DNA of 64,000 nucleotides from Dawidia soli. Its GTDB lineage: Bacteria > Bacteroidota > Bacteroidia > Cytophagales > Cyclobacteriaceae. The notes under the pieces are model-generated. The model was not told the origin of the DNA. It did not search any database and saw only the letters and a list, made by a program, of their open reading frames with translations. The stretch covers positions 1 to 64,000 of the forward strand of contig NZ_JAHESC010000023.1 of the NCBI RefSeq assembly GCF_018598185.1, in the 5' to 3' direction. This document shows, piece after piece, positions 1 through 64,000 of this stretch (positions are counted from its first letter, which is position 1; each line of letters starts with the position of its first letter). The position numbers and the translations under genes were made by a program.

Positions 1-122
1 CGCCGCGGGGGCTCGTCGTTGGCTATACCCCCCCGCCTCCCCCACGTTGGCCGTCCTGGGGGCCCCGGAGCGGGGTAACCGCTGCCGGGGCGGCTACGCC
101 ACCCGCCGGCGCCGCAGCGCTA

Positions 123-743
123 GTGGACACCATCGCCGGCTATAGCTTCCCCTGGCTAATCCTCAACCTCCAGGCCCACGGACGCAAACAATTCGGTCCC
201 CACTTCGCCATCCGCCAGGCCGACTACGAGCTGGTCCGTCGCCTCCTGGTATACTTCCTTGCCGACGCCGCCCAGGCCGACCAGTTGGGCATAGATCTCT
301 GCAAAGGCATCGCCCTGACCGGTCCGATCGGCTGCGGTAAAACCAGCCTTATGACCCTGATGCGCCTGATCCCGGGTCCAGACCGCAACTTCACCATCAA
401 GCCAACGCGCGACGTCAGCTTCGAGTTCATACAGGACGGCTACGAAGTCATCCATCGCTACAGCCGTCTCTCATTCCACGCCCACGGCCCGCGTACGTAC
501 TGCTTCGACGACTTAGGCGCCGATCAAGCCCTGAAGTACTATGGCAATGAATGCAATGTCATGGCGGAGGTAGTTCTTTCTCGCTACGACTTTTTCATAG
601 CCTTTAACATGCTGACACACTTGACCACCAATCTCACAGCTAGTGAAATCGACACCATGTATGGCCCGCGCGTCCGCAGTCGCATGCGAGAGATGTTTAA
701 TATTCTTGCTTTCAACGATCATAGTGCAGACAAGCGATCATAA
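123..743 (+). CDS. DnaC/IstB-like AAA+ ATPase, probably of a mobile element
   Basis: P-loop ATPase of about 206 residues. A Walker A (GPIGCGKTS, residues 67-75) and a Walker B-like YCFDDLG (about 126-132) are visible. A sensor-1-like TTNL (about 168-171) is followed by GPRVRSRMREMFN, which resembles the sensor-2 region of DnaC/IstB helicase-loader ATPases. Such proteins load helicases or assist transposition; which applies here is unknown. The start used is GTG at 123 with no clear Shine-Dalgarno. The reading frame stays open to the left edge of the window, so the gene may begin earlier. The GC-rich upstream sequence does not look coding. It lies next to a defence-type cassette, consistent with an integrative element. 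Confidence 0.6.
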   Translation: MDTIAGYSFPWLILNLQAHGRKQFGPHFAIRQADYELVRRLLVYFLADAAQADQLGIDLCKGIALTGPIGCGKTSLMTLMRLIPGPDRNFTIKPTRDVSFEFIQDGYEVIHRYSRLSFHAHGPRTYCFDDLGADQALKYYGNECNVMAEVVLSRYDFFIAFNMLTHLTTNLTASEIDTMYGPRVRSRMREMFNILAFNDHSADKRS

Positions 744-1052
744 TGTTAGAGGAGAGGTCTGATCATTTGGCATAGATGTCGACCTCTGTTCGCGTCACCA
801 GCGAGAACTTACCCAGAATACACATGAGGCTACAGCAGTCATAACGGAATGACCACGAAGCGATACTGACATGAAGAAACCACTGAAGCAATAAAGTTCC
901 CAAAAGGTCATGCTTTAGCTTGACTGTTAGATCGGATCAACTGTAGAATGACAGCTGTGTCCATCGGTCATCACTGTTACAACTCTATTGTCGAACGCCT
1001 ATCTATAATTATACTTTCAACACTGACTACACAATTTAGACAATCAGCTATC
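744..1052. other. Intergenic stretch without recognisable features
   Basis: About 310 bases between the ATPase and the end of the convergent defence cassette. It is AT-rich compared with the first 700 bases. I see no convincing ORF, RNA gene or terminator. Confidence 0.5.
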
Positions 1053-2090
1053 CTATCCGGTAAATATCTCGCTAAAAGTAGGATAATACCTATATAATTG
1101 GGAATAACCTCTAAGAGTCTTAACACTGAGAGGAAATCCCAGTTTCTCCTTGGCCAAGTAAGTCTCATTTTCGTGATCTGTAGTGCCAGCTTCCCTGATG
1201 AATGCTTCTATATCATTAGAGGGCAATCTTTTGTCGATTTCATACTTTTCCCTGGATGTTAAAATTGGAGCAGAAATTCTAAACGTCTCTTCGTTTAGAA
1301 AATAAGGGGACTTGAATGGAGTAAGCTTGTCGATATCGGCGTTTTTATCGCTATCAAGAAGGATAAAACCCTGTGTAAGCATTTCGGCGCCGTCCGAATA
1401 CGCCATGTCAAAGATTTTTGTACAAACCTTGTGATTACCCGAATTATAAATGCTGTTCTGGATTGTCTCTTCAAAGTATGGTTTAACAAGCGTAGGAAAC
1501 CGATCCTGATTTGTAAGCATCCTACCTGACACTGACTCCATATTGACCAAACCAAAGGTATTACGGAGCATTCCCGTCACCTTAGGAACCCACGACTCCG
1601 GTTCAGTCGTTGCTGCCGCCTGCCTTTTCATTTCTCTAACACCATGACTCACCCCGACATTCATTGTAACAATGAGGAGAGATCCATTCTTACTATAATT
1701 GACAATATTGTCGACATCAGCTTGATAAGAGCTACATTGATAAACACTGGCATCGTAGTCGAGCCAGATTATCGATGGCATGTCCGACTTTGAGAGAATG
1801 TCTTGAAGAACGGCAGCGGACTCACCGGAAACCAGGTCGATACATGAAAAAGGTTTATTGTAATCGGCGCGGTCATACACTATCCGGTCCTTCTCGATGG
1901 AAACCATATCGTGTATCTTCAATGTTTTATGAAAATGTATAAAATCAACAAACCAGAGTGAGCCGAACCCAATATATCGATAAGTGATGTCAAATTTAGA
2001 CATCACATTGGAAATACCTTCGGACATTATCTTTCTCTCAATCGACTTATTTACTCGAATTGAGTAGTTAATGCTGTTAGAAGAACTCAT
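1053..2090 (-). CDS. Uncharacterised Rossmann/O-methyltransferase-like protein of defence cassette
   Basis: A 345-residue cytosolic protein without a signal peptide. Residues about 38-70 contain YIGFGSLWFVDF followed by a SIEKD acidic strand end, and IIWLDYD comes further on. These resemble motifs I, II and IV of a class I SAM-binding fold, but the glycine-rich loop is weak, so catalysis is uncertain. It is the last gene of a minus-strand set and overlaps the GHKL ATPase start by one base, so the two are surely co-transcribed. Its AT-rich composition matches the two upstream genes and contrasts with the core genes of the window. No nuclease motif (PD-(D/E)XK, HNH, GIY-YIG) is evident. Function is unknown; a role as sensor, effector or modifier in the DNA-methylation cassette is inference from context. 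Confidence 0.75.
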   Translation of the reverse strand: MSSSNSINYSIRVNKSIERKIMSEGISNVMSKFDITYRYIGFGSLWFVDFIHFHKTLKIHDMVSIEKDRIVYDRADYNKPFSCIDLVSGESAAVLQDILSKSDMPSIIWLDYDASVYQCSSYQADVDNIVNYSKNGSLLIVTMNVGVSHGVREMKRQAAATTEPESWVPKVTGMLRNTFGLVNMESVSGRMLTNQDRFPTLVKPYFEETIQNSIYNSGNHKVCTKIFDMAYSDGAEMLTQGFILLDSDKNADIDKLTPFKSPYFLNEETFRISAPILTSREKYEIDKRLPSNDIEAFIREAGTTDHENETYLAKEKLGFPLSVKTLRGYSQLYRYYPTFSEIFTG

Positions 2091-3451
2091 CAGCCAATTT
2101 CATTAGAGTAGAAATATTCGAACGCCTGTTTTCCTAAGTCTCCATTTGACATGGATGGGTTCCCTAATTCAATTTTACACTTCTCAACCCTGCTTTTTTC
2201 GACCTTAAACTGGATAGAAACATAATAGTCAGCCTGAGTAGATTGAATTACTGGAAATGACGGCGTTTCTTTCGGAGTGACTGCGTCTTGGCGTCGACTA
2301 TGGCTGGCGATAATATCGCCGAGGGTTGACTTTGTAGCGGTCTCCTCCAACTGCTTGGCCTTGGGGATATCAGCCTTTCGCTGTTGAGTATAACGAATCC
2401 AAGGCTTTGTCATTTCCAGCATTTTGGGCAGAGCGCTTCGATACAGAGTCGACTCCAGATCGACATACCGTTTAGTCGTTGTCCATGGTAAAAGCTTAGG
2501 ATCGGCACTACTAAAAAATATAAATCCTACGAAACCATTATACTGAGGATGCCAATATGTAAAGTTTTCATGACGCCCCCTCCATATCGTTTTATCGTCT
2601 TTGTTCGCTGCAAGTATTATTCTGTTATTGCAGATAACATACCAGCCGCTGATTTTTGGGTCAAAATTCTCGGCATCTTCCGTGTTTTGCGCCTCGAACG
2701 TCGAGTGGCAGCCTGATACTATTTTTACCTCAACACCCTGATCAGTATATTCCTCAACACCAGGCTTAAAATCACCGCCCGTCTTCAATTCTAACTGCGC
2801 AGGCTTCACTAGATTTCCATTGATCCACACCTCTAATCCCGCCCTTAGAAAAAAGTAGTAGTCCCTACCGATTGTTTCTGATAGCTTAGTAGTAAACACG
2901 GGCGAGCCAAAAGATTCCGAAATTTCCGGGTAAAGACCCTGCACAAGCACGCCCACTCCGGTATTTGATGGATCCCCGTTTTCACCTTTTATCTCTATAG
3001 GAAAACTCCAATCTCCCGGTTGCCGAGTCCAATTTTCTACCTCAATAGTTACCTGAAATTTTTCTTTCTTGCTCGTCGATTCTACAAAAATTTCCTTTCC
3101 CATTTTAAATATGGCTCGTTTGAGTCCGATGCCATAGTAGCCTATTGATTGCTTTTGGGATTTCTTAATCGACCCAAACCTAAAGACAGTATCTATAGCA
3201 TCTTGAAGTTCGATCCCCTTACCGTTATCAGTCACAGTAAAGGCATTCTTATCAAAGTCAATTTTCACTTTGGAGTTCTTCAAGCTATCAGCAACGTTCA
3301 ACACATCGCCGGGATTTAAGTGTGAAGAAACACTATCGATCGAATTATCGATAAGATCGAGTACGCAGTCCAATAAGGTAATATCCTTCGTTAAGGATTC
3401 AACAAAAAAGTGCTTATCAGGACTCGCATTTGCTACAATCGCTTCGCTCAT
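2090..3451 (-). CDS. GHKL (MutL/MORC-like) ATP-binding protein
   Basis: A 453-residue GHKL ATPase. The N box DLIDNSID (residues 33-39, Asn36), the G1 box DNGKGI (75-80) and the G2 box GYYGIGLKRA (104-113) are all present, so ATP binding looks intact. It lacks a histidine-kinase dimerisation domain and lacks a recognisable MutL C-terminal endonuclease motif. GHKL ATPases of this kind are known from restriction-modification neighbourhoods and are considered relatives of MutL and eukaryotic MORC proteins. The start codon overlaps the stop of the cytosine methyltransferase (ATGA, 3448-3451), indicating translational coupling. It probably acts as an ATP-driven DNA clamp or remodeller in the defence cassette; that role is inference. 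Confidence 0.85.
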   Translation of the reverse strand: MSEAIVANASPDKHFFVESLTKDITLLDCVLDLIDNSIDSVSSHLNPGDVLNVADSLKNSKVKIDFDKNAFTVTDNGKGIELQDAIDTVFRFGSIKKSQKQSIGYYGIGLKRAIFKMGKEIFVESTSKKEKFQVTIEVENWTRQPGDWSFPIEIKGENGDPSNTGVGVLVQGLYPEISESFGSPVFTTKLSETIGRDYYFFLRAGLEVWINGNLVKPAQLELKTGGDFKPGVEEYTDQGVEVKIVSGCHSTFEAQNTEDAENFDPKISGWYVICNNRIILAANKDDKTIWRGRHENFTYWHPQYNGFVGFIFFSSADPKLLPWTTTKRYVDLESTLYRSALPKMLEMTKPWIRYTQQRKADIPKAKQLEETATKSTLGDIIASHSRRQDAVTPKETPSFPVIQSTQADYYVSIQFKVEKSRVEKCKIELGNPSMSNGDLGKQAFEYFYSNEIG

Positions 3452-4542
3452 AAACTTTTTATTATTCGTTTGGCCATAACTGGACTTACGCTATTTCCAA
3501 TCATTCTGAAACTGTGCCATTTGGTTGGATGAAAAACAAACCAATCAGGAAAACCTTGTATACGCGCCGCTTCCCTAATCGTAATTACTCGCGATTGTGA
3601 CGGATGAATTGGCCTTGCTGCCTGGAAACCTCCCTTATCTCGTCCGGTTCCCGCCCTAATTGTTCGACTGGGCAAGTCCCAAGACAATTTAAAGTATCGA
3701 CTGATCGGTTCCACTTCGCCTTGCTTCGTAAGCTTAAATCTATCCTTCACGTCAGAAGTATGAGTAGTTGCGTTTAAACCAGTAATTTGACCCGCGTTGA
3801 AACGATCTACTGCCTGACTCCAACCAAGATTTTTCAGTGGTGCGACTCGCAATGCCTTTGCATATTTAGATATATCGCCCCTATAAGTATATTTCGTCCA
3901 AACAAATTCGTTTACTTCTGCGGTATTTACCGGTCCAGGTAAATCACTAATCGCGTCCCAGACCGTTGTTCTTTTTTTTACCGGTTTAATTTTTTCTTCA
4001 AGACGAGGATCGTCCACATATCTTGAATCAAAACCTACAATGAGGACACGTGGACGTGCGGTGGCCGCACCGAAGTCGGCAGCGTTAACGTTAATAATTC
4101 CTGATGTTTTATAGTAACTCGGCAATTGGAGAATAGCCTCTTCAACTATTTTCCTTCCATATTCAGAAGTAGCCAGCCCGTCGACGTTTTCCATAATAAA
4201 AACGTTCGGTGTAGCCTTCCTTACATGTCTAAAAAAATGCCAAATCAACTCGTTCCGCGGATCTTCCGCATCTCGCTTTCCCATGTGGCTAAACCCTTGG
4301 CATGGGGGACCGCCAATAAGCAAATCAGGCTTTGCTGGAGGGTTTTTCATCATAACTCTGATGTCTTCCACTTGTTTCAGATCAGCAATCTGGAGATTCG
4401 ATGTTGGGAAATTTAGTCTATAGGAAGATGTTAATATAGGGTCAATATCGACTGAAAGCGCGTTGTGGAAGCCAGCCAAATGGGCCCCCAGACTGAAGCC
4501 ACCACACCCAGAAAATAAATCTATAAATGTCCTTTTAATCAT
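3448..4542 (-). CDS. dcm: DNA (cytosine-5-)-methyltransferase
   Basis: Transfers a methyl group from SAM to C5 of cytosine in DNA. Motif I DLFSGCGG (residues 8-15), motif IV GGPPCQG with catalytic Cys81, motif VI ENV, a motif VIII-like ATARPRV, motif IX-like REAARIQGFP and motif X GNSVSP are all visible, so it should be active. The frame extends upstream to 4662, but that extension runs antisense into vsr and the family begins at MIKRTFIDLF, so I place the start at ATG 4542 (364 residues). It is the first gene of the minus-strand set. The vsr gene is divergent only 69 bases away, implying a shared promoter region. The target sequence cannot be read from the protein. Confidence 0.95.
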   Translation of the reverse strand: MIKRTFIDLFSGCGGFSLGAHLAGFHNALSVDIDPILTSSYRLNFPTSNLQIADLKQVEDIRVMMKNPPAKPDLLIGGPPCQGFSHMGKRDAEDPRNELIWHFFRHVRKATPNVFIMENVDGLATSEYGRKIVEEAILQLPSYYKTSGIINVNAADFGAATARPRVLIVGFDSRYVDDPRLEEKIKPVKKRTTVWDAISDLPGPVNTAEVNEFVWTKYTYRGDISKYAKALRVAPLKNLGWSQAVDRFNAGQITGLNATTHTSDVKDRFKLTKQGEVEPISRYFKLSWDLPSRTIRAGTGRDKGGFQAARPIHPSQSRVITIREAARIQGFPDWFVFHPTKWHSFRMIGNSVSPVMAKRIIKSL

Positions 4543-4611
4543 AAGAGCCCAAATAACATACAAAAAAGGTAATTTATAAACTATCGGAACGTTAACTTGG
4601 TTGTTTAATAT

Positions 4612-5013
4612 ATGATACCTAGCGAATTGAGAAGCAAGATAATGCGTTCTGTGAAATCTCAAAACACAGGTTGTGAAATAATTGTTCGTCGTCTGATCTG
4701 GAAGCTCGGCTTTCGGTTCAGGTTAAATGTAAAATCTCTTCCAGGATCGCCAGATGTTGTTTTAAAAAGGCACCAAAAAGTAATATTTGTTAACGGCTGC
4801 TTTTGGCATGGCCATACTTGTCCTAAAGGGAGATTACCTAAGTCGAATATAGAATTTTGGAAGAATAAAGTGGACAGGAACCGACAAAGGGATTCCCGAG
4901 TTCGTAGTGAGTTAAAGAAATTGGGTTGGAAATCTCTTGTAATTTGGCAATGTGAACTAAAAAAAATGGATGTTTTAGAACGCAAGCTCATCCGTTTCAT
5001 GGATAAAACATGA
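4612..5013 (+). CDS. vsr: Very short patch repair endonuclease (Vsr)
   Basis: A 133-residue Vsr-family endonuclease that nicks next to T:G mismatches made by deamination of 5-methylcytosine. The family signature is complete: the N-terminal SKIMRSVKSQNTGCE, the metal-binding LPGSPDVV, VNGCFWHGHTC with its conserved His and Cys residues, and FWKNKVDRNRQRD. Length is typical. It is divergent from the cytosine methyltransferase, the usual partner whose mutagenic side effect it corrects. Composition is as AT-rich as the rest of the cassette, suggesting transfer as one unit. Confidence 0.95.
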   Translation: MIPSELRSKIMRSVKSQNTGCEIIVRRLIWKLGFRFRLNVKSLPGSPDVVLKRHQKVIFVNGCFWHGHTCPKGRLPKSNIEFWKNKVDRNRQRDSRVRSELKKLGWKSLVIWQCELKKMDVLERKLIRFMDKT

Positions 5014-5575
5014 GTAACAGGAGGATATGGTCTCGGTTCGCTTACCCGTTGAAAGTCCAGAGTAAGTCTAATGCTGGGACATCCTCTACCGGCCGTAAAC
5101 GCTGTGATCATGTTATGAGTTCTGACGCTCCGGTAGCCCACCTCACTCCTCGCGCTTTTACCTAATGATCAGTCGATTTCCTGCCAGGCACAGTTTAATG
5201 TCATTGTACATAATATCCCACACTGCGCCACCACACTTTCCTTCCCGCCCAGGGCCTCCTTCGGCAGGCCTCAAGGTAGATAAGGAGCGCTTGCGCGCGG
5301 TTGGTTGTGGGGCCGGCACAAAAGTCCCGCCAGGCGCTCACTACATGGCCTACCACTCCGCGCCGGCAGAGAGCTTTAAAGTACTCTCTTCGCTGCCGCT
5401 CCGTTCGCACTTTAAAGCACACTGCCGTTCCTGCCACACATGCCCCGTTCCTTAGACCATTCTGTTCGGCGCCTGTCAGGCCTTTTGTCCGGCCCTGCTG
5501 ATTATTTTTGATCTGGCGCCGCTTCGCTCTGCCTACCGCCAAAGCCAGCTTTGACACAACCACCCGTGCTCGCGC

Positions 5576-5629
5576 GGTCTTGGCCTGCCACTTTTTTTTT
5601 GCGGGGGGCAGCGGAGGCAGGCCAAGACC
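5576..5629. repeat. Perfect 14-bp inverted repeat
   Basis: GGTCTTGGCCTGCC at 5576-5589 is matched by its exact reverse complement at 5616-5629, around a 26-base loop with a run of T and a run of G. Neither side is followed by a terminator-like T tract, so a protein site or RNA hairpin is possible. Confidence 0.7.
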
Positions 5630-6070
5630 TATTGTTGGTGCGCGCCTTGATCCTCGCCGGCTCCCCCCGCACCCCCCACACGCCGGCTCGGGCGCGCCTG
5701 AATACCAAAAGGCAGGAACTATCCGATGTATGAAGCGAGCATTTAAACACAGAGCAAAGTTACGGGCATGCGGATCAGAAAGCCGCAAGGGTTCGCTACG
5801 CCCGCTCAAAAGAAAATCCCACCTTCCGCCCACCCACATGCCAGCCCTTCCTCTAGGTAGTATTTTCTTTTGGCGGCCCTTGCACCTTTCTGTCCGGTCC
5901 CGTGGTGTGGCCCTATGTTTAAATATATCCTTCGTTTACCGATTGGCTCCCGGTGGTTGCTGGTCGGCGTTGCCCCTCGTCATTGGGCTGCATTCAGTTT
6001 TCACGTTGGCCCTTCGCGGCGTTATCGTCACGAGTTCCTTCTCGTGCGCGTTTTCTGGTTTGAAGTTTGT

Positions 6071-6105
6071 CTTTCAGGGCTCCCTTTTTAGGGGGCTCTG
6101 CCCTT
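6071..6105. repeat. Dispersed hairpin repeat, copy 1 (partner at 11761)
   Basis: CTTTCAGGGCTCCC, a short T-rich loop, then GGGGGCTCTGCCCTT. The arms pair imperfectly. Nearly the same hairpin with the same CTTTCA lead-in occurs at 11761-11794, so it is a dispersed palindromic repeat and not a local accident. Confidence 0.65.
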
Positions 6106-6427
6106 ATCGGATAGCTATGTCTATCTGATGTTGAGCGTTCAGTCTCTGAACGCTCGCGCCTGCGTCCTCCCCGCGTCACCATCGTCGCTACTTCCACGTG
6201 GCGACCACGCAAGGCCCCCGCTTCGTTCCGCTCGTCTCCCAGGCCGCACATGCCATCGCAGAAGCCAAGGCAAATCCGCCGCCCTCATCCCGCCCTGCTT
6301 TGCCTTGGCTGCCGACACCTGGGAGCCACTCCACCCCCCTTTTCGGCTGTTTGTGGGTGAAAAAATTCAATAAACAATAACGATTCTCCAAAGAAGGCAC
6401 TACGGTGTGATGTATAACCTTTGAAAC

Positions 6428-6452
6428 AAAAAAAGGCCTCCGCGTGGAGGCC
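6428..6452 (-). terminator. Rho-independent terminator of the DUF5675 cassette
   Basis: On the minus strand GGCCTCC-acgc-GGAGGCC is followed by seven T residues. It sits six bases after the stop codon of the last cassette gene. Confidence 0.85.
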
Positions 6453-6457
6453 CTTCA

Positions 6458-6661
6458 TTATCGCGAGCGAATCTTTTTTCTGATCCATTCCATGCCCAGC
6501 GATACCAAGAAACTTACTACAGCACCTAAAACCGATAGCACGATTGTTTCAACGGCGTTCACCAGGTGAAGGGTCGCGAAGATGGAAGAGAGGGTGCCAC
6601 CGATCACGCCCGCCAGAGTGCTTTCACTATGGCCCGTCATCGTCGTACTCACTCTCTTCAT
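6458..6661 (-). CDS. Small membrane protein, holin-like in shape
   Basis: A 67-residue protein with a glycine-rich hydrophobic stretch (about 16-34), a second strongly hydrophobic stretch (about 38-57) and a basic tail RKKIRSR. Size and layout resemble small phage holins or pore proteins, but I see no sequence homology that proves it. It is the last gene of a four-gene minus-strand cassette and overlaps the upstream gene by 35 bases. An alternative start at Met8 (6640) would reduce the overlap. A terminator follows directly. Confidence 0.6.
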   Translation of the reverse strand: MKRVSTTMTGHSESTLAGVIGGTLSSIFATLHLVNAVETIVLSVLGAVVSFLVSLGMEWIRKKIRSR

Positions 6662-6860
6662 TGGCTACGGCCGTTTGGCTTACTGCAGTAGCCACGGCGC
6701 CGGCTACTGTAAGGTAGCCCGCCAGCGTGATCACGGCCGCCGGCAGCGCCACCGGTGCAGCCAGCAGTGCCCCGCTGGCTGCAGCCAGGGCCAGGCCAAT
6801 GGCCCGTAACGTTTTGAAAAACTTCGGCGTTGGTGCCTGCATTCTTTGAATTACATTCAT
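6627..6860 (-). CDS. Small Ala-rich membrane protein
   Basis: A 77-residue protein with two hydrophobic segments (about 20-37 and 39-61), very rich in Ala and Val, and an acidic tail (ESEYDDDGP). It is likely an inner-membrane hairpin. Its start overlaps the stop of the DUF5675 gene by four bases (ATGA type), so translation is coupled. I do not recognise the family. With the neighbouring 67-residue membrane protein it could form a pore or membrane anchor pair. Confidence 0.6.
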   Translation of the reverse strand: MNVIQRMQAPTPKFFKTLRAIGLALAAASGALLAAPVALPAAVITLAGYLTVAGAVATAVSQTAVANEESEYDDDGP

Positions 6861-7261
6861 CTTTTTTCTGATTTAATCGTGATAAAAACTTTCTCTTTTC
6901 GATCCAGGGTGGCCATCACCAGGTCTTTTAACTTCTCGTTCGCCGCCCGTGATTGGATCCCGCGACCCGCGCCGGTGAGTTCCGTTACCGGCGCGATGCA
7001 GCCAAGCAGCTCCTTCTGTGCGTCGTTTGCCGGGTGGATCAGTATTCCGCTTCGGCCGGGCACGTCTATTACTAAGAGATGGTGCCCGCGCTTTTGCGTA
7101 TGCCGTTTTCGCACTTCATATCGGCCTTCCGGTATACATGAAATGCTGCGCCGGTTCTCCCGCCAGGGCAGTTCAATAGAGGGGCAGATCGGCTGCCCCT
7201 CGTGTTGAATCTGGCCGTTCGTTCCTTCCGGGTAATACACCCGGTTCAACTCCAGCTCCAT
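6857..7261 (-). CDS. DUF5675-family protein
   Basis: A 134-residue soluble protein. The pattern ELPWRENRRSISCIPEGRYEVRKR, then HHLLVIDVPGRSGILIHPAND, then a GCIAPV motif is what I associate with DUF5675, a small domain found in phage-like and Bacteroidota accessory loci. The G-x-L-I-H-P-(A/G)-N stretch resembles the His region of L,D-transpeptidase-like folds, so a cell-wall role is possible but unproven. It overlaps the upstream gene by one base and the downstream gene by four, so it is part of a tightly coupled set. Confidence 0.75.
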   Translation of the reverse strand: MELELNRVYYPEGTNGQIQHEGQPICPSIELPWRENRRSISCIPEGRYEVRKRHTQKRGHHLLVIDVPGRSGILIHPANDAQKELLGCIAPVTELTGAGRGIQSRAANEKLKDLVMATLDRKEKVFITIKSEKR

Positions 7262-8025
7262 TAGACACCTCCATCAACAGCTACCAGGGTTAGGGCGTTG
7301 TAAGCACCGTTTTTGAGGGTGTACATAACGCCGTTAACAACCTGGTAGAACTCCACACCAAACGCCAGGAAGAGCGGTCGCCCGTCTGTTTCTCCAAACG
7401 ACATTTCCAGCGAAAGAGCAGGCAGTGGTGCCACGCTGCTCAATGATTGCTCCGCGCTTGTCGCGCTGTCTGTCCCATAGTCTTCATTTTGGAAGTCTAT
7501 CGAGGCGCAGGCGGCGACCAGCCGCATGTGTGTCGCGCCCTGCGGTGCCGCGATCATGTTAGCAGGAATGAACGCCGGTATTGTTACCGTTGCTGCGCCT
7601 GTGGCGCGGTCTAGGGTAGCGATGTACGGCGCAAAAAATGTCCGGTTCAGCTTCGCGTTTTCGTTAAACTCAAACCCGCGCAGCAACTCTGCCTCGCCGT
7701 CAATCACGTTGCGCTCGCCGCGCACGTTGGTTGCGTCTGCCTTGAGCACCTTCATCATTTCCGCCGTAAGGCGGCTGGCCATCCGGCTGTCCGATGTATT
7801 GATTGTAAGCGCTCGAAACGCGGTGCGGAGCAGCTTGCCGGCTATGCCGGCCCTGCCGAACTCTGCGCCGTTCTCGCGCGTACGCTCAAAAGCTGCGTCG
7901 GTTTTGATGCGCTCGCCATCGATGCCGCCCTTTGTCCGCGCCAGGAATCCGTCCTGGGCGGTCTTGTAGAAGCTTACGCCTCCCATTTGGCCTGTCAGTT
8001 TAATCAGGCCTTCTTGTCTTGCCAT
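7261..8025 (-). CDS. DUF6266-like protein of accessory cassette
   Basis: A 254-residue protein without a signal peptide or membrane segment. The N-terminus LIKLTGQMGGVSFYKTAQDGFLARTKGG is followed by a region of the type T..A..R.RENGAEFGRA. This general plan, a G-x-(I/V)-x-x-x-x-F-(K/Y) strand, then a charged hairpin, then a helical segment, resembles DUF6266 and the 193-residue protein at 48424. The C-terminal half is beta-rich. It is the first gene of the four-gene cassette and lies divergent to the 65-residue gene at 8239. Function is unknown. Confidence 0.65.
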   Translation of the reverse strand: MARQEGLIKLTGQMGGVSFYKTAQDGFLARTKGGIDGERIKTDAAFERTRENGAEFGRAGIAGKLLRTAFRALTINTSDSRMASRLTAEMMKVLKADATNVRGERNVIDGEAELLRGFEFNENAKLNRTFFAPYIATLDRATGAATVTIPAFIPANMIAAPQGATHMRLVAACASIDFQNEDYGTDSATSAEQSLSSVAPLPALSLEMSFGETDGRPLFLAFGVEFYQVVNGVMYTLKNGAYNALTLVAVDGGV

Positions 8026-8238
8026 TCATTATTGTTTCGTTGTCCGTCCTGTTTACATGCCCAGGTCGGTTAGGCCGTCGTTGCAACAACAGCAGCAAAA
8101 GAATAATGAATGGGGCGGTCCTCAAAAGAGCAGGTTCCGCATCAGGTCATACGGTGCCAACTGTTCCTAATTGTTCCACGTGTTATATTCCAGGCGCAAA
8201 GCAAAGACAACGTATACCAACAGTATAGATAAAGTATT
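8026..8238. promoter_or_regulatory. Divergent control region of the DUF5675 cassette
   Basis: A 213-base gap between two divergent starts. It must hold promoters for both sides. It includes an ATTCATTATT / AATAATGAAT inverted match (near 8024-8033 and 8101-8110) and a short repeated GTATA motif just before the 8239 start. No promoter is assigned. Confidence 0.4.
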
Positions 8239-8436
8239 ATGGAACTCAAACGCGTCGTTATTTACTCAAAAGATATAGAGGTCATAACCGGTAGGAGTGG
8301 GCGTTATGCCCGTAAGGTCATGACCAGGATCCGCCGCGCCCTGGGCAAGCAGCGGCACCAACTTGTCTCGCTAGGCGAGTTTTGTGCCTATACCGGCTTG
8401 CCGGAAGATGAGGTGGCACGGTATCTTGATCGCTAG
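8239..8436 (+). CDS. Small basic protein, possible DNA-binding regulator
   Basis: A 65-residue protein reading YSKDIEVITGRSGRYARKVMTRIR and then SLGEFCAYTGLPEDEVARYL. Two short helical pairs of helix-turn-helix character are suggested by the VITGRSGRYARKV and YTGLPEDEVARYL stretches. It is divergent from the four-gene DUF5675 cassette and could be its regulator; this is inference. A degenerate copy at 23933-24079 supports a real and repeatedly mobilised gene. Confidence 0.7.
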   Translation: MELKRVVIYSKDIEVITGRSGRYARKVMTRIRRALGKQRHQLVSLGEFCAYTGLPEDEVARYLDR

Positions 8437-8657
8437 GTAGATGGATTCAAAAGCAATTATTTATACTCAATTTGTATTAGAAATTGCTTTTATTTGTATC
8501 TTTATACATAGACGTTCTTATAGATTTTGATAGTATTCGAGCCGCTTTGATATGGTGAGTAATTCGGTTAGTAACACAGAGCGGCATATATAACTTTCTG
8601 TTTATCAACCCTATGGCTATCCAGTTCGGATGCCAGCGGGATCACTAGTAAAACGTA

Positions 8658-8781
8658 ACACGATGCGCCTCCAGGTTTTCCTGGGGGCGTTTTGCATTTA
8701 GGAGGTTCTGAGTCCGAGCGCTTCACTCGAGCGCAGAACCTCCTAAATGCAAAACGACGAGCGAAGCAAGGCGCATCGTGT
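8658..8781. repeat. Long composite palindrome (MITE/REP-like)
   Basis: Two nested inverted repeats share one centre: outer arms ACACGATGCGCC (8658-8669 with 8770-8781) and inner arms of 23 bp (8688-8710 with 8734-8756), both perfect. Unpaired bases lie between. The whole 124 bp could form a cruciform or a long RNA hairpin. No transposase is nearby. The remaining DNA from 8437 to 9189 shows nothing else recognisable. Confidence 0.8.
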
Positions 8782-9189
8782 GGTTTTGCAACTCGGATAG
8801 CTGGGAGCACCAACGGTAATCCAGCAGCTCATTTTCACAAGCCACAAGTTTGTCTCGTTCCAGCACCATCACCAGGGTATTGCCACGTAGATCGGCTATT
8901 ACCCCGAGCGTACATCTTCGTTAACGATAAGACATCAGAGGGTCTCAAACATATACCGGTCTCGCAATCAGAAAACGCTACGCGAACCCCAATTTCACGC
9001 CACATTGCCCAACCGAAGAGTGAACATAACCACCCTTCAGATATTGCCTCATTAGCAAAAATATTTTACTTTGGTCAAGATTCCTTGCCCCACCTGATCC
9101 ACGCGATCGCCAGCCCACTGGGAATCTTCAACTCGATAGCATTTAAAGGATAAGTTCCTCTCGACTGCCTATTTTATAACTTCAAACAT

Positions 9190-9621
9190 ATGTATAAGAT
9201 CCTATTGTGTTTTCTTTTTTGGCTGCCCATAGCCACATGCAATGCTCAAAAACTTGGGCAGTATGAACTCAATATCACAGGGACATATAGTCCAAATTCT
9301 TCTGTATACGAAGAATGGCTGAAAGACGATCGTATCTATACCATGCGCTTTCAACGTAATCCCATGGGCTTTAAACATGCCATGGAAGAGGTTCAGCGTA
9401 TATTGAAACAAAACGATATGACAAATGCAGACCCCGAATTCGACAAATCATCCCAAGGATCTGATATAACGGACGAAGATGATCCGGAACAATGGCATAA
9501 CTCGATCATGAAAGGAAATTCAGAGGTTCGTATAGGCTTTCTGTTTCCGGGAGGCCAGCTTCTTCAGATCTTGATGACGCAAGAGTCATACGAGCTACAT
9601 TTATTGGGACTGCAGCGATAA
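9190..9621 (+). CDS. Exported hypothetical protein of protease module
   Basis: A 143-residue protein with a clear signal peptide (MYKILLCFLFWLPIATCNA, cleavage about residue 19). The mature part has an acidic central stretch (SDITDEDDPEQW) and no family I recognise. It lies 27 bases upstream of a membrane protein and then a secreted trypsin-like protease on the same strand, so the three probably form one unit. A substrate or inhibitor role is speculative. Confidence 0.65.
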   Translation: MYKILLCFLFWLPIATCNAQKLGQYELNITGTYSPNSSVYEEWLKDDRIYTMRFQRNPMGFKHAMEEVQRILKQNDMTNADPEFDKSSQGSDITDEDDPEQWHNSIMKGNSEVRIGFLFPGGQLLQILMTQESYELHLLGLQR

Positions 9622-9648
9622 CACAAACTTCAACGTAACATAGCAACG

Positions 9649-10272
9649 ATGGGACAAAGGAGAATTCACATATTCAGTGGAATTGGATTAGGCTTGCTGA
9701 TTGGCATTTGCATTGGGTTATCGAGCTCGCCAGTAGTAGCCATTGTGTTAACGACATTAACATCGCTACTAGCGGCTTATTTTGGCTTAAAACCGGCGAG
9801 CGAGCAGATCGAGCAGAAAAGTGAAAGATTATTGATCATGATCGCATTTAGCTTTACGTGCGTAACTGCCATCCTCGGATCCGTTTATATAAGAGCAAAT
9901 GGACTATTGTCACCACCGACAGGTAAATTGATCGGAGAACTGAGAGAACTTGGTTTTTCACAGGAAGAAGCTCGTACTATCTTTTTGTATAAAGAGTATG
10001 GGATCGTTCCGCCAGGTTCACTGGTCGCGAAGGATCCCGTATCCATGCAAGACGAGAAGAGATCCATCTTATACAATGCCGAAGCACAGAGAAGATCTTT
10101 CGAAGCATTGCAACGTGACAACTATGGTTCGATTGAAGACCAGTTAACGGCATTTCGAAATAGAAAAGGAAAGTACCAACAATATACCGATACCTTGACC
10201 CACTTCGTGAAGGATAGTAAGGCGCAGGCCGCCATTATTCAGGCAACATTAAACCTCTTTCAGAATGAATAA
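9649..10272 (+). CDS. Membrane protein of protease module
   Basis: A 207-residue protein with three predicted membrane segments (about 9-24, 28-46 and 61-81), then a soluble, largely helical C-terminal half rich in Gln, Glu and Arg. The family is not recognised. Its stop overlaps the start of the trypsin-like protease gene by eight bases, so the products are likely made together. It may anchor or regulate the exported protease. Confidence 0.7.
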   Translation: MGQRRIHIFSGIGLGLLIGICIGLSSSPVVAIVLTTLTSLLAAYFGLKPASEQIEQKSERLLIMIAFSFTCVTAILGSVYIRANGLLSPPTGKLIGELRELGFSQEEARTIFLYKEYGIVPPGSLVAKDPVSMQDEKRSILYNAEAQRRSFEALQRDNYGSIEDQLTAFRNRKGKYQQYTDTLTHFVKDSKAQAAIIQATLNLFQNE

Positions 10273-11701
10273 CTGCAAGATCCTGATTGCTTTCGCGCTT
10301 TTTGTGCTGTTAGCGCGCCATGCAACCGCACAACTTTCGGCTGCGCAGATCAACCAGCTCGGTGCGTCGGTAGTCAAGATCACCATACCCCTTCCCAATG
10401 GAAAGGAGAAGATCGCCACAGGCTTTATATATCAATCAAAAGAATATGCTGTTACAGCGTATCACGTAGTGGCCGGAGCCAGCAACATTCTCGTGAGGTA
10501 CGAGCGTCAGGGAGCCGAGCGCACAGCCACTGTTCAAAAGATCTACAAACATGCCGACCTGGCATTGATCAAAATCGACAATCCGCTGAATGTGGCGGCC
10601 CTGCAGCTTGCCACGGCCGAGCTAACATTAAATCAGAACCTAACAGCACTTGGATTTTATTTTGACGCCAAGAGCATGGATCAGCGGAAATTATCGCTGA
10701 GTTCTTCCAATGAACTTCGTAATATCTTACCGTCGAAGAATGTCACGGAGATTAAGAATAACGGATGCCCGGGGCTATCGCTTGTCATTCACAAACTGCA
10801 GGATAATCCCTTACTGCCGGGATTCTCCGGCTGCCCTGTTCTGAATTCCCAGGGTAGGGTGGTAGGAATTGGCGATGGAGGATTGGAAAATGGCGCATAC
10901 TCCATAAGTTGGGCCATCCCAGTTTCGGAAATAGCGAAGTTGATGGCATCAACGGAATCTTTCGGGACGACAAGCCTGCAATCAACGTTGTACTTTTCTG
11001 CCGATATAACAAACGAGGGAGAAACAGTGAACCTGCAACTGGCAGATCTTAAATTTTTAAAATTGCGCACCAGATCGTTAGCAGAGCTTGCGGCGAGTAG
11101 TGAGACAGATGATCTACAGGGCTTGAATCAAATGATCAATACATTTCCAGTGGCAATAGATCGTTCACGCGTACTGTTCGACATTTATCAGGAGGCAAGC
11201 TCAGGTGCCGCTCTAGTGCTGCCGAAGGATATGACGATAAGCATAAGCAATACCAAGATTACCGTGACGGACGCCACCAACACATATGAAACGACAATAG
11301 AGGTGGCTACAAATCTGAACCAGGATCAGATGCAGCAAAAATCGGCCGAATTCGAAGGGAACGCCGCCGGATTTTCATTGAGTTGGCTGGCAGATCCACA
11401 GTTCACATATTTTTGCCCGGCATACAGGGCAGACGGTCTCATTGTACGGAGAAAAGCTTTTGTAGGATGGGCGGGACAACAAAATCCACAGGAGTATATG
11501 ATGGAAACCTTTGCCTTCAAAAACGGTGTACTCCTATGCGCTGCTAACAAGAAGAAGAACTACAATATCATGTTCCTTAATCAACGGAACATCTGTGTCG
11601 GGAGCAACTTTCAAAGTGCGGGATGTTCATCCGTACTGCAAGACATGACAACATGGGGAGCGATGACGGTTGCTATTCACCTAACGTCATTCTCAATCTA
11701 A
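10265..11701 (+). CDS. Exported trypsin-like serine protease
   Basis: A 478-residue protein with a signal peptide (residues about 1-22) and a chymotrypsin-fold protease domain. The triad is visible: His67 in TAYHVV, Asp98 in HADLALIKI and Ser188 in PGFSGCPV. The last differs from the classical GDSGGP of degradative trypsins and is nearer to S1 relatives of the S1C/S46 type. The roughly 250 C-terminal residues form a separate domain I do not recognise and have two Cys pairs near the end. It is third in a three-gene unit with an exported and a membrane protein. Confidence 0.85.
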   Translation: MNNCKILIAFALFVLLARHATAQLSAAQINQLGASVVKITIPLPNGKEKIATGFIYQSKEYAVTAYHVVAGASNILVRYERQGAERTATVQKIYKHADLALIKIDNPLNVAALQLATAELTLNQNLTALGFYFDAKSMDQRKLSLSSSNELRNILPSKNVTEIKNNGCPGLSLVIHKLQDNPLLPGFSGCPVLNSQGRVVGIGDGGLENGAYSISWAIPVSEIAKLMASTESFGTTSLQSTLYFSADITNEGETVNLQLADLKFLKLRTRSLAELAASSETDDLQGLNQMINTFPVAIDRSRVLFDIYQEASSGAALVLPKDMTISISNTKITVTDATNTYETTIEVATNLNQDQMQQKSAEFEGNAAGFSLSWLADPQFTYFCPAYRADGLIVRRKAFVGWAGQQNPQEYMMETFAFKNGVLLCAANKKKNYNIMFLNQRNICVGSNFQSAGCSSVLQDMTTWGAMTVAIHLTSFSI

Positions 11702-11760
11702 AGTCGCAAGGTGACGGTTAGATACTCTAATCGCCGAATTTTCGATCGCCGGCTCCATTG

Positions 11761-11794
11761 TCTTTCAGAGCTCCCTTTTAGGGCGCTCTGCCTT
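11761..11794. repeat. Dispersed hairpin repeat, copy 2 (partner at 6071)
   Basis: TCTTTCAGAGCTCCC, a T-rich loop and GGGCGCTCTGCCTT form a 10-bp stem with one mismatch. It matches the hairpin at 6071-6105. It has no following T run in either direction, so it is more like a REP element than a terminator. Confidence 0.65.
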
Positions 11795-11906
11795 GGAATC
11801 TGAGCTAATGCGTACACGTTTTTAGCAAGCCCAGACAGCGTCAGATACCAGCATTCGTTCAACCTCCCAGTGCTTTCCATTGTCAGTGCCGCACGCCAAT
11901 TTTCTT

Positions 11907-11946
11907 TTGCAATATTGTTGCAAATAATATAATTCGTTTATTTTTG
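11907..11946 (+). promoter_or_regulatory. Promoter with overlapping TTGCAA-N5-TTGCAA operator
   Basis: TATTTTTG at 11939-11946 fits the Bacteroidota -7 consensus TAnnTTTG. TTG at 11915-11917 or 11918-11920 fits the -33 element with 21 or 18 bases between. A perfect inverted repeat TTGCAA-N5-TTGCAA (11907-11923) covers the -33 element, as expected for a repressor site. The operon downstream looks metal-related, so a Fur/Zur-family repressor is my guess. Confidence 0.6.
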
Positions 11947-11988
11947 TGGAACATCGCAAGCAAATCGTCACCGTTCGAATGGCATAGC

Positions 11989-12402
11989 GTGAAACGTAGT
12001 ATAACGATAGCAAATACTTCACCAGGACTCCCGTTTAGGGCGTACGTGGCATTTCTGCTATTTTTATATATAAGCAGCCTCAGCCTAGGCTGGGTACATC
12101 CCGCTGCACATGACCATTCTGAGGAAACACCCCACACCGAAGAAGACGAACGGGATCCCTGTCACATCGCGTTGCATCACAAAGACACGGGAAAAGGTTG
12201 CAAGCATGCATTTCACATAACAGTCGGCAAACACAAGTGTACCTTGTGTGACCATCTCTCGAAGAAAGTTGCCAGCTACGCCGCCACACACCGTTTAACC
12301 GAAATTATAGCGGAAGAGGTGCATCTCTCTTCACCCATCTATTCTGTCGCGACGGTTAACACCGCGTCTCTCAGCACCAGAGCACCGCCTCTTCAGGCTT
12401 AG
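11989..12402 (+). CDS. His/Cys-rich exported protein, first gene of putative metal operon
   Basis: With the GTG start at 11989 this is a 137-residue protein. The frame opens at TTG 11944, but that codon lies in the promoter. A hydrophobic segment (FRAYVAFLLFLYISSLSLGW) acts as signal or anchor. The mature part is dense in His and Cys: HPAAHDHSEETPH, HIALHHKD, CKHAFHI, HKCTLCDHL. Such composition points to metal binding in the periplasm or outside the cell. I know no named family. It heads a run of eight same-strand genes ending with a TonB receptor and a zinc deacylase. Confidence 0.65.
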   Translation: MKRSITIANTSPGLPFRAYVAFLLFLYISSLSLGWVHPAAHDHSEETPHTEEDERDPCHIALHHKDTGKGCKHAFHITVGKHKCTLCDHLSKKVASYAATHRLTEIIAEEVHLSSPIYSVATVNTASLSTRAPPLQA

Positions 12403-12506
12403 CTCTTCGTCGTTTTAAGCAGCACAACGCTGCACACCGCAGGTGCTATCGCCGTGGGCTGATGGCAACGCGACTATTTTTTTCTTTAACCAAATCTCTT
12501 TATTCA

Positions 12507-12947
12507 ATGAACGCAATGGCAATGCGATTGTGCAGCGTATGCTGCGTGCTTTTTCTACTGGCATTTACGGCCTGTAACAACGACAACAACGAGCCGGGTG
12601 AGGAGGCTCTTCAGCGCAAGAAACTCGTCGGCACTTGGACGGTAGGTGAAACCGGTTCCGTAAAACGCGATGACGTTACCCTGTCCGGTTGGGATACATT
12701 TGAGCTTACCATGGGAGAACAAACGTATCAGACCTCAAATGCATCGGCGGCCGTATGGCCGGCACAAGGCACCTGGAAGTTAGTGACCGGGGATGTAAGT
12801 AAGGTCGAACGCGACGACGATGTGATCCTCACGGTAAATGTATCCGGCGAGACGCTGCAAATCAGTTTTCAGTACGGTGACGACGCAGCGAACGGCCGTG
12901 CGGCAAGCATTGCCGGGAGCTATGTATTTAACCTGATCAAAAACTAA
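12507..12947 (+). CDS. Lipocalin-like lipoprotein
   Basis: A 146-residue predicted lipoprotein. A signal ends in LLAFTAC, so the lipidated Cys is about residue 23. A KKLVGTWTVG segment follows, typical of small lipocalin-like domains of Bacteroidota, then alternating beta strands. The frame is open to 12462, but ATG 12507 gives a signal peptide of normal length. Gene spacing to the next gene is only 16 bases, so it belongs to the operon. Confidence 0.75.
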   Translation: MNAMAMRLCSVCCVLFLLAFTACNNDNNEPGEEALQRKKLVGTWTVGETGSVKRDDVTLSGWDTFELTMGEQTYQTSNASAAVWPAQGTWKLVTGDVSKVERDDDVILTVNVSGETLQISFQYGDDAANGRAASIAGSYVFNLIKN

Positions 12948-12963
12948 AATGTGAAGTAAGCCT

Positions 12964-15063
12964 ATGACAAGACATATACTGATAATGATTCTCACGCTGA
13001 GCGTCCATGCTTTGCATGCTCAGGGTGGTTGGCATTGGCAAATGCCCCGTGAGTTGCAACACGGTTTTACCGACATCAGGGTGTTTGGCAATGACAAAAT
13101 ATACCTGTTATGTTCGTTTGGTGACTTCTGGAAAAGCGGTGACGGCGGAGCAACATTCAAGACTGCGGCGCTGCCCGAGCGCGTGAATGGTTATGCACTT
13201 AGTTTCATCAATGAAAACGAAGGCTGGGTATGCGCGGCCGGCGGCCGCGTGTATCACACGACAAATGGCGGTACCTCCTGGGAGAAACAGCTCGAAGATC
13301 CGACGGGGGGGACGTTTCGCAATATCCACTTTGTTACGTCCCAGGTAGGCTATATTTGCGGCGACGCAGGATACGTGGATAACGTTTTGTACAAGACCGT
13401 CGACGGCGGGCGTACCTGGACCACGATATCAAATCTGCCCGCAAAAACAGCAGATTTTTCCGGCTTCTTTTATGTCCGAAGTTTCGAGGGCGATACGGTC
13501 GTTGCCGTAAGTTGGAATAACCTTTTGTACCGGTCAACGGACGGCGGCGCCAGCTGGGACACTACGCACATCGATCCTGCCCACCATACGACGTTTCACG
13601 AAGGAGCGTATTTCACAGATCCGCGTCACGGCTGGGTCGTCGGGCCGAACCAAAGCATTGTCCATACGGCCGATTTTGGAGTAACGTGGACAAATCAGAT
13701 CGGCGGCGGAAACGACGACTATTTTTCCGAAGTATTTTTTCAGGACAATCAGACCGGATGGGCCAGCGCCTTCAACACCACTACCATGAATGGCTGCCTG
13801 TACCGCACCGGTGACGGCGGAAACACCTGGAACGCGCTGTGCGATGTCTATGGAAGAAATCGCAAGAATTCTCTCGTGTTTGTCAATTCCCAAACAGGCT
13901 ATGCGATGGACGGCTTTAACCTGTATCGCACCACTAACGCCGGCGCGAGCTTTAGCAACCTCAATAAAAACTTCCAGGGAAGTTTCACCGCGGCTGCCTT
14001 TGTGGAGCCGCGGGTAGCCATCGCGGTATCGGATGTCGGCTACATTCTGAAAACAACCAACGGTGGTAACGAGTGGACTCGAAGTTCCGAGCGCTACGGA
14101 CCACTTAACGATGTGACGATGACATCGGCCATGCACGGTGTTGCCGTCGGAAGCGGTGGCGTGATCGTGCGTACGAGCGACACCGGCGCCTCCTGGCAGA
14201 CTGTACCGAGCAATACGAACCGCAATATCCGGGCAATTGCAGGGTTGACATCGACTATGCTACTCGTCGCCGGCGACTCGAATACGATACTTAAATCCAT
14301 CGATGCCGGAAACACCTGGGCTCCAAAAGCAGCAAAGGCAAATACACAGTTGACAGCGGTCCGCAGGATCTCGACGTCCAAGGCCGTCGTTGTGGGAAGC
14401 ACCGGGTACATTGCTACATCTTCAGACGGCGGTGAAACATGGGCGCAGGTGCCATCAAACACCCTGCGTACTTTAAACGACGCACATTTTCCCAGCGAAT
14501 CTGTAGGATACGTTGCAGGGGGCAGTGGAACGATTTTGAAGTCTACGGACGGCGGACGGAGCTGGCTTCCGCAGATATCCGGCGTCAGCGCGTCGCTGTC
14601 CTGCGTGTATTTCCTCGACGAATTGACAGGCTGGATAGGAGGTGGCGCCGGAACGTTGTTAATCACCCATGACGGTGGTACCACCTGGACAAAAGACAAT
14701 ACCTTTCTTTCCGGCAATTCTATTGGTCACATCTATTTTTCCGACACGGAGAATGGTTGGGCGTTTACCGGCAGCGGCGGCATTCTGAAGCATGGCGGTA
14801 CCATCACGGCCATAGAGCGCCCGTCACCCCGTGAGAACGCAGTCACGGCATATCCCAATCCCGCCACCAGATTCATTCGCATAAAAGACGTGCCGGCCGG
14901 CGAACCACTACACATTCACGCGATGGATGGAAAGAACGTTACCGTTGTCGGGTATAATGCCGATGCGGAGGGATACGACGTTTCAACCATACCGGCGGGC
15001 ACCTATATAGGCAGGATTCGGAATGCGTACGGCGTATTGACCATCAAACTGGTAAAAAAATGA
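12964..15063 (+). CDS. T9SS cargo with YCF48/BNR-type repeats
   Basis: A 699-residue exported protein. A signal peptide (about 1-19, ending LHAQ) is followed by about thirteen copies of a repeat with the pattern (T/S)xDGGxTW, for example KSTDGGRSW and KTVDGGRTW. These form a beta-propeller of the YCF48/sialidase-like type. The last 75 residues (YPNPATRFIRI to the terminal KLVKK) are a T9SS type A sorting domain, so the protein should be exported through the outer membrane. Asp-rich BNR loops do not by themselves show enzymatic activity; a structural or binding role is more likely. It overlaps the next gene by four bases. Confidence 0.85.
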   Translation: MTRHILIMILTLSVHALHAQGGWHWQMPRELQHGFTDIRVFGNDKIYLLCSFGDFWKSGDGGATFKTAALPERVNGYALSFINENEGWVCAAGGRVYHTTNGGTSWEKQLEDPTGGTFRNIHFVTSQVGYICGDAGYVDNVLYKTVDGGRTWTTISNLPAKTADFSGFFYVRSFEGDTVVAVSWNNLLYRSTDGGASWDTTHIDPAHHTTFHEGAYFTDPRHGWVVGPNQSIVHTADFGVTWTNQIGGGNDDYFSEVFFQDNQTGWASAFNTTTMNGCLYRTGDGGNTWNALCDVYGRNRKNSLVFVNSQTGYAMDGFNLYRTTNAGASFSNLNKNFQGSFTAAAFVEPRVAIAVSDVGYILKTTNGGNEWTRSSERYGPLNDVTMTSAMHGVAVGSGGVIVRTSDTGASWQTVPSNTNRNIRAIAGLTSTMLLVAGDSNTILKSIDAGNTWAPKAAKANTQLTAVRRISTSKAVVVGSTGYIATSSDGGETWAQVPSNTLRTLNDAHFPSESVGYVAGGSGTILKSTDGGRSWLPQISGVSASLSCVYFLDELTGWIGGGAGTLLITHDGGTTWTKDNTFLSGNSIGHIYFSDTENGWAFTGSGGILKHGGTITAIERPSPRENAVTAYPNPATRFIRIKDVPAGEPLHIHAMDGKNVTVVGYNADAEGYDVSTIPAGTYIGRIRNAYGVLTIKLVKK

Positions 15064-16622
15064 GGACGATGCGTAGAGCGGATTTATCTCTTTTGCGCCA
15101 ACTCGCCTTCACAGTACTGTTGGCTGCCATACCTGGCGTTGGTTTGCATGCACAACGTGATACTTTGCGAAACTTTTCGGCGGATACGGAGTTGTATGCC
15201 CCGCAATACAGCAACCCAGGCCAATGGGGATATATACTCGGCCAAAATCACTTGTATCGGCAACAATTCGCTGAGAAGTATAACGTGCACGGAAAAGTAA
15301 AGATCATAGGCATAATTGCCTATCTGGCCGGGAGCTTTGAGAATGAGAATAACTTTGTCGAGTTTAATGTATACAGTGTCGGCTCCACGCGTCTGCCCGA
15401 CAAGAAGCTGGCAAGCGTTCAGCGCCTCTACAAAGACCTGCAGCTCGACGGCGGGGCGTATTATCTACCGCTAACGGCGCCCATTACAGTTGCCGATTCG
15501 TTCTACGTCACCTTCAACGTACAGGACTATATGCACGGTGGCTACGACGGCGATACCCTGGGATTGTACTGCGGCCTTCCGGGATCACGCAGTGAGGCCG
15601 ACCTGAAAAAGTTCGGCAGAAATGCCGTTCAGGCGCACAATCACGTGATGGAAGACTGGAAGGACTTTTACTCCCAGAACTTTTCACCGATTTCAACACA
15701 CTTTGCACTGTTTCCGGTCGTGGAGTACAGCGGGCAGGGCACAAGCACGCTGAAAAATCATGCTGTGGATGCGCCGTTGGAAGTTACGAAATATAACAAG
15801 GCGCAGGGATGGGGATATATCCTCGGTCACAATTACATGTATCGCCAGCAGTATGCCGAACGTTACGATATAAAGGGAAATGCGGAAGTGAGCGGAATAG
15901 TCACGCACCTCAAAGGTCGCTATGCGCATGCAGACACACTCGCTGAATTTAACGTCTTTAATGTTTCAGAAAGGCACGTGCCGGGCCGAAAGTTGGGCGG
16001 CAAAAAAGTGCCGTATGGAGATCTGAATGTTCAGGGAGGTACGACCACCGTTTTATTCGACGATCCGATCGCGGTGACGGACTCTTTCTACGTGTCCTTC
16101 AACCTCTTCGACTATGCGCACGGCGGGTATGAAGGTGATACCATCGGCCTGTATATGTCTGTGCCAGGTTCACGGCTGGTGACCGACTTTAAGGTGGCCG
16201 GCAGGAATGTTGTCCAACGACACAATCACGAGTTCACAGACTGGGTTGACTTCCGGACGCAGAACTTCACGCCCTTTGCAGTTCATTTCGCGCTGTACCC
16301 CATCGTGACCTTCAAGGAAGACGTTCCGACCGGCATCGAAGACAACCATATCGAACAAGGGGGCGTCCGCCTCCTGGTGCCCTATCCCAACCCTGCCTCT
16401 GAGGTATTGCACATCCGGTATTCGCTCGCGAAGCCCTCCCGCGTAACGCTGCAAGTGCTTGATCCAAAAGGCAACGACGCGCGCCGGTATCAACTGGGGT
16501 ATGTGCCTGCTGAAAATCATGAATATGAACTCGACGTGTCGGAGTTCCCGGCAGGGATGTACATATACATCATACATGTTGGTGGCATTTCCCTCGGCAG
16601 CCGGTTTTTAGTTGTTCACTAA
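15060..16622 (+). CDS. T9SS cargo with two copies of an unknown domain
   Basis: A 520-residue exported protein with a signal peptide (about 1-32) and a T9SS type A sorting domain (YPNPASEVLHIRY to the end). Between them lie two tandem copies of about 200 residues (roughly 35-230 and 240-440). Each has GYILGxNxxYRQQxAExY, then (V/A)EFNV(Y/F)(S/N)V, then GG(Y/F)xGD(T/D)xGL and then a V(V)QxHNH.xxDW motif. I do not recognise this domain. The conserved His and Asp residues could bind metal. A third copy forms the C-terminal part of the next gene product. Confidence 0.8.
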   Translation: MRTMRRADLSLLRQLAFTVLLAAIPGVGLHAQRDTLRNFSADTELYAPQYSNPGQWGYILGQNHLYRQQFAEKYNVHGKVKIIGIIAYLAGSFENENNFVEFNVYSVGSTRLPDKKLASVQRLYKDLQLDGGAYYLPLTAPITVADSFYVTFNVQDYMHGGYDGDTLGLYCGLPGSRSEADLKKFGRNAVQAHNHVMEDWKDFYSQNFSPISTHFALFPVVEYSGQGTSTLKNHAVDAPLEVTKYNKAQGWGYILGHNYMYRQQYAERYDIKGNAEVSGIVTHLKGRYAHADTLAEFNVFNVSERHVPGRKLGGKKVPYGDLNVQGGTTTVLFDDPIAVTDSFYVSFNLFDYAHGGYEGDTIGLYMSVPGSRLVTDFKVAGRNVVQRHNHEFTDWVDFRTQNFTPFAVHFALYPIVTFKEDVPTGIEDNHIEQGGVRLLVPYPNPASEVLHIRYSLAKPSRVTLQVLDPKGNDARRYQLGYVPAENHEYELDVSEFPAGMYIYIIHVGGISLGSRFLVVH

Positions 16623-16640
16623 TTCTTATCAGAAAACTGC

Positions 16641-19487
16641 ATGAAAAAAATACTGTCATTCATTATATCCATATCGGTTGGTGCCGCATGTTACGGTCAG
16701 CAGTGGTCGTACCAGGCCGGCGGCTACGGTCTGGGAGGTAGCTTGCAGGGCATCTACCAGGCGCCGTCCGGAACACTGTTCCTGCAATCGTCGCCCATGA
16801 TGCGCTCGGCCGATGCCGGGGCAACGTGGCAATACGTCTCGCATCCCGGAGACGTCTTCACATCCTCCAAGCCAAGCTTTATCAACGCCACAGAGGGATG
16901 GAGCGCGGGCGCAAAAGTCGACATGTATACCCCCCCCAGCGGCCCGTTCGGTACACCCTACATCCCGCAGGTGTTGGCAACGACCGATGGCGGCAAAACA
17001 TGGAACCTGCTGCCGGTTTCCGGACTGGAAGGTTTAAATGTCCCCCGGTTCATCCATTTCTTTGACAGGAATGTCGGTATCATTGCCGGTGAGACACTCG
17101 ACTTCGAGCTATTGGTCTTTAAGACCAACGACGGCGGGAAAACATGGAATAGACGACTGTTTTCATCAGAGTTGTTCAGTATTGTAGACGGCCAGTTTCT
17201 GACAAGCTCGATCGGTTATCTGTCATCATCCAACGGTATGATCAAATCTACCGATGCAGGCGAGACATGGCACATGCTGACGTCGCCCGCAGACCCTGCA
17301 AAAAATCAGACGATCTCCAGGCAGAGTTTCACTTCCGTCACAGACGGATGGGTGGCCGGTAGTGGCAACCTCCTGGCTCGCACGACAGATGGTGGGCTGA
17401 CCTGGACACCCGTTGCCAGCGGCCTCGATGCCGGCGGTTCTTCCAGCAGTGTTTATATCACGGGACTAAAGTTTTTTGACGCAACGCATGGTTATATCTC
17501 CTCGATGTACGGTAAGCTCCTTTATACTGACAACGCCGGAGCTACCTGGCAGGAGCGCACGCCCGAAGGGGTTGACTTCAGCTATGCCCAGGACATTGCG
17601 TTCATGGGCACCGTCGCAGACATCGTTTTTATTACCGGGGGCGATGGCATCCTCACCAGCAGTGACGGCGGTATCCACTGGCAGAAAAAACTCGATCCCT
17701 TCATTTGGGAGAGCGGCCTTTTCGATATTACTTTCTCCAACGACAATTCGGGGTGGGCTGTAGGATACTCAGGCGCGTTGTTGCAAACGACCGATGGTGG
17801 AGCCAGCTGGAACGTCGCAAACACCCCTGCATGGGAGAACGAGTCGCAATCCTGGCACGACCTGAAAAGCCTGGCAGTCCAGGATGAAACGAAGATCTGG
17901 GCGGTCGGCGGACGCGGGAACGTCCTACATACGACTAACGGTGTCGATTGGACGGCACAAACCGTAGGCGAAAAAGATTTGCACGATGTTTTCTTTTTAA
18001 AAGGAACGGATAAAGGCTGGATTGTGGGAGATGGCAATACCCTTCTGCACTATACCGGCACGACCTGGGTTCCTCAAGTTGAGGCAGCGGCAAATGCGCC
18101 CGCATTAACCGCCATTTTCTTCCTGGACGAAGATCACGGCTGGGCCGTGGGCGAGCGCGGTACGATTCTTAAGACCACTAACGGTGGTGCTACATGGACG
18201 CCTAAAAATTCGGGCATCCTGCGTCAGCTTAATGACGTGTATTTTGCCGATGAGCACGTCGGTTATGCCGTCGGAAACAATGACTACATACTCAAAACCA
18301 CCGACGGTGGGGAAAGCTGGCGATACCAGGTCATTCCCCACGCATTTGTCGGCCACATGACGGGCGTATACTTTGCAACGCCGCACCGTGGTTGGATTGT
18401 CGGTAGCGACGAGACACGCGGCGCTATTTATTCAACAACCGACGGTGGCTATACCTGGCACCGCGCACCGGTCTTTGGCGCCAGCATGCTGAGCGTCTAT
18501 TTCCAGGATATGAACCGGGGCTGGGCCACCGACAGCAACGGAAAGATCTACCGATACAGCGATAACGCAACAGGTGAAGGTGATCAAACGATTACGCCTC
18601 CCATAATGAATTTCGAGGCAGTCGCCGATACGCTGTACAATTTCAGCGCAAGTCAGTTCGCACTCATCGATTCCACAAATAACAGCATACCATTCCTGGG
18701 GAAAAATGGTTCTGGCCACGAAGAGTTTGGCGAAAAGTATACTACCGACGGAGAAACCTGGGTAGCAGGTATAATCGTTTACCATCACGGCCGCTCCAAG
18801 AACGGAAACAACGTGGGCGAGTACAACGTCTTTTCGGTTAACGATCAGGGATACCCCGATCGAAAAATCGGCCGGAAAGATGTATACTTCAAGGATATTG
18901 ATCTGTCATCTCATGCGATGGAGGTGCGTTTCAGCGAGCCGGTTCCCGTGGACGGATCTTTCTTCGTTACCTTTAATCTTACTGACTATTACCATGGAGG
19001 TTTCGATGGCGATGACATCGGTATCATGCACACGTCAAACAATACCCGCCCGCAAGCCGATGATCGCGCCCGCAACGTAGTCCGTGTTCATGACCACAGC
19101 GACCGCGTATGGCGCCCCATTTCAGAAGCGTACCAAACAGCAGGATATTACGGTCATCTCGGCATCTTTCCCATAATCTATCGCAAGGACCAGGTTACCG
19201 GTATAGAGGCCCCCTCCCATACCAGCGGGCTACAGCTTCTCACGGCTTATCCGAACCCCGCCATACACGAGGCGTCTATAGCATACTCGTTGCAAAAACC
19301 AGCCAGCACTTCTGTTGCCATTTACGATATGCGAGGCAAAAAAGTAATGCACACTGAACCGGCCTTGAAGGAAGCCGGTCATCACGTCGAAACGTTCGAC
19401 GTCCGTACACTTCCCACCGGACTTTATATCTATAAGATCCATTCGGGGAATGCTTCACAGACATCCAAACTTGTTATCGTTCGATGA
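16641..19487 (+). CDS. T9SS cargo: BNR propeller fused to the same unknown domain
   Basis: A 948-residue exported protein. A signal peptide (to about residue 20) is followed by YCF48/BNR-type repeats with many SxDGGxxW motifs (to about 650). Then comes one copy of the roughly 200-residue domain found twice in the previous protein (about 655-855, with GGFDGDDIG and VRVHDHSDRVW). It ends in a T9SS type A sorting domain (YPNPAIHEASIAYS to KLVIVR). It thus combines in one chain the two modules its upstream neighbours carry separately. Its stop overlaps the DUF4625-like gene by four bases. Confidence 0.85.
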   Translation: MKKILSFIISISVGAACYGQQWSYQAGGYGLGGSLQGIYQAPSGTLFLQSSPMMRSADAGATWQYVSHPGDVFTSSKPSFINATEGWSAGAKVDMYTPPSGPFGTPYIPQVLATTDGGKTWNLLPVSGLEGLNVPRFIHFFDRNVGIIAGETLDFELLVFKTNDGGKTWNRRLFSSELFSIVDGQFLTSSIGYLSSSNGMIKSTDAGETWHMLTSPADPAKNQTISRQSFTSVTDGWVAGSGNLLARTTDGGLTWTPVASGLDAGGSSSSVYITGLKFFDATHGYISSMYGKLLYTDNAGATWQERTPEGVDFSYAQDIAFMGTVADIVFITGGDGILTSSDGGIHWQKKLDPFIWESGLFDITFSNDNSGWAVGYSGALLQTTDGGASWNVANTPAWENESQSWHDLKSLAVQDETKIWAVGGRGNVLHTTNGVDWTAQTVGEKDLHDVFFLKGTDKGWIVGDGNTLLHYTGTTWVPQVEAAANAPALTAIFFLDEDHGWAVGERGTILKTTNGGATWTPKNSGILRQLNDVYFADEHVGYAVGNNDYILKTTDGGESWRYQVIPHAFVGHMTGVYFATPHRGWIVGSDETRGAIYSTTDGGYTWHRAPVFGASMLSVYFQDMNRGWATDSNGKIYRYSDNATGEGDQTITPPIMNFEAVADTLYNFSASQFALIDSTNNSIPFLGKNGSGHEEFGEKYTTDGETWVAGIIVYHHGRSKNGNNVGEYNVFSVNDQGYPDRKIGRKDVYFKDIDLSSHAMEVRFSEPVPVDGSFFVTFNLTDYYHGGFDGDDIGIMHTSNNTRPQADDRARNVVRVHDHSDRVWRPISEAYQTAGYYGHLGIFPIIYRKDQVTGIEAPSHTSGLQLLTAYPNPAIHEASIAYSLQKPASTSVAIYDMRGKKVMHTEPALKEAGHHVETFDVRTLPTGLYIYKIHSGNASQTSKLVIVR

Positions 19488-20299
19488 AAAGAGAAGATAT
19501 GAGAATAGTAAAATATACGCTGCTCATCGCATTGTTTGCTGCCTGCAGCTCCGGCTCGGAAGAGGAAAAGCCAGATACAGCGGTGCCGGTTATCGAGCTT
19601 CAGAACAGCGATCCGCTCTACGGTACACAGGATATTTGTGGTTTCCCGGATACACATGTCTTTTCGCTGTTATCAGGTCAAACGCTTTACCTCGATCTTC
19701 ACTTTTCGGATGATGTCGGTCTGTCGCAATACAAGATCGATATCCACCACAATTTCGACTGCCATACACATGGGCGAACCGGGGCAACAGGGGAACCGTG
19801 GTTTGTTGCGCGGATCGAAAAGATCGACGGTGTCCGCCAGCACATAACCGAAGAGCTGACCGTGCCGGATAACGTAGCAGCCGGAAACTATCATTTACTG
19901 GTCTATGGGTTGGATCAGGTCGGCAACGAGGCAAAGCCCCTGGTCTTTAGCATGAAGATCAAAAATAGCGACGATGTCCAGGCACCTGAGCTTACCGTCG
20001 CCACCCCGGCGTCGGAAACGGCTGTAAAGCCCGGTGACTCAATATTGTTCGAAGGTGAGATAACCGACAACAGCGATCTGCCAGGCGGCAGAATAGAGCT
20101 GTTTTATTATGATCCGGCCAATACGCTGTACACCGTCGACCAATACTTTTTTCCCGTCGATACACGGCGGCAATACCTTTTTTCGATCCCGTATCACATC
20201 GGCGAATCATCCGTAGCCGGCATTTACCAGTTCCATATTAAAGTTTACGATCAATATAACAACGCAACCGAAAAGGTGCTGGCAATTACGGTTAATTGA
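19484..20299 (+). CDS. DUF4625-like lipoprotein
   Basis: A 271-residue predicted lipoprotein; the signal ends in LFAACSSG. Two Ig-like halves follow. The first has LYLDLHFSDDVGLSQYKIDIHHNFDCHTHG, whose D-I-H-x-N-F-D-x-H-x-H pattern is what I associate with DUF4625. The second half repeats the pattern of a FEGEITDNSDLPGG stretch. The HxH cluster suggests metal binding. An alternative start at Met6 (19499) gives a more compact signal, but ATG 19484 overlaps the previous stop and suggests coupling. It directly precedes the TonB receptor, the usual partner of such proteins in Bacteroidota. Confidence 0.75.
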   Translation: MKREDMRIVKYTLLIALFAACSSGSEEEKPDTAVPVIELQNSDPLYGTQDICGFPDTHVFSLLSGQTLYLDLHFSDDVGLSQYKIDIHHNFDCHTHGRTGATGEPWFVARIEKIDGVRQHITEELTVPDNVAAGNYHLLVYGLDQVGNEAKPLVFSMKIKNSDDVQAPELTVATPASETAVKPGDSILFEGEITDNSDLPGGRIELFYYDPANTLYTVDQYFFPVDTRRQYLFSIPYHIGESSVAGIYQFHIKVYDQYNNATEKVLAITVN

Positions 20300-20328
20300 A
20301 AGGATAAAAATCACAAAGAGTTACTGCC

Positions 20329-22788
20329 ATGCCTTTTCTTCATTCCGACAACGGCCCTGGAAAACCATTGCGCTGGAGAGTTTGTCTGCCAGTCCTGATG
20401 GCCGTGCTAGGCACGTCGATAAATGCAGTGGCCCAACAGTTCTCACTGATCGGCACCGTAAAGGCGGAAGCTTCGCCTGTGATCGGAGCTTCCGTTCTGC
20501 TGGTAGAAACACGTCTTGGTGCCGTCACTGATTCGAGCGGCGCATTTATACTATCACGATTGCGTGCAGGCGAGTATACGTTGTCCATTTCCGCAGTGGG
20601 CTTCAGGACTGTCGTTAGAGCCATTACCGTTCCCGACACACGGGATGTTCAGATCGATCTGGAACCGTCGACGCAGCGGTTGGAAGAAGTCGTTATTCTG
20701 GAGGATGTTTTTAAGCAAACACAACGGGAGAGCTCTGTCGTAATGACCAAAGTGGTCGGAGAGGAGATCCTTCGCAGGGGCGGCACTACCTTAATGAATA
20801 GCCTGGAACGTTTGCCGGGCGTCAGTTCCATCAACATGGGCGTAGGTGTTTCCAAACCGGTTATCCGCGGGTTGAGCTTTAACCGCGTAGTCGTTAACGA
20901 CGCTGGCATTAAACAAGAGGGCCAGCAATGGGGCAGTGACCACGGCCTCGAAATAGATCAGTTCCATGTAGAAAGCGTCGAGATCATCCGTGGTCCGGCC
21001 TCGCTGGCCTACGGCTCGGATGCCCTCGGCGGCGTGATGAATATCGGCCGCCCGGCAATGAAGCTGCCCGGTCATCACGAGGCAGAAACAAACCTGATCT
21101 TTCGCTCCAACAACAACACCCTCGGCGCGACAACCGCCATGGCCGGAAATGTTGATGGCCTGGTGTACAAATTGCGCTTTACCGCGCTCGACTATGGCGA
21201 TTACAAAGTACCCGCGAATGAATTTCAATACAACCGGTTTGTACTGCCGATATATGATAACGCATTAAAAAACACGGCTGGGAAAGAGCGCCACATCAAC
21301 GGCACGGTCGGCGTGCAGCGCTCGTGGGGCTTTACACATGTTACTGTTTCCAGCTACAACCAAAAAGTGGGAATATTCAGCGGAGCCATGGGCATTCCAC
21401 GAGCCTATCAGCTGACCCCCGATGGAGATGACCGCAATATCGACCTGCCTTCACAAGATGTCGCGCACTTCAAAGTGATCTCGAACACCAACCTGAAGCT
21501 CGGCACAAAGTGGCTTGAGATCGATGCCGCATTCCAGCATAACGTACGTCAGGAATACTCTTTTCCACACGCGCATGGCGCCCCCGAACAGCAACACACC
21601 AATCTCGCACTGCGTCTCGGCTTGAACACCATCACCCTTAACGCCCGGCTGCTCCAGGTCGCCGATAACCATCAACAAATTACTGGCATTCAATCGTCTA
21701 TGCAAGAAAACAAAACCGGCGGCTACGAATTTCTCATACCAGCGTATCGAGCGTTCCAATTCGGAATTTTTCACTTGTACCAATACAAGCCATCTGAGAG
21801 TTTTACTTTTAACGCTGGCGTACGGGGTGACTACGGCACGATACAAGCTGACCAGGTCAGATATCCCTTTTACTACGAGGGTAACTACATGGATAGTTTG
21901 GAACGAAGCCCATCTATAGATCGCACATTTCTAAATTACGCGGTTGGCGCAGGCGTTTCATACCAGGTCAATCCAGCCAATCAGCTGAAGCTTAACATAG
22001 GGAGAACGTTTCGAATACCCGCTCCTTCCGAACTTACGGCCAACGGTATGCATCACGGCACCTTCCGTTATGAACGCGGCGATGCAACCCTTGATGTCGA
22101 GCAGGGCTTCCAGTTTGATGCCGCATGGCTTTATACCGGCGGCAGTCTCGCCGTCACAATCAGTCCGTTCTATAATTATTTCCTGAATTACATCTATTTA
22201 AGCCCGTCCGGTCAATTCCCAACGGTCGAGATAAACGACAACGTTTATCCCGTGGCCGAAGCCGGCCAGGCGTACAACTTCAAACAGACCTCGGCGGTAC
22301 ACATGGGAGGAGAACTGGAAATCAGCAAGCAACTCAATGCATACATGCAAATGTCCGTCTCTGGTGAGTACGTATGGGCGGAAAACAACGTAAATGGGCT
22401 TCCACTGCCCTTTACACCACCGGCCAATATGCAAGCAACGATCGACATCGCGGGAACTTCAGTTGCCATTTTCAAAAAGCCCTTTGTCTACATTCAATAC
22501 GGCCACTACTGGAACCAGAACCGGGTAGAGCGAAACGAAGCCGCAACATCAGGTTATCAGCTCGCAAGCGTAGCAAGTGGTTTCTCCGTCGGCAAGAAAC
22601 AATGGCTCAAACTGGTTGTTAATGTTCAAAACGTCACGAATACAAAATACTATAACCATCTCAGCCGATACCGGATCTTAAACCTTCCGGAACCGGGAAG
22701 AAGCATCAGTATCTCGCTCCGCTGCAAATTTGCCACTTCACCGGCGCCAAGGCCCGAAACGAAACAAGGAAACAAACGAAAACAATGA
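20329..22788 (+). CDS. TonB-dependent outer-membrane receptor, probably metal-related
   Basis: An 819-residue outer-membrane receptor. A signal peptide (to about 36) is followed by a carboxypeptidase-regulatory-like domain (about 39-115), a plug (VEIIRGPASLAYGSDALGGVMNI is its clear end motif, about 217-239) and a 22-strand type barrel to the C-terminus. It imports a ligand using TonB energy. The neighbours suggest a metal or metallophore: an HxH-bearing DUF4625-like lipoprotein upstream and a zinc deacylase downstream. Barrel loops contain scattered His (for example FPHAHGAPEQQH). No SusD partner is present, so a polysaccharide role is unlikely. Its stop overlaps the next start by four bases. 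Confidence 0.9.
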   Translation: MPFLHSDNGPGKPLRWRVCLPVLMAVLGTSINAVAQQFSLIGTVKAEASPVIGASVLLVETRLGAVTDSSGAFILSRLRAGEYTLSISAVGFRTVVRAITVPDTRDVQIDLEPSTQRLEEVVILEDVFKQTQRESSVVMTKVVGEEILRRGGTTLMNSLERLPGVSSINMGVGVSKPVIRGLSFNRVVVNDAGIKQEGQQWGSDHGLEIDQFHVESVEIIRGPASLAYGSDALGGVMNIGRPAMKLPGHHEAETNLIFRSNNNTLGATTAMAGNVDGLVYKLRFTALDYGDYKVPANEFQYNRFVLPIYDNALKNTAGKERHINGTVGVQRSWGFTHVTVSSYNQKVGIFSGAMGIPRAYQLTPDGDDRNIDLPSQDVAHFKVISNTNLKLGTKWLEIDAAFQHNVRQEYSFPHAHGAPEQQHTNLALRLGLNTITLNARLLQVADNHQQITGIQSSMQENKTGGYEFLIPAYRAFQFGIFHLYQYKPSESFTFNAGVRGDYGTIQADQVRYPFYYEGNYMDSLERSPSIDRTFLNYAVGAGVSYQVNPANQLKLNIGRTFRIPAPSELTANGMHHGTFRYERGDATLDVEQGFQFDAAWLYTGGSLAVTISPFYNYFLNYIYLSPSGQFPTVEINDNVYPVAEAGQAYNFKQTSAVHMGGELEISKQLNAYMQMSVSGEYVWAENNVNGLPLPFTPPANMQATIDIAGTSVAIFKKPFVYIQYGHYWNQNRVERNEAATSGYQLASVASGFSVGKKQWLKLVVNVQNVTNTKYYNHLSRYRILNLPEPGRSISISLRCKFATSPAPRPETKQGNKRKQ

Positions 22789-23843
22789 ATATGAAGTCAA
22801 TCTTAGTTGTTCTGCTGGCATTAGGCATCCAGCTCGCAGTCGGACAAGACAAGCCCTTTGCCTTTCAAAACACTACAATAAAACCAGGCGAACGAAAATC
22901 GTTTTCAGTGACTATAAAAGCACCCAACGGTGACACAACGTTCATTCCCATCACCGTACTGCATGGCAAATCCAAGGGACCGGTATTGGGCCTTATAGCC
23001 GGCATACACGGGTATGAGTACCCACCGATTATGGCATTACAAGAATTGCCGAACAAAATAGACCCGGAAAAGCTACGAGGGACAATTATTATGGTCCGCA
23101 TCGCCAACGTAAACGCCTTCTTCAAACGCAGCGTGTTTTACAATCCGGCAGACGGAAAGAACTTGAACCGCGTTTTCCCCGGAAACAAAGCAGGTACTAT
23201 TACAGAATGCATAGCCCATACGATCACCACAGAAGTGATCAGCCGCTGTGACTATTTGGTAGATATCCACGCAGGAGATGCCAGTGAAGATCTCCAGCCC
23301 TACGTAGGTTTCTACACCTGTGGCAAACAATTTTCCACCGCCCGCAAAATGGCGGACGCATTGGGATTCCCATGGGTGATTGGCAGCGACAATGTACCCA
23401 CGCCAGGAAATACAAAGTACTGCTCTGCCGAAGCTGTTTCCCGTGGCATTCCAACGGTTGCCATAGAGTATGGAAAGCTCGGCCACGTAACATCGGAAGA
23501 GGCAGGGTTCATATCGGCTAGGTTAATGAACATGATGCGTACTATGGAATGGTACGATGGCGTACCGCAAAAATACAGCCCACCAGTAGAAATCAAAGCA
23601 CGAACCTACATTGAAGCTGAACATACCGGAATATTCTATCCCAACTTCAAAAGCGGAGCACTAATCAGAAAGGGAACGCTACTTGGTACCATCACCGATC
23701 CTTTCAACAATACAATCCAAGAAATCCTTTCGCCCATCGACGGGTTTATTATCTATATGACTGTTACTCCGCCGATTACAAAAGGTGAGACAATTTTCAG
23801 TCTCGGCAGTTATCCAAATAGTAGTATACAACGTGAAAATTGA
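22785..23843 (+). CDS. Exported M14/AspA-type zinc deacylase
   Basis: A 352-residue exported protein (signal to about residue 20) of the succinylglutamate desuccinylase/aspartoacylase family. Zinc ligands are visible as GIHGYEYP (His75, Glu78) and DIHAG (His162). NLNRVFPG (Arg129 for substrate carboxylate binding) and AIEYG (catalytic Glu228) are also present, so it should be active. The C-terminal part has a lipoyl/barrel-like extension typical of the family. It is translationally coupled to the TonB receptor, so it may trim an imported acylated or amidated compound in the periplasm. The substrate is unknown. Confidence 0.85.
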   Translation: MNMKSILVVLLALGIQLAVGQDKPFAFQNTTIKPGERKSFSVTIKAPNGDTTFIPITVLHGKSKGPVLGLIAGIHGYEYPPIMALQELPNKIDPEKLRGTIIMVRIANVNAFFKRSVFYNPADGKNLNRVFPGNKAGTITECIAHTITTEVISRCDYLVDIHAGDASEDLQPYVGFYTCGKQFSTARKMADALGFPWVIGSDNVPTPGNTKYCSAEAVSRGIPTVAIEYGKLGHVTSEEAGFISARLMNMMRTMEWYDGVPQKYSPPVEIKARTYIEAEHTGIFYPNFKSGALIRKGTLLGTITDPFNNTIQEILSPIDGFIIYMTVTPPITKGETIFSLGSYPNSSIQREN

Positions 23844-24309
23844 AGAGCAGCTGGTAATAATGTTTAATAATCGAAAATTATCATGTATACTTTTTTATCA
23901 ATGGGTGTTTGGTCTCCTTATGTAACTCCTATGTATTTTACTCAAAAGATATAGAGGTCATGACCGGTAGGAGTTGGCGCTATGTCCGTAAGATCAGGAT
24001 GCGCCGCCACCTCGGCAAAATTCTTCATCGGTCAGGTGACCGCTGGCTTTTGCGCGTTCCGGAAATGGCCCGGGTGTAGAGGCGTTTTATTTTTTATATA
24101 CCATTCCAGATCGTACCAGTCACAGCCTTTTACATTGTTCTTCCATTTTCTGAACAGCAATGCGTGCATTTTTCCTGCAAACAAAAAGGGCATAGAAAAA
24201 CATCGTACATTAGAATCGTCTGAAAAGTCTACAGGTGAATTATACGCAAAAAAAAAACACTTGTTCCTATGCAATTGTAGTCGTAACTTCTAGTTCGTAA
24301 ACCAAACCT
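23844..24309. other. Intergenic region holding a decayed gene fragment
   Basis: 466 bases at the operon end. Apart from the gene remnant at 23933-24079, it is AT-rich, with a long A run just before the next gene. I see no clear terminator. Confidence 0.5.
23933..24079 (+). pseudogene. Remnant of the 65-residue regulator-like gene
   Basis: The translation YSKDIEVMTGRSWRYVRKIR-MRRHLGK closely follows the first half of the protein at 8239; the DNA TTTACTCAAAAGATATAGAG is shared exactly. No in-frame start codon remains. One or two codons are missing near RIRRALGK, and the second half has shifted frame and lost bases. The DUF5675-type partner genes are absent here. Confidence 0.75.
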
Positions 24310-24771
24310 ATGGCTAAATATTCGATCAATATTAATGGACAGACCCACGATGTAGAGGCAATGGAAGACATGCCTCTTCTTTGGGTATTACGAGACGTTG
24401 TTGGGCTAAAGGGGACGAAATTCGGTTGTGGAAAAGCTTTGTGCGGAGCTTGTACGGTCCACCTGAATGACAATGCGGTGCGGTCGTGTAGTCTGCCGGT
24501 TTCTGCCGTTGGAGAAGGCAGGATCACAACGATCGAAGGCTTATCGAAAGAAGGCGAGCACCCTATTCAGCAAGCTTGGGAGAAATTTGTTGTGCCGCAG
24601 TGTGGCTATTGCCAAACCGGTCAAATAATGAACGCGGCTGCATTGATCAAGAGAAATCCACAGCCTTCGGAGCAGGAAATCGAGCAATCGATGCAAGGCA
24701 ATCTCTGCAGGTGTGGAACTTATAATCGCATCAAGGCTGCAATCATCAGCGTTACTTCACAACCTAAATAA
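24310..24771 (+). CDS. 2Fe-2S subunit of isoquinoline-1-oxidoreductase-type hydroxylase
   Basis: A 153-residue electron-transfer subunit. A ferredoxin-type 2Fe-2S site (Cys40, Cys45, Cys48, Cys60; CGKALCGAC) is followed by the alpha-helical 2Fe-2S domain (CGYCQTGQ with Cys98 and Cys101, CRCGTYNR with Cys133 and Cys135). It passes electrons from the molybdenum site of the next gene product. No FAD subunit is next door, which fits the two-subunit IorAB arrangement and not xanthine dehydrogenase. Six bases separate the two genes. Base composition is more AT-rich than the flanking operon. Confidence 0.9.
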   Translation: MAKYSININGQTHDVEAMEDMPLLWVLRDVVGLKGTKFGCGKALCGACTVHLNDNAVRSCSLPVSAVGEGRITTIEGLSKEGEHPIQQAWEKFVVPQCGYCQTGQIMNAAALIKRNPQPSEQEIEQSMQGNLCRCGTYNRIKAAIISVTSQPK

Positions 24772-24777
24772 GCACCT

Positions 24778-27057
24778 ATGAAACACAATTCATTTCTCGG
24801 CAAAGACAATAGCTTGGTGGAAGGCCGTGTCTTCAAGGTCTCAAGACGTGATGTATTAAAAGCAGGTGCGCTTCTCGCGGGAGGACTTGTATTTGGTGTA
24901 GGTCTTGTGCGATGTGACAGCAAAAAGAATGAAGTAACATATCTAACGCCAAATGTATATCTTAAGATTGGTTCAGACGGTGTTGTAAGTATCATTGCCC
25001 ATCGCTCTGAGATGGGCCAGGGTATAAGAACATCTCTGCCTCTCATTATAGCGGACGAGCTGGGCGCTGACTGGAGCAGCGTTAAAATTGTCCAGGCGGA
25101 AGGCGATGTAAAGTACGGTGACCAGAATACAGACGGATCTTATTCGATCCGAATGTTCTATAAACCTATGCGTGAGGCAGGCGCAGCTGCGAGATATTTG
25201 CTTATCCAAGTGGCGGCCAAGAGGTGGCACGTTCCTGCTGAAGAATGCGACACTGAAAATGGTAGTGTAACGCACAAATCGACAAACAGGGCAATTAATT
25301 TTGGTGAGCTGGTGGAGGAAGCAAGCGGAATTTCTGTTCCACCTGGAGAAATTAAGTTGAAGGAGCAACAGAATTTTAAACTCATTGGAAAGGAAACTCC
25401 AATCGTTGACCTGCATGATATCGTAACCGGCAAAGCTGTGTTCGGAGCCGATGTTGATGTCAAGGGTTTAAAGGTAGCGGTAATAGCCAGGTGCCCGGTA
25501 GTTGGAGGATCGGTAAAATCTTTCAAAGATGGCAACGCTAAGAAGGTCCCAGGTGTTGTTGGTGTCTACCAGGTTAAAGGGGCGGGGCTGCCTGCCACAC
25601 TGAATAAACCATTAGCTGGCGTCGCCGTTGTTGCTGACAACACGTGGGCAGCAATAAAAGGAAGGGATCTGCTCGAAATTGAATGGGAGTTTGGCCCAAA
25701 TGCATCCTATGATTCGGCAAAAGAAATTGCTGAATTGACTAAAAGCATTTCTTCCAAAGGCGTCGTACGTAGAAATCGAGGAGACTTTGATAAGGCTAGA
25801 AAAAATGCAGCTAAGGTTATCGAGCATGTTTACGTTGCGCCACACTTAGCCCATGCCACAATCGAGCCGCCTGCTGCACTTGCCATCGCGGACAAGAATA
25901 GCTGCGAAGTATGGGCTTGCACTCAAAATCCGCAAGGTGCCAGGAAGGTTCTTTCAGAGGTATTGGAAATTCCCGAAGACAAGGTAAAAGTAAACGTTAC
26001 TCTTCTTGGAGGAGCTTTTGGACGCAAATCCAAACCCGATTTTATAGTTGAGGCGGCTATCCTCGCAAAAGAGTCTGGACATCCTGTGAGAGTGCAATGG
26101 ACACGCGAAGATGATCTCCATCACGATTACTTCCATTCACTCAGTGTTCAGCGTACAATAGCAACAATAGGAAAAGACAACAAGCTTAGTGGCTGGAATC
26201 ACCACATTGCATATCCAACGATCGGTGCAACTGCAAATAATTCAGAACTTCAGCCGAGCGATGGCGAGTTAGGTCTGGGCGCTACCGATTTTCCGTATGA
26301 TGTCCCAGCAGTCAGAATTGAGACACATGATGCCCCATCACATCTTCGTGTCGGATGGTTGAGATCGGTTCGGAACATACCACACGTTTTTGCTATTGGC
26401 ACGATGATGGACGAGATAGCAGAAGCACGTGGTGTTGACCCCATCACCAACGCACTTCAACTGCTGGGAGATGATCGTCAAATCACATTCAACGGAGAGA
26501 TCCTCAACGGCACTTATCCAAACTACGGCGAAGATATCGCGAATTATCCCTGGGAGACAGGCCGAATGAAAGCGGTAATCGAACGTGTCGCCAAGGAGTC
26601 TGATTGGGGGAGGAAGCTTCCGAAGGGATCAGGTTTGGGTTTCGCAGCGCATAAAAGTTTTCTAACATACGTCGCATGCGTGGTGGAGGTTCAAGTCAAC
26701 GAAAACAAGGTAACAATTCCGAGCGTACACTATGTCGTGGACTGTGGAGTTGCTGTCAATGTTGATCGGATAAAATCACAATTCGAAGGCGGAGCACAAT
26801 TTACGGCAAGTCTTGCATTGAAGAGTGCGATCACCTTTAAGGATGGCCGTGTTCAGCAGAATAATTTTGACGGCTATCAGATCATACGAATGTCTGAATC
26901 TCCGAAACAGATCCATGTCCATATCATGGATAGCGACGGAAAACCTACAGGCGTTGGAGAACCACCGGTACCACCATTCACTCCCGCGCTCTGTAATGCG
27001 ATTTATGCAGCGATAGGAAAACGGATTTATACATTGCCGATCGATTTGGGTGCATAA
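24778..27057 (+). CDS. Molybdopterin-binding subunit, isoquinoline-1-oxidoreductase type
   Basis: A 759-residue catalytic subunit of a xanthine-oxidase-family molybdenum hydroxylase. The N-terminus has SRRDVLKAGALLAGG, a twin-arginine (Tat) signal, so the folded enzyme is exported to the periplasm. EMGQG (about 80), GGAFGRKSKPD (about 413) and GVGEPPVPP (about 724-732) match cofactor-binding and active-site regions of the family. Such enzymes hydroxylate N-heterocycles or oxidise aldehydes; the natural substrate cannot be told from sequence. It is in tandem with its Fe-S partner. Confidence 0.9.
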   Translation: MKHNSFLGKDNSLVEGRVFKVSRRDVLKAGALLAGGLVFGVGLVRCDSKKNEVTYLTPNVYLKIGSDGVVSIIAHRSEMGQGIRTSLPLIIADELGADWSSVKIVQAEGDVKYGDQNTDGSYSIRMFYKPMREAGAAARYLLIQVAAKRWHVPAEECDTENGSVTHKSTNRAINFGELVEEASGISVPPGEIKLKEQQNFKLIGKETPIVDLHDIVTGKAVFGADVDVKGLKVAVIARCPVVGGSVKSFKDGNAKKVPGVVGVYQVKGAGLPATLNKPLAGVAVVADNTWAAIKGRDLLEIEWEFGPNASYDSAKEIAELTKSISSKGVVRRNRGDFDKARKNAAKVIEHVYVAPHLAHATIEPPAALAIADKNSCEVWACTQNPQGARKVLSEVLEIPEDKVKVNVTLLGGAFGRKSKPDFIVEAAILAKESGHPVRVQWTREDDLHHDYFHSLSVQRTIATIGKDNKLSGWNHHIAYPTIGATANNSELQPSDGELGLGATDFPYDVPAVRIETHDAPSHLRVGWLRSVRNIPHVFAIGTMMDEIAEARGVDPITNALQLLGDDRQITFNGEILNGTYPNYGEDIANYPWETGRMKAVIERVAKESDWGRKLPKGSGLGFAAHKSFLTYVACVVEVQVNENKVTIPSVHYVVDCGVAVNVDRIKSQFEGGAQFTASLALKSAITFKDGRVQQNNFDGYQIIRMSESPKQIHVHIMDSDGKPTGVGEPPVPPFTPALCNAIYAAIGKRIYTLPIDLGA

Positions 27058-27288
27058 GGCCTTTAATCATTTGGATTTTAGTTTTTTTCAACGTGGCAGA
27101 CCCTTGGAAAGTGACTTTGTCAACGGAAATTTGAGCATCACGTGGAGGGTCACCCCGGTCTAAGAGGTTGGCAGGAATTTAATGGGAAAACATTGAAATT
27201 TCGCATAAAAAGCTCCCTAACCAGTGGGATCACTGCAAGTAATCCCAAACAGATCACAAGTTGTACTGATAACGATTGCCGACTCAGA

Positions 27289-27957
27289 ATGAACACACAA
27301 GTCGAAAGTTTGTTAAACGCAGGCACTAAGCCTTTAATGGTATGTATACTGCTTTCACTTTTGTCATGCTCAACCGACAAAACGGTTAACGTGGGAATTC
27401 AGCCGCTAGAAAATTTTGACAGATCATTGACTGATACCGTTTTAAATGTGCTGGCCAATACCTACAGCGTAAAGGTATATGTTCTGAAACGTAAGCCGCT
27501 TCCCCAAGAAGCCTTCATCGATGTTAAAACGCCCAGGTATCGCGCGGATAAGCTCATCAGTATGGCTAAGGAGCAGAAGCCTGATTCTCTGGATCACCTC
27601 GTTTTATTGACCGATAAAGATATTTCCACCACAAAGCGGGACGACCTTGGCAGGATAAAAGCGCCTGAAAGCAAGTACAGTGACTGGGGCGTATTCGGTC
27701 TTGGTTATCGACCGGGACCAAGTTGTATTGTATCCACGTATAGACTGAAAAATACCGATCAGCGCAGGTTTATTGAAAGATTAAAGAAGGTTTCGATGCA
27801 TGAATTGGGGCACAGCCTGGGCTTGGATCATTGTGAATCAGAGCATTGTGTTATGAGAGATGCTGTAGAGACAATAAAGACCATTGATGGGGTGGATTCA
27901 AAACTATGTGAACCGTGCCGGAGGAAGCTTGGCCCATACGCAACCCCGAATGCGTAA
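27289..27957 (+). CDS. Archaemetzincin-like zinc metallopeptidase, lipoprotein
   Basis: A 222-residue protein with the extended metzincin motif HELGHSLGLDHC, followed by CVM and then a CEPC pair. This is the signature of archaemetzincins (M54), where Cys residues bind a second zinc. The start at ATG 27289 gives a signal ending in LLSLLSC, so the protein is probably lipidated. The open frame reaches back to 27142, but that part has no signal features. Most archaemetzincins are cytosolic, so an exported form is unusual. Substrate unknown. It is AT-rich like the hydroxylase pair before it. Confidence 0.8.
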   Translation: MNTQVESLLNAGTKPLMVCILLSLLSCSTDKTVNVGIQPLENFDRSLTDTVLNVLANTYSVKVYVLKRKPLPQEAFIDVKTPRYRADKLISMAKEQKPDSLDHLVLLTDKDISTTKRDDLGRIKAPESKYSDWGVFGLGYRPGPSCIVSTYRLKNTDQRRFIERLKKVSMHELGHSLGLDHCESEHCVMRDAVETIKTIDGVDSKLCEPCRRKLGPYATPNA

Positions 27958-28083
27958 CACCTCCAAATGGAAACGGCCCCGGAGTGTTCGGCGCATTTTA
28001 GAGTGGCTCAAGGGCTCTCGCAGGGCCGTCATCATAGCCGGCGAATCTTTTCATAACAGCGGACCGTTTAACGCACGTTCTCT

Positions 28084-28971
28084 TTACACCGATCCCAAGA
28101 ACTGAGCAATACAGCGTGCAGTTTCATCAGGCTTTTCCGCCAAAATAAAATGCCCGGCATCATCGAACTTTTCCAGGCTATACGTAGTAGCAACCGCCGG
28201 TAAAACATGCTGCAATAACGCATATCCGCTGCCGCCCACACCCAACACCGGCATGGTAAGCTTAGCATACGTTCGACTGTCCGCGATATCTTGCGTAAAG
28301 GCCTGGTACCAGGCATTCGAAGCACGGATGGCATCCGCGCTGTTGTAAGCCGCGGCATAAACAGCGCGATCAAAATCCGTAACAGCGTCTTTGTTCTGTA
28401 GCAACTGGTTGAAGATCCAATCGATCACGATGGACATGCGCCCCTCCAGAAGTTGTTCAGGAAGCTGTTTGATCTGGTTAAACGCCAGCCACCAGGGATA
28501 CACATAGGCCGCTCCCGGTATGGGCAGCATCGGCAGACGGTACATACTCTCGTCCGGATGGGGTGTGTCAAGAAGAATGAGGTTGGATGCGAACGCCGGA
28601 TAGTTGGCGGCAAAGCTGAAGGCAACGTGAGCGCCTATGTCGTGTCCGCCGATAGCGACTTGATGATACCCCATTACTTTAACCAGTTCGAACAGGTCAC
28701 GTGCCATATTCCGTTTATCATAACCTTCCAACGGTTTACCCGACCCTCCCATGCCGCGCAGATCGACAACGATCACTTCGTGATGTTTAGCCAGAAGATG
28801 CATTACTTTGTGATAGGCCCACCAGGTTTCCGGCCATCCCGGAACCAGCACCAACGGTGTCCCTGCACCTCCCTTCACGAAGTGAAGGTCTACATCGTTT
28901 ACGTTTGCGTAGCCATGGGTAAAACCAGGCAGCAGCTTCACAAGCTCGTCGTCTGAATAGTTCATTTCCAT
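28084..28971 (-). CDS. Alpha/beta hydrolase, epoxide-hydrolase/dehalogenase type
   Basis: A 295-residue alpha/beta hydrolase. The oxyanion motif GWPETWW is at about 45-51. The nucleophile elbow GGHDIG has Asp111, and the late GHF His completes the triad; an Asp nucleophile indicates epoxide hydrolase or haloalkane/haloacetate dehalogenase chemistry, not an esterase. I use ATG 28971 because the family begins near MNYSDDEL; the frame is open to 29058, over the MerR operator. It is divergent from a MerR regulator that probably controls it. Substrate unknown. Confidence 0.85.
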   Translation of the reverse strand: MEMNYSDDELVKLLPGFTHGYANVNDVDLHFVKGGAGTPLVLVPGWPETWWAYHKVMHLLAKHHEVIVVDLRGMGGSGKPLEGYDKRNMARDLFELVKVMGYHQVAIGGHDIGAHVAFSFAANYPAFASNLILLDTPHPDESMYRLPMLPIPGAAYVYPWWLAFNQIKQLPEQLLEGRMSIVIDWIFNQLLQNKDAVTDFDRAVYAAAYNSADAIRASNAWYQAFTQDIADSRTYAKLTMPVLGVGGSGYALLQHVLPAVATTYSLEKFDDAGHFILAEKPDETARCIAQFLGSV

Positions 28972-29040
28972 ACAGTAGTTTCGATGACAGATTTTTTGGT
29001 TGCCCGGCTCAAAAATAAGCCGGACTTTTGTGCATAACAA

Positions 29041-29060
29041 CCATACAGTATACTGCATGG
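29041..29060. promoter_or_regulatory. Palindromic operator between hydrolase and merR-type gene
   Basis: CCATACAGTA and TACTGCATGG form a 20-bp palindrome with one mismatch, midway between the two divergent starts (28971 and 29089). This is the usual position for a MerR-family binding site serving both genes. Confidence 0.65.
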
Positions 29061-29088
29061 TTTGGATTTATTTTTAATACCGACGCGA

Positions 29089-29457
29089 ATGAAATTGATC
29101 AGTCAACTCTCTAAAGAAACCGGCGTTCCGGTTGGAACGATACGTTTTTACGAAAAAGCCGGACTCTTCAGCGGTGTGAAGAGAAAAGACGTTACGACCA
29201 ACAATTATGTCTATTATGACCAGGATGTAGTCGAGAAGATCCGGTTCATTAAAATGGCGAAAGCTGTTGGATTTACGCTCGCCGAAATTCGTGAAGTAGT
29301 CGATGCCTGGTATAAGAAACAATTTACTAAAAATGCAAGACTGCGCGTACTCGATAAAAAGCTGGCTCAACTGGACGAAAAGATCGCTGAGCTAAAAGCC
29401 ATGAAAAAACAAATTGCGATCTGCAAAGACAATATCGAAAACGATCGGAGTACGTGA
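29089..29457 (+). CDS. MerR-family transcriptional regulator
   Basis: A 122-residue regulator. The winged helix starts with LSKETGVPVGTIRFYEKAGL, the most conserved MerR signature. The C-terminus is a coiled coil (LDKKLAQLDEKIAELKAMKKQI) for dimerisation. A CKD near the end is a lone cysteine, too little for a metal site, so the inducer is probably an organic compound or stress signal. ATG 29089 is preferred over the 29062 start, as the latter lies just after the operator. It probably controls the divergent hydrolase. Confidence 0.85.
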   Translation: MKLISQLSKETGVPVGTIRFYEKAGLFSGVKRKDVTTNNYVYYDQDVVEKIRFIKMAKAVGFTLAEIREVVDAWYKKQFTKNARLRVLDKKLAQLDEKIAELKAMKKQIAICKDNIENDRST

Positions 29458-29471
29458 CAGTCGCCTGTTTT

Positions 29472-30362
29472 TTATCTGTATTTTGAAAAGAAAACTTTAC
29501 CAGCCCCATCAATTTGGGCAACATATACAGGTAGTGCATTTTTATCTCCATCAAATCGTATCCTGGCGCCGCTGACGAGCGCCCCCTCGTACATTTTATG
29601 AATTAAGGCAATGTCTGTTGCCGTGGAGGACAGTGAAAAGTACAAAGCAACAGCTTTAACTCGCTGCTCGTGAATTCCGGTTTTAAACGTCACTACTTCG
29701 TCGATGTTTCGAATCGCACAAAACGTCACGTTGCTGTCCATATCAGCTCTTGTTTTCCAAATGTCCGACGCATTTTTTATAAATTCATCAAAAGATTTTT
29801 CTCTAAATTCCACGAAATATGGCTGAACAAACTCTTCCACAGTCTTTATTTTTCCATCCGAAGAATATACGTGCTCTCTATGATGAGGCTGGACATGACG
29901 AGGTATAGAGAACGTCTCAAACGTAACGAAACTTAATGGCACAACTTGTATTCTAACCTCCGCCAACCCGAGGTTAACAAATTTCACGAAATCAATCTTT
30001 TTAACCTCTTTCAGGGAGACTACACTGATGTTGTGAAATGCCGCCTTTTTTCGAGCATCCTTGGAGAAATAGGTATTTGAAACAGCGACAACCTCATGAA
30101 CAGGCAGATTTTTATATTTACCTATAAGTTCATCAATCCAACCAATTTTTTGTGGCCTCCCGTGATCTCTGCATTCAATAGCTATCCGATAACATTCGCC
30201 ATTAATTTCCTTTTCTATAAGAATATCGATCTCCCGTTTCGTTGACGAATCGCCAAGGCTCTCAATCAAGAAAGCGGATTCGGTAACCTTTGCGCCGACT
30301 CCTTCCAGTTTTTGATGAATGAAGTGAATTACCTGTTGAAATGCGTTCGTTCGTTTTGACAT
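29472..30362 (-). CDS. Mrr-like restriction endonuclease (PD-(D/E)XK)
   Basis: A 296-residue protein. The N-terminal domain has REIDILIE (Asp46) and IAIECRDHGRPQ (Glu63, Arg65) followed by a GWIDELIGKYKNL helix. This is the Mrr_cat type of PD-(D/E)XK nuclease, with Arg in place of the common Lys; the ECRDH form is frequent in this family. The C-terminal half is not recognised. Mrr-type enzymes cut modified or foreign DNA. It stands alone, without methyltransferase or specificity partner, and is distinctly AT-rich, suggesting recent transfer. It ends 15 bases from the MerR gene stop (convergent). Confidence 0.8.
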   Translation of the reverse strand: MSKRTNAFQQVIHFIHQKLEGVGAKVTESAFLIESLGDSSTKREIDILIEKEINGECYRIAIECRDHGRPQKIGWIDELIGKYKNLPVHEVVAVSNTYFSKDARKKAAFHNISVVSLKEVKKIDFVKFVNLGLAEVRIQVVPLSFVTFETFSIPRHVQPHHREHVYSSDGKIKTVEEFVQPYFVEFREKSFDEFIKNASDIWKTRADMDSNVTFCAIRNIDEVVTFKTGIHEQRVKAVALYFSLSSTATDIALIHKMYEGALVSGARIRFDGDKNALPVYVAQIDGAGKVFFSKYR

Positions 30363-30469
30363 ATTCGATATGTTGACTATAAAAAGGATACCTCTGCATC
30401 CTGGAAATTGATGGTTTCCACGGATTATTGAAAATACTTTTAACAGAAGTATTGGTAAAAGATAGCCCG

Positions 30470-30889
30470 CTATTTCTCTCGCCGCAAAGCGCTCCCACCA
30501 TCCTTAATCTTCATATCCGGCATCAACGGAACCGTCTCCACAAGCTCCAGCGACCTAACCATATCCTTCGTACTCGTCTTATATTTAAGAAAATGCGGCG
30601 TTTTCAGATGAGCCTTATACGCCGTCGAGTCGGCATAGATCTCCAGGATTGTAAAATGGGTCGGATTATCTTTCTCCGAAACGGCATATAACGTCAGCAC
30701 CCCCGGTTCAACACGAACGGACGTTTCGGCCTCCTCTTTCAAAATGGCCTTATACTGCTCCAGCTGCCCCGGGTCGATAACGAGCCTGGCGAGCCGCACC
30801 ATCGGACGCTTCTCTTGCGCAAAGGCCCGTTCACCCGATAGCGAGATCACAACTACCAATGCAAGGGTCAAAGAAAGTTTGTTGAACAT
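30470..30889 (-). CDS. Exported antibiotic-biosynthesis-monooxygenase (ABM/YgiN-like) protein
   Basis: A 139-residue protein with a signal peptide (to AFAQ, about residue 25) and one ABM ferredoxin-like domain (RLARLVIDPGQLEQYKAILK, then EPGVLTLYAV, then FTILEIYADSTAYKAHLKTPHF). This is the pattern of putative quinol monooxygenases. ABM proteins are mostly cytosolic, whereas this one seems periplasmic. Substrate unknown. Confidence 0.85.
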   Translation of the reverse strand: MFNKLSLTLALVVVISLSGERAFAQEKRPMVRLARLVIDPGQLEQYKAILKEEAETSVRVEPGVLTLYAVSEKDNPTHFTILEIYADSTAYKAHLKTPHFLKYKTSTKDMVRSLELVETVPLMPDMKIKDGGSALRREK

Positions 30890-30985
30890 ACGTATTGGTT
30901 TAAAGATACTTTAGGAACAAGGTGAAGTTAAACATAAATCACCGCCCCCAACAACCCGCCCGAACCGTCCGTAAAGACCCCGGGA

Positions 30986-31008
30986 AAAATCACGGGGTCC
31001 ACCCCGTG
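30986..31008 (-). terminator. Terminator-like hairpin upstream of the ABM gene
   Basis: CACGGGGT-cc-ACCCCGTG (30991-31008) is a perfect 8-bp stem. Read on the minus strand it is followed by ATTTTT. It lies about 100 bases upstream of the ABM start, so it may be a 5' leader hairpin or stop antisense transcription of the protease gene. Confidence 0.4.
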
Positions 31009-31148
31009 GTTAATACGCTTTCCCCGTTCCCGTCTCCCACCCAATTTTACAATGTGAACACAGCGTTCCCCCACTAAACCCACAACTCATCACAGATTTT
31101 ACCATCCCCAACATCAAGCGTTGATCTTAACCCTCAAACACTACCCCC

Positions 31149-32711
31149 ATGGCCAAAACAAAAAAAGCCCCCGCCAGGCAAACCTTCTCGCTCAAGTACG
31201 GCAGCACAAACCTCACGCTGTCAAAAAGTGATTCGATGGTAGCCGTCAAACCGACCGTAAAAAAGAAACCAAATCTCGAAAGCTCCCTCAAACATCTCAC
31301 AAGCCTGAATGGATTCGAGATCTACAAGCTCGACAAAAATGAGAGATCGAACGTGGAAACAAAGCTCCAGACACTACGCGAATCCCCCGAAGTACTGGTG
31401 GGTTCGCACGTGTACCACACTTCAGACGACGGCGTTCCCTTTGTACCCAACGGCGAGGTCTTTGTCCGCTTCAAAGCCAGGGCAACACCACAAAAGATCC
31501 AGGCCGCCATCGACGATCTGCACCTGATGGTACTGGAAACACGGGAAGACAATTCCTATGTATTTAAAACAACCCCCGAGTCACCGAACCCGGTAAAAGT
31601 AGCCGTAGCCTTACAGCAAAATGAGATCGTAGACATCGCCGAACCCTCACTGATAACAGAAGGCAAAGTCTTCAATTTTGTGATCCCGGTCGATGAGCTC
31701 GTCAAAGATCAATGGCATCTGAAAAATACTGGCACCCACCGGGGCACAAGCGTAGGCCTGTTGAAAGGCGCCGACGCAAGAGTAATAGAAGCCTGGCAAA
31801 AAGCGCAATCGCTCGGGTCACCCGATGTGATCGTGGCCGTGATCGACGATGGCTTTGATGTCACCCATCCCGATCTCAAAGAAGACGGCAAGATCGTGAC
31901 GCCATTTGATTTTGAAAGTAACACAACAGACCCACGCCCGCGCAATACAGGCGAGCAGGGCGACTGGCACGGCACGGCCTGTGCCGGTGTAGCCGTAGGC
32001 GTCGCCAACGGTCAGGGCATTACCGGCGCGGCACCGCGTTGCAAGCTCATGCCCGTGCGGTGGGGGATCAATCTTTCAGACCGCGAAGTGGAACGCTGGT
32101 TTGATTTTGTCTCGCGCAACGGCGCCTGGGTGGTGAGTTGCAGCTGGGGCGCGCTGGCCCGGCGATTCGTTCTTTCCACCCGGCAGACCCTGGCCATTCA
32201 GAATTGTGCCCGGAATGGAAGGGGAGGCAAAGGCACCATCATTTGTTTCGCCGCGGGAAATGAAAACCGTGACGTCGATGCCCCCGCGACCTACAACGGC
32301 TTTGCCACACATGCCGACGTGCTCGCCATCGCAGCCTGCACCAGCCGGGACACGCGTTCGCACTATTCAAACTTCGGCGATTCGATATTCATGACAGCCC
32401 CTTCCAGCGGGCAGGGCGGCATGGGCATCCTCACCACCGACGTGTTGAACGAAGAAGGCTATGACCTGGGTGACTACACGTTCGACTTCGGCGGAACCTC
32501 CAGCGCCACGCCCCTGGTAGCGGGTATCTGCGCGCTGTTGCTTTCACTCAAACCCACATTAACATCCGCGGAGCTGAAAGACGTGCTGAAGTCGACCGCG
32601 CGCAAGATCGGAGGAGACGCGGAGTATAATGCCGCCGGCCACTCTAAAAAATTCGGCTACGGCTGTATCAATGCGCTGGAAGCCGTCACGAACATCCTGT
32701 CGCATCCCTAA
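31149..32711 (+). CDS. Subtilisin-family (S8) serine protease
   Basis: A 520-residue protease. The triad is intact: Asp233 in AVIDDG, His274 in WHGTACAGV and Ser451 in GGTSSATP, with the oxyanion Asn371 in AAGNEN. The first 180 residues are a lysine-rich tail plus an inhibitor-like prodomain (VFVRFKARATPQKIQAAIDDL). There is no signal peptide, so the protein is probably cytosolic or released by another route. It is followed by a small protein on the same strand and a clostripain-like protease on the other, suggesting a multi-protease unit. Confidence 0.9.
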   Translation: MAKTKKAPARQTFSLKYGSTNLTLSKSDSMVAVKPTVKKKPNLESSLKHLTSLNGFEIYKLDKNERSNVETKLQTLRESPEVLVGSHVYHTSDDGVPFVPNGEVFVRFKARATPQKIQAAIDDLHLMVLETREDNSYVFKTTPESPNPVKVAVALQQNEIVDIAEPSLITEGKVFNFVIPVDELVKDQWHLKNTGTHRGTSVGLLKGADARVIEAWQKAQSLGSPDVIVAVIDDGFDVTHPDLKEDGKIVTPFDFESNTTDPRPRNTGEQGDWHGTACAGVAVGVANGQGITGAAPRCKLMPVRWGINLSDREVERWFDFVSRNGAWVVSCSWGALARRFVLSTRQTLAIQNCARNGRGGKGTIICFAAGNENRDVDAPATYNGFATHADVLAIAACTSRDTRSHYSNFGDSIFMTAPSSGQGGMGILTTDVLNEEGYDLGDYTFDFGGTSSATPLVAGICALLLSLKPTLTSAELKDVLKSTARKIGGDAEYNAAGHSKKFGYGCINALEAVTNILSHP

Positions 32712-32816
32712 ACGCGTTCGTTGGCCGCAGCCATTGTACATTTCCGGAAGGAAGTTTATATTCATTGCTTCGCTCGAATTCATCTGATAATTTATAAACT
32801 CTTAAATAGTAAAACT

Positions 32817-33173
32817 ATGCCTAAACCAGCAGCAAGGCTTGAGCTCAACAAGCCCGAAAGGATCTCAGACAAGTTTGAAGACGTCATTCCGGAAATACGA
32901 TTTAAAAGAGGCGGGAAGAAGGCATCCGGTATAGACCGGTCACAGCTCATCATTATCATCCCCATCGATGTAATAGGAGACGTTGTCGAGCATTCGGATG
33001 CTAACGTACCGCCCGACATACAGACCCGTTTCCGGGATGCAAAGATCAACGTAAAAGATTTTTTTCTGCCCCAGCAGGTAGTGGTCGAATTCAAGGGGAA
33101 TGGTACAGCCGACGAATGTCAAATGATCCTGAAAGCAACGTTACCGACAAAAGTACCTGGAACCGGCGGTTGA
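32817..33173 (+). CDS. Small hypothetical protein of protease cluster
   Basis: A 118-residue protein starting at ATG 32817, without signal or membrane segments. It has alternating beta strands (SQLIIIIPIDVIGDVV and QQVVVEFKGNG). I do not recognise a family. It lies 105 bases downstream of the subtilisin gene, and its stop is immediately adjacent (position 33173 against 33174) to the stop of the convergent clostripain-like gene. It may be a substrate, inhibitor or adaptor of one of the proteases; there is no direct evidence. Confidence 0.6.
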   Translation: MPKPAARLELNKPERISDKFEDVIPEIRFKRGGKKASGIDRSQLIIIIPIDVIGDVVEHSDANVPPDIQTRFRDAKINVKDFFLPQQVVVEFKGNGTADECQMILKATLPTKVPGTGG

Positions 33174-34406
33174 TCAGGTTTCAGCACAGGCTTCGATCAG
33201 CATCTTCCAGGTTGAATCCTTCATAAAAGCGGTCTCGAAAAAATCGTCGAAACCTTCTCGGGGGATCTCCGAAGCCCCGGCCATTGGAAAAAATATTGAA
33301 AATCCGGAATTGGGTTTTTCGATTTTTTTTCCAATGTGGCTTTGGATCACAACCAGGTCCCGGATCGAGAGCAGCCTGCTGGCGCACAAAAAATTCTCGC
33401 TCAATAATTTCTGCGCTGCCATTTGCCGGGTGAAGTGGTAGAAATCGAGCAAGCCCACCGCGAGAAAGTGACCGTTGTCCCTTGCTTCCACGATTGCCTC
33501 CTTGTCTGTCGCAAGACGCTGCAGCAGTATATTCGCCAGGACCTCGATTTGCTCCGCCAGTGAATCGTAATATCGCAGATCCGTGGCAAATAACGCGGTA
33601 CTGTTTTTGGCCAATTCTTCCTCATCCACATCGGTATATACCTTGGAAGCAAAGGACTTTACCGCCAGTCTGGCGATCTTCCGCGGGGTTACATGTTCAT
33701 CATTGTTCAGTACCTGGAAAAGGTAATGATAGTTATACCCCTCAAAGTCCATATGGCCTTCCGGGGCCACCAGGTACTTCACCGAATGGCGCAAGGCATA
33801 TCCCGCGTCGAAGAACTGCATATAACAATTCATCATGATCGCAACGTCAACTTTCTTTTTGCCAAAGGTGCAACGGATGGCCCATGCCAGCTCTTCCATA
33901 GTCAGTATCTTAGCCTCTTCGTTGCAAACAGGCTCGAACGTGCGCTTCAGGGTATGAAGGGCGGTGAACTTGAGAGAAAACATGCCATAGGCTCTCCCAT
34001 GATCCCAGCTGAATAAAATATAGTGCTTTGCCTTGAACGGCAATAATACCTGTTGCCGGAAATATTTCTCCAGGTGCACGGGATTGGTAATGTCAAAGTC
34101 GCGTTCTTCCAGGACCTCATACAACTCATGAGAAAAACCGGTTGTACCCGCCGGTAAAGGGAGCAGTCGGAAGAACATGGTCGTTAACGTGGGATCGGGG
34201 ATTTCAACCGGAAGCAGCGACACATCGCCCTTTAGCAGGGCCGTTAGATTCTCACGGTAGAAATGCAGGCACACGATCACATTGACATGTGCCTTCAATT
34301 CCAAACACCGGATGTCGTTGATCATCCGGATCACCTCCGGCATGTTTCCTCCTACAGATTTGATCAGGAAGAAAACGGTCCATTTTCGTTTCTTTTTAGA
34401 ACCCAT
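33174..34406 (-). CDS. Clostripain-like (C11) cysteine protease
   Basis: A 410-residue protein of caspase-clan (CD) type. From ATG 34406 the catalytic His136 lies in FSWDHGRAYG and Cys194 in AIMMNCYMQ. Both are preceded by the hydrophobic strands typical of C11 peptidases. The N-terminus KKKRKWTVFFLIKSVGG has no signal peptide, so it is probably intracellular. C11 enzymes cleave after basic residues and often self-process; several CD-clan proteases act in regulated death or defence. It sits end-to-end against the small gene and the subtilisin. Confidence 0.8.
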   Translation of the reverse strand: MGSKKKRKWTVFFLIKSVGGNMPEVIRMINDIRCLELKAHVNVIVCLHFYRENLTALLKGDVSLLPVEIPDPTLTTMFFRLLPLPAGTTGFSHELYEVLEERDFDITNPVHLEKYFRQQVLLPFKAKHYILFSWDHGRAYGMFSLKFTALHTLKRTFEPVCNEEAKILTMEELAWAIRCTFGKKKVDVAIMMNCYMQFFDAGYALRHSVKYLVAPEGHMDFEGYNYHYLFQVLNNDEHVTPRKIARLAVKSFASKVYTDVDEEELAKNSTALFATDLRYYDSLAEQIEVLANILLQRLATDKEAIVEARDNGHFLAVGLLDFYHFTRQMAAQKLLSENFLCASRLLSIRDLVVIQSHIGKKIEKPNSGFSIFFPMAGASEIPREGFDDFFETAFMKDSTWKMLIEACAET

Positions 34407-34564
34407 TTCGTACAGTGCCCTATACGAAATATACACAGAAAGGAACCCTGAACAACCGCCCCTCCCAAAATATCATCCAGTCAAAATCACAGGCAAACCA
34501 CAGGCATCCGCACGAACGCGCACAAGCCGTTTGCCAAAGCGTGTGCGGATAACCGCATCCCGCG

Positions 34565-35161
34565 TCAATATACTTTTTCCCAGAGCTTTAAATTACCCTT
34601 GAACTGCGTATCGACCAGCGTAAAGTTGGTAGGAATCATCCATTCCTCCGTGAAATAGGTCGCCAGGCGTACGCCCGACGGCAAAGAGCTGAGCTTGTTG
34701 GCCGTCTGAACGCCATAACTATTATAATACCCCGCGCTCAGCGCAATCGTTTGGTCAATGCTCTGACGAGGATCCATATTCTCGTAGAACGAATTGTAGA
34801 AATAGAATCCGTTGAAATCCCGGAAATCGATCGAAATGATGTTGGCGTTGATATAGGTCGTATTGGTAAGGTGGTAGGCGTCAGCGAGCGTTCTGGACAA
34901 TTCCACGAGCTCGGCTCGTTGCTCCACACCGGTAAAATGACCGTGCGTGGTAGCGGCGCCGATCATGCAGAACTTACCCACGCCCGAGCCGATGTCCAGC
35001 ACATGTACGCCCCGCCGGTTGGCCAGGAATTGAGCCGCTGCTTTTGCGACAGAGACCGGCGTCCAATGTTTCCGGGCCAATCGCCGGATATGAGCAGGAT
35101 AGATCGCGTCGAAGTCGTCGTCGGTGGTATCGATCAGGTTTTGAAGATCAAGGTTCATCAT
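34565..35161 (-). CDS. Class I SAM-dependent methyltransferase
   Basis: A protein of about 198 residues. Motif I VLDIGSGVGKF and the following GVEQR acidic strand end are clear, so SAM binding is expected. The rest shows FNGFYFYNSFYEN, a motif IV-like stretch. Substrate unknown. Start ATG 35161 or 35158 is preferred over 35194, because the extra residues look like random hydrophobic sequence. It is a single gene between unrelated neighbours. Confidence 0.8.
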   Translation of the reverse strand: MMNLDLQNLIDTTDDDFDAIYPAHIRRLARKHWTPVSVAKAAAQFLANRRGVHVLDIGSGVGKFCMIGAATTHGHFTGVEQRAELVELSRTLADAYHLTNTTYINANIISIDFRDFNGFYFYNSFYENMDPRQSIDQTIALSAGYYNSYGVQTANKLSSLPSGVRLATYFTEEWMIPTNFTLVDTQFKGNLKLWEKVY

Positions 35162-35318
35162 AAGCCGCAACAAAGCAGCGTACAAAACTATCATTTATAA
35201 GAAATTCACACCTACATTTCAGTGATTCAGGAAGCGACCCGCCACGGCGCGGTCGGTAGATGCGTAACCCGGGTACGATCTTTTTACGATCGGTAGTCAT
35301 TCACAATGATCGATCTGC

Positions 35319-35675
35319 ATGTCACAGCAGCACAAAGATATTTTACTCCAGGCCAACGCCGCGATAGCCGCCCGCAATTATGAAGGTTTTTTGTCGCACT
35401 GCACCGACGACACCGAATGGACCTTCGTAGGCGACCAGGTGCTGAAAGGAAAAGAAGCCGTTCGCCGATACATGGCAGCAACGTATATCGAACCGCCCAG
35501 GGTAACAGTCGACAACCTGATCGCAGAAGGAGACTTCCTCACCGCCGTAGGCGAAATATCGATGAAAGACAAGGACGGCAGGGAAACGCACTACGCCTAT
35601 TGCGACGTCTGGCGTTTCCGCGACGGAAAGATGGCCGGGCTGAAGGCATTCGTCATCAAAACAGACCCCCGGTAA
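35319..35675 (+). CDS. SnoaL-like (NTF2 superfamily) protein
   Basis: A 118-residue protein with the compact alpha+beta plan of SnoaL-like domains: the N-terminal helix ILLQANAAIAARNYEGFLSHCTDDTEWTFVG, then KGKEAVRRYM, then AEGDFLTAVGEI and CDVWRFRDGKMAGLKAFV. These are small cytosolic binding or isomerase-like proteins. No specific role can be given. Confidence 0.85.
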   Translation: MSQQHKDILLQANAAIAARNYEGFLSHCTDDTEWTFVGDQVLKGKEAVRRYMAATYIEPPRVTVDNLIAEGDFLTAVGEISMKDKDGRETHYAYCDVWRFRDGKMAGLKAFVIKTDPR

Positions 35676-35777
35676 CAAAGCGCGACACATTTGCCCCCTT
35701 TGAATGTCATCTTATCCCCGCGCGGAGACAAACGACGTTCGCTAGTTTTATAACGTCGCACAACCACCGACCGAATT

Positions 35778-36443
35778 ATGAAACTACTTCTCACCGCAGC
35801 CGGCATCAGCAACGCAAGCATCCACCGCGCCCTGGTTGACCTCCTGGGAAAACCCGTGAGCGAAGCAAGCGCCCTCTTCGTCCCCACCGCGATCTACGCT
35901 ATACCCAACGGGAGTAACATCATACGCGGCGTGATCACCGGATCATTAGGCGACCCCTTCTGCGACCTGGGCTGGAAGTCGCTGGGCCTGCTGGAGCTCA
36001 CCGCGCTGCCCAGCATCAAACGCGAGCTTTGGGTACCCATGCTCCAGGAGACCGACGCCCTGCTCGTGGGCGGCGGCGACTGCCAGTACTTATGCTATTG
36101 GATGAAACGATCCGGACTCACCGACCTCTTACCGACGCTCCTCAACAAGATAGTCTACGTAGGCCTGAGCGCCGGAAGCATGATCATGACCCGCTACGGA
36201 ACGACCTATAACAACCATACCTTGCCGGCCGAAAGCGACAAATCACTAGGCCTGCTTGACTTTGCCCTGCATCCCCACCTCGATCATGAATGGTTCCCCG
36301 AAAATTCCCTGGCCAACCTGGAAAAGCTGGCCGCCACGATCCCCGTACCGTCGTATATGATCGACGATCAGACCGCCATGAAAGTGACCGATGGCACGAT
36401 CGAAGTCATTTCCGAAGGGAACTGGAAATTGTTCACCCCCTAA
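35778..36443 (+). CDS. S51-family peptidase (dipeptidase E-like)
   Basis: A 221-residue cytosolic serine peptidase of the class I glutamine-amidotransferase-like fold. The VGGGDCQYL strand and the nucleophile elbow GLSAGSM (Ser131) are typical of S51 alpha-aspartyl dipeptidases. A late His (HPHLDHEW region) is a plausible partner. It likely cleaves Asp-Xaa dipeptides. It is convergent with the T9SS type B gene only 17 bases away. Confidence 0.85.
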   Translation: MKLLLTAAGISNASIHRALVDLLGKPVSEASALFVPTAIYAIPNGSNIIRGVITGSLGDPFCDLGWKSLGLLELTALPSIKRELWVPMLQETDALLVGGGDCQYLCYWMKRSGLTDLLPTLLNKIVYVGLSAGSMIMTRYGTTYNNHTLPAESDKSLGLLDFALHPHLDHEWFPENSLANLEKLAATIPVPSYMIDDQTAMKVTDGTIEVISEGNWKLFTP

Positions 36444-36460
36444 CGGCCACCACGAAAATT

Positions 36461-39214
36461 TTATTGATCCTTGCCGGAATAAGCCACCGTGATCACCCCG
36501 CGATACTCTTTGTTGGAATACCCCAGGTGATAGAAATACATACCCGGAGCCTCCCCGTTGGGGTGCCATTGAAACGCGCGGTTGCCGCTGCTATAAACGC
36601 GGCGGCCCCAGCGGTTGAAGATCGTAATACGTTCGAAATGTCCCGCGCAGTTGTCGAGGGGCAGGATGTTGACCCATTCGCCCGTGGCCTCGTCGCGTTT
36701 CTGCATGGCGAAGTAGTCGTTCTTGTCATCGCCGTTGGGCGAGACGAAGTTAGGCGGGAGGAAGTTATCGTCGCTGCCGTCGATGTCTTCAATGTGCAGG
36801 CTTACCGTTACCGTGTCGGCCAGGTTGGCAAAACAGCGGTCGTCGCTTACGCGGAAGGTAAAGGTATAGTCGTTCGCATATACCTGGTTTACGAAAATGC
36901 TGCAGTCGGGCTCCCAAACAAACGTACCCTCCACCGGACTTTGAGACGGTGCCGATGTAAACGTATACCCCGACGGTTCGACCGTACCCGTCGCGCCCAC
37001 CAGGGTCATCGTGAGCATGTCGGGGTGGGGGAAGAGATCGCTGTCGCGGCCGGTCAGCGCGAGCGAGATCGGCTGACCGAGAATGACGTTCATGGAGTTG
37101 TCGGCCGCCAGTACCAGGTCCGCGTTGGTGTTGACGACCGACAGCGCGGGCGCGCTGTTGTCCGGTGGCGCCACGTTGACGTTCACCACCAGCGTGTCGG
37201 AATATTTAAAACGGCATTTGTTATTGTAATCCGTTACAAAAAAGTGAAAGGTAAAAGAGCTCTTCACACGCAGGTCGATGGGCCCGCAACGCAGGTCCCA
37301 GGCAAACGGCGATTGCACATCGCGAATTCCCTCTTCCGCCGGGAAGACCGCATTGTAATCCGACAGCGCAAAGCCCTTGCCTTCACCGAACAAAGACAGC
37401 AGATCACCGTCGTCGTCGTGACCGAAGACCGTAAAGCGAAGCGACTCGTTTATCTTCCGGTTCACCGTCACCGTATCGGCAAAAGTATCGCCCGTCAGCC
37501 CGCTTGTGGAAATAACCGGTTTAGTATTTCCCGGCAGGATGATCCGCAGATCCACCTTCAGCTGATCCGGATTTTTAAAATCGCACCGGTCGGCATCTTC
37601 TACCTGGAGCACCACCGGAAAGAACGTCTGCTGCGTAAAGTCGAAGACGCTGCACCGCGTGTCCCAACGAACCTTCGCCGTCAGCGTGTTGCCCGTCTGT
37701 TTGACGTCCGTCAAGCTTATGCCCGCTTGCGCCAGGGTAGTAGGACCGGTCAGCGGCAGCAACGTCAGGGTCATGATATCGCCGTCGGCATCAAACGCTT
37801 CGATGTCCCAGGTCTTGATACCAGAGTCTTCGTTCACCGACGCCGCGATATCGGTGGTGATAAACACCGCGGGCGCATTGACCGGCGGTGTGATCGTGAC
37901 GTTCACCAGCAACGTATCGAGGTACGGCAGGCTACACGCATCGTCGGCGGCGATAATGGCGACCTGGAAAGGGCGGTTTACAAAAGGGCACTCCGGAAAG
38001 CACAGGCGGAAAGTCGCCGCGGGATTCGCACGCGTAAGCCGCACCGATGTCAGCGCAGGCAAAATGCCACTGATGTCCTCTTGAAAACCTACGGGCACCG
38101 CGCGCAGCTCGATGTCTTCGGTGAAACCATCGAGCTGGTTGTTGATATCGTCGTCGGTAACACGCACCTCGATGCAGCGGTTGGCATCCGGCGTACCGGC
38201 GGCAAACGTCACATTCATGACTTCATCGTGCGTAAAAGAGCCTTCGCTCAGGGTACGTCCAAGGATCTGCGGAGGCACCGCCGTAGGGCATTCGTCCACG
38301 ACAAACATCTGGAAGTCGCGGCGCACCTCGCCGATCTTGCGCCCCTCGCGGAATTCTTCACACCGCACCGCAAAGACATACAGGCCGAGACCGTTGAACG
38401 ACGGCGTGACCGTAAGCAATCCGTCGCGGCTGATGGCCAGGTTCGGACTGGCGCGCATGACATTCGTGAGACTGAACGGCGAGAGCCACTGCACGTCCGG
38501 ATACGGGCCGGCATGCGGTCCGTTGGCAGGCACTGCCTCGGCGGTGACCGTGTTGAGTGGCGTAATGAGTGAGTACACCAGCGAGTCGCCATCCGGATCC
38601 GTACCCGTAAAGTTGGCATAGTAAGGCTTGGAAGGACATGCATAGTCGCTCAGCGGTATAAACAACTGCGGCGACGAGTTGACGAACGCGCGGTTGCGCC
38701 AAACGACTGCCGGGAACTCCATGTAAAACGTTTGACCCGCCGCGTTGGGAAAGTCGACGGCCCCCACGGGCGGCTCCTGGCTGACGATGTTGAGCAGGCC
38801 CACGTTGTTATAGTTGCGGCAGCAGCGCTCCCAGCTCACGTAGTAGCCATCCGCGTGGTTGAAGGCGTTGCTGCGCAACGCGATCGTATCGCTGTATACG
38901 ATCTTGTCGGTAATGATGCCACCCGCCGAGCATTCAGGTTGTGTATACTCCACGCGCGACCGCGAGCTGAAAATGAGCTCCTTGAGACGCAGGCGCCGGT
39001 TGTCGAATTTTCGAAACACCCCTACCTCGATCGTGGGCTCTTCCGCCGCCGGGTCGCGGCCGGGGTTGTTCTGCACGTCCAGGTAATAGATGAGGTTGAT
39101 GCGATAGATATTGCCCGACACGTGCACCAGCTCGATCTCTCCCCCTACAATATGCCGGGCTGCCGCGGGCAGGCAGAAAAATACAAACAGCAGGATCGGA
39201 ACAAGACGCTTCAT
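36461..39214 (-). CDS. Large exported protein with gliding-motility-associated T9SS type B domain
   Basis: A 917-residue exported protein. A signal peptide (to AAARH, about residue 20) is followed by the HIVGGEIELVHVSGNIYRI opening common in this family. Then come several repeated Ig/cadherin-like beta units with DxDGD-type loops (for example TDPDGDSLVYSL, FDADGDIMTLTL, HDDDGDLLSLFG). The C-terminus NFVSPNGDDKNDYF to ITIFNRWGRRVY is the CHU/gliding-associated type B sorting domain (TIGR04131 type). It should be secreted by T9SS and stay at the surface. The Asp-rich loops probably bind calcium. Function may be adhesion. Confidence 0.9.
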   Translation of the reverse strand: MKRLVPILLFVFFCLPAAARHIVGGEIELVHVSGNIYRINLIYYLDVQNNPGRDPAAEEPTIEVGVFRKFDNRRLRLKELIFSSRSRVEYTQPECSAGGIITDKIVYSDTIALRSNAFNHADGYYVSWERCCRNYNNVGLLNIVSQEPPVGAVDFPNAAGQTFYMEFPAVVWRNRAFVNSSPQLFIPLSDYACPSKPYYANFTGTDPDGDSLVYSLITPLNTVTAEAVPANGPHAGPYPDVQWLSPFSLTNVMRASPNLAISRDGLLTVTPSFNGLGLYVFAVRCEEFREGRKIGEVRRDFQMFVVDECPTAVPPQILGRTLSEGSFTHDEVMNVTFAAGTPDANRCIEVRVTDDDINNQLDGFTEDIELRAVPVGFQEDISGILPALTSVRLTRANPAATFRLCFPECPFVNRPFQVAIIAADDACSLPYLDTLLVNVTITPPVNAPAVFITTDIAASVNEDSGIKTWDIEAFDADGDIMTLTLLPLTGPTTLAQAGISLTDVKQTGNTLTAKVRWDTRCSVFDFTQQTFFPVVLQVEDADRCDFKNPDQLKVDLRIILPGNTKPVISTSGLTGDTFADTVTVNRKINESLRFTVFGHDDDGDLLSLFGEGKGFALSDYNAVFPAEEGIRDVQSPFAWDLRCGPIDLRVKSSFTFHFFVTDYNNKCRFKYSDTLVVNVNVAPPDNSAPALSVVNTNADLVLAADNSMNVILGQPISLALTGRDSDLFPHPDMLTMTLVGATGTVEPSGYTFTSAPSQSPVEGTFVWEPDCSIFVNQVYANDYTFTFRVSDDRCFANLADTVTVSLHIEDIDGSDDNFLPPNFVSPNGDDKNDYFAMQKRDEATGEWVNILPLDNCAGHFERITIFNRWGRRVYSSGNRAFQWHPNGEAPGMYFYHLGYSNKEYRGVITVAYSGKDQ

Positions 39215-39303
39215 AGGGCAACACGGGCCGGTTCAGGAATGTTAAAGATAGAGAATCGAGGCGAGGGGGAAAACCCCCGCCAGTTTGTATTTTTGCGCTC
39301 TTT

Positions 39304-40725
39304 ATGCGAAAAGGCGACGTAATCGAAAATATTGTAGTCGAAACCATGGCTTCTGAAGGCAAATGCGTTTCGCACGTAGACGGAAAAGTGATCTTCCTGG
39401 AGGGCGGTGCCCCCGGCGACACGGTAGATGCCGCCCTCACCAAGATCAAAGGCAGTTACCTGGAAGGCCGCGTCACGCAGATCCGCCAGCTGTCACCCGA
39501 CCGCGCGCAGCCGTTCTGTGAGCATTTCGGCCTGTGCGGCGGCTGCTCCTGGCAGCACATCCAATACGAAAACCAGCTGCACTACAAACAACGCCAGGTG
39601 GTCGACAACCTCGAGCGCCTGGGTGGCCTGACACTGCCGCCGCTCACGCCGATCCTGGGTTCGGCCAAAACCCGCTACTACCGCAACAAGCTCGACTATA
39701 CTTTCTCCGCGCAGCGCTGGCTCACACGCGAAGAGATGCACGACGAAAACAAGCCCGGCCAGGGCGAAGTAGCATTGGGCTATCACATCCCGCGCAAATA
39801 CGATCTGGTATTTGACGTCCGCCAATGCCACCTGCAACCCGATCCCTCCAACGCCATCCGCCTGGCCGTAAAAGACGAGGCCGTGCAGCACCATATTCCC
39901 TTCTTCGACCTGCGCAAGCAGATCGGATTTTTACGGACCATCACCATCCGCACCGCCAACACCGGCGAAACGATGGTGATCCTGCAGGTAACATACGACA
40001 AGATGGAATGGATCGAATTGATCCTGCGCCGCCTGGAGCGCGATTTCCCGCAGATCACGTCGTTCCAGTACGTCATCAACGGCAAAAAGAACGACACCTT
40101 CGCCGACCTGAATATCCTCACCTGGAAAGGCAACGCCTACATCACCGAGCAAATGCCCAAGCCCGACGGCAGCGGCATACTGCAGTTCCGCGTAGGCCCC
40201 AAATCATTCTACCAAACCAACTCCGACCAGGCCTTTGAATTATACAAGATCGCCTGGGCCATGGCCGACCTGAAAGGCCACGAGCTGGTATACGATCTCT
40301 ACACCGGCACCGGCACCATCGCCAACTTCGTCGCCGGCCAGGCACGCAAGGTCGTAGGCCTGGAGTACGTCGCCGCCGCCATCGACGACGCCAAAGTAAA
40401 CTCCGCGATCAACGGCATCACCAACACCGACTTTTACGCCGGCGACATCAAAGACCTCCTCGACGACGAGTTCCTCTCACAGCACGGCCGCCCCGACACC
40501 GTCATCACCGACCCCCCGCGTGCCGGCATGCACGAAGACGTCTGCAAAATGCTCCTCAAAGCCGAACCCGAAAAGATCGTCTACGTAAGCTGCAACCCCG
40601 CCACCCAAGCCCGCGACCTGAAGTGGCTCTCCGAAAAATACGAGATCTCCGCCGTCCAACCCGTCGACATGTTCCCCCACACCATGCACGTCGAAAACGT
40701 CGTCCGCCTGGACCGGAAGCGGTAG
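39304..40725 (+). CDS. rlmD: 23S rRNA (uracil-1939-C5)-methyltransferase RlmD
   Basis: A 473-residue RNA methyltransferase that makes m5U in 23S rRNA. An N-terminal TRAM domain (about 1-60) is followed by the 4Fe-4S site FCEHFGLCGGCSWQ (Cys72, Cys78, Cys81 plus a later Cys). The SAM motif YDLYTGTGTIANF is next, then TDPPRAGMHEDV, then the catalytic Cys in YVSCNPATQARDL. The end matches VRLDRK. RlmD and the related RumB/RlmC differ in detail; length and the full Fe-S motif favour RlmD. A TATTTTTG element (39288-39295) just upstream could be its -7 box. Confidence 0.9.
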   Translation: MRKGDVIENIVVETMASEGKCVSHVDGKVIFLEGGAPGDTVDAALTKIKGSYLEGRVTQIRQLSPDRAQPFCEHFGLCGGCSWQHIQYENQLHYKQRQVVDNLERLGGLTLPPLTPILGSAKTRYYRNKLDYTFSAQRWLTREEMHDENKPGQGEVALGYHIPRKYDLVFDVRQCHLQPDPSNAIRLAVKDEAVQHHIPFFDLRKQIGFLRTITIRTANTGETMVILQVTYDKMEWIELILRRLERDFPQITSFQYVINGKKNDTFADLNILTWKGNAYITEQMPKPDGSGILQFRVGPKSFYQTNSDQAFELYKIAWAMADLKGHELVYDLYTGTGTIANFVAGQARKVVGLEYVAAAIDDAKVNSAINGITNTDFYAGDIKDLLDDEFLSQHGRPDTVITDPPRAGMHEDVCKMLLKAEPEKIVYVSCNPATQARDLKWLSEKYEISAVQPVDMFPHTMHVENVVRLDRKR

Positions 40726-41075
40726 GCTGGCGCCTTTTGTTTTTAAGGGAATCGGGAGACTGCTGCCATACCAGGCCGGTACAAGTAAAGTCAACCGCGC
40801 GCGCAGCGCGCAAAAAGCAACAACTGGTTCGAGTCTTCCGACCGGAGGGAGGGCGACTCGGACCCAGCATTGTGCGGGTCTCCTGACCCGCTCCTTATCG
40901 TCGTCCACCAAAGCTTCCACCACAAAAACGTCCCAGCGTCGTCCCCAACGCCCACGTCGTCCACCAACGTCAATAAAAAACTTCCCTCCACCGTCCTCAC
41001 CCTCACACTGTTTTTTACCGGCGGTGGGGAACAAAATCTATAATATTGCTAGTTTAGTGCAGACGATTGAATTAC
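40726..41075. other. Intergenic region with composite palindromic repeat
   Basis: 350 bases without genes. It holds repeat copy A (40825-40891) and a GCGCGCAGCGCGC palindromic stretch (around 40798-40811). Confidence 0.6.
40825..40891. repeat. Composite palindromic repeat, copy A
   Basis: Hairpin II has arms TGGTTCGAGTC (40825-40835) and GACTCGGACCCA (40855-40866) around TTCCGACCGGAGGGAGGGC-like loop sequence. Hairpin III is GCGGGTC-tcct-GACCCGC (40874-40891). The same order of hairpins occurs in copies B and C. Confidence 0.8.
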
Positions 41076-41651
41076 ATGCAACGAAGAACTGCACTGAAAC
41101 AGCTGGGCTTGATCGCGGGGGCGGCTATCATCCTGCCGCATTGCACCAGCAAGGAGGCCGCCACCGAGGCCACCATCAAACTCCACAAGCTGCAAGTCAG
41201 CAGTCAGCAGGAAAACCTGCTGGCAACCATGACCGAAGCCCTCATCCCCAAAACCGATACCCCCGGCGCCAAAGAGCTGAACATCCACCAATTCGTACTG
41301 CGGATGATGGACGACTGCTTCGACGCCGACGCGCAAAAGAAATTTATGACAGGCCTGGGGCAGGCGCAGAAGTTGCTGGCCGATAAGACCGGCAAGGACG
41401 CCGAAGACTGCACACCGGCAGACATCCAGGCCCTCTTCAAGGACATCGAAGCCAGCAAAACGTCCGCGCCCGCACAAGGCGACGATAACGTGAAAGCTTT
41501 TTACGAGTCCTTCCGCCAGCTCACCATTCGCGGCTACCTCGGCTCCGAATATGTCATGACCAATGTGTTTGGCTACCAGATGATCCCCGGTAAGTTTACC
41601 GGCGAAGTGAAGATCGATGCCAACAGTGACCTCAAAACGATTCTTGCATGA
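41076..41651 (+). CDS. Gluconate 2-dehydrogenase subunit 3-like protein
   Basis: A 191-residue protein of the gluconate 2-dehydrogenase subunit 3 family. The N-terminus QRRTALKQLGLIAGAAIILPHC is a twin-arginine-like signal ending in a possible lipobox Cys. ATG 41076 is preferred over the upstream TTG 41067. Small subunits of this family are exported with, and often serve as chaperone or anchor for, an FAD-dependent GMC dehydrogenase. Here the GMC gene follows with a four-base ATGA overlap, so the two form a complex. Substrate unknown. Confidence 0.85.
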   Translation: MQRRTALKQLGLIAGAAIILPHCTSKEAATEATIKLHKLQVSSQQENLLATMTEALIPKTDTPGAKELNIHQFVLRMMDDCFDADAQKKFMTGLGQAQKLLADKTGKDAEDCTPADIQALFKDIEASKTSAPAQGDDNVKAFYESFRQLTIRGYLGSEYVMTNVFGYQMIPGKFTGEVKIDANSDLKTILA

Positions 41652-43357
41652 ACGCCAATATTGACGCAACCAAACAAAATACATTCGACGCCATCGTGAT
41701 CGGCTCCGGCATCAGCGGCGGCTGGGCGGCGAAAGAGCTGACGGAAAAAGGATTGAAGACGCTCGTCCTCGAACGCGGCCGCGACGTAAAACACCTCAAG
41801 GATTACCCCACTACCAACATGCAGCCGTGGGAGTTTCCACACTACGGCCAGATGCCGAAGGAGGTTAAAGATGCCAATCCCGTCGTCAGCAAGTGCTACG
41901 CCTTCAACGAAGATGCCGCCCACTTCTTTGTAAAAGATCAGGAGCATCCGTACGTGCAAGACAAACCCTTCGACTGGATCCGCGGCTACCAGGTAGGCGG
42001 CAAGTCGCTGCTGTGGGCGCGCCAGACACAACGGTGGAGTAACTTCGACTTCGAAGGCCCCGCACGCGACGGCTTTGCCGTAGACTGGCCCATCCGGTAT
42101 AAAGACATCGAGCCCTGGTATAGCTACGTCGAAAAGTTCGCCGGTATCTCCGGCAACAAAGACGGCATCCCCGCCCTGCCCGACGGCGAGTTCCTGCCGC
42201 CCATGGAAATGACCAAAGTAGAAAGCTACTTCAAAGACAAAGTAGCCGAGAACTATAAAGACCGCCACATCATCATCGGCCGCTGCGCGCACATCACGCA
42301 GCAACAGCCGATCCACGCCGAGCAGGGCCGCGCCAAATGCCAGCACCGGAACCTCTGCCAGCGGGGCTGCCCGTTTGGCGGGTACTTCAGCAGCAATGCC
42401 TCGACCATCCCCTGGGCCGAGCGCACCGGCAATATGACACTGCGCCCGAACTCGGTCGTGCACTCCATCATCTACGACGAGCAGAAAGGCCGCGCCACAG
42501 GTGTTCGCGTCATCGACGCAGAGACCAAAGCAAGCACGGAATACTACGCCCGCATCATCTTCGTCAACGCCGCCGCGCTGAATACAAACCTCCTTCTTCT
42601 CAACTCGACATCCAACCGTTTCCCGAACGGCCTGGGCAACGACAGCGGCACGCTGGGTAAATATGTGGCGTTCCACAACTACCGCGCACGTGTATCAGCC
42701 CAGTACGAAGGCTACGCCGAGTATACCAAAGCGGGCAATCGCCCCAACGGCTGCTATATCCCGCGCTTCCGCAATGTATTCAAGCAGGAAACGGACTTCC
42801 TGCGTGGCTACGCCGCGGGCTTCCAGGCCTTCCGCCACGTAGAGCGCTCGTCCGATGGCATCGGCGCCGATCTGAAAGACAATATTTTACATCCGTCGCT
42901 GGGTGTATGGAGCGTAGGCTCACACATGATGGGCGAGACCATCCCCAAGGAAAGCAACTACGTAGCCCTGGACAAAGACCAGAAGGACGCATGGGGCATG
43001 CCACTGCTCAAAATCTCGATGGACTACGACGACAACGACGAGAAGATGGTAAAAGACTATCTGGAACAGATCTCCGAGATGTATAGCAAAGCAGGCTTCA
43101 CCAACATCCAGACCTTCGACAGCCACCAGGCCCCCGGCCTCGACATCCACGAAATGGGCGGCGCCCGCATGGGCCACGACCCGAAGACGTCGATGCTCAA
43201 CAAATGGAACCAGCTGCACGCCTGCAAGAACGTATTCGTAACCGACGGCGCCTGCATGACCTCAACGTCGACACAAAACCCGTCACTGACGTACATGGCC
43301 TTCACCGCCCGCGCCGCCGACTACGCCGTAAAACAAATGAAAGCCAACGAGCTGTAG
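41648..43357 (+). CDS. GMC-family FAD oxidoreductase
   Basis: A 569-residue flavoprotein. The FAD-binding motif IVIGSGISGGWAA (about 16-28) is followed by the strand-end ERG. Late motifs are HEMGGARMGHD, with the expected catalytic His, and the C-terminal VTDGACMTSTSTQNPSLT. It oxidises an alcohol or sugar; the paired subunit-3 protein and the export of the complex suggest a periplasmic sugar-acid or polyol dehydrogenase passing electrons to the membrane. No cytochrome gene is adjacent. A strong terminator follows 24 bases after the stop. Confidence 0.9.
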   Translation: MNANIDATKQNTFDAIVIGSGISGGWAAKELTEKGLKTLVLERGRDVKHLKDYPTTNMQPWEFPHYGQMPKEVKDANPVVSKCYAFNEDAAHFFVKDQEHPYVQDKPFDWIRGYQVGGKSLLWARQTQRWSNFDFEGPARDGFAVDWPIRYKDIEPWYSYVEKFAGISGNKDGIPALPDGEFLPPMEMTKVESYFKDKVAENYKDRHIIIGRCAHITQQQPIHAEQGRAKCQHRNLCQRGCPFGGYFSSNASTIPWAERTGNMTLRPNSVVHSIIYDEQKGRATGVRVIDAETKASTEYYARIIFVNAAALNTNLLLLNSTSNRFPNGLGNDSGTLGKYVAFHNYRARVSAQYEGYAEYTKAGNRPNGCYIPRFRNVFKQETDFLRGYAAGFQAFRHVERSSDGIGADLKDNILHPSLGVWSVGSHMMGETIPKESNYVALDKDQKDAWGMPLLKISMDYDDNDEKMVKDYLEQISEMYSKAGFTNIQTFDSHQAPGLDIHEMGGARMGHDPKTSMLNKWNQLHACKNVFVTDGACMTSTSTQNPSLTYMAFTARAADYAVKQMKANEL

Positions 43358-43380
43358 CAATCTTTTATAATATGAATAAT

Positions 43381-43417
43381 AAAATACCCTGCGTCATCAA
43401 CGCAGGGTATTTTTTTG
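43381..43417 (+). terminator. Terminator after the GMC oxidoreductase gene
   Basis: ATACCCTGCG-tcatcaa-CGCAGGGTAT is a perfect 10-bp stem followed by a run of seven to eight T. Confidence 0.9.
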
Positions 43418-43437
43418 CGGACCAAAAAGAGGAGGGG

Positions 43438-43554
43438 TGCAGGGGCTTAGCCCCTGCATAATACGGAGGCATCTGGTTCGAGTCTTCCGACCGAAGGGAG
43501 GGCGACTCGGACCCACCATAGTTAGTACACCCATGGAGGGGGTCTCCGACCCCC
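43438..43554. repeat. Composite palindromic repeat, copy B
   Basis: All three hairpins are present: I, TGCAGGGGC-tta-GCCCCTGCA (43438-43458); II, TGGTTCGAGTC (43474-43484) with GACTCGGACCCA (43504-43515); III, GGGGGTC-tcc-GACCCCC (43538-43554). It is the most complete copy. Confidence 0.85.
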
Positions 43555-43647
43555 GGTCGCCGTACCAAATATTTTCGTGCATCAAGGATAACAGCCATCC
43601 AACCAACAGTGTCGTTGTAGCCTGGGCCGCTACTCACAACTAAGCAC

Positions 43648-43679
43648 CTGGTTCAAGTCTTCCGACCGAAGGGAGGGCG
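43648..43679. repeat. Composite palindromic repeat, truncated copy D
   Basis: CTGGTTCAAGTC then TTCCGACCGAAGGGAGGGCG matches the left arm and loop of hairpin II in copy B but stops where the right arm should begin. A partial or decayed copy. The rest of the 43418-43850 gap contains nothing else recognisable. Confidence 0.7.
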
Positions 43680-43850
43680 TCACGCAATTTCCACCCCATC
43701 CCCGAAAATCAAAAACATACCCACGCGCCCGTCGACCGGCGTAGAGCAAGCCTTAGCCCAACAAACACTTGTTCCCAAAAAAATAAAATCCCTCATCCGC
43801 TTGAATCCTTTCCGCAATCTTCCCAACATCGCCTTTCAATTTTTTGGCGC

Positions 43851-45155
43851 ATGCGACAGAAGTTATTAAGCGAAGGAGCAAAAGAGCTCAGCTACGAAAT
43901 TCGCGAGATCGTAAAGAAGGCAGACCAGCTGAAGAAGCTGGGAGTAACAATCTCATGGGAAAACATCGGCGATCCCATTCAAAAGAATCACAAGCTGCCG
44001 CAGTGGATCAAGGACATCATCGCCGACCTGATGAAGCAGGACGACACCTACAGCTACTGCCCCTCCAAGGGCATGCTGGAGACCCGTGAGTTCCTCGCGC
44101 GCCAGACAAACGCCATGGGCGGCGTACAGATCACCGCCGAAGACATCTGTTTCTTTAACGGCCTGGGCGATGCCATTTCGAAAGCCTATCAATTCATCTC
44201 GCGCACCTCGCGCGTGATCGGTCCCTCGCCCGCATACTCCACGCACTCAAGCGCCGAAGCAGCCCACGCCGCGCACGAACCGCTGACCTACAAGCTCGAT
44301 CCGGACAACAAATGGTATCCGGACCTGGACGACCTATACAACAAGATCAAATACAACCCCAACGTCGTCGGCATCCTGATCATCAACCCGGATAACCCCA
44401 CGGGCATGGTATACCCGCTGGAAACCTTACAGCGCATCGTAGCCATCGCCAAAGAGTTCAACCTGTTTTTGTTAGCCGACGAGATCTATATCAACATCAC
44501 CTACAACGGCGCGCGCGCCTACTCCCTCGCCGAGATCATAGGCGACGTACCCGGCATTTCCATGAAGGGAATCTCGAAAGAGCTGCCTTGGCCCGGCTCA
44601 CGCTGCGGCTGGATGGAATATTACAACCGCGACAAAGACCAGGACTTCAACCGCTTCTGCCAGGCCCTCGACAACGCCAAGATGATCGAAGTGTGCTCGA
44701 CAAAGCTGCCCCAGCTGGCCATCCCCAAGATCCTGGGCGACCCCCGCTTCAAAGGCTACCGCGAAGCCACCAACACCAACATCGGCCGCCGCAGCAAGAT
44801 CATTTCCGATATATTAGGCACCGTACCGGAACTGACCTTCAACGAAACCTTCGGCGCATTTTATAATACGATCATCTTCCGCAACGGCGTTCTGAAGCCG
44901 CACCAGAAAATGCGCATCGACAACGCCGAAGTAAGAACCCTGGTAGAAGACTGGGTAAGCCAGGACAACATCCCATACGATAAACGCTTCGTGTATTACC
45001 TGCTGGGCGCGAAGGGCGTCTGCGTAGTGCCGATCTCCTCCTTCTGCTCCGAGCTCCAGGGCTTCCGCGTGACCTTGCTGGAAGAGGACGAAGAAACCCT
45101 CGTCCGCACCTTCACCGCCATCCGCGACAGCATCGTCGAATACCTGGCATCGTAG
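43851..45155 (+). CDS. PLP-dependent class I/II aminotransferase
   Basis: A 434-residue fold-type I aminotransferase. NPDNPTG (the Asn that binds the PLP pyridine side), the ADEIY loop and the SKELPWPGSRCGW segment with the Schiff-base Lys and phosphate-binding Arg are visible. The sequence is longer and slightly different from AspC. Its N-terminal SYEIREIVKKADQLKKLG resembles alanine/aspartate transaminases of Bacteroidota. Substrate is not defined; it may be a broad-specificity amino acid transaminase. It stands alone between palindromic repeats. Confidence 0.85.
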   Translation: MRQKLLSEGAKELSYEIREIVKKADQLKKLGVTISWENIGDPIQKNHKLPQWIKDIIADLMKQDDTYSYCPSKGMLETREFLARQTNAMGGVQITAEDICFFNGLGDAISKAYQFISRTSRVIGPSPAYSTHSSAEAAHAAHEPLTYKLDPDNKWYPDLDDLYNKIKYNPNVVGILIINPDNPTGMVYPLETLQRIVAIAKEFNLFLLADEIYINITYNGARAYSLAEIIGDVPGISMKGISKELPWPGSRCGWMEYYNRDKDQDFNRFCQALDNAKMIEVCSTKLPQLAIPKILGDPRFKGYREATNTNIGRRSKIISDILGTVPELTFNETFGAFYNTIIFRNGVLKPHQKMRIDNAEVRTLVEDWVSQDNIPYDKRFVYYLLGAKGVCVVPISSFCSELQGFRVTLLEEDEETLVRTFTAIRDSIVEYLAS

Positions 45156-45170
45156 ATCAGTAATGGGGTA

Positions 45171-45285
45171 GTAGGGGCAAAGCCCCTACAAAAAGCGACA
45201 TCTGGTTCGAGTCTTAGCCCCGCCCCGGGGCGGAGACTCGGACCCAGCATGCTTCGTGCACGAATAGAGGGGGTCTCCGACCCCC
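45171..45285. repeat. Composite palindromic repeat, copy C
   Basis: Same order as copy B: I, GTAGGGGC-aa-aGCCCCTAC (45171-45189); II, TGGTTCGAGTC (45203-45213) with GACTCGGACCCA (45235-45246), whose loop holds a further CCCCGCCCCGGGGCGG palindrome; III, GGGGGTC-tcc-GACCCCC (45269-45285). Confidence 0.8.
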
Positions 45286-45334
45286 GGCCGCCCTTCCAAT
45301 GATCTTCGTGCCCCCCAGGCAACAGCACAAGCCC

Positions 45335-45363
45335 GCTGACGCCAGTTTAAAACTGGCGTCAGC
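45335..45363. repeat. Perfect 29-base palindrome
   Basis: GCTGACGCCAGTTT and its exact complement flank a single central A. With essentially no loop it would form a cruciform in DNA. It lies 50 bases after repeat copy C. The remainder of 45364-45524 shows no feature. Confidence 0.8.
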
Positions 45364-45524
45364 CTTCGCCAGCCCTCAACCGGAAACACCATGCTATCCG
45401 AAATCGGACACCCCGTAACAATACCGAACGTCTTCCGGCCCTAAGAACGCCCCAATCCCACCCAAAAACGCCTTTCCCCCAACTGGTACGACCTTTGGTC
45501 CCCACCTTCCAAATCTTCGCCCCC

Positions 45525-48008
45525 ATGCTCAAATACCACGTTCTCCTCTTTCTGCGCAACATGCGGCGCCAGAAACTGTTCTCCGCCATCAACCTGTTGG
45601 GGCTGACCGCAGGCATCGTCAGCACGTTGCTGATCTACCTGTACGTGCAGCACGAGCTGAGCTACGATCGCTTCCACGCAAACGCCGACCGCATCTATCG
45701 CATCAACCAGACCTTCATCTGGGGCGAAAACGACGACCACTTGTTTTCCTCCACCGGCCCCGGTGTAGCCTATGCGTTGGACGCCGAGATCCCCGAGGTA
45801 GAGCAGGTAACACGCCTGCACCCCACCGGCAACTTCCTGGTATCCTACACCGATGCCAAACACGAAGCACACGCATTTGACGAGGGCAAGATCCTCGCAG
45901 CCGATTCCAATTTCTTTTCCGTCTTCTCCTTTCCATTGGTAAAAGGCAATGCCGCCACCGCATTGACCCTGGCGCGCAGCGTCGTGCTGACCGAAGAAAC
46001 CGCCCGCCGCTACTTTGGCAACGAAGACGCCCTGGGCAAGCTGCTGGAAGTAAAAGACACCAGCCCCAACGGCGACGGCTCCATACAAACATATCAGGTA
46101 ACAGCCGTGGTAAAAGACATACCCTCCAACTCCTATATCGACTTCGACATGCTGGTGTCGATGAACAGCTTCGAGGCGATCACAAAGTCCAGCTGGAGCT
46201 GGATCTGGACGACCTTCGAGACGTTCGTACTGCTCGACAAACATGCCACGCCGGAGGCCCTCACCGCCAAACTGCCCATCCTGCCGCGCAAGTATGCAGA
46301 GACCACCCTGCGCCGCATAATGAACCAGTCGTTTGACGAGTACACCAGGAACGGTCGCAAGTGGGAGTTGTTCGCGCAACCCTTCACCAGCATTCGCCTG
46401 TATTCGGACGATATATACAACCGCCTGAATACCGTCGGCAGCGTCGTGATCCTGTACGTGTTGTCGGGCGTCGAGATCTTTATCGTGTTGCTGTCGTGCA
46501 TCAACTTCATGAATTTGTCCACGGCACAGTATACACGTCGCATCAAAGAGTCGAGCCTGCGCAAGATCCTGGGCTCCGACCGCGCACAGCTGGCCGTACA
46601 TTTCTTTACCGAGGCCTTGTTGTTCTGTGCCCTGGCTGCGGGTGTGGGCCTGGCGGTAACACAGCTGGTCCTGCCGCTCTTTAACGTGCTCACGGGCAAC
46701 GCCCTTCACCTCAACTTGTTTATGGACGCCGAGATCCTGATGGTGTTGGGCGCGTTGATCCTGATCATGAGCGCCCTGTCAGGTAGCTATCCCGCCATTT
46801 TCCTGAGCCGTTTCTCGCCCGTAGAGGCCATGAAAGGCACGCTGCGTACCGGCAAGCAAGGCAAGATGCTGCGCAACGGATTGGTGATGTTTCAGTTTGC
46901 CATCTCCATGGTGCTGATCGTCTGTACGGTGGTGGTATTCCAGCAGCTGAGCTTCCTGGCCAACAAAGACGTGGGCTTTAACCGCGAGAACCTCGTGGTG
47001 GTGAAGCGCGGCGAATGGATCAAAGACAGAAAAACATTTGGGCACGCGCTCGAAGGCATTCAACACGTAGAAGATGTAGCGTGGGCTACCTCGGTGCCCC
47101 CGCGCCTGTATGATGGCGACCAGTTCCAGGCAGAAGGCCATACCGATAAGACCTCGTCGCTGAATTATGTAAAGGCAGACGAGCAATACGTGCCCACGCT
47201 CAAGTTGCAGATGGTGGTCGGTCGCAACTTCTCGAACGAGATTCCCGCAGACAAAGAGCGGGTCATTCTGAACGAGAATGCCGTGCAAGCCTTTGGCTGG
47301 AATGTCGACGAAAGCGTGCTGGGCAAAAAGATCTTCTACCCCGGCATGGAAAAGACCTACGAAGTAGTGGGCGTGGTAAAAGACTTCCACTACTGGGCAT
47401 TGGCAGCGCCCGTACAACCCATGGGCATCTTTCACATGGAGGGCTCTGTGTTCTCCAACCAACAGCAATTTGCCGTGGTGCGTGTAGAAGCCGGACAAGC
47501 CGATGCCTGGCGCAACGTATTGGCATCGCTGGAAAAAGAATGGCACGTGTTTGCGGGTGACGCACCGTTCCAATACGAATTTGTCGATCAGGCTTTCGCC
47601 GAAGCCTTTAAAGGACAGGAGCAGTTCGCACGGGCGTTGACGATCTTTGCAGCCATGGCCATCCTCATCGCATGCTTCGGTCTGCTGGGCATGATCATCT
47701 ATACCCTCGAGCAACGCACCAAGGAGATCGGTATTCGCAAAGTCGTGGGCGCCTCTGTGTGGAGCATCTGGGTGCTGGTGGTACGCGAATATACCGGGCT
47801 CATCCTGGTATCGGTCGTGGTAAGCACACCCCTGTGTATCTACCTGCTTTCAAAATGGCTTGAAACCTTCGAGTATAAAGTGCCGCTGACGCCCTGGGCT
47901 TTTGTCCTGGCCGCAGGCAGCATGCTGGCGACATCGATCATCATTACCGGCTACCATGTATTGAAGGCCGCGTTGATGAATCCCGTCGCCGTCTTAAAAG
48001 ATGAATGA
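45525..48008 (+). CDS. MacB/FtsX-type ABC transporter permease
   Basis: An 827-residue membrane protein of the Bacteroidota FtsX/MacB permease class. The N-terminal opening LKYHVLLFLRNMRRQKLFSAINLLGLTAG leads into the first membrane helix. A large periplasmic MacB-PCD domain follows, then an FtsX domain (about 280-420), then a second periplasmic domain and a second FtsX domain near the C-terminus (YTLEQRTKEIGIRKVVGA signature). Eight membrane helices are expected. The start is placed at ATG 45525; the upstream TTG 45495 lacks support. No ATPase gene is next to it. Cargo may be lipoproteins or peptides. Confidence 0.9.
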   Translation: MLKYHVLLFLRNMRRQKLFSAINLLGLTAGIVSTLLIYLYVQHELSYDRFHANADRIYRINQTFIWGENDDHLFSSTGPGVAYALDAEIPEVEQVTRLHPTGNFLVSYTDAKHEAHAFDEGKILAADSNFFSVFSFPLVKGNAATALTLARSVVLTEETARRYFGNEDALGKLLEVKDTSPNGDGSIQTYQVTAVVKDIPSNSYIDFDMLVSMNSFEAITKSSWSWIWTTFETFVLLDKHATPEALTAKLPILPRKYAETTLRRIMNQSFDEYTRNGRKWELFAQPFTSIRLYSDDIYNRLNTVGSVVILYVLSGVEIFIVLLSCINFMNLSTAQYTRRIKESSLRKILGSDRAQLAVHFFTEALLFCALAAGVGLAVTQLVLPLFNVLTGNALHLNLFMDAEILMVLGALILIMSALSGSYPAIFLSRFSPVEAMKGTLRTGKQGKMLRNGLVMFQFAISMVLIVCTVVVFQQLSFLANKDVGFNRENLVVVKRGEWIKDRKTFGHALEGIQHVEDVAWATSVPPRLYDGDQFQAEGHTDKTSSLNYVKADEQYVPTLKLQMVVGRNFSNEIPADKERVILNENAVQAFGWNVDESVLGKKIFYPGMEKTYEVVGVVKDFHYWALAAPVQPMGIFHMEGSVFSNQQQFAVVRVEAGQADAWRNVLASLEKEWHVFAGDAPFQYEFVDQAFAEAFKGQEQFARALTIFAAMAILIACFGLLGMIIYTLEQRTKEIGIRKVVGASVWSIWVLVVREYTGLILVSVVVSTPLCIYLLSKWLETFEYKVPLTPWAFVLAAGSMLATSIIITGYHVLKAALMNPVAVLKDE

Positions 48009-48423
48009 TCTTACACGTTGTTATGGATAGTTTAGGTTAATGGTTAAGTTCAATATGCGCAAGCTGCCGGCGAACCGGCAGCTTTTTTTTGTGCTTCCCA
48101 GCTCAAACTAACCCCCGGCTCACCCCAGACTAACGCTAGGGCATCCCTATCCTTTACCCATAGCAAACCTATACCAAAAGTATGCATTCTCCACTCATCC
48201 TCCACTCACGATCCACTCCCGAGTCTATAAACCCACATTTTATACCTCAGTAAGTTTTTGGAAGAAAAAGCACACGCTTCAAGGAACAGATAGCGATCAA
48301 CAATCTATCCACATGGCACACAACAATATTTAGGAAATTATATACCTGAACAAATTTAATGATATATACTGGCTTATCTCCAAAGAAGTTTCGGTATATT
48401 GATGAAAAGTACAACAGCAACGT
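48009..48423. other. Intergenic region after the permease
   Basis: 415 bases. After the terminator at 48061-48090 comes a C-rich then A/T-rich stretch with no gene or repeat I can recognise. Confidence 0.5.
48061..48090 (+). terminator. Terminator after the permease gene
   Basis: GCTGCCGG-cgaa-CCGGCAGC followed by eight T, 52 bases after the stop. Confidence 0.9.
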
Positions 48424-49005
48424 ATGGCAGTAGTAGTCGGAAATTCTCCCTTAAAAGACCTGAGTGGATCGATAGATGAGCTTGTATTCAAGAAGTACAA
48501 AGACAAAACCGTCGTCACGCGCAAGCCCACCAGAAAACGTAAAAAGAACAGCCCGCTCCAGCAGCTCCGCTGTGACAGGTTCAAAGACGCCTCGCGCCAT
48601 GCCCGCACCATTCTCCGCGACCCCGCAAAACGCGAGCACTATCGCAAGCTCGCCATCAAGCTGAAAAAGCACTGTGCCTACAACGTTATCATCTCCGAGT
48701 ATATGCTGAGCGTCGACATGGAGACAAAAACCGTGAAGTCATCCGGCAAAGGCAAAACACGCATCGTCCTCTCGGCCACAAAAAAGGCATTCAAGGTAAA
48801 ACAGGTAGAGATGAAAATAACATCGCCCGCAGGCAAGCCCCTCGCCACAGGCCTGGCCCGTCAGATCAACAGCACCGACTGGGTATACACCCCCGACATC
48901 CCACTCCCGCAAACCGGCACCCTCGTCGTCACCGCCACCGACGCCCTCGACCAGATCACCCTGAAAATATTCCGCTTCGACGGAAGCACCTGGCGCGAAT
49001 TATAG
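48424..49005 (+). CDS. Hypothetical DUF6266-like protein
   Basis: A 193-residue protein without signal. The N-terminus LKDLSGSIDELVFKKYKDKTVVTRKP is followed by a lysine/arginine-rich stretch, then a helical segment FKDASRHARTILRDPAKREHYRKLAIK. The C-terminal half is an Ig-like beta domain (TSPAGKPLATG and DALDQITLKIFRFDG). The first part follows the same plan as the DUF6266-like protein at 7261-8025. Function unknown; phage structural or effector-delivery roles are possible. It is a lone gene. Confidence 0.7.
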   Translation: MAVVVGNSPLKDLSGSIDELVFKKYKDKTVVTRKPTRKRKKNSPLQQLRCDRFKDASRHARTILRDPAKREHYRKLAIKLKKHCAYNVIISEYMLSVDMETKTVKSSGKGKTRIVLSATKKAFKVKQVEMKITSPAGKPLATGLARQINSTDWVYTPDIPLPQTGTLVVTATDALDQITLKIFRFDGSTWREL

Positions 49006-49075
49006 CGCCAGCAATCCGCTATTGCTGGCACCGGTCTTTGACCGTGCCACGTACTGTGTCCGACAACTGGCGGAT

Positions 49076-49107
49076 GGCTGCGATCTCCTGACCGCCTTTG
49101 GACCAGC
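49076..49107. repeat. Dispersed repeat, copy E (partner at 57580)
   Basis: GGCTGCGATCTCCTGACCGC then CTTTGGACCAGC matches GGTGGCGGTCTCCCGACCGC then CTTTCGACCAGG at 57580-57611. The GRTCTCCYGACCGC core is also close to hairpin III of the composite repeats. Confidence 0.6.
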
Positions 49108-49221
49108 TAGCGTAGTCGGCAACGCGAACCCTATACACTCCCGCAGAACACTGCCTGATAATCGCTCCAGGGAAATTCTACACGGAGCAAGCTCCACGAC
49201 TTACATCATCAGCTCGCATCT

Positions 49222-49446
49222 TCCAACTATATACTTTTTCCCTACTTAAGGAAAATATTTTCTGCCTTTCAGCCCTGAAAGGGCGTAATACAATAGCCCA
49301 GGCCAGAGCGACAGCGGAGGCCTGGGCAACAGGTAACACAGATACATAAGCCCTGAAAGGGCGTAACAATTTTTCTTCGCCCTCACATACACGGATTCGC
49401 CCACCCCATCCCCCAACTATATACTTTCCCCTACTTTTGGGGAAAC
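49222..49446. repeat. Paired REP-like element bracketed by a direct repeat, left of ilv
   Basis: AGCCCTGAAAGGGCGTAA occurs at 49271-49288 and again at 49349-49366. Between them GCCCAGGCC and GGCCTGGGC form a further hairpin. The whole 49268-49371 unit is matched at 57377-57469. Outside it the phrase CCAACTATATACTTT with a following hairpin CCC...GGGR is present twice, at about 49222-49256 and 49412-49446. The rest of 49006-49611 is non-coding and shows only copy E. Confidence 0.8.
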
Positions 49447-49611
49447 ATTCCAGCCTTCCCGAAAACGCTTGCGGAAGGAGGATGATCGGCGCAATCGAAA
49501 GCCTGTAACTGTCAACCTAACATTCGTTTTTGAGCTGATTTCGAAACATTTCCGGAAGTTTGCTTGAATGGTAAATGATAATTTGTGATAATTGTACTCG
49601 CACAGAATTTT

Positions 49612-49734
49612 ATGATGAAAGATTCTAAAATAACCGAACGATCGTTAAGCCTCACAGGGCTGATCAACGGTACTGTGCTCGTCATCGTCGTCATTCTCGT
49701 CGTGGTCAAACCCGCGGGGGCGATGGTGATTTAA
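49612..49734 (+). CDS. Branched-chain amino acid leader peptide (ilv attenuator)
   Basis: A 40-codon ORF from ATG 49612 (or 49615) to TAA 49734. Residues 22-32 read VLVIVVILVVV, eleven consecutive codons for the three branched-chain amino acids, followed by KPAGAMVI. This resembles the E. coli ilv leader peptide in logic. The stretch lies immediately upstream of a terminator and the ilvE start. When charged Val, Leu or Ile tRNA is scarce, the ribosome should stall at 49675-49707 and leave 49717-49730 free to pair. With plentiful tRNA it should reach the stop and cover that segment. I infer regulation by translation-coupled attenuation. Confidence 0.85.
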   Translation: MMKDSKITERSLSLTGLINGTVLVIVVILVVVKPAGAMVI

Positions 49735-49788
49735 GATTTTAAACAAGATATCACGAACCGCCCCGACTACTCGGGGCGGTTTTGTTTT
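49717..49788 (+). promoter_or_regulatory. Attenuator: antiterminator and terminator of the ilv operon
   Basis: The terminator is CCGCCCCGA-ctac-TCGGGGCGG followed by TTTTGTTTT (49758-49788). Its left arm CGCCCC (49759-49764) can instead pair with GGGGCG (49717-49722) at the end of the leader peptide ORF. GTGAT (49726-49730) pairs with ATCAC (49750-49754) inside the same alternative stem. The two structures are mutually exclusive, as attenuation requires. Both helices were found by reading, not by folding software. Confidence 0.85.
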
Positions 49789-49801
49789 ATACAGGCAACT
49801 A

Positions 49802-49816
49802 CAAACTAACAGTTGT
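49802..49816 (+). promoter_or_regulatory. Shared 15-base motif before ilvE
   Basis: CAAACTAACAGTTGT lies just after the terminator and six bases before ilvE. An identical 15-base copy is found before leuC at 57888-57902. It contains AACT-aac-AGTT, a short inverted repeat. Role unknown. Confidence 0.6.
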
Positions 49817-49821
49817 AAATT

Positions 49822-50709
49822 ATGTACTACACGAAAGACACGATCCTTTTCCTGAATGGGAAATTTATCAAGGCGGTCGATGCCCATATTGATCTGTACA
49901 GTCAGACGCTGCACTATGGCTTCGGAGCGTTCGAGGGGATCCGTGCCTATCAGACCATGAACGGCACGAAGGTCTTCAAGGCCTACGAGCACTTCGAGCG
50001 CCTCAAGAAAAGCTGCGCCCTGGTCGGCATTCCGTTTCAGTACGAAACCGAAGAGCTGGTGCAAATTGCCTATCAACTGTTAGAGAAGAACGACCTGTCG
50101 GATGCTTACATCCGTCCGCTGGTGTATGGCGGCGCCAACATGCAGCTGACACAAACAAACGAAGTATACCTCATGATGTGTGCGTGGGAGTGGGACAAGT
50201 ACCATGGCGACAAACATCTCAAGATGTGCATCTCGTCGTATCAGCGTCCGAACCCCGGTGCGCTGAAGGTCGAAGCCAAAGTAACCGGACATTATGTGAA
50301 CTCGATCCTGGCCACCAGCGAAGCCAAAGTACGCGGCTACGACGAAGCCCTCATGCTCGACATGAACGGCAACATCGCCGAAGCGCCCGGCGCCAACTTC
50401 TTCCTGGAGAAAGACGGTGTGTTGTACACGCCGGCCCTCGGCCATATCCTGCCGGGCATCACCCGGCAAACCGTCCTGAACATTTGCCGCGAGCTGGACA
50501 TCCCGGTAAAAGAAAAACAGCTCCGGCCCGAAGAGCTGGAAGCCGCCGACAGCGCCTTTTTGTGTGGCACCGCGGCCGAAATAGTAGGTATCGAGTCCGT
50601 TGATGCAAAACCTTTTAAGAAAGAATGGTTTGACAGTTTAGGGGCGACCGTACAGGAAGCTTACAAGTGTCAAGTATTGGAGAAATCATTTAGCTACGTC
50701 ATCATCTAG
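49822..50709 (+). CDS. ilvE: Branched-chain amino acid aminotransferase
   Basis: A 295-residue fold-type IV transaminase that converts 2-keto acids to Val, Leu and Ile, the last step of the pathway. HYGFGAFEGIRAY, then AKVTGHYVN with the PLP Lys153, then EAPGANFF and GHILPGITR, are the family signatures. It is the first structural gene of the ilv operon and starts six bases after the shared motif, itself downstream of the attenuator. Confidence 0.95.
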   Translation: MYYTKDTILFLNGKFIKAVDAHIDLYSQTLHYGFGAFEGIRAYQTMNGTKVFKAYEHFERLKKSCALVGIPFQYETEELVQIAYQLLEKNDLSDAYIRPLVYGGANMQLTQTNEVYLMMCAWEWDKYHGDKHLKMCISSYQRPNPGALKVEAKVTGHYVNSILATSEAKVRGYDEALMLDMNGNIAEAPGANFFLEKDGVLYTPALGHILPGITRQTVLNICRELDIPVKEKQLRPEELEAADSAFLCGTAAEIVGIESVDAKPFKKEWFDSLGATVQEAYKCQVLEKSFSYVII

Positions 50710-50723
50710 ACAACCAGATGGTC

Positions 50724-50768
50724 CGTGGAGGCGGAGTATTCAAGCTCGGAATACTCCTGCCGTCCACG
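50724..50768 (+). promoter_or_regulatory. Large imperfect hairpin between ilvE and ilvD
   Basis: CGTGGA (50724-50729) pairs with TCCACG (50763-50768), and GGAGTATTC (50733-50741) with GAATACTCC (50749-50757). No T run follows, so it is more likely an mRNA-stability or processing element than a terminator. Confidence 0.6.
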
Positions 50769-50848
50769 AGTGCCGGCGGTGATAAAGAGAAGAGAGATCA
50801 GCAGGGGAGAAAATTTTTTAAACTAAGGATCATTATATAGTCAACAAC

Positions 50849-52534
50849 GTGAGTACAGAATTGAATAAGTACAGTAAGACACTGACCCAGGACCCGACCC
50901 TACCTGCCGCACAGGCGATGCTCTACGGCATTGGCCTGACGGACGAAGACATGCAGAAGGCGCAGGTAGGCATCGTGAGCACGGGTTTCGACGGCAACAC
51001 CTGCAACATGCACCTCAACGGGCTGGCGCAGGATGTAAAGAAGTCGGTATGGGCGAGTGACCTGGTAGGATTGGTCTTCAACACCATCGGCGTCAGCGAC
51101 GGCATCAGCAACGGTACGGCTGGCATGCGTTATTCGCTGGTGAGCCGCGACATCATTGCCGATTCGATCGAAGCCGTGTGCGGCGCGCAATATTACGACG
51201 GCCTAGTCGCCATCATGGGCTGCGACAAGAACATGCCGGGTGCGCTCATCGCGATGGGCCGGTTGAACCGCCCCGCCCTCATGGTATACGGCGGCACGAT
51301 CGCCGGTGGCCATTACAAAGGCCAGGAACTGAACATCATCTCGTCGTTCGAAGCGCTCGGCAAAAAGCTCGCCGGCACCATCAGCGACGAGGATTATAAA
51401 GGCATCATCAAAAACTCCTGCCCCGGCGCCGGCGCCTGTGGGGGGATGTACACCGCCAACACCATGGCCTCGGCCATCGAAGCGATGGGCATGTCGCTGC
51501 CCAACTCTTCGTCTAACCCGGCGATTGACCCGTCGAAGAAAGAGGAATGCGCCGCCGTGGGCAAGGCGATTCACAACCTGCTGAAGCTGGACCTCAAGCC
51601 CCGCGACATCATGACGCGCAAGGCCTTCGAAAACGCCATCACGGTCGTCATGGCCACCGGCGGCTCGACAAACGCCGTCCTTCACCTCATCGCCATGGCC
51701 AAAGCCGTAGACGTAGAGCTTACCCAGGACGACTTCCAGAAGATCTCCGACCGCATCCCGCTGCTCGCCGACTTCAAGCCGAGCGGCACGCACCTCATGG
51801 GCGCATTGCACAAGGTTGGCGGCATGTCGTCGGTATTGAAGTACCTGTTGGAAAAAGGCTTCCTGCATGGCGACTGCATCACCGTCACCGGCAAGACCCT
51901 TGCTGAAAATGTGAAAGATGCACCGAGCCTCGTCTTCGGCGAAAACAACGTGATCTTCCCCGTAGAGACACCGCTCAAGCCCACCGCCCACTTACAGATC
52001 CTCTACGGCAACCTGGCCGAGAAAGGCTCCGTCGCCAAGATCACCGGCAAAGAAGGCGAACGCTTCAAAGGACCCGCCCGCGTCTTCAACGGCGAGTTTG
52101 AATTGATCGACGGCATCCAGAACGGCCGCGTAAAATCCGGTGACGTGGTCGTGATCCGCTACGTCGGACCGAAAGGCGCCCCCGGCATGCCCGAGATGCT
52201 GAAGCCCACGTCGGCCATCATGGGCTCGGGCCTGGGCAAGAGCGTGGCTATGATCACCGACGGTCGCTTCTCCGGCGGCTCGCACGGATTTGTGATCGGC
52301 CACATCGTACCCGAAGCCTTCGCCGGCGGCCTCATCGCCCTCGTGGAAGACGACGACCTCATTGAAATCGATATTACGAATCATTCCATCAACCTGTTGG
52401 TCGATGAGAAGACGATAGCCCTACGCAGAGCGGCGTGGAAACAACCCGCGCTGAACGTTAAGAATGGAGTTTTATGGAAGTATGCTAAACAAGTAAAAAC
52501 TGCTGCTGATGGATGCGTTACTGACGAAGAATAA
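50849..52534 (+). CDS. ilvD: Dihydroxy-acid dehydratase
   Basis: A 561-residue Fe-S dehydratase forming 2-keto-isovalerate and 2-keto-3-methylvalerate. The cluster ligands are in [15 protein letters not shown] and [15 protein letters not shown]; the C-terminus has the [10 protein letters not shown] signature. Start is GTG 50849 after an AG-rich leader; the next in-frame ATGs fall after the conserved N-terminus. Its end overlaps ilvB by 26 bases. Confidence 0.95.
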
Positions 52535-54275
52535 ACCGGCCGTCGCTGTAGCCAGCGAGGTTGAAACCGCCAAGAAGATCACGGGATCGGAAGTGCTGCT
52601 CAACTCGCTCGTGGCGGAAGGTGTTGACATAATTTTTGGTTACCCCGGCGGAGCCATTATGCCTGTATACGATGCGTTGTACGGCTATGCCGACCGCCTC
52701 AACCATATCCTCGTGCGCCACGAGCAAGGCGCCATACACGCCGCCCAGGGCTTTGCCCGCGTATCGGGCCGTACGGGTGTGGTGTTTGCCACCTCGGGTC
52801 CCGGTGCGACCAACCTGGTGACGGGTCTGGCCGATGCGCTGATCGACTCGACGCCGCTGGTCTGCATCACCGGCCAGGTGTTTGCGCACCTGCTGGGCAC
52901 GGATGCCTTCCAGGAAACCGATGTGGTCAATACTACTATTCCGGTCACGAAGTGGAATATCCAGGTGGCGGAAGCGAAGGACATTGCGCCGGCCGTGGCA
53001 AAGGCATTTTATATTGCCCGCACGGGCCGTCCCGGTCCGGTGCTGATCGATATCACCAAGAATGCGCAGAATGAAATGATCGCGGAGCAGCCCCACAAGA
53101 AGTGCGAGGAGATCCGTACCTATAAGCCGAAGCCGGTGCTGCAGCAAGCGCAGGTCGACAAGGCCGCCGAGCTGATCAACGGCGCCAAGCGCCCGTATAT
53201 CCTGGCAGGCCAGGGTGTCTTGCTGTCGGGTGCGACAGACGCGCTGGTGGCCCTCTCTGAGAAGACCGGCATACCGGTGGCCTGTACGTTGCTCGGACTG
53301 GGCGCTTTCCCGGCGGACCATCCCAACTATGTCGGCTACCTGGGCATGCACGGCAACTACGGCCCGAACATCAATACCAACGAATGCGACGTGCTGATCG
53401 GCATCGGTATGCGCTTTGACGACCGTGTCACAGGCAACGTGAGTAAGTACGCCAAGCAAGCGCAGGTGGTGCACATCGACATCGATAAGGCCGAGATCAA
53501 CAAGATCATCCCGACGGCGGCGTATGTGCATGCCGATGCGAAAGAAGCTATCCAGGCATTGCAGTCGAAGTGTAACGCCGGCAAGCATGCCGATTGGGTG
53601 GAGAGCTTCCACAAGCTGAATAAGATCGAATTCGACAAGGTCATACACCCCGAGTGTAACCCTTCGGGCAAGATCACCATGGGAGAAGTGATCAGCAACC
53701 TGTCGACGTTGTCGCACGGTGAGGCGATCGTCGTGACGGACGTAGGCCAGCACCAGATGGTGACCTCGCGTTATTATCAATACAAGAATCCGCGCACGAA
53801 CGTAACGTCAGGGGGAGCGGGTACCATGGGCTTCGCATTGCCGGCCGCGCTCGGCGCCAAGCTGGCGATACCGCAGAAGCAAGTCGTGGCCGTGATCGGC
53901 GACGGCGGTTTCCAGATGACGCTGCAAGAGCTGGGTACCATCATGCAATACGACATCCCTGTAAAGGTGATGGTGCTGAACAACAGCTTCCTGGGCATGG
54001 TGCGTCAGTGGCAGCAGCTGTTCCACGGCAAGCGTTATTCGTTCACCGAAATGACGAACCCCAACTTCATCAAGCTGGCAGAAGCCTATAGCATTAAAGC
54101 CCGTAAGGTGGAGGCACGCGAAGATCTACAAGACGCCCTGAAAGAAATGCTGGCTTCGAAGACCTCGTACTTCCTGGAAGTAGTAGTAGGCAAAGAAGAC
54201 AACGTATTCCCGATGGTACCGGCAGGGGCCGGCGTCGCCGATGTACTGCTGGAGGCACCGGAAGGCTGCAAGTAA
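52509..54275 (+). CDS. ilvB: Acetolactate synthase, large (catalytic) subunit
   Basis: A 588-residue ThDP enzyme. The catalytic glutamate is Glu72 in [12 protein letters not shown]. The FAD/linker domain is in the middle, and the ThDP-binding [12 protein letters not shown] to VLNN is near the C-terminus. It condenses pyruvate with pyruvate or 2-ketobutyrate. It overlaps ilvD and is followed by its regulatory subunit. Length and motifs are typical. Confidence 0.95.
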
Positions 54276-54306
54276 ACCTGACGGAGGTTAGACCAAAGAT
54301 TGAGAC

Positions 54307-54603
54307 ATGAAACAGGATTTCACATTAGAGATACATTCGGATAACAACTTTTCGGTGATCAACCGGATCGTCAACATCCTGAACCGCCGCCGGGTGCGCA
54401 TTAAACGGTTGCTGGCCCACGAAGCGGAAGATGATTTTCGTCGCGGTACCGCCGTGTTGCTGCTGTTCGCGACGGAAGACATGATGGAAAAAGTAAAACA
54501 TCAGGTAGAAAAGCTCATAGAAGTAGAGCAGGCGTTGTATTATACCGGCAGCGCCTTGTACTGCGAGCTGAGCGCAAAACACAGCGTGATCGAAAACGCA
54601 TAA
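54307..54603 (+). CDS. ilvN: Acetolactate synthase, small (regulatory) subunit
   Basis: A 98-residue ACT-domain protein (FTLEIHSDNNFSVINRIVNILNRRRVRIKRL). It is short, about the size of the E. coli IlvN/IlvM type, and lacks the long C-terminal domain of IlvH. It should bind the large subunit and confer feedback by a branched-chain amino acid; whether the ligand is Val cannot be read. It starts 31 bases after ilvB. Confidence 0.9.
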   Translation: MKQDFTLEIHSDNNFSVINRIVNILNRRRVRIKRLLAHEAEDDFRRGTAVLLLFATEDMMEKVKHQVEKLIEVEQALYYTGSALYCELSAKHSVIENA

Positions 54604-54658
54604 CATCAGAAAGCACCTATTCTTAACAGTAAAACATAAACAATTAAACACATAGAAA

Positions 54659-55732
54659 ATGGCTAAGATTAATTTTGGCGGAACTATAGAAGAAGTAGTT
54701 ACACGGGAAGAGTTTCCGATGGAAAAGGCCCTGGACGTATTGAAGAACGAGACCATCGCCATCATCGGCTATGGCGTACAAGGCCCTGCACAGGCATTGA
54801 ACCTGCGCGACAACGGATTTAAAGTGATCGTAGGCCAACGCAAAGGCTCCAAGACCTGGGACAAGGCTGTAGAGCACGGCTGGGTACCGGGCGAAACGCT
54901 GTTCGAGATCGAAGAAGCCGCCAAGCGTGGTACCATCCTCGAGTTCCTGCTGTCAGACGCCGGCCAGATTGCCCTGTGGCCTACCATTAAGCCTTTCCTG
55001 ACCAAAGGTAAAACACTGTATTTCTCACACGGCTTTGGCATCACCTTCAAAGACCAGACCGGCATCGTGCCTCCGGCCGATATCGACGTAGTACTCGCTG
55101 CACCCAAAGGTTCAGGTACTTCGGTACGCCGTCTGTTCCTCCAGGGCAAAGGGATCAACTCCAGCTACGCCGTATTCCAGGATGCATCCGGTAACGCCAC
55201 ACAGAAGGCCATCGCCCTCGGTATCGGCGTAGGCTCAGGCTACCTGTTCCAGACAGATTTCAAGAAAGAAGTATATTCCGACCTGTCGGGCGAGCGTGGT
55301 ACACTCATGGGTGCTATCGCCGGTATCTTCGAAGCACAATACGAAGTACTGCGCGCCAACGGCCACTCACCGTCAGAAGCCTTCAACGAAACCGTAGAAG
55401 AGCTGACACAAAGCCTCATGCCCCTCGTAGCCGAGAACGGTATGGACTGGATGTATGCCAACTGCTCTACGACCGCACAACGCGGTGCGCTGGACTGGAA
55501 GAAAAAATTCAAAGCCGCTACCTTGCCTGTGTTCCAGGAACTGTACAAGAGCGTGGCGACCGGCGAAGAAGCCCGCCGTACGATCGATACCTGCAGCAAG
55601 CCGGATTACCGCGAGAAGCTTGCCGAAGAGCTGAAAGAGCTTCGCGAAAGCGAGCTCTGGCAGGCAGGCGCCGCGGTGCGCCAGCTGAGACCTGAAAAGA
55701 ACCAGGTGGAAGCCAGCATGATCAACTCATAA
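54659..55732 (+). CDS. ilvC: Ketol-acid reductoisomerase
   Basis: A 357-residue NADPH-dependent enzyme for the second step of the pathway. The dinucleotide motif GYGVQGPAQALNLRDNG (37-53) lies near the start. Metal-site segments GSGTSVRRLF, then DLSGERGTLMG and EAQYE, are present. Arg and Ser in the VGQRKGS stretch (about 57-63) fit NADPH preference. A strong terminator follows, so ilvA may be only partly co-transcribed. Confidence 0.95.
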   Translation: MAKINFGGTIEEVVTREEFPMEKALDVLKNETIAIIGYGVQGPAQALNLRDNGFKVIVGQRKGSKTWDKAVEHGWVPGETLFEIEEAAKRGTILEFLLSDAGQIALWPTIKPFLTKGKTLYFSHGFGITFKDQTGIVPPADIDVVLAAPKGSGTSVRRLFLQGKGINSSYAVFQDASGNATQKAIALGIGVGSGYLFQTDFKKEVYSDLSGERGTLMGAIAGIFEAQYEVLRANGHSPSEAFNETVEELTQSLMPLVAENGMDWMYANCSTTAQRGALDWKKKFKAATLPVFQELYKSVATGEEARRTIDTCSKPDYREKLAEELKELRESELWQAGAAVRQLRPEKNQVEASMINS

Positions 55733-55739
55733 TTCAGAT

Positions 55740-55775
55740 CAATGTGCAGGTAGAAAATACCTGCACATTGTTTTT
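55740..55775 (+). terminator. Terminator between ilvC and ilvA
   Basis: CAATGTGCAGGTA-gaaaa-TACCTGCACATTG, a perfect 13-bp stem, followed by TTTTT. It begins eight bases after the ilvC stop and ends 13 bases before ilvA. Confidence 0.85.
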
Positions 55776-55787
55776 ACGACAATACCC

Positions 55788-57041
55788 ATGGTATCAGATA
55801 AACAAACGGAAAGCCTCGACGTCAACGCAGCGGCCGCCGTGCTCAAGTCCATCGCGTTGAAGACCCCGTTGCAGTTCCACCGCAAGCTCTCCGAAAAATT
55901 CAAGGCGGAGGTCTACCTCAAGCGTGAAGACCTGCAGGTTGTTCGCTCGTACAAGCTGCGGGGCGCCTATAATCTCATTCAAAGCCTGACCGCCGACCAG
56001 CGCCAGCGCGGTGTGGTCTGCGCCAGCGCGGGCAACCACGCCCAGGGCGTAGCCTTCTCGTGCCGCCAGCTGGACATTCGCGGCGTGATCTATATGCCGG
56101 CCATTACGCCCAAGCAGAAGATCAACCAGGTGAAGATGTTCGGTGGCGAAAACATCGAGATCGTGCTGATCGGCGATACGTTTGACGAGTGCCAGGCACA
56201 TGCGCTGGCGTTTACGCAAGCCAACAACATGGTGTTTATTCCGCCGTTCGACCACCTCAAGGTGATCGAGGGGCAAGGTACTGTCGGCAAAGAAGTGCTC
56301 GACGAGCTGAGCGACATCGACTATATGTTTGTGCCGATCGGCGGCGGCGGTCTGTGCGCCGGCGTAGGGCAATATTTCAAACTGTTTTCACCGAAGACAA
56401 AGATCATCGGCGTGGAGCCCCTCGGTGCACCGTCGATGAAAGAAGCGCTGAAGGCCGGCCACCCGGTGGTGCTCGATACCATTCAACGCTTTGTAGACGG
56501 CGCTGCCGTAAAAAAGGTAGGCGACCTGACCTTTGCCCTGAGCAAAGACCTGCTGTCGGATATGCTGCTGGTGCCGGAAGGCAAGGTAAGCACGACGATC
56601 CTCCAGCTGTACAACGAAGATGCTATCGTGGCAGAGCCGGCGGGCGCATTGTCTATCGCCGCGCTGGAGCAGTATGCGGATCAGATCAAAGGCAAGAAGG
56701 TAGTATGTATCCTCAGCGGCGGTAACAACGACATCGACCGCATGCAGGAGATCAAAGAACGCTCGCTGCTGTATGAAGGTTTAAAACATTACTTTATCGT
56801 GCGTTTTGCGCAGCGCCCCGGCGCGTTGAAGCAATTCGTAAACGAGATCCTCGGCCCGACGGACGACATCGTTCGGTTCGAGTTCATCCAGAAGCACAAC
56901 AAAGAATCGGGGCCGGCGCTGATCGGCATCGAGCTGAAGTCGAAGGATGACTTTCATACGCTCATTGCCCGCATGGACAGCCACAAGCTGAACTATACGC
57001 TGGTGAACCAAAACGAGAACCTATTCGAATACCTGGTGTAA
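55788..57041 (+). CDS. ilvA: Threonine dehydratase
   Basis: A 417-residue PLP enzyme that converts threonine to 2-ketobutyrate for isoleucine. The Schiff-base Lys56 is in RSYKLRGAYN. The GGGGLCAGVG phosphate loop and an ACT-like C-terminal regulatory domain (about 335-417, starting HYFIVRFAQRPGALKQF) are visible. It has one such domain, which is shorter than the two of E. coli IlvA. It sits after a terminator, so its expression may be partly uncoupled. Confidence 0.9.
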   Translation: MVSDKQTESLDVNAAAAVLKSIALKTPLQFHRKLSEKFKAEVYLKREDLQVVRSYKLRGAYNLIQSLTADQRQRGVVCASAGNHAQGVAFSCRQLDIRGVIYMPAITPKQKINQVKMFGGENIEIVLIGDTFDECQAHALAFTQANNMVFIPPFDHLKVIEGQGTVGKEVLDELSDIDYMFVPIGGGGLCAGVGQYFKLFSPKTKIIGVEPLGAPSMKEALKAGHPVVLDTIQRFVDGAAVKKVGDLTFALSKDLLSDMLLVPEGKVSTTILQLYNEDAIVAEPAGALSIAALEQYADQIKGKKVVCILSGGNNDIDRMQEIKERSLLYEGLKHYFIVRFAQRPGALKQFVNEILGPTDDIVRFEFIQKHNKESGPALIGIELKSKDDFHTLIARMDSHKLNYTLVNQNENLFEYLV

Positions 57042-57376
57042 ACTGGCGCAACTCTGAGCGCGCAGCGCGGAGACTTGTGCCTGCATCTGTTGGCAGTTTA
57101 TACTGCCCGGGCGTAGCCCGACTGTATAAGCACTCGTGACGCTACGTAAGTAGCGAATCACAGGCCGCTAAGTAAAATACGTAGATCGTCGTATTGACCG
57201 CGGGGCGCACGCTGTCGATTTTTATCCTCTGATAAACCGATGACAAAAAAATAAAAGATAAGAGCAGACCCTCTTTATGAAAATGGTGTCCCGAAGCACA
57301 TGCGGGTCGCGCCGGCAGAACAATCCAGAGCCTGTTCCTGTTGGTAGCGCCGCTGGCGCGGGGCACCTTTTCAGCT

Positions 57377-57469
57377 TTAGCCCTGAAAGGGCGAGACACA
57401 TCAGCCCAGGCTGTAGGCCTGGGTCTGTCACCGTAACCGAATGCATAGCCCTGAAAGGGCGTAACAATT
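57377..57469. repeat. Paired REP-like element, right of ilv operon
   Basis: AGCCCTGAAAGGGCG (about 57379-57393 and again about 57447-57461) flanks AGCCCAGGC-tgta-GGCCTGGG. This is the same architecture and order as the element at 49268-49371. The two lie on opposite sides of the ilv operon. Confidence 0.85.
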
Positions 57470-57579
57470 CGAGGCACGCACACAGCTAACGCACCTGCGA
57501 CTAGCACCGGTCGCTGGCTCGCACACTGGCGCCGGTGTTGCGCCCAGCGAAGCGCAGGCGTATCACCGGTGCCTTGTAT

Positions 57580-57611
57580 GGTGGCGGTCTCCCGACCGCC
57601 TTTCGACCAGG
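57580..57611. repeat. Dispersed repeat, copy F (partner at 49076)
   Basis: GGTGGCGGTCTCCCGACCGC then CTTTCGACCAGG. Compare copy E at 49076-49107. Confidence 0.6.
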
Positions 57612-57841
57612 AACACAAAGGAACTACTCTCCCCACCTCATCGTTATATATCCGCAGGGAGTTAACGTTCCTATACTATACTACCTAGTGGTTGTTAGGA
57701 ATGATAAAAAAATGTTAACAATTCGTTGATGCACGCCCTAACTTTTGTGATCTTCGTGTATAAGAACCCTCGTTGATTTTACATTGACAAAACAAACAGG
57801 CTTCGGCCTGAATTGAATAGAAAATACCGAAAGCAACCGTC

Positions 57842-57878
57842 ACCGTCCCGATACCCTCGGGACGGTTTCGTTTTTTTT
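57842..57878 (+). terminator. Terminator in the leu operon leader (possible attenuator)
   Basis: ACCGTCCCGA-taccc-TCGGGACGGT followed by TTCG and a run of T, 80 bases before leuC. It occupies the position of an attenuator. I find no Leu-rich leader peptide, so the control signal is unknown. Confidence 0.7.
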
Positions 57879-57887
57879 AGGCTGGAG

Positions 57888-57902
57888 CAAACTAACAGTT
57901 GT
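57888..57902 (+). promoter_or_regulatory. Shared 15-base motif before leuC
   Basis: Exact copy of CAAACTAACAGTTGT at 49802-49816. In both cases it lies shortly after a terminator and before the first gene of a branched-chain operon. Confidence 0.6.
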
Positions 57903-57957
57903 TACTGCTTCGGGATTTTCAGGAAAAAACTAAAGGATTTTACAGACACAAAAACAA

Positions 57958-59364
57958 ATGAGTCAACCAAAAACACTGTTCGACAAGCTCTGGGATGCGC
58001 ACGTGGTGAAGAAAAGCGAAGGCTATCCGGATGTGTTGTTCATCGACCGTCATTTCATTCACGAAGTAACCAGCCCGCAGGCGTTTGACGGTCTGCGCAA
58101 GCGCGGTATCCCCGTGTTTAATCCCAGCCGCACCACGGCGGTTCCCGACCACAACGTGCCCACGCTGGAGCAGCACCTGCCCATCAAAGAAGCGCTTTCC
58201 CGCCACCAGGTAGAAACGCTGCGCAAGAACACAGCCGAATTTGGCATCACGCTGTATGACCTGGGTCATCCGTACCAGGGCATCGTACACATCATCGGCC
58301 CCGAGCTGGGCCTTACGCTGCCGGGTATGACGATCGTCTGCGGCGACAGCCATACGTCCACGCACGGCGCGTTTGGTAACATCGCGTTCGGTATCGGCAC
58401 CAGCGAAGTTGAACAAGTATTGTCCACACAGTGTATTTTACAGTACCGTCCTAAAACAATGCGGATCGAGATCAACGGCACGCTGGGCAAAGGTGTGGTA
58501 GCAAAAGATATCATCCTGTATGTGATCTCCAAGATCTCTGCCAGCGGTGCTACGGGCTACTTCGTGGAATACGCCGGCGACGCCATTCGCAACCTGTCCA
58601 TGGAAGCGCGGATGACGATCTGTAACATGAGCATTGAAATGGGGGCTCGCGGGGGCCTGATCGCGCCCGACGAAACCACCTTCAACTACATCAAAGGTCG
58701 CAAGTTCGCCCCCCAGGGTGCCGAGTTCGACCGCCAGGTAGAAGCATGGAAAAAGCTGAAGACCGACGAAGGCGCTACGTACGACGCCGTGCTGAAATAC
58801 GACGCCGCCGACATCGCCCCGATGATCACCTACGGAACAAACCCGGGCATGGGCATTAAGGTCATGGACCGCATTCCGACCGTAGAAGAGCTGAAAGACG
58901 TAACCGAACAAGCTTCGTTTAAAAAGTCGCTGGAATATATGGGCCTCGAGCCCGGCTCGCAACTGTTGGGCAAGGCGGTGGACTACGTGTTCATCGGCAG
59001 CTGTACCAATGCCCGCATCGAAGACCTGCGCGCCGTGGCGTCACTGGTGAAAGGCCGCAAGAAGGCCGAGAACGTAGAGGTATGGGTAGTGCCGGGTTCC
59101 AAACAGGTAGAAGAACAAGCCCGCAAGGAAGGCCTCGACAAAGTCTTCGAGGAGGCTGGTTTCCAGCTGCGCCAGCCCGGCTGCTCGGCTTGTCTCGGCA
59201 TGAACGAAGACAAGATCCCCGCGGGTAAATATTGCATCAGCACGTCAAACCGCAATTTCGAAGGACGTCAGGGACCGAAATCCCGCACCTTTCTCGCCAG
59301 CCCGCTCAGCGCCGCCGCCGCGGCCATCACGGGTAAAGTAACAGATGTACGGAGCCTGGTATAA
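57958..59364 (+). CDS. leuC: 3-isopropylmalate dehydratase, large subunit
   Basis: A 468-residue aconitase-family subunit isomerising 2- to 3-isopropylmalate. [13 protein letters not shown], then [12 protein letters not shown], then [12 protein letters not shown] supply the three 4Fe-4S cysteines. The C-terminal [14 protein letters not shown] binds substrate. It is the first gene of leuCDBA. The stop lies 28 bases before the leuD start. Confidence 0.95.
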
Positions 59365-59392
59365 TTCCTTCTGGAGCGAAACGAAAGCATTT

Positions 59393-59980
59393 ATGTCGAA
59401 AGAAAAATTCACTACTCTGAAAAGCTCGGCCGTACCACTGCCGATCGAAAATATTGATACCGACCAGATCATACCCGCGCGCTTTCTGAAAGCCACCACG
59501 CGCGACGGATTTGGCGACAACCTCTTCCGCGACTGGCGCTACAACAGCGACGACACGCCCAAGGCAGATTTTGTTTTGAACGATAAGACCTATACCGGCA
59601 AGATCCTGGTCGCCGGCAAAAACTTCGGTTGCGGCAGCAGCCGCGAGCACGCAGCCTGGGCCATTGCCGATTATGGCTTCCGTGTCGTGATCTCGAGCTT
59701 CTTTGCCGACATCTTCAAGAACAACGCGTTGAACAACGCCACCCTGCCGATCCAGGTAACAGACGCTTTTCTAAAAAGCGTATTTGCGGCGATCGAAAAA
59801 GATCCGAACACGCTCATTACCGTAGACCTCGAAAACCAGCGCGTAACGCTGGCGGACGGTACGTCGGAGCCGTTCGACATCAATGCGTACAAGAAAACGT
59901 GCCTGGCCAACGGGTACGACGACATTGATTACCTCCTGAGCCTGCGCGAGGAGATCCGCCAGTTTGATGTAGCGCACTAA
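59393..59980 (+). CDS. leuD: 3-isopropylmalate dehydratase, small subunit
   Basis: A 195-residue swivel-domain subunit. [14 protein letters not shown] and [13 protein letters not shown] are the family signatures. Start is ATG 59393: the open frame reaches back to 59345 inside leuC, but the extra residues are not conserved family sequence. It pairs with LeuC. Confidence 0.95.
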
Positions 59981-60031
59981 CTCTTAACCCTAAACCGATA
60001 CTTGCTGCGTTGCAGCAAGCCCGTAAGAAAA

Positions 60032-61132
60032 ATGAAAAAGAAAATCGTAATCCTTCCCGGCGACGGCATTGGAAAAGAAGTGACGGCCTGTGGCAAGAAA
60101 GTGCTGGAGCAGGTAGCCGAATGTTTCGGTCACCAGTTCTCGTTCGACTATGCTACCATCGGCCACGAGGCGATCGAAGCGACCGGCACACCGCTGCCGG
60201 ATGCTTCCCTGGAGAAGATGAAGAACTGCGATGCCGTATTGTTCGGCGCTGTAGGGCACCCGAAGTATGACAACGACCCGTCGGCGAAAGTGCGCCCGGA
60301 GCAAGGTTTGCTCAAGATGCGCAAGGAGCTGGGCCTGTATGCCAACCTGCGCCCCATCAAATTGTTTGATGAGCTGCTCGGGGCGTCCAGCATTAAGCCC
60401 GAGATCCTGAAAGGTGCCGATATCCTCTTCTTCCGCGAGCTGACCGGCGACGTATACTTTGGCGAGCGCGGCCGCAAGGACGAAGGCAAGACGGCGTACG
60501 ATACCATGATCTACTCGCGTTATGAAGTAGAGCGCATCGCACACAAAGCATTCAAGGCGGCGCTGACCCGCGGTAAGAAAGTTACGTCGGTCGACAAAGC
60601 CAACGTGCTGGAAAGCTCACGCCTTTGGCGCGAGGTGGTACAAGACGTAGCACGTCAATACCCGGATGTAGAAGTAGAGCACATGTTTGTAGACGCTGCC
60701 GCCATGAAGCTGATCCAGAACCCGCGCGGCTTTGACGTAGTGGTGACAGGCAACCTGTTTGGTGATATCCTCACAGACGAGGCCTCGCAGATCGCCGGCT
60801 CCATGGGCATGCTGGCCTCGGCATCTATAGGCGACACCGTCGGGCTATACGAGCCGATCCACGGCAGTGCGCACGACATTACCGGTAAAGGGATTGCCAA
60901 CCCGCTGGCGTCGATCCTGTCGGCGGCGTTGCTGCTGGATATTTCCTTCGGTTTAAAAGAAGAGTCGGAAACGGTGATCAAGGCGGTGGAGAAGACGCTG
61001 CGCGAAGGATACCGCACCCGTGATATTGCCGATGCCACGACGGCCCATGAGAAGATCCTGGGTACGGAGGTGATGGGCAATGTAGTATGCAACAACGCCC
61101 GCATGCTGGTCAACTGCCAGGTAGCGGTATAG
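60032..61132 (+). CDS. leuB: 3-isopropylmalate dehydrogenase
   Basis: A 366-residue NAD-dependent enzyme oxidatively decarboxylating 3-isopropylmalate. [10 protein letters not shown] at the N-terminus, the substrate Arg region [10 protein letters not shown], and [26 protein letters not shown] carrying the metal-binding Asp residues are visible. Start ATG 60032; the frame is open to 60002 but that part is unrelated. Spacing to leuD is 51 bases. Confidence 0.95.
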
Positions 61133-61193
61133 ATACGAACGCAGACGCCACCACTTATATATAAACGAACATCAAAAGTCTTATTTCCAAACC

Positions 61194-62354
61194 ATGAGCA
61201 GAAAAATTGAAATCTTCGACACTACGCTGCGCGATGGCGAGCAAGTGCCCGGCTGTCAATTGTCAACCGAAGAAAAGGTCGTCATAGCACGGGAGCTTGA
61301 GCTACTCGGTGTAGATGTGATCGAGGCAGGTTTCCCGATCTCGAGCCCTGGCGACTTTCTTTCCGTGGTGGAGCTTTCCAAAGCGGTGAGCACCGGTATC
61401 TGTGCGCTGACCCGGTCTAAAAAAGAAGATATCGATGTGGCTGCCGAAGCCCTGCACCATGCGAAGCGTGGCCGGATCCATACAGGCATCGGTTCGTCGG
61501 ATATCCACATTAAAACCAAATTCAACAGCAGCCGCGAGAAGGTTCTCGAACAAGGCGTATGGGCCGTTAGTTATGCCAAGGCCAAGGGCTATGAAGTCGA
61601 GTTCTTTGCCGAAGACGCCGGCCGTGCCGACCTGGCCTTCCTGGCACAGATGGTGGAAGCCGTTATCGCTGCCGGTGCCGACGTGGTGAACATACCCGAC
61701 ACGACGGGCTACTGCCTGCCGCACCTGTATGGCAAACGCATTCAGTACCTGTTCGAGCATGTGAAGAACATTCACAAGGCTACGATCTCGGTGCATTGCC
61801 ACAACGACCTGGGCATGGCTACCGCCAACACCATGGCCGGCCTGATCGCCGGCGCGGGACAGGCCGAAGTGACCATCAACGGTATCGGCGAGCGCGCGGG
61901 CAACACGTCGCTGGAAGAAGTAGCGATGATCATCCGCACGCACAAAGACCTGGATTTACATACCAACATCGTTTCAGAGCGTCTTTACGGTGTCAGCAAC
62001 CTGGTGTCGGACATGATGCGCATGCCCGTGCAGCCCAACAAGGCCATCGTGGGGGCGAATGCGTTCGCGCACTCGTCGGGCATACACCAGGACGGCTTCC
62101 TGAAGAACTCGGAGAACTACGAGATCATCAACCCTTCCGACGTGGGCGTGCCGACATCGTCGATCGTGCTCACGGCCCGCAGCGGTCGCGCGGCGCTGAA
62201 GCACCGCCTGGAGTTACTGGGCTACCAGCCGAGCAAGCCCGAGCTGGATCAGCTGTACGAAGCATTCCTGATCGTGGCCGACGAAAAGAAAAATGTCAAC
62301 GACGCAGACCTGATGGTGATCGCCGCGAACACCTCCCTGCTGGTACAGAAATAG
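61194..62354 (+). CDS. leuA: 2-isopropylmalate synthase, short form without regulatory domain
   Basis: A 386-residue protein. The catalytic TIM barrel is complete: [12 protein letters not shown], the metal His pair HCHNDLGMA, and [14 protein letters not shown]. The subdomain region with [11 protein letters not shown] is also present. The C-terminal LeuA allosteric domain (about 120-130 residues in E. coli) is missing, so leucine feedback through it cannot occur. Homocitrate or citramalate synthase are alternatives; the linkage to leuCDB favours isopropylmalate. It ends with a terminator. Confidence 0.9.
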
Positions 62355-62379
62355 TTTCAAGCCAAACCTCCCAAACCCC

Positions 62380-62411
62380 AAAAGGCATCATCGCAAGGTG
62401 ATGCCTTTTTG
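62380..62411 (+). terminator. Terminator of the leu operon
   Basis: AAAAGGCATCA-tcgcaagg-TGATGCCTTTTT, 25 bases after the leuA stop. Confidence 0.9.
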
Positions 62412-62456
62412 CTGGTTCCGTTCTTTCCGCTACCTTCATGTCCGGAACCGCCTGCT

Positions 62457-63290
62457 ATGCAACCCTCTCTGAAAAGTCTCTGCTTTTTAGTCATACTTCT
62501 TATTTCCGTATCCCGGCTGAACGCCCAGGAGATCGGCTTACAATTGTACAGTTTACGCCATCAGTTTGCGAAGGACGTGCCCGGCACCATGGCCAAAGTG
62601 GAGGCGATGGGCATCCGCGAGGTGGAAATGGCGGGCACGTATGGGCTGGCGTTTCCCGAAATGATCAAGCTGATCGCCAAGCACAAGCTCCAGGTCATCA
62701 GCTTTGGCGCCGACTTCGAGCGCCTGGAAAAGGCCCCCCAGCAGGTAGCCGACGAGGCACGGGCGTACGGCGCCAAGTTCGTGGTATGCGCCTGGATCCC
62801 GTTCGGGGATATGTTCGACTCCGACGATGTGAACTACGCGGCATCGGTCTTTAACGAGGCCGGCAAGGTGATGGCGCGCAACGGCCTGCTGCTGTGTTAC
62901 CATCCGCATGGCTACGAGTTTCAACCCTACGAGTCGGGCACCGTGTTCGACTATATGGTAGACGCGCTGGACTCGCGGTATGTATACTTTGAAATGGATG
63001 TGTTCTGGATCAAACAGGCCGGGCAGGACCCGGTGGCGTTGCTGAAGAAATATTCCACCCGTTGGGTATTGCTGCACCTGAAGGACCGCAAGCGCGGTAC
63101 GCCCAATAGCCACGACGGTAAGGCGCCTGACGAAACCAACGTGGTGCTGGGCCAGGGCGATGTGGGCATTGCAGCGGTGATGAAAGAGGCAAAGACGATG
63201 GGCATCCAGCATTTTTTTATTGAAGACGAATCGCCCAAAGCCGAACAGCAGATTCCGAAGAGCCTGGCCTATCTCAAAACCTTAAAATAG
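62457..63290 (+). CDS. Exported sugar phosphate isomerase/epimerase-like protein
   Basis: A 277-residue protein with a signal peptide (MQPSLKSLCFLVILLISVSRLNAQ) and a xylose-isomerase-like TIM barrel. EIGLQLYSLR, then HPHGYEFQPYE, then YFEMDVFWIKQAG and HLKDRKRG are the conserved metal- and substrate-site pieces. Such exported members are frequent in Bacteroidota and act on sugars or inositol-like compounds in the periplasm; the substrate is unknown. The start is ATG 62457, since the upstream TTG 62409 lies in the leu terminator. Confidence 0.85.
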   Translation: MQPSLKSLCFLVILLISVSRLNAQEIGLQLYSLRHQFAKDVPGTMAKVEAMGIREVEMAGTYGLAFPEMIKLIAKHKLQVISFGADFERLEKAPQQVADEARAYGAKFVVCAWIPFGDMFDSDDVNYAASVFNEAGKVMARNGLLLCYHPHGYEFQPYESGTVFDYMVDALDSRYVYFEMDVFWIKQAGQDPVALLKKYSTRWVLLHLKDRKRGTPNSHDGKAPDETNVVLGQGDVGIAAVMKEAKTMGIQHFFIEDESPKAEQQIPKSLAYLKTLK

Positions 63291-63300
63291 AACGGCCTCC

Positions 63301-64000
63301 ATGCAGGAGACTATACCTCGTAAGAGATACTTTGAAAACCTGGACGGTCTGCGGTTTCTCCTGGCACTTGTCGTGTTCCTTTCACACTCGCAATTTGGCG
63401 CAGCCCTCAAGGAAGTTTGTAACAGTGACTTTTTAAAGCGGTTCATCGAAGTATTCACCACCGGATATTACGGCGTGTCATTCTTTTTCGTGCTGAGCGG
63501 CTTCCTCATTACCTACCTCATGCTCGAGGAACAGGAGACAACAAGCTACTTCAATGTACGAAACTTCTATATCCGCCGCATCCTCCGCATCTGGCCGGTA
63601 TACTACGCCGCGCTGCTTTTTTCATTCGTGCTCTATCCCCTGGTAAAAGTCTACGTGGGCTACACCGATCAGAACCCGTACAACTTCCTCTACCAGGCAT
63701 TCTTCCTGGCGAACTTCGACAGTATACACGTCCGCGAAGCGGGACTGGCCGATGTTGCACCAATGATGGTCGGTATAAACTGGTCGGTGTCGGTAGAAGA
63801 ACAATTTTATGTGGTCTGGCCGCTACTCTTTCTGGTGTTCCGTGGTAAAAAATTCATCGTGGCGGTGGTCATTACATTTATTACAAGCTGTTTGTTCCGC
63901 GGCGCGGATATCAGCCCGGCTGCCCTATACTACCATACACTTTCGATGGCGGCAGACCTGGCGTTGGGGGCGGGATTTGCCTACCTGGCGTTTTATCGCG
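63301..64000 (+). CDS. Acyltransferase-3 family membrane protein (partial)
   Basis: The frame opens at ATG 63301, ten bases after the previous stop, and runs off the window, so only 233 residues are seen. ENLDGLRFLLALVVFLSHSQFG is the standard family opening with its active-site His. GVSFFFVLSGFLITYL, the RNFYIRRILRIWPVYY stretch and NWSVSVEEQFYVVWPLLF follow in the usual order, among several membrane helices. Such enzymes O-acylate sugars of the cell surface, for example O-antigen. The acceptor is unknown. Confidence 0.9.
   Translation, partial: MQETIPRKRYFENLDGLRFLLALVVFLSHSQFGAALKEVCNSDFLKRFIEVFTTGYYGVSFFFVLSGFLITYLMLEEQETTSYFNVRNFYIRRILRIWPVYYAALLFSFVLYPLVKVYVGYTDQNPYNFLYQAFFLANFDSIHVREAGLADVAPMMVGINWSVSVEEQFYVVWPLLFLVFRGKKFIVAVVITFITSCLFRGADISPAALYYHTLSMAADLALGAGFAYLAFYR

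Follow-up and report, generated by a model that had tools for sequence, protein, structure and literature searches.

What controls the branched-chain amino acid genes of Dawidia soli, a member of the Bacteroidota? The window considered here, a 64-kb stretch of DNA analysed over its whole length, belongs to a genome of 7.5 Mb in 122 contigs. It contains the genes ilvE-ilvD-ilvB-ilvN-ilvC-ilvA, in that order, which serve the isoleucine/valine pathway, and ahead of them a short open reading frame (ORF) and a hairpin. A preliminary description, made from the letters of the sequence, had read this arrangement as an attenuator. Ribosome-mediated attenuation is textbook matter for enterobacteria; we consider it very probable that a classical transcription attenuator of this kind governs the operon.

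Leader, terminator and competing pairings upstream of ilvE

The features are collected in Table 1. Most of the pathway genes were assigned by protein-family matches over cut-off; ilvN had no NCBIfam match at 1e-10, so that its label, given as probable, comes from its placement between ilvB and ilvC, the sole basis for it. Two further structures lie inside the operon: an imperfect inverted repeat (GTCCGTGGAGGCGGAGTATTC...GAATACTCCTGCCGTCCACG), spotted by eye in the gap between ilvE and ilvD (50710-50848), and, at 55740-55770 in the gap between ilvC and ilvA, a 13-pair hairpin followed by TTTTTACGAC, which is possibly a partial terminator within the ilv operon.

Table 1. Positions of the ilv control elements and genes in the window, with the thr leader ORF of the same genome
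Feature	Position	Strand	Description or basis
Candidate promoter	49559-49596	+	TTTG/TTG near 49559-49566, with TAATTTG (49579-49585) or TAATTGTA (49589-49596); block conserved in six aligned congeners
Leader peptide ORF	49612-49734	+	40 codons, translated as MMKDSKITERSLSLTGLINGTVLVIVVILVVVKPAGAMVI, then stop
Regulatory run V22-V32	49675-49707	+	11 consecutive Val/Leu/Ile codons
Segment 1	49681-49692	+	1:2 hairpin with 49719-49730, over regulatory codons; fold
Segment 2	49717-49730	+	GGGGCG and GTGAT, in the last codons of the leader; fold, family tests
Segment 3	49750-49764	+	ATCAC and CGCCCC, pairs with segment 2; CGCCCC also in the 5' arm of the terminator; fold, family tests
Intrinsic terminator	49755-49789	+	3:4 hairpin 49755-49782 (12 pairs, 8 G-C), T-rich tail TGTTTTATAC to 49789
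ilvE, branched-chain aminotransferase	49822-50709	+	NF005146, TIGR01122 over cut-off
ilvD, dihydroxy-acid dehydratase	50849-52534	+	TIGR00110 over cut-off
ilvB, acetolactate synthase large subunit	52509-54275	+	TIGR00118 over cut-off
Probable ilvN, small subunit	54307-54603	+	position between ilvB and ilvC only
ilvC, ketol-acid reductoisomerase	54659-55732	+	TIGR00465 over cut-off
ilvA, threonine ammonia-lyase	55788-57041	+	NF006390, TIGR02079 over cut-off
Thr/Ile-rich leader ORF	L166:535-597		MATVVTMIITIIITITIITG; upstream of thrA in the genome of the window

The leader with its unbroken run of valine, leucine and isoleucine (I/L/V) codons is present as the preliminary description had it, and it is singular: runs of nine or more such codons occur nowhere else in any of the window's six frames, and on both strands it is the one place where at least eight of 12 codons are I/L/V and a terminator follows within 80 nt. 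The terminator announced for the region after the leader is equally plain, with a fold (49752-49788) at -22.9 kcal/mol, where shuffles average -8.8 and none of 200 was as good.

The mutually exclusive antiterminator that had been proposed could be located pair by pair: GGGGCG (49717-49722) with CGCCCC (49759-49764), and GTGAT (49726-49730) with ATCAC (49750-49754). The corresponding fold, 49708-49767, has an energy of -17.2 kcal/mol (shuffle mean -11.5; 6/200 shuffles as good). The preliminary description makes no mention of a 1:2 hairpin, whose fold, 49666-49734, reaches -24.4 kcal/mol (shuffle mean -18.8; 9/200 shuffles as good). Pairings 1:2 and 2:3 share 49719-49730, and 2:3 and 3:4 share 49759-49764; the three structures therefore exclude one another in the classical manner. 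Compared with synonymous-codon controls, the 1:2 hairpin of the window leader stands at z -2.8; among the 39 leaders folded in this work z is -1.64 or lower in just 11, and a conserved 1:2 hairpin was rejected as a defining part because it is not general.

Spacing is the remaining element of the arrangement. The usual footprint value places the leading edge of the ribosome 16 nt past the first base of the P-site codon. On this model, 10 of the 11 run codons leave segment 2 uncovered when they occupy the A site, which bears out the earlier statement that the spacing fits stalling. The same is true of 316/339 run codons in the 36 leaders with clear 2:3 pairing, and in all 36 a ribosome that has reached the stop codon stays short of the terminator hairpin. 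Between stop codon and hairpin lie 17-33 nt (median 22; 39 leaders).

How these parts would work, from transcript start and leader translation to termination in vivo and the response to starvation, can be predicted. RNA polymerase would start slightly before 49612, and a ribosome would follow on the leader ORF. With ample Val-, Leu- and Ile-tRNA, the ribosome would come to the stop codon and cover segment 2; the 3:4 terminator would form, and transcription would stop near 49789. If valine, leucine or isoleucine were short, the ribosome would stall in V22-V32 and leave segment 2 free; segment 2 would then pair with segment 3, the terminator would be blocked, and the ilv operon would be read. 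Were the leader untranslated, 1:2 and 3:4 could both form, and transcription would stop.

The candidate promoter of Table 1 would give a 5' UTR of about 10-25 nt ahead of the leader ATG. It fits TAnnTTTG only imperfectly; this is the -7 consensus for Bacteroidota according to passages of PMC9723704, which also state that Shine-Dalgarno sequences are absent in the phylum. A 9/12 sigma-70-like match lies at 49564-49592, and such matches occur at chance level (10 found vs 8.3 expected).

Curated Rfam families (release 15) include enterobacterial leaders and the T-box. At gathering score no family of that release matched over the leader; the sole match in the window was Acido-Lenti-1 at 49271-49326, outside it. 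As a separate observation, Acido-Lenti-1 matches at 49271-49326 and 57379-57423, both on the minus strand, and elsewhere reveal a dispersed repeat in the genome. When 150 of 1685 genome candidates were scored, there were at least 56 matches, at least 28 of them over the cut-off. The core, AGCCCTGAAAGGGC, is found four times in the window.

Conservation and rival readings

Among named relatives, Parachryseolinea silvisoli is nearest by IlvE (98% identity), followed by Ohtaekwangia koreensis and Chryseolinea species; P. silvisoli and O. koreensis are placed in the Fulvivirgaceae (Cytophagales, Bacteroidota). Retention of the terminator with loss of the leader codons, which the preliminary description had offered as a sign against itself, is not found in the genus: all seven congeners, six of which were aligned, keep both. 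The first ATG of the leader is retained in six of six aligned congeners, and the I/L/V content of the run is preserved while the bases vary. Within the leader ORF, gap lengths are divisible by 3 (3 nt in G001; 3 nt in L065; 3 + 6 nt in another alignment), unlike those in the linker, of 1, 2 or 5 nt. These in-frame gaps, which are few events, and the preserved I/L/V content point indirectly to translation of the leader. Nine stem pairs of the terminator are retained in 15/15 aligned species.

Might the arrangement be an accident, a hydrophobic ORF that happens to lie beside a hairpin? Short ORFs are, after all, common in intergenic DNA. A family search covered 118 genomes, in 47 of which IlvE is matched at 1e-60, at 48 places; 30 of these places and five further congeners make up a set of 35 loci, the other 18 places being left out. 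A locus passed if, within 450 nt upstream, an ORF with at least eight of 12 I/L/V codons was followed by a terminator 0-80 nt after it. The rule holds at 29/35 loci, compared with 0/1050 shuffles and 0/35 reverse strands; ahead of aminotransferase paralogs it holds in none of 12 regions, and among his/trp/menF/pabB loci at none of 27. With conservation of leader and terminator in the genus as well as in the family, and with one such place in the whole window, the probability of an accident is negligible.

The loci that fail are of several sorts. At L024 and L046 leader and hairpin are visible by eye, and the scanner failed to pick up the terminator; at L036 and L040, 6/12 and 7/12 codons are I/L/V; at L030 and L032 no leader or terminator was found upstream of ilvE. 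A second IlvE set comprised 19 loci, one of them (L073) without upstream DNA. The rule holds at 17 of the other 18 (nine repeat earlier loci, eight are new), and the sole failure, L074, is a distant Marinimicrobia homologue (29% identity) without such a leader. Seven of the eight new loci entered the fold and spacing tests; L070 passes the rule and was left out of the fold, cross-pairing and spacing tests.

A different reading would make the ORF the gene of a functional small hydrophobic membrane protein and the hairpin its own terminator, with a separate promoter for ilvE farther downstream. The hydrophobic character of the run agrees with this, as does a hairpin directly after the stop codon; the peptide itself does not. 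Its length ranges from 16 to about 50 residues among species, its sequence varies widely, and little beyond I/L/V content is preserved across families; moreover, its final codons tend to fit the terminator arm of their own species. Only 32 nt separate the T tract from the ilvE start, and leaders with His, Trp and Thr/Ile codons, described below, precede his, trp and thr genes. Such a protein is highly improbable, and the preferred reading remains that the ORF is a leader, with the attenuator acting on ilvE.

The antiterminator pairing was also followed across species. From 42 loci (35 + 7 new) 39 ORF-terminator pairs were obtained for fold tests, the 2:3 region being taken to begin 33 nt ahead of the last base of the stop codon and to run through the 5' arm of the terminator. 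The mean z for 2:3 folding is -2.18, and in 23/39 leaders at most 5/100 shuffles are as good; L036, L043 and L047, of the 39 folded, have no real 2:3 pairing. The check suggested at the outset, covariation of the leader in related genomes, gave a divided result: leader and terminator are conserved, while in the close clade covariation of pairs does not reach significance. In the 15 close species aligned, pairing of 2:3 amounts to 91.4%, and 59/500 shuffles reach its covariation score, there being little variation in either 2:3 or 3:4.

As the close clade is uninformative in this respect, a cross-species pairing test was used. Terminator arms vary by group (CCGCCCC, CGCCATTCC, GCCATCTTG, CACCATTCCT and others), and in many cases the last codons of the leader change with them. 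In 26 representatives, hand-picked for differing terminator arms and uncorrected for relatedness, the mean pairing energy of segment 2 is -14.4 kcal/mol with its own segment 3, vs -10.4 with those of others, and 0/10,000 permutations were as good. The own arm ranked first or second in 12/26 and 18th or worse in four (L035, L037, L043 and L047).

A further reading keeps the terminator and assigns its control elsewhere, to a metabolite-binding RNA, a T-box or a protein, with the leader ORF incidental. Better conservation of the 3:4 stem than of the peptide within the close clade would suit it. The I/L/V runs, however, are specific to one frame: at least eight of 12 codons are I/L/V in 37/39 runs in the leader frame and in 0/39 in the other two, a comparison in which the leader frame was preselected as best. 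The short gap between ORF and hairpin leaves little room for an aptamer, and the absence of an Rfam match over the leader at gathering score also speaks against this kind of control. It is very unlikely; control of the terminator by the translating ribosome accords with the frame of the run.

Leaders at other amino acid operons

If leaders of this kind are a habit of the genus, other biosynthetic operons might carry them, each with codons for its own product. Upstream of hisG, an ORF with HHHHH and then a terminator occur in 7/7 genus genomes (L131 and six congener loci); upstream of trpE, an ORF with WWW and then a terminator occur likewise in 7/7 (L133 and six congener loci). Antiterminators are not established for these leaders: in the 2:3 test of 14 his and trp leaders, at most 5/100 shuffles were as good in 1/14, and results were mostly not significant. 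Upstream of thrA, a Thr/Ile-rich ORF ending in ITIITG is found in 6/6 genomes with bifunctional thrA, a count that omits the seventh genus genome, in which there is a single-domain homologue alone. A clear intrinsic terminator before thrA was not found in five of the six genomes, and the sixth has one weak hairpin; the stretch 3' of the leader ORF is conserved, and the thr leader may work by another route. With leaders for the matching amino acid at three further operons, coincidence becomes implausible.

The leu genes of the window present a different picture. A leader peptide before leuC (57958) was considered and rejected: there is no leucine run, and the short ORF is interrupted by a stop in the congener G001. 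A strong terminator-like hairpin (57842-57866) lies ahead of leuC in 7/7 genus genomes, together with a conserved upstream block, around AACAATTCGTTGATG...TTAACTTTT...ATCTTCGTG, and without a Leu-rich leader. The leuA product (61194-62354) has 386 residues and matches only the first ~380 of the ~500 positions in bacterial LeuA profiles; judged by this match, LeuA seems to be without its C-terminal domain, which we take to be the regulatory one.

Distribution in the Bacteroidota and relation to known leaders

How widely is the ilv leader spread? An IlvD match was found in 209/296 genomes in a search of the phylum. From these 209 genomes, 89 upstream regions of ilvD were sampled, 700 or 1500 nt each (29 + 60 loci), partly hand-chosen to spread over families; family f17, which is the most frequent one in the more distant IlvD matches, was represented by one region. 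The survey addresses leaders near ilvD itself, and those before another operon head or more than 700 nt upstream would escape it. Thirty-five of the 89 regions pass, in 8 of the 26 families sampled, one pass being likely false: 6/7 in f1, 2/7 in f4, 4/8 in f5, 2/3 in f6, 13/27 in f7, 6/8 in f23, 1/1 in f50 and 1/1 in f26, the last of which (L183) is the one that looks false. In the other 18 families there was no pass among one to five regions each, mostly one to three. Of the controls, 1/890 shuffles and 1/89 reverse strands pass.

Lopatovskaya et al., in 2010, are said to have predicted classical attenuation in Bacteroidetes also. In the same year, according to passages of PMC2965389, no leader-peptide system was known to have been demonstrated beyond the Proteobacteria and Actinobacteria, to which that paper added the Firmicutes. 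Passages of PMC7366714 (2020) mention small ORFs resembling leader peptides in Bacteroides thetaiotaomicron, and passages of PMC9723704 (2021), in which no operon is named, report 'strong clues' for leader-peptide attenuation before amino acid biosynthesis operons of Flavobacterium psychrophilum; 'ilv' is absent from the main text of the latter paper. A literature search that covered few subscription journals led to no detailed account of a Bacteroidota ilv leader that we recognised. The preliminary description had thought a clear case in a Bacteroidota-type genome noteworthy; this overstates its rarity, given similar leaders in several Bacteroidota families and the passages of PMC9723704. The ilv leader is new as a described instance and ordinary in kind.

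Its main value lies in its belonging to a matched set of leaders (ilv, his, trp, perhaps thr) and in its occurrence in several Bacteroidota families, which together predict that transcription and translation are coupled in Bacteroidota. As a tentative extension, which we rate as possible without leaning towards it, ribosome-mediated attenuation might be a main form of control of amino acid synthesis in much of the phylum (with ilv, his, trp and thr covered in a single genome), and might have arisen independently of the proteobacterial leaders. If true, this would need transcription and translation to be tightly coupled in bacteria whose initiation does not depend on Shine-Dalgarno sequences. 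Each such leader is a natural sensor both of charged tRNA and of the closeness of ribosome and RNA polymerase. With candidates for ilv, his, trp and thr side by side in a Bacteroidota genome, that coupling would become directly testable. The leaders would also account for control of the ilv operon by an element that Rfam 15, at gathering score, does not recognise here.

The familiar counterpart is the ilvL attenuator of Escherichia coli ilvGMEDA, with its runs of Ile, Val and Leu codons, an intrinsic terminator and an alternative antiterminator. The likeness, with ilvL taken from general knowledge, is one of plan: a leader with an Ile/Val/Leu run, a terminator and an antiterminator before isoleucine/valine genes. 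It is a comparison of arrangement and not of sequence, and the gene order differs, ilvE coming first in D. soli. A further difference from E. coli is that the phylum of D. soli is reported, in passages of PMC9723704, to lack Shine-Dalgarno sequences. F. psychrophilum, for amino acid operons of which passages of the same paper propose leader-peptide attenuation, is of the same phylum as D. soli. The actinobacterial leaders of PMC1262725 and PMC10272879 belong to a different phylum and share the placing of a leader ORF before amino acid genes, the ilv operon among them in PMC10272879.
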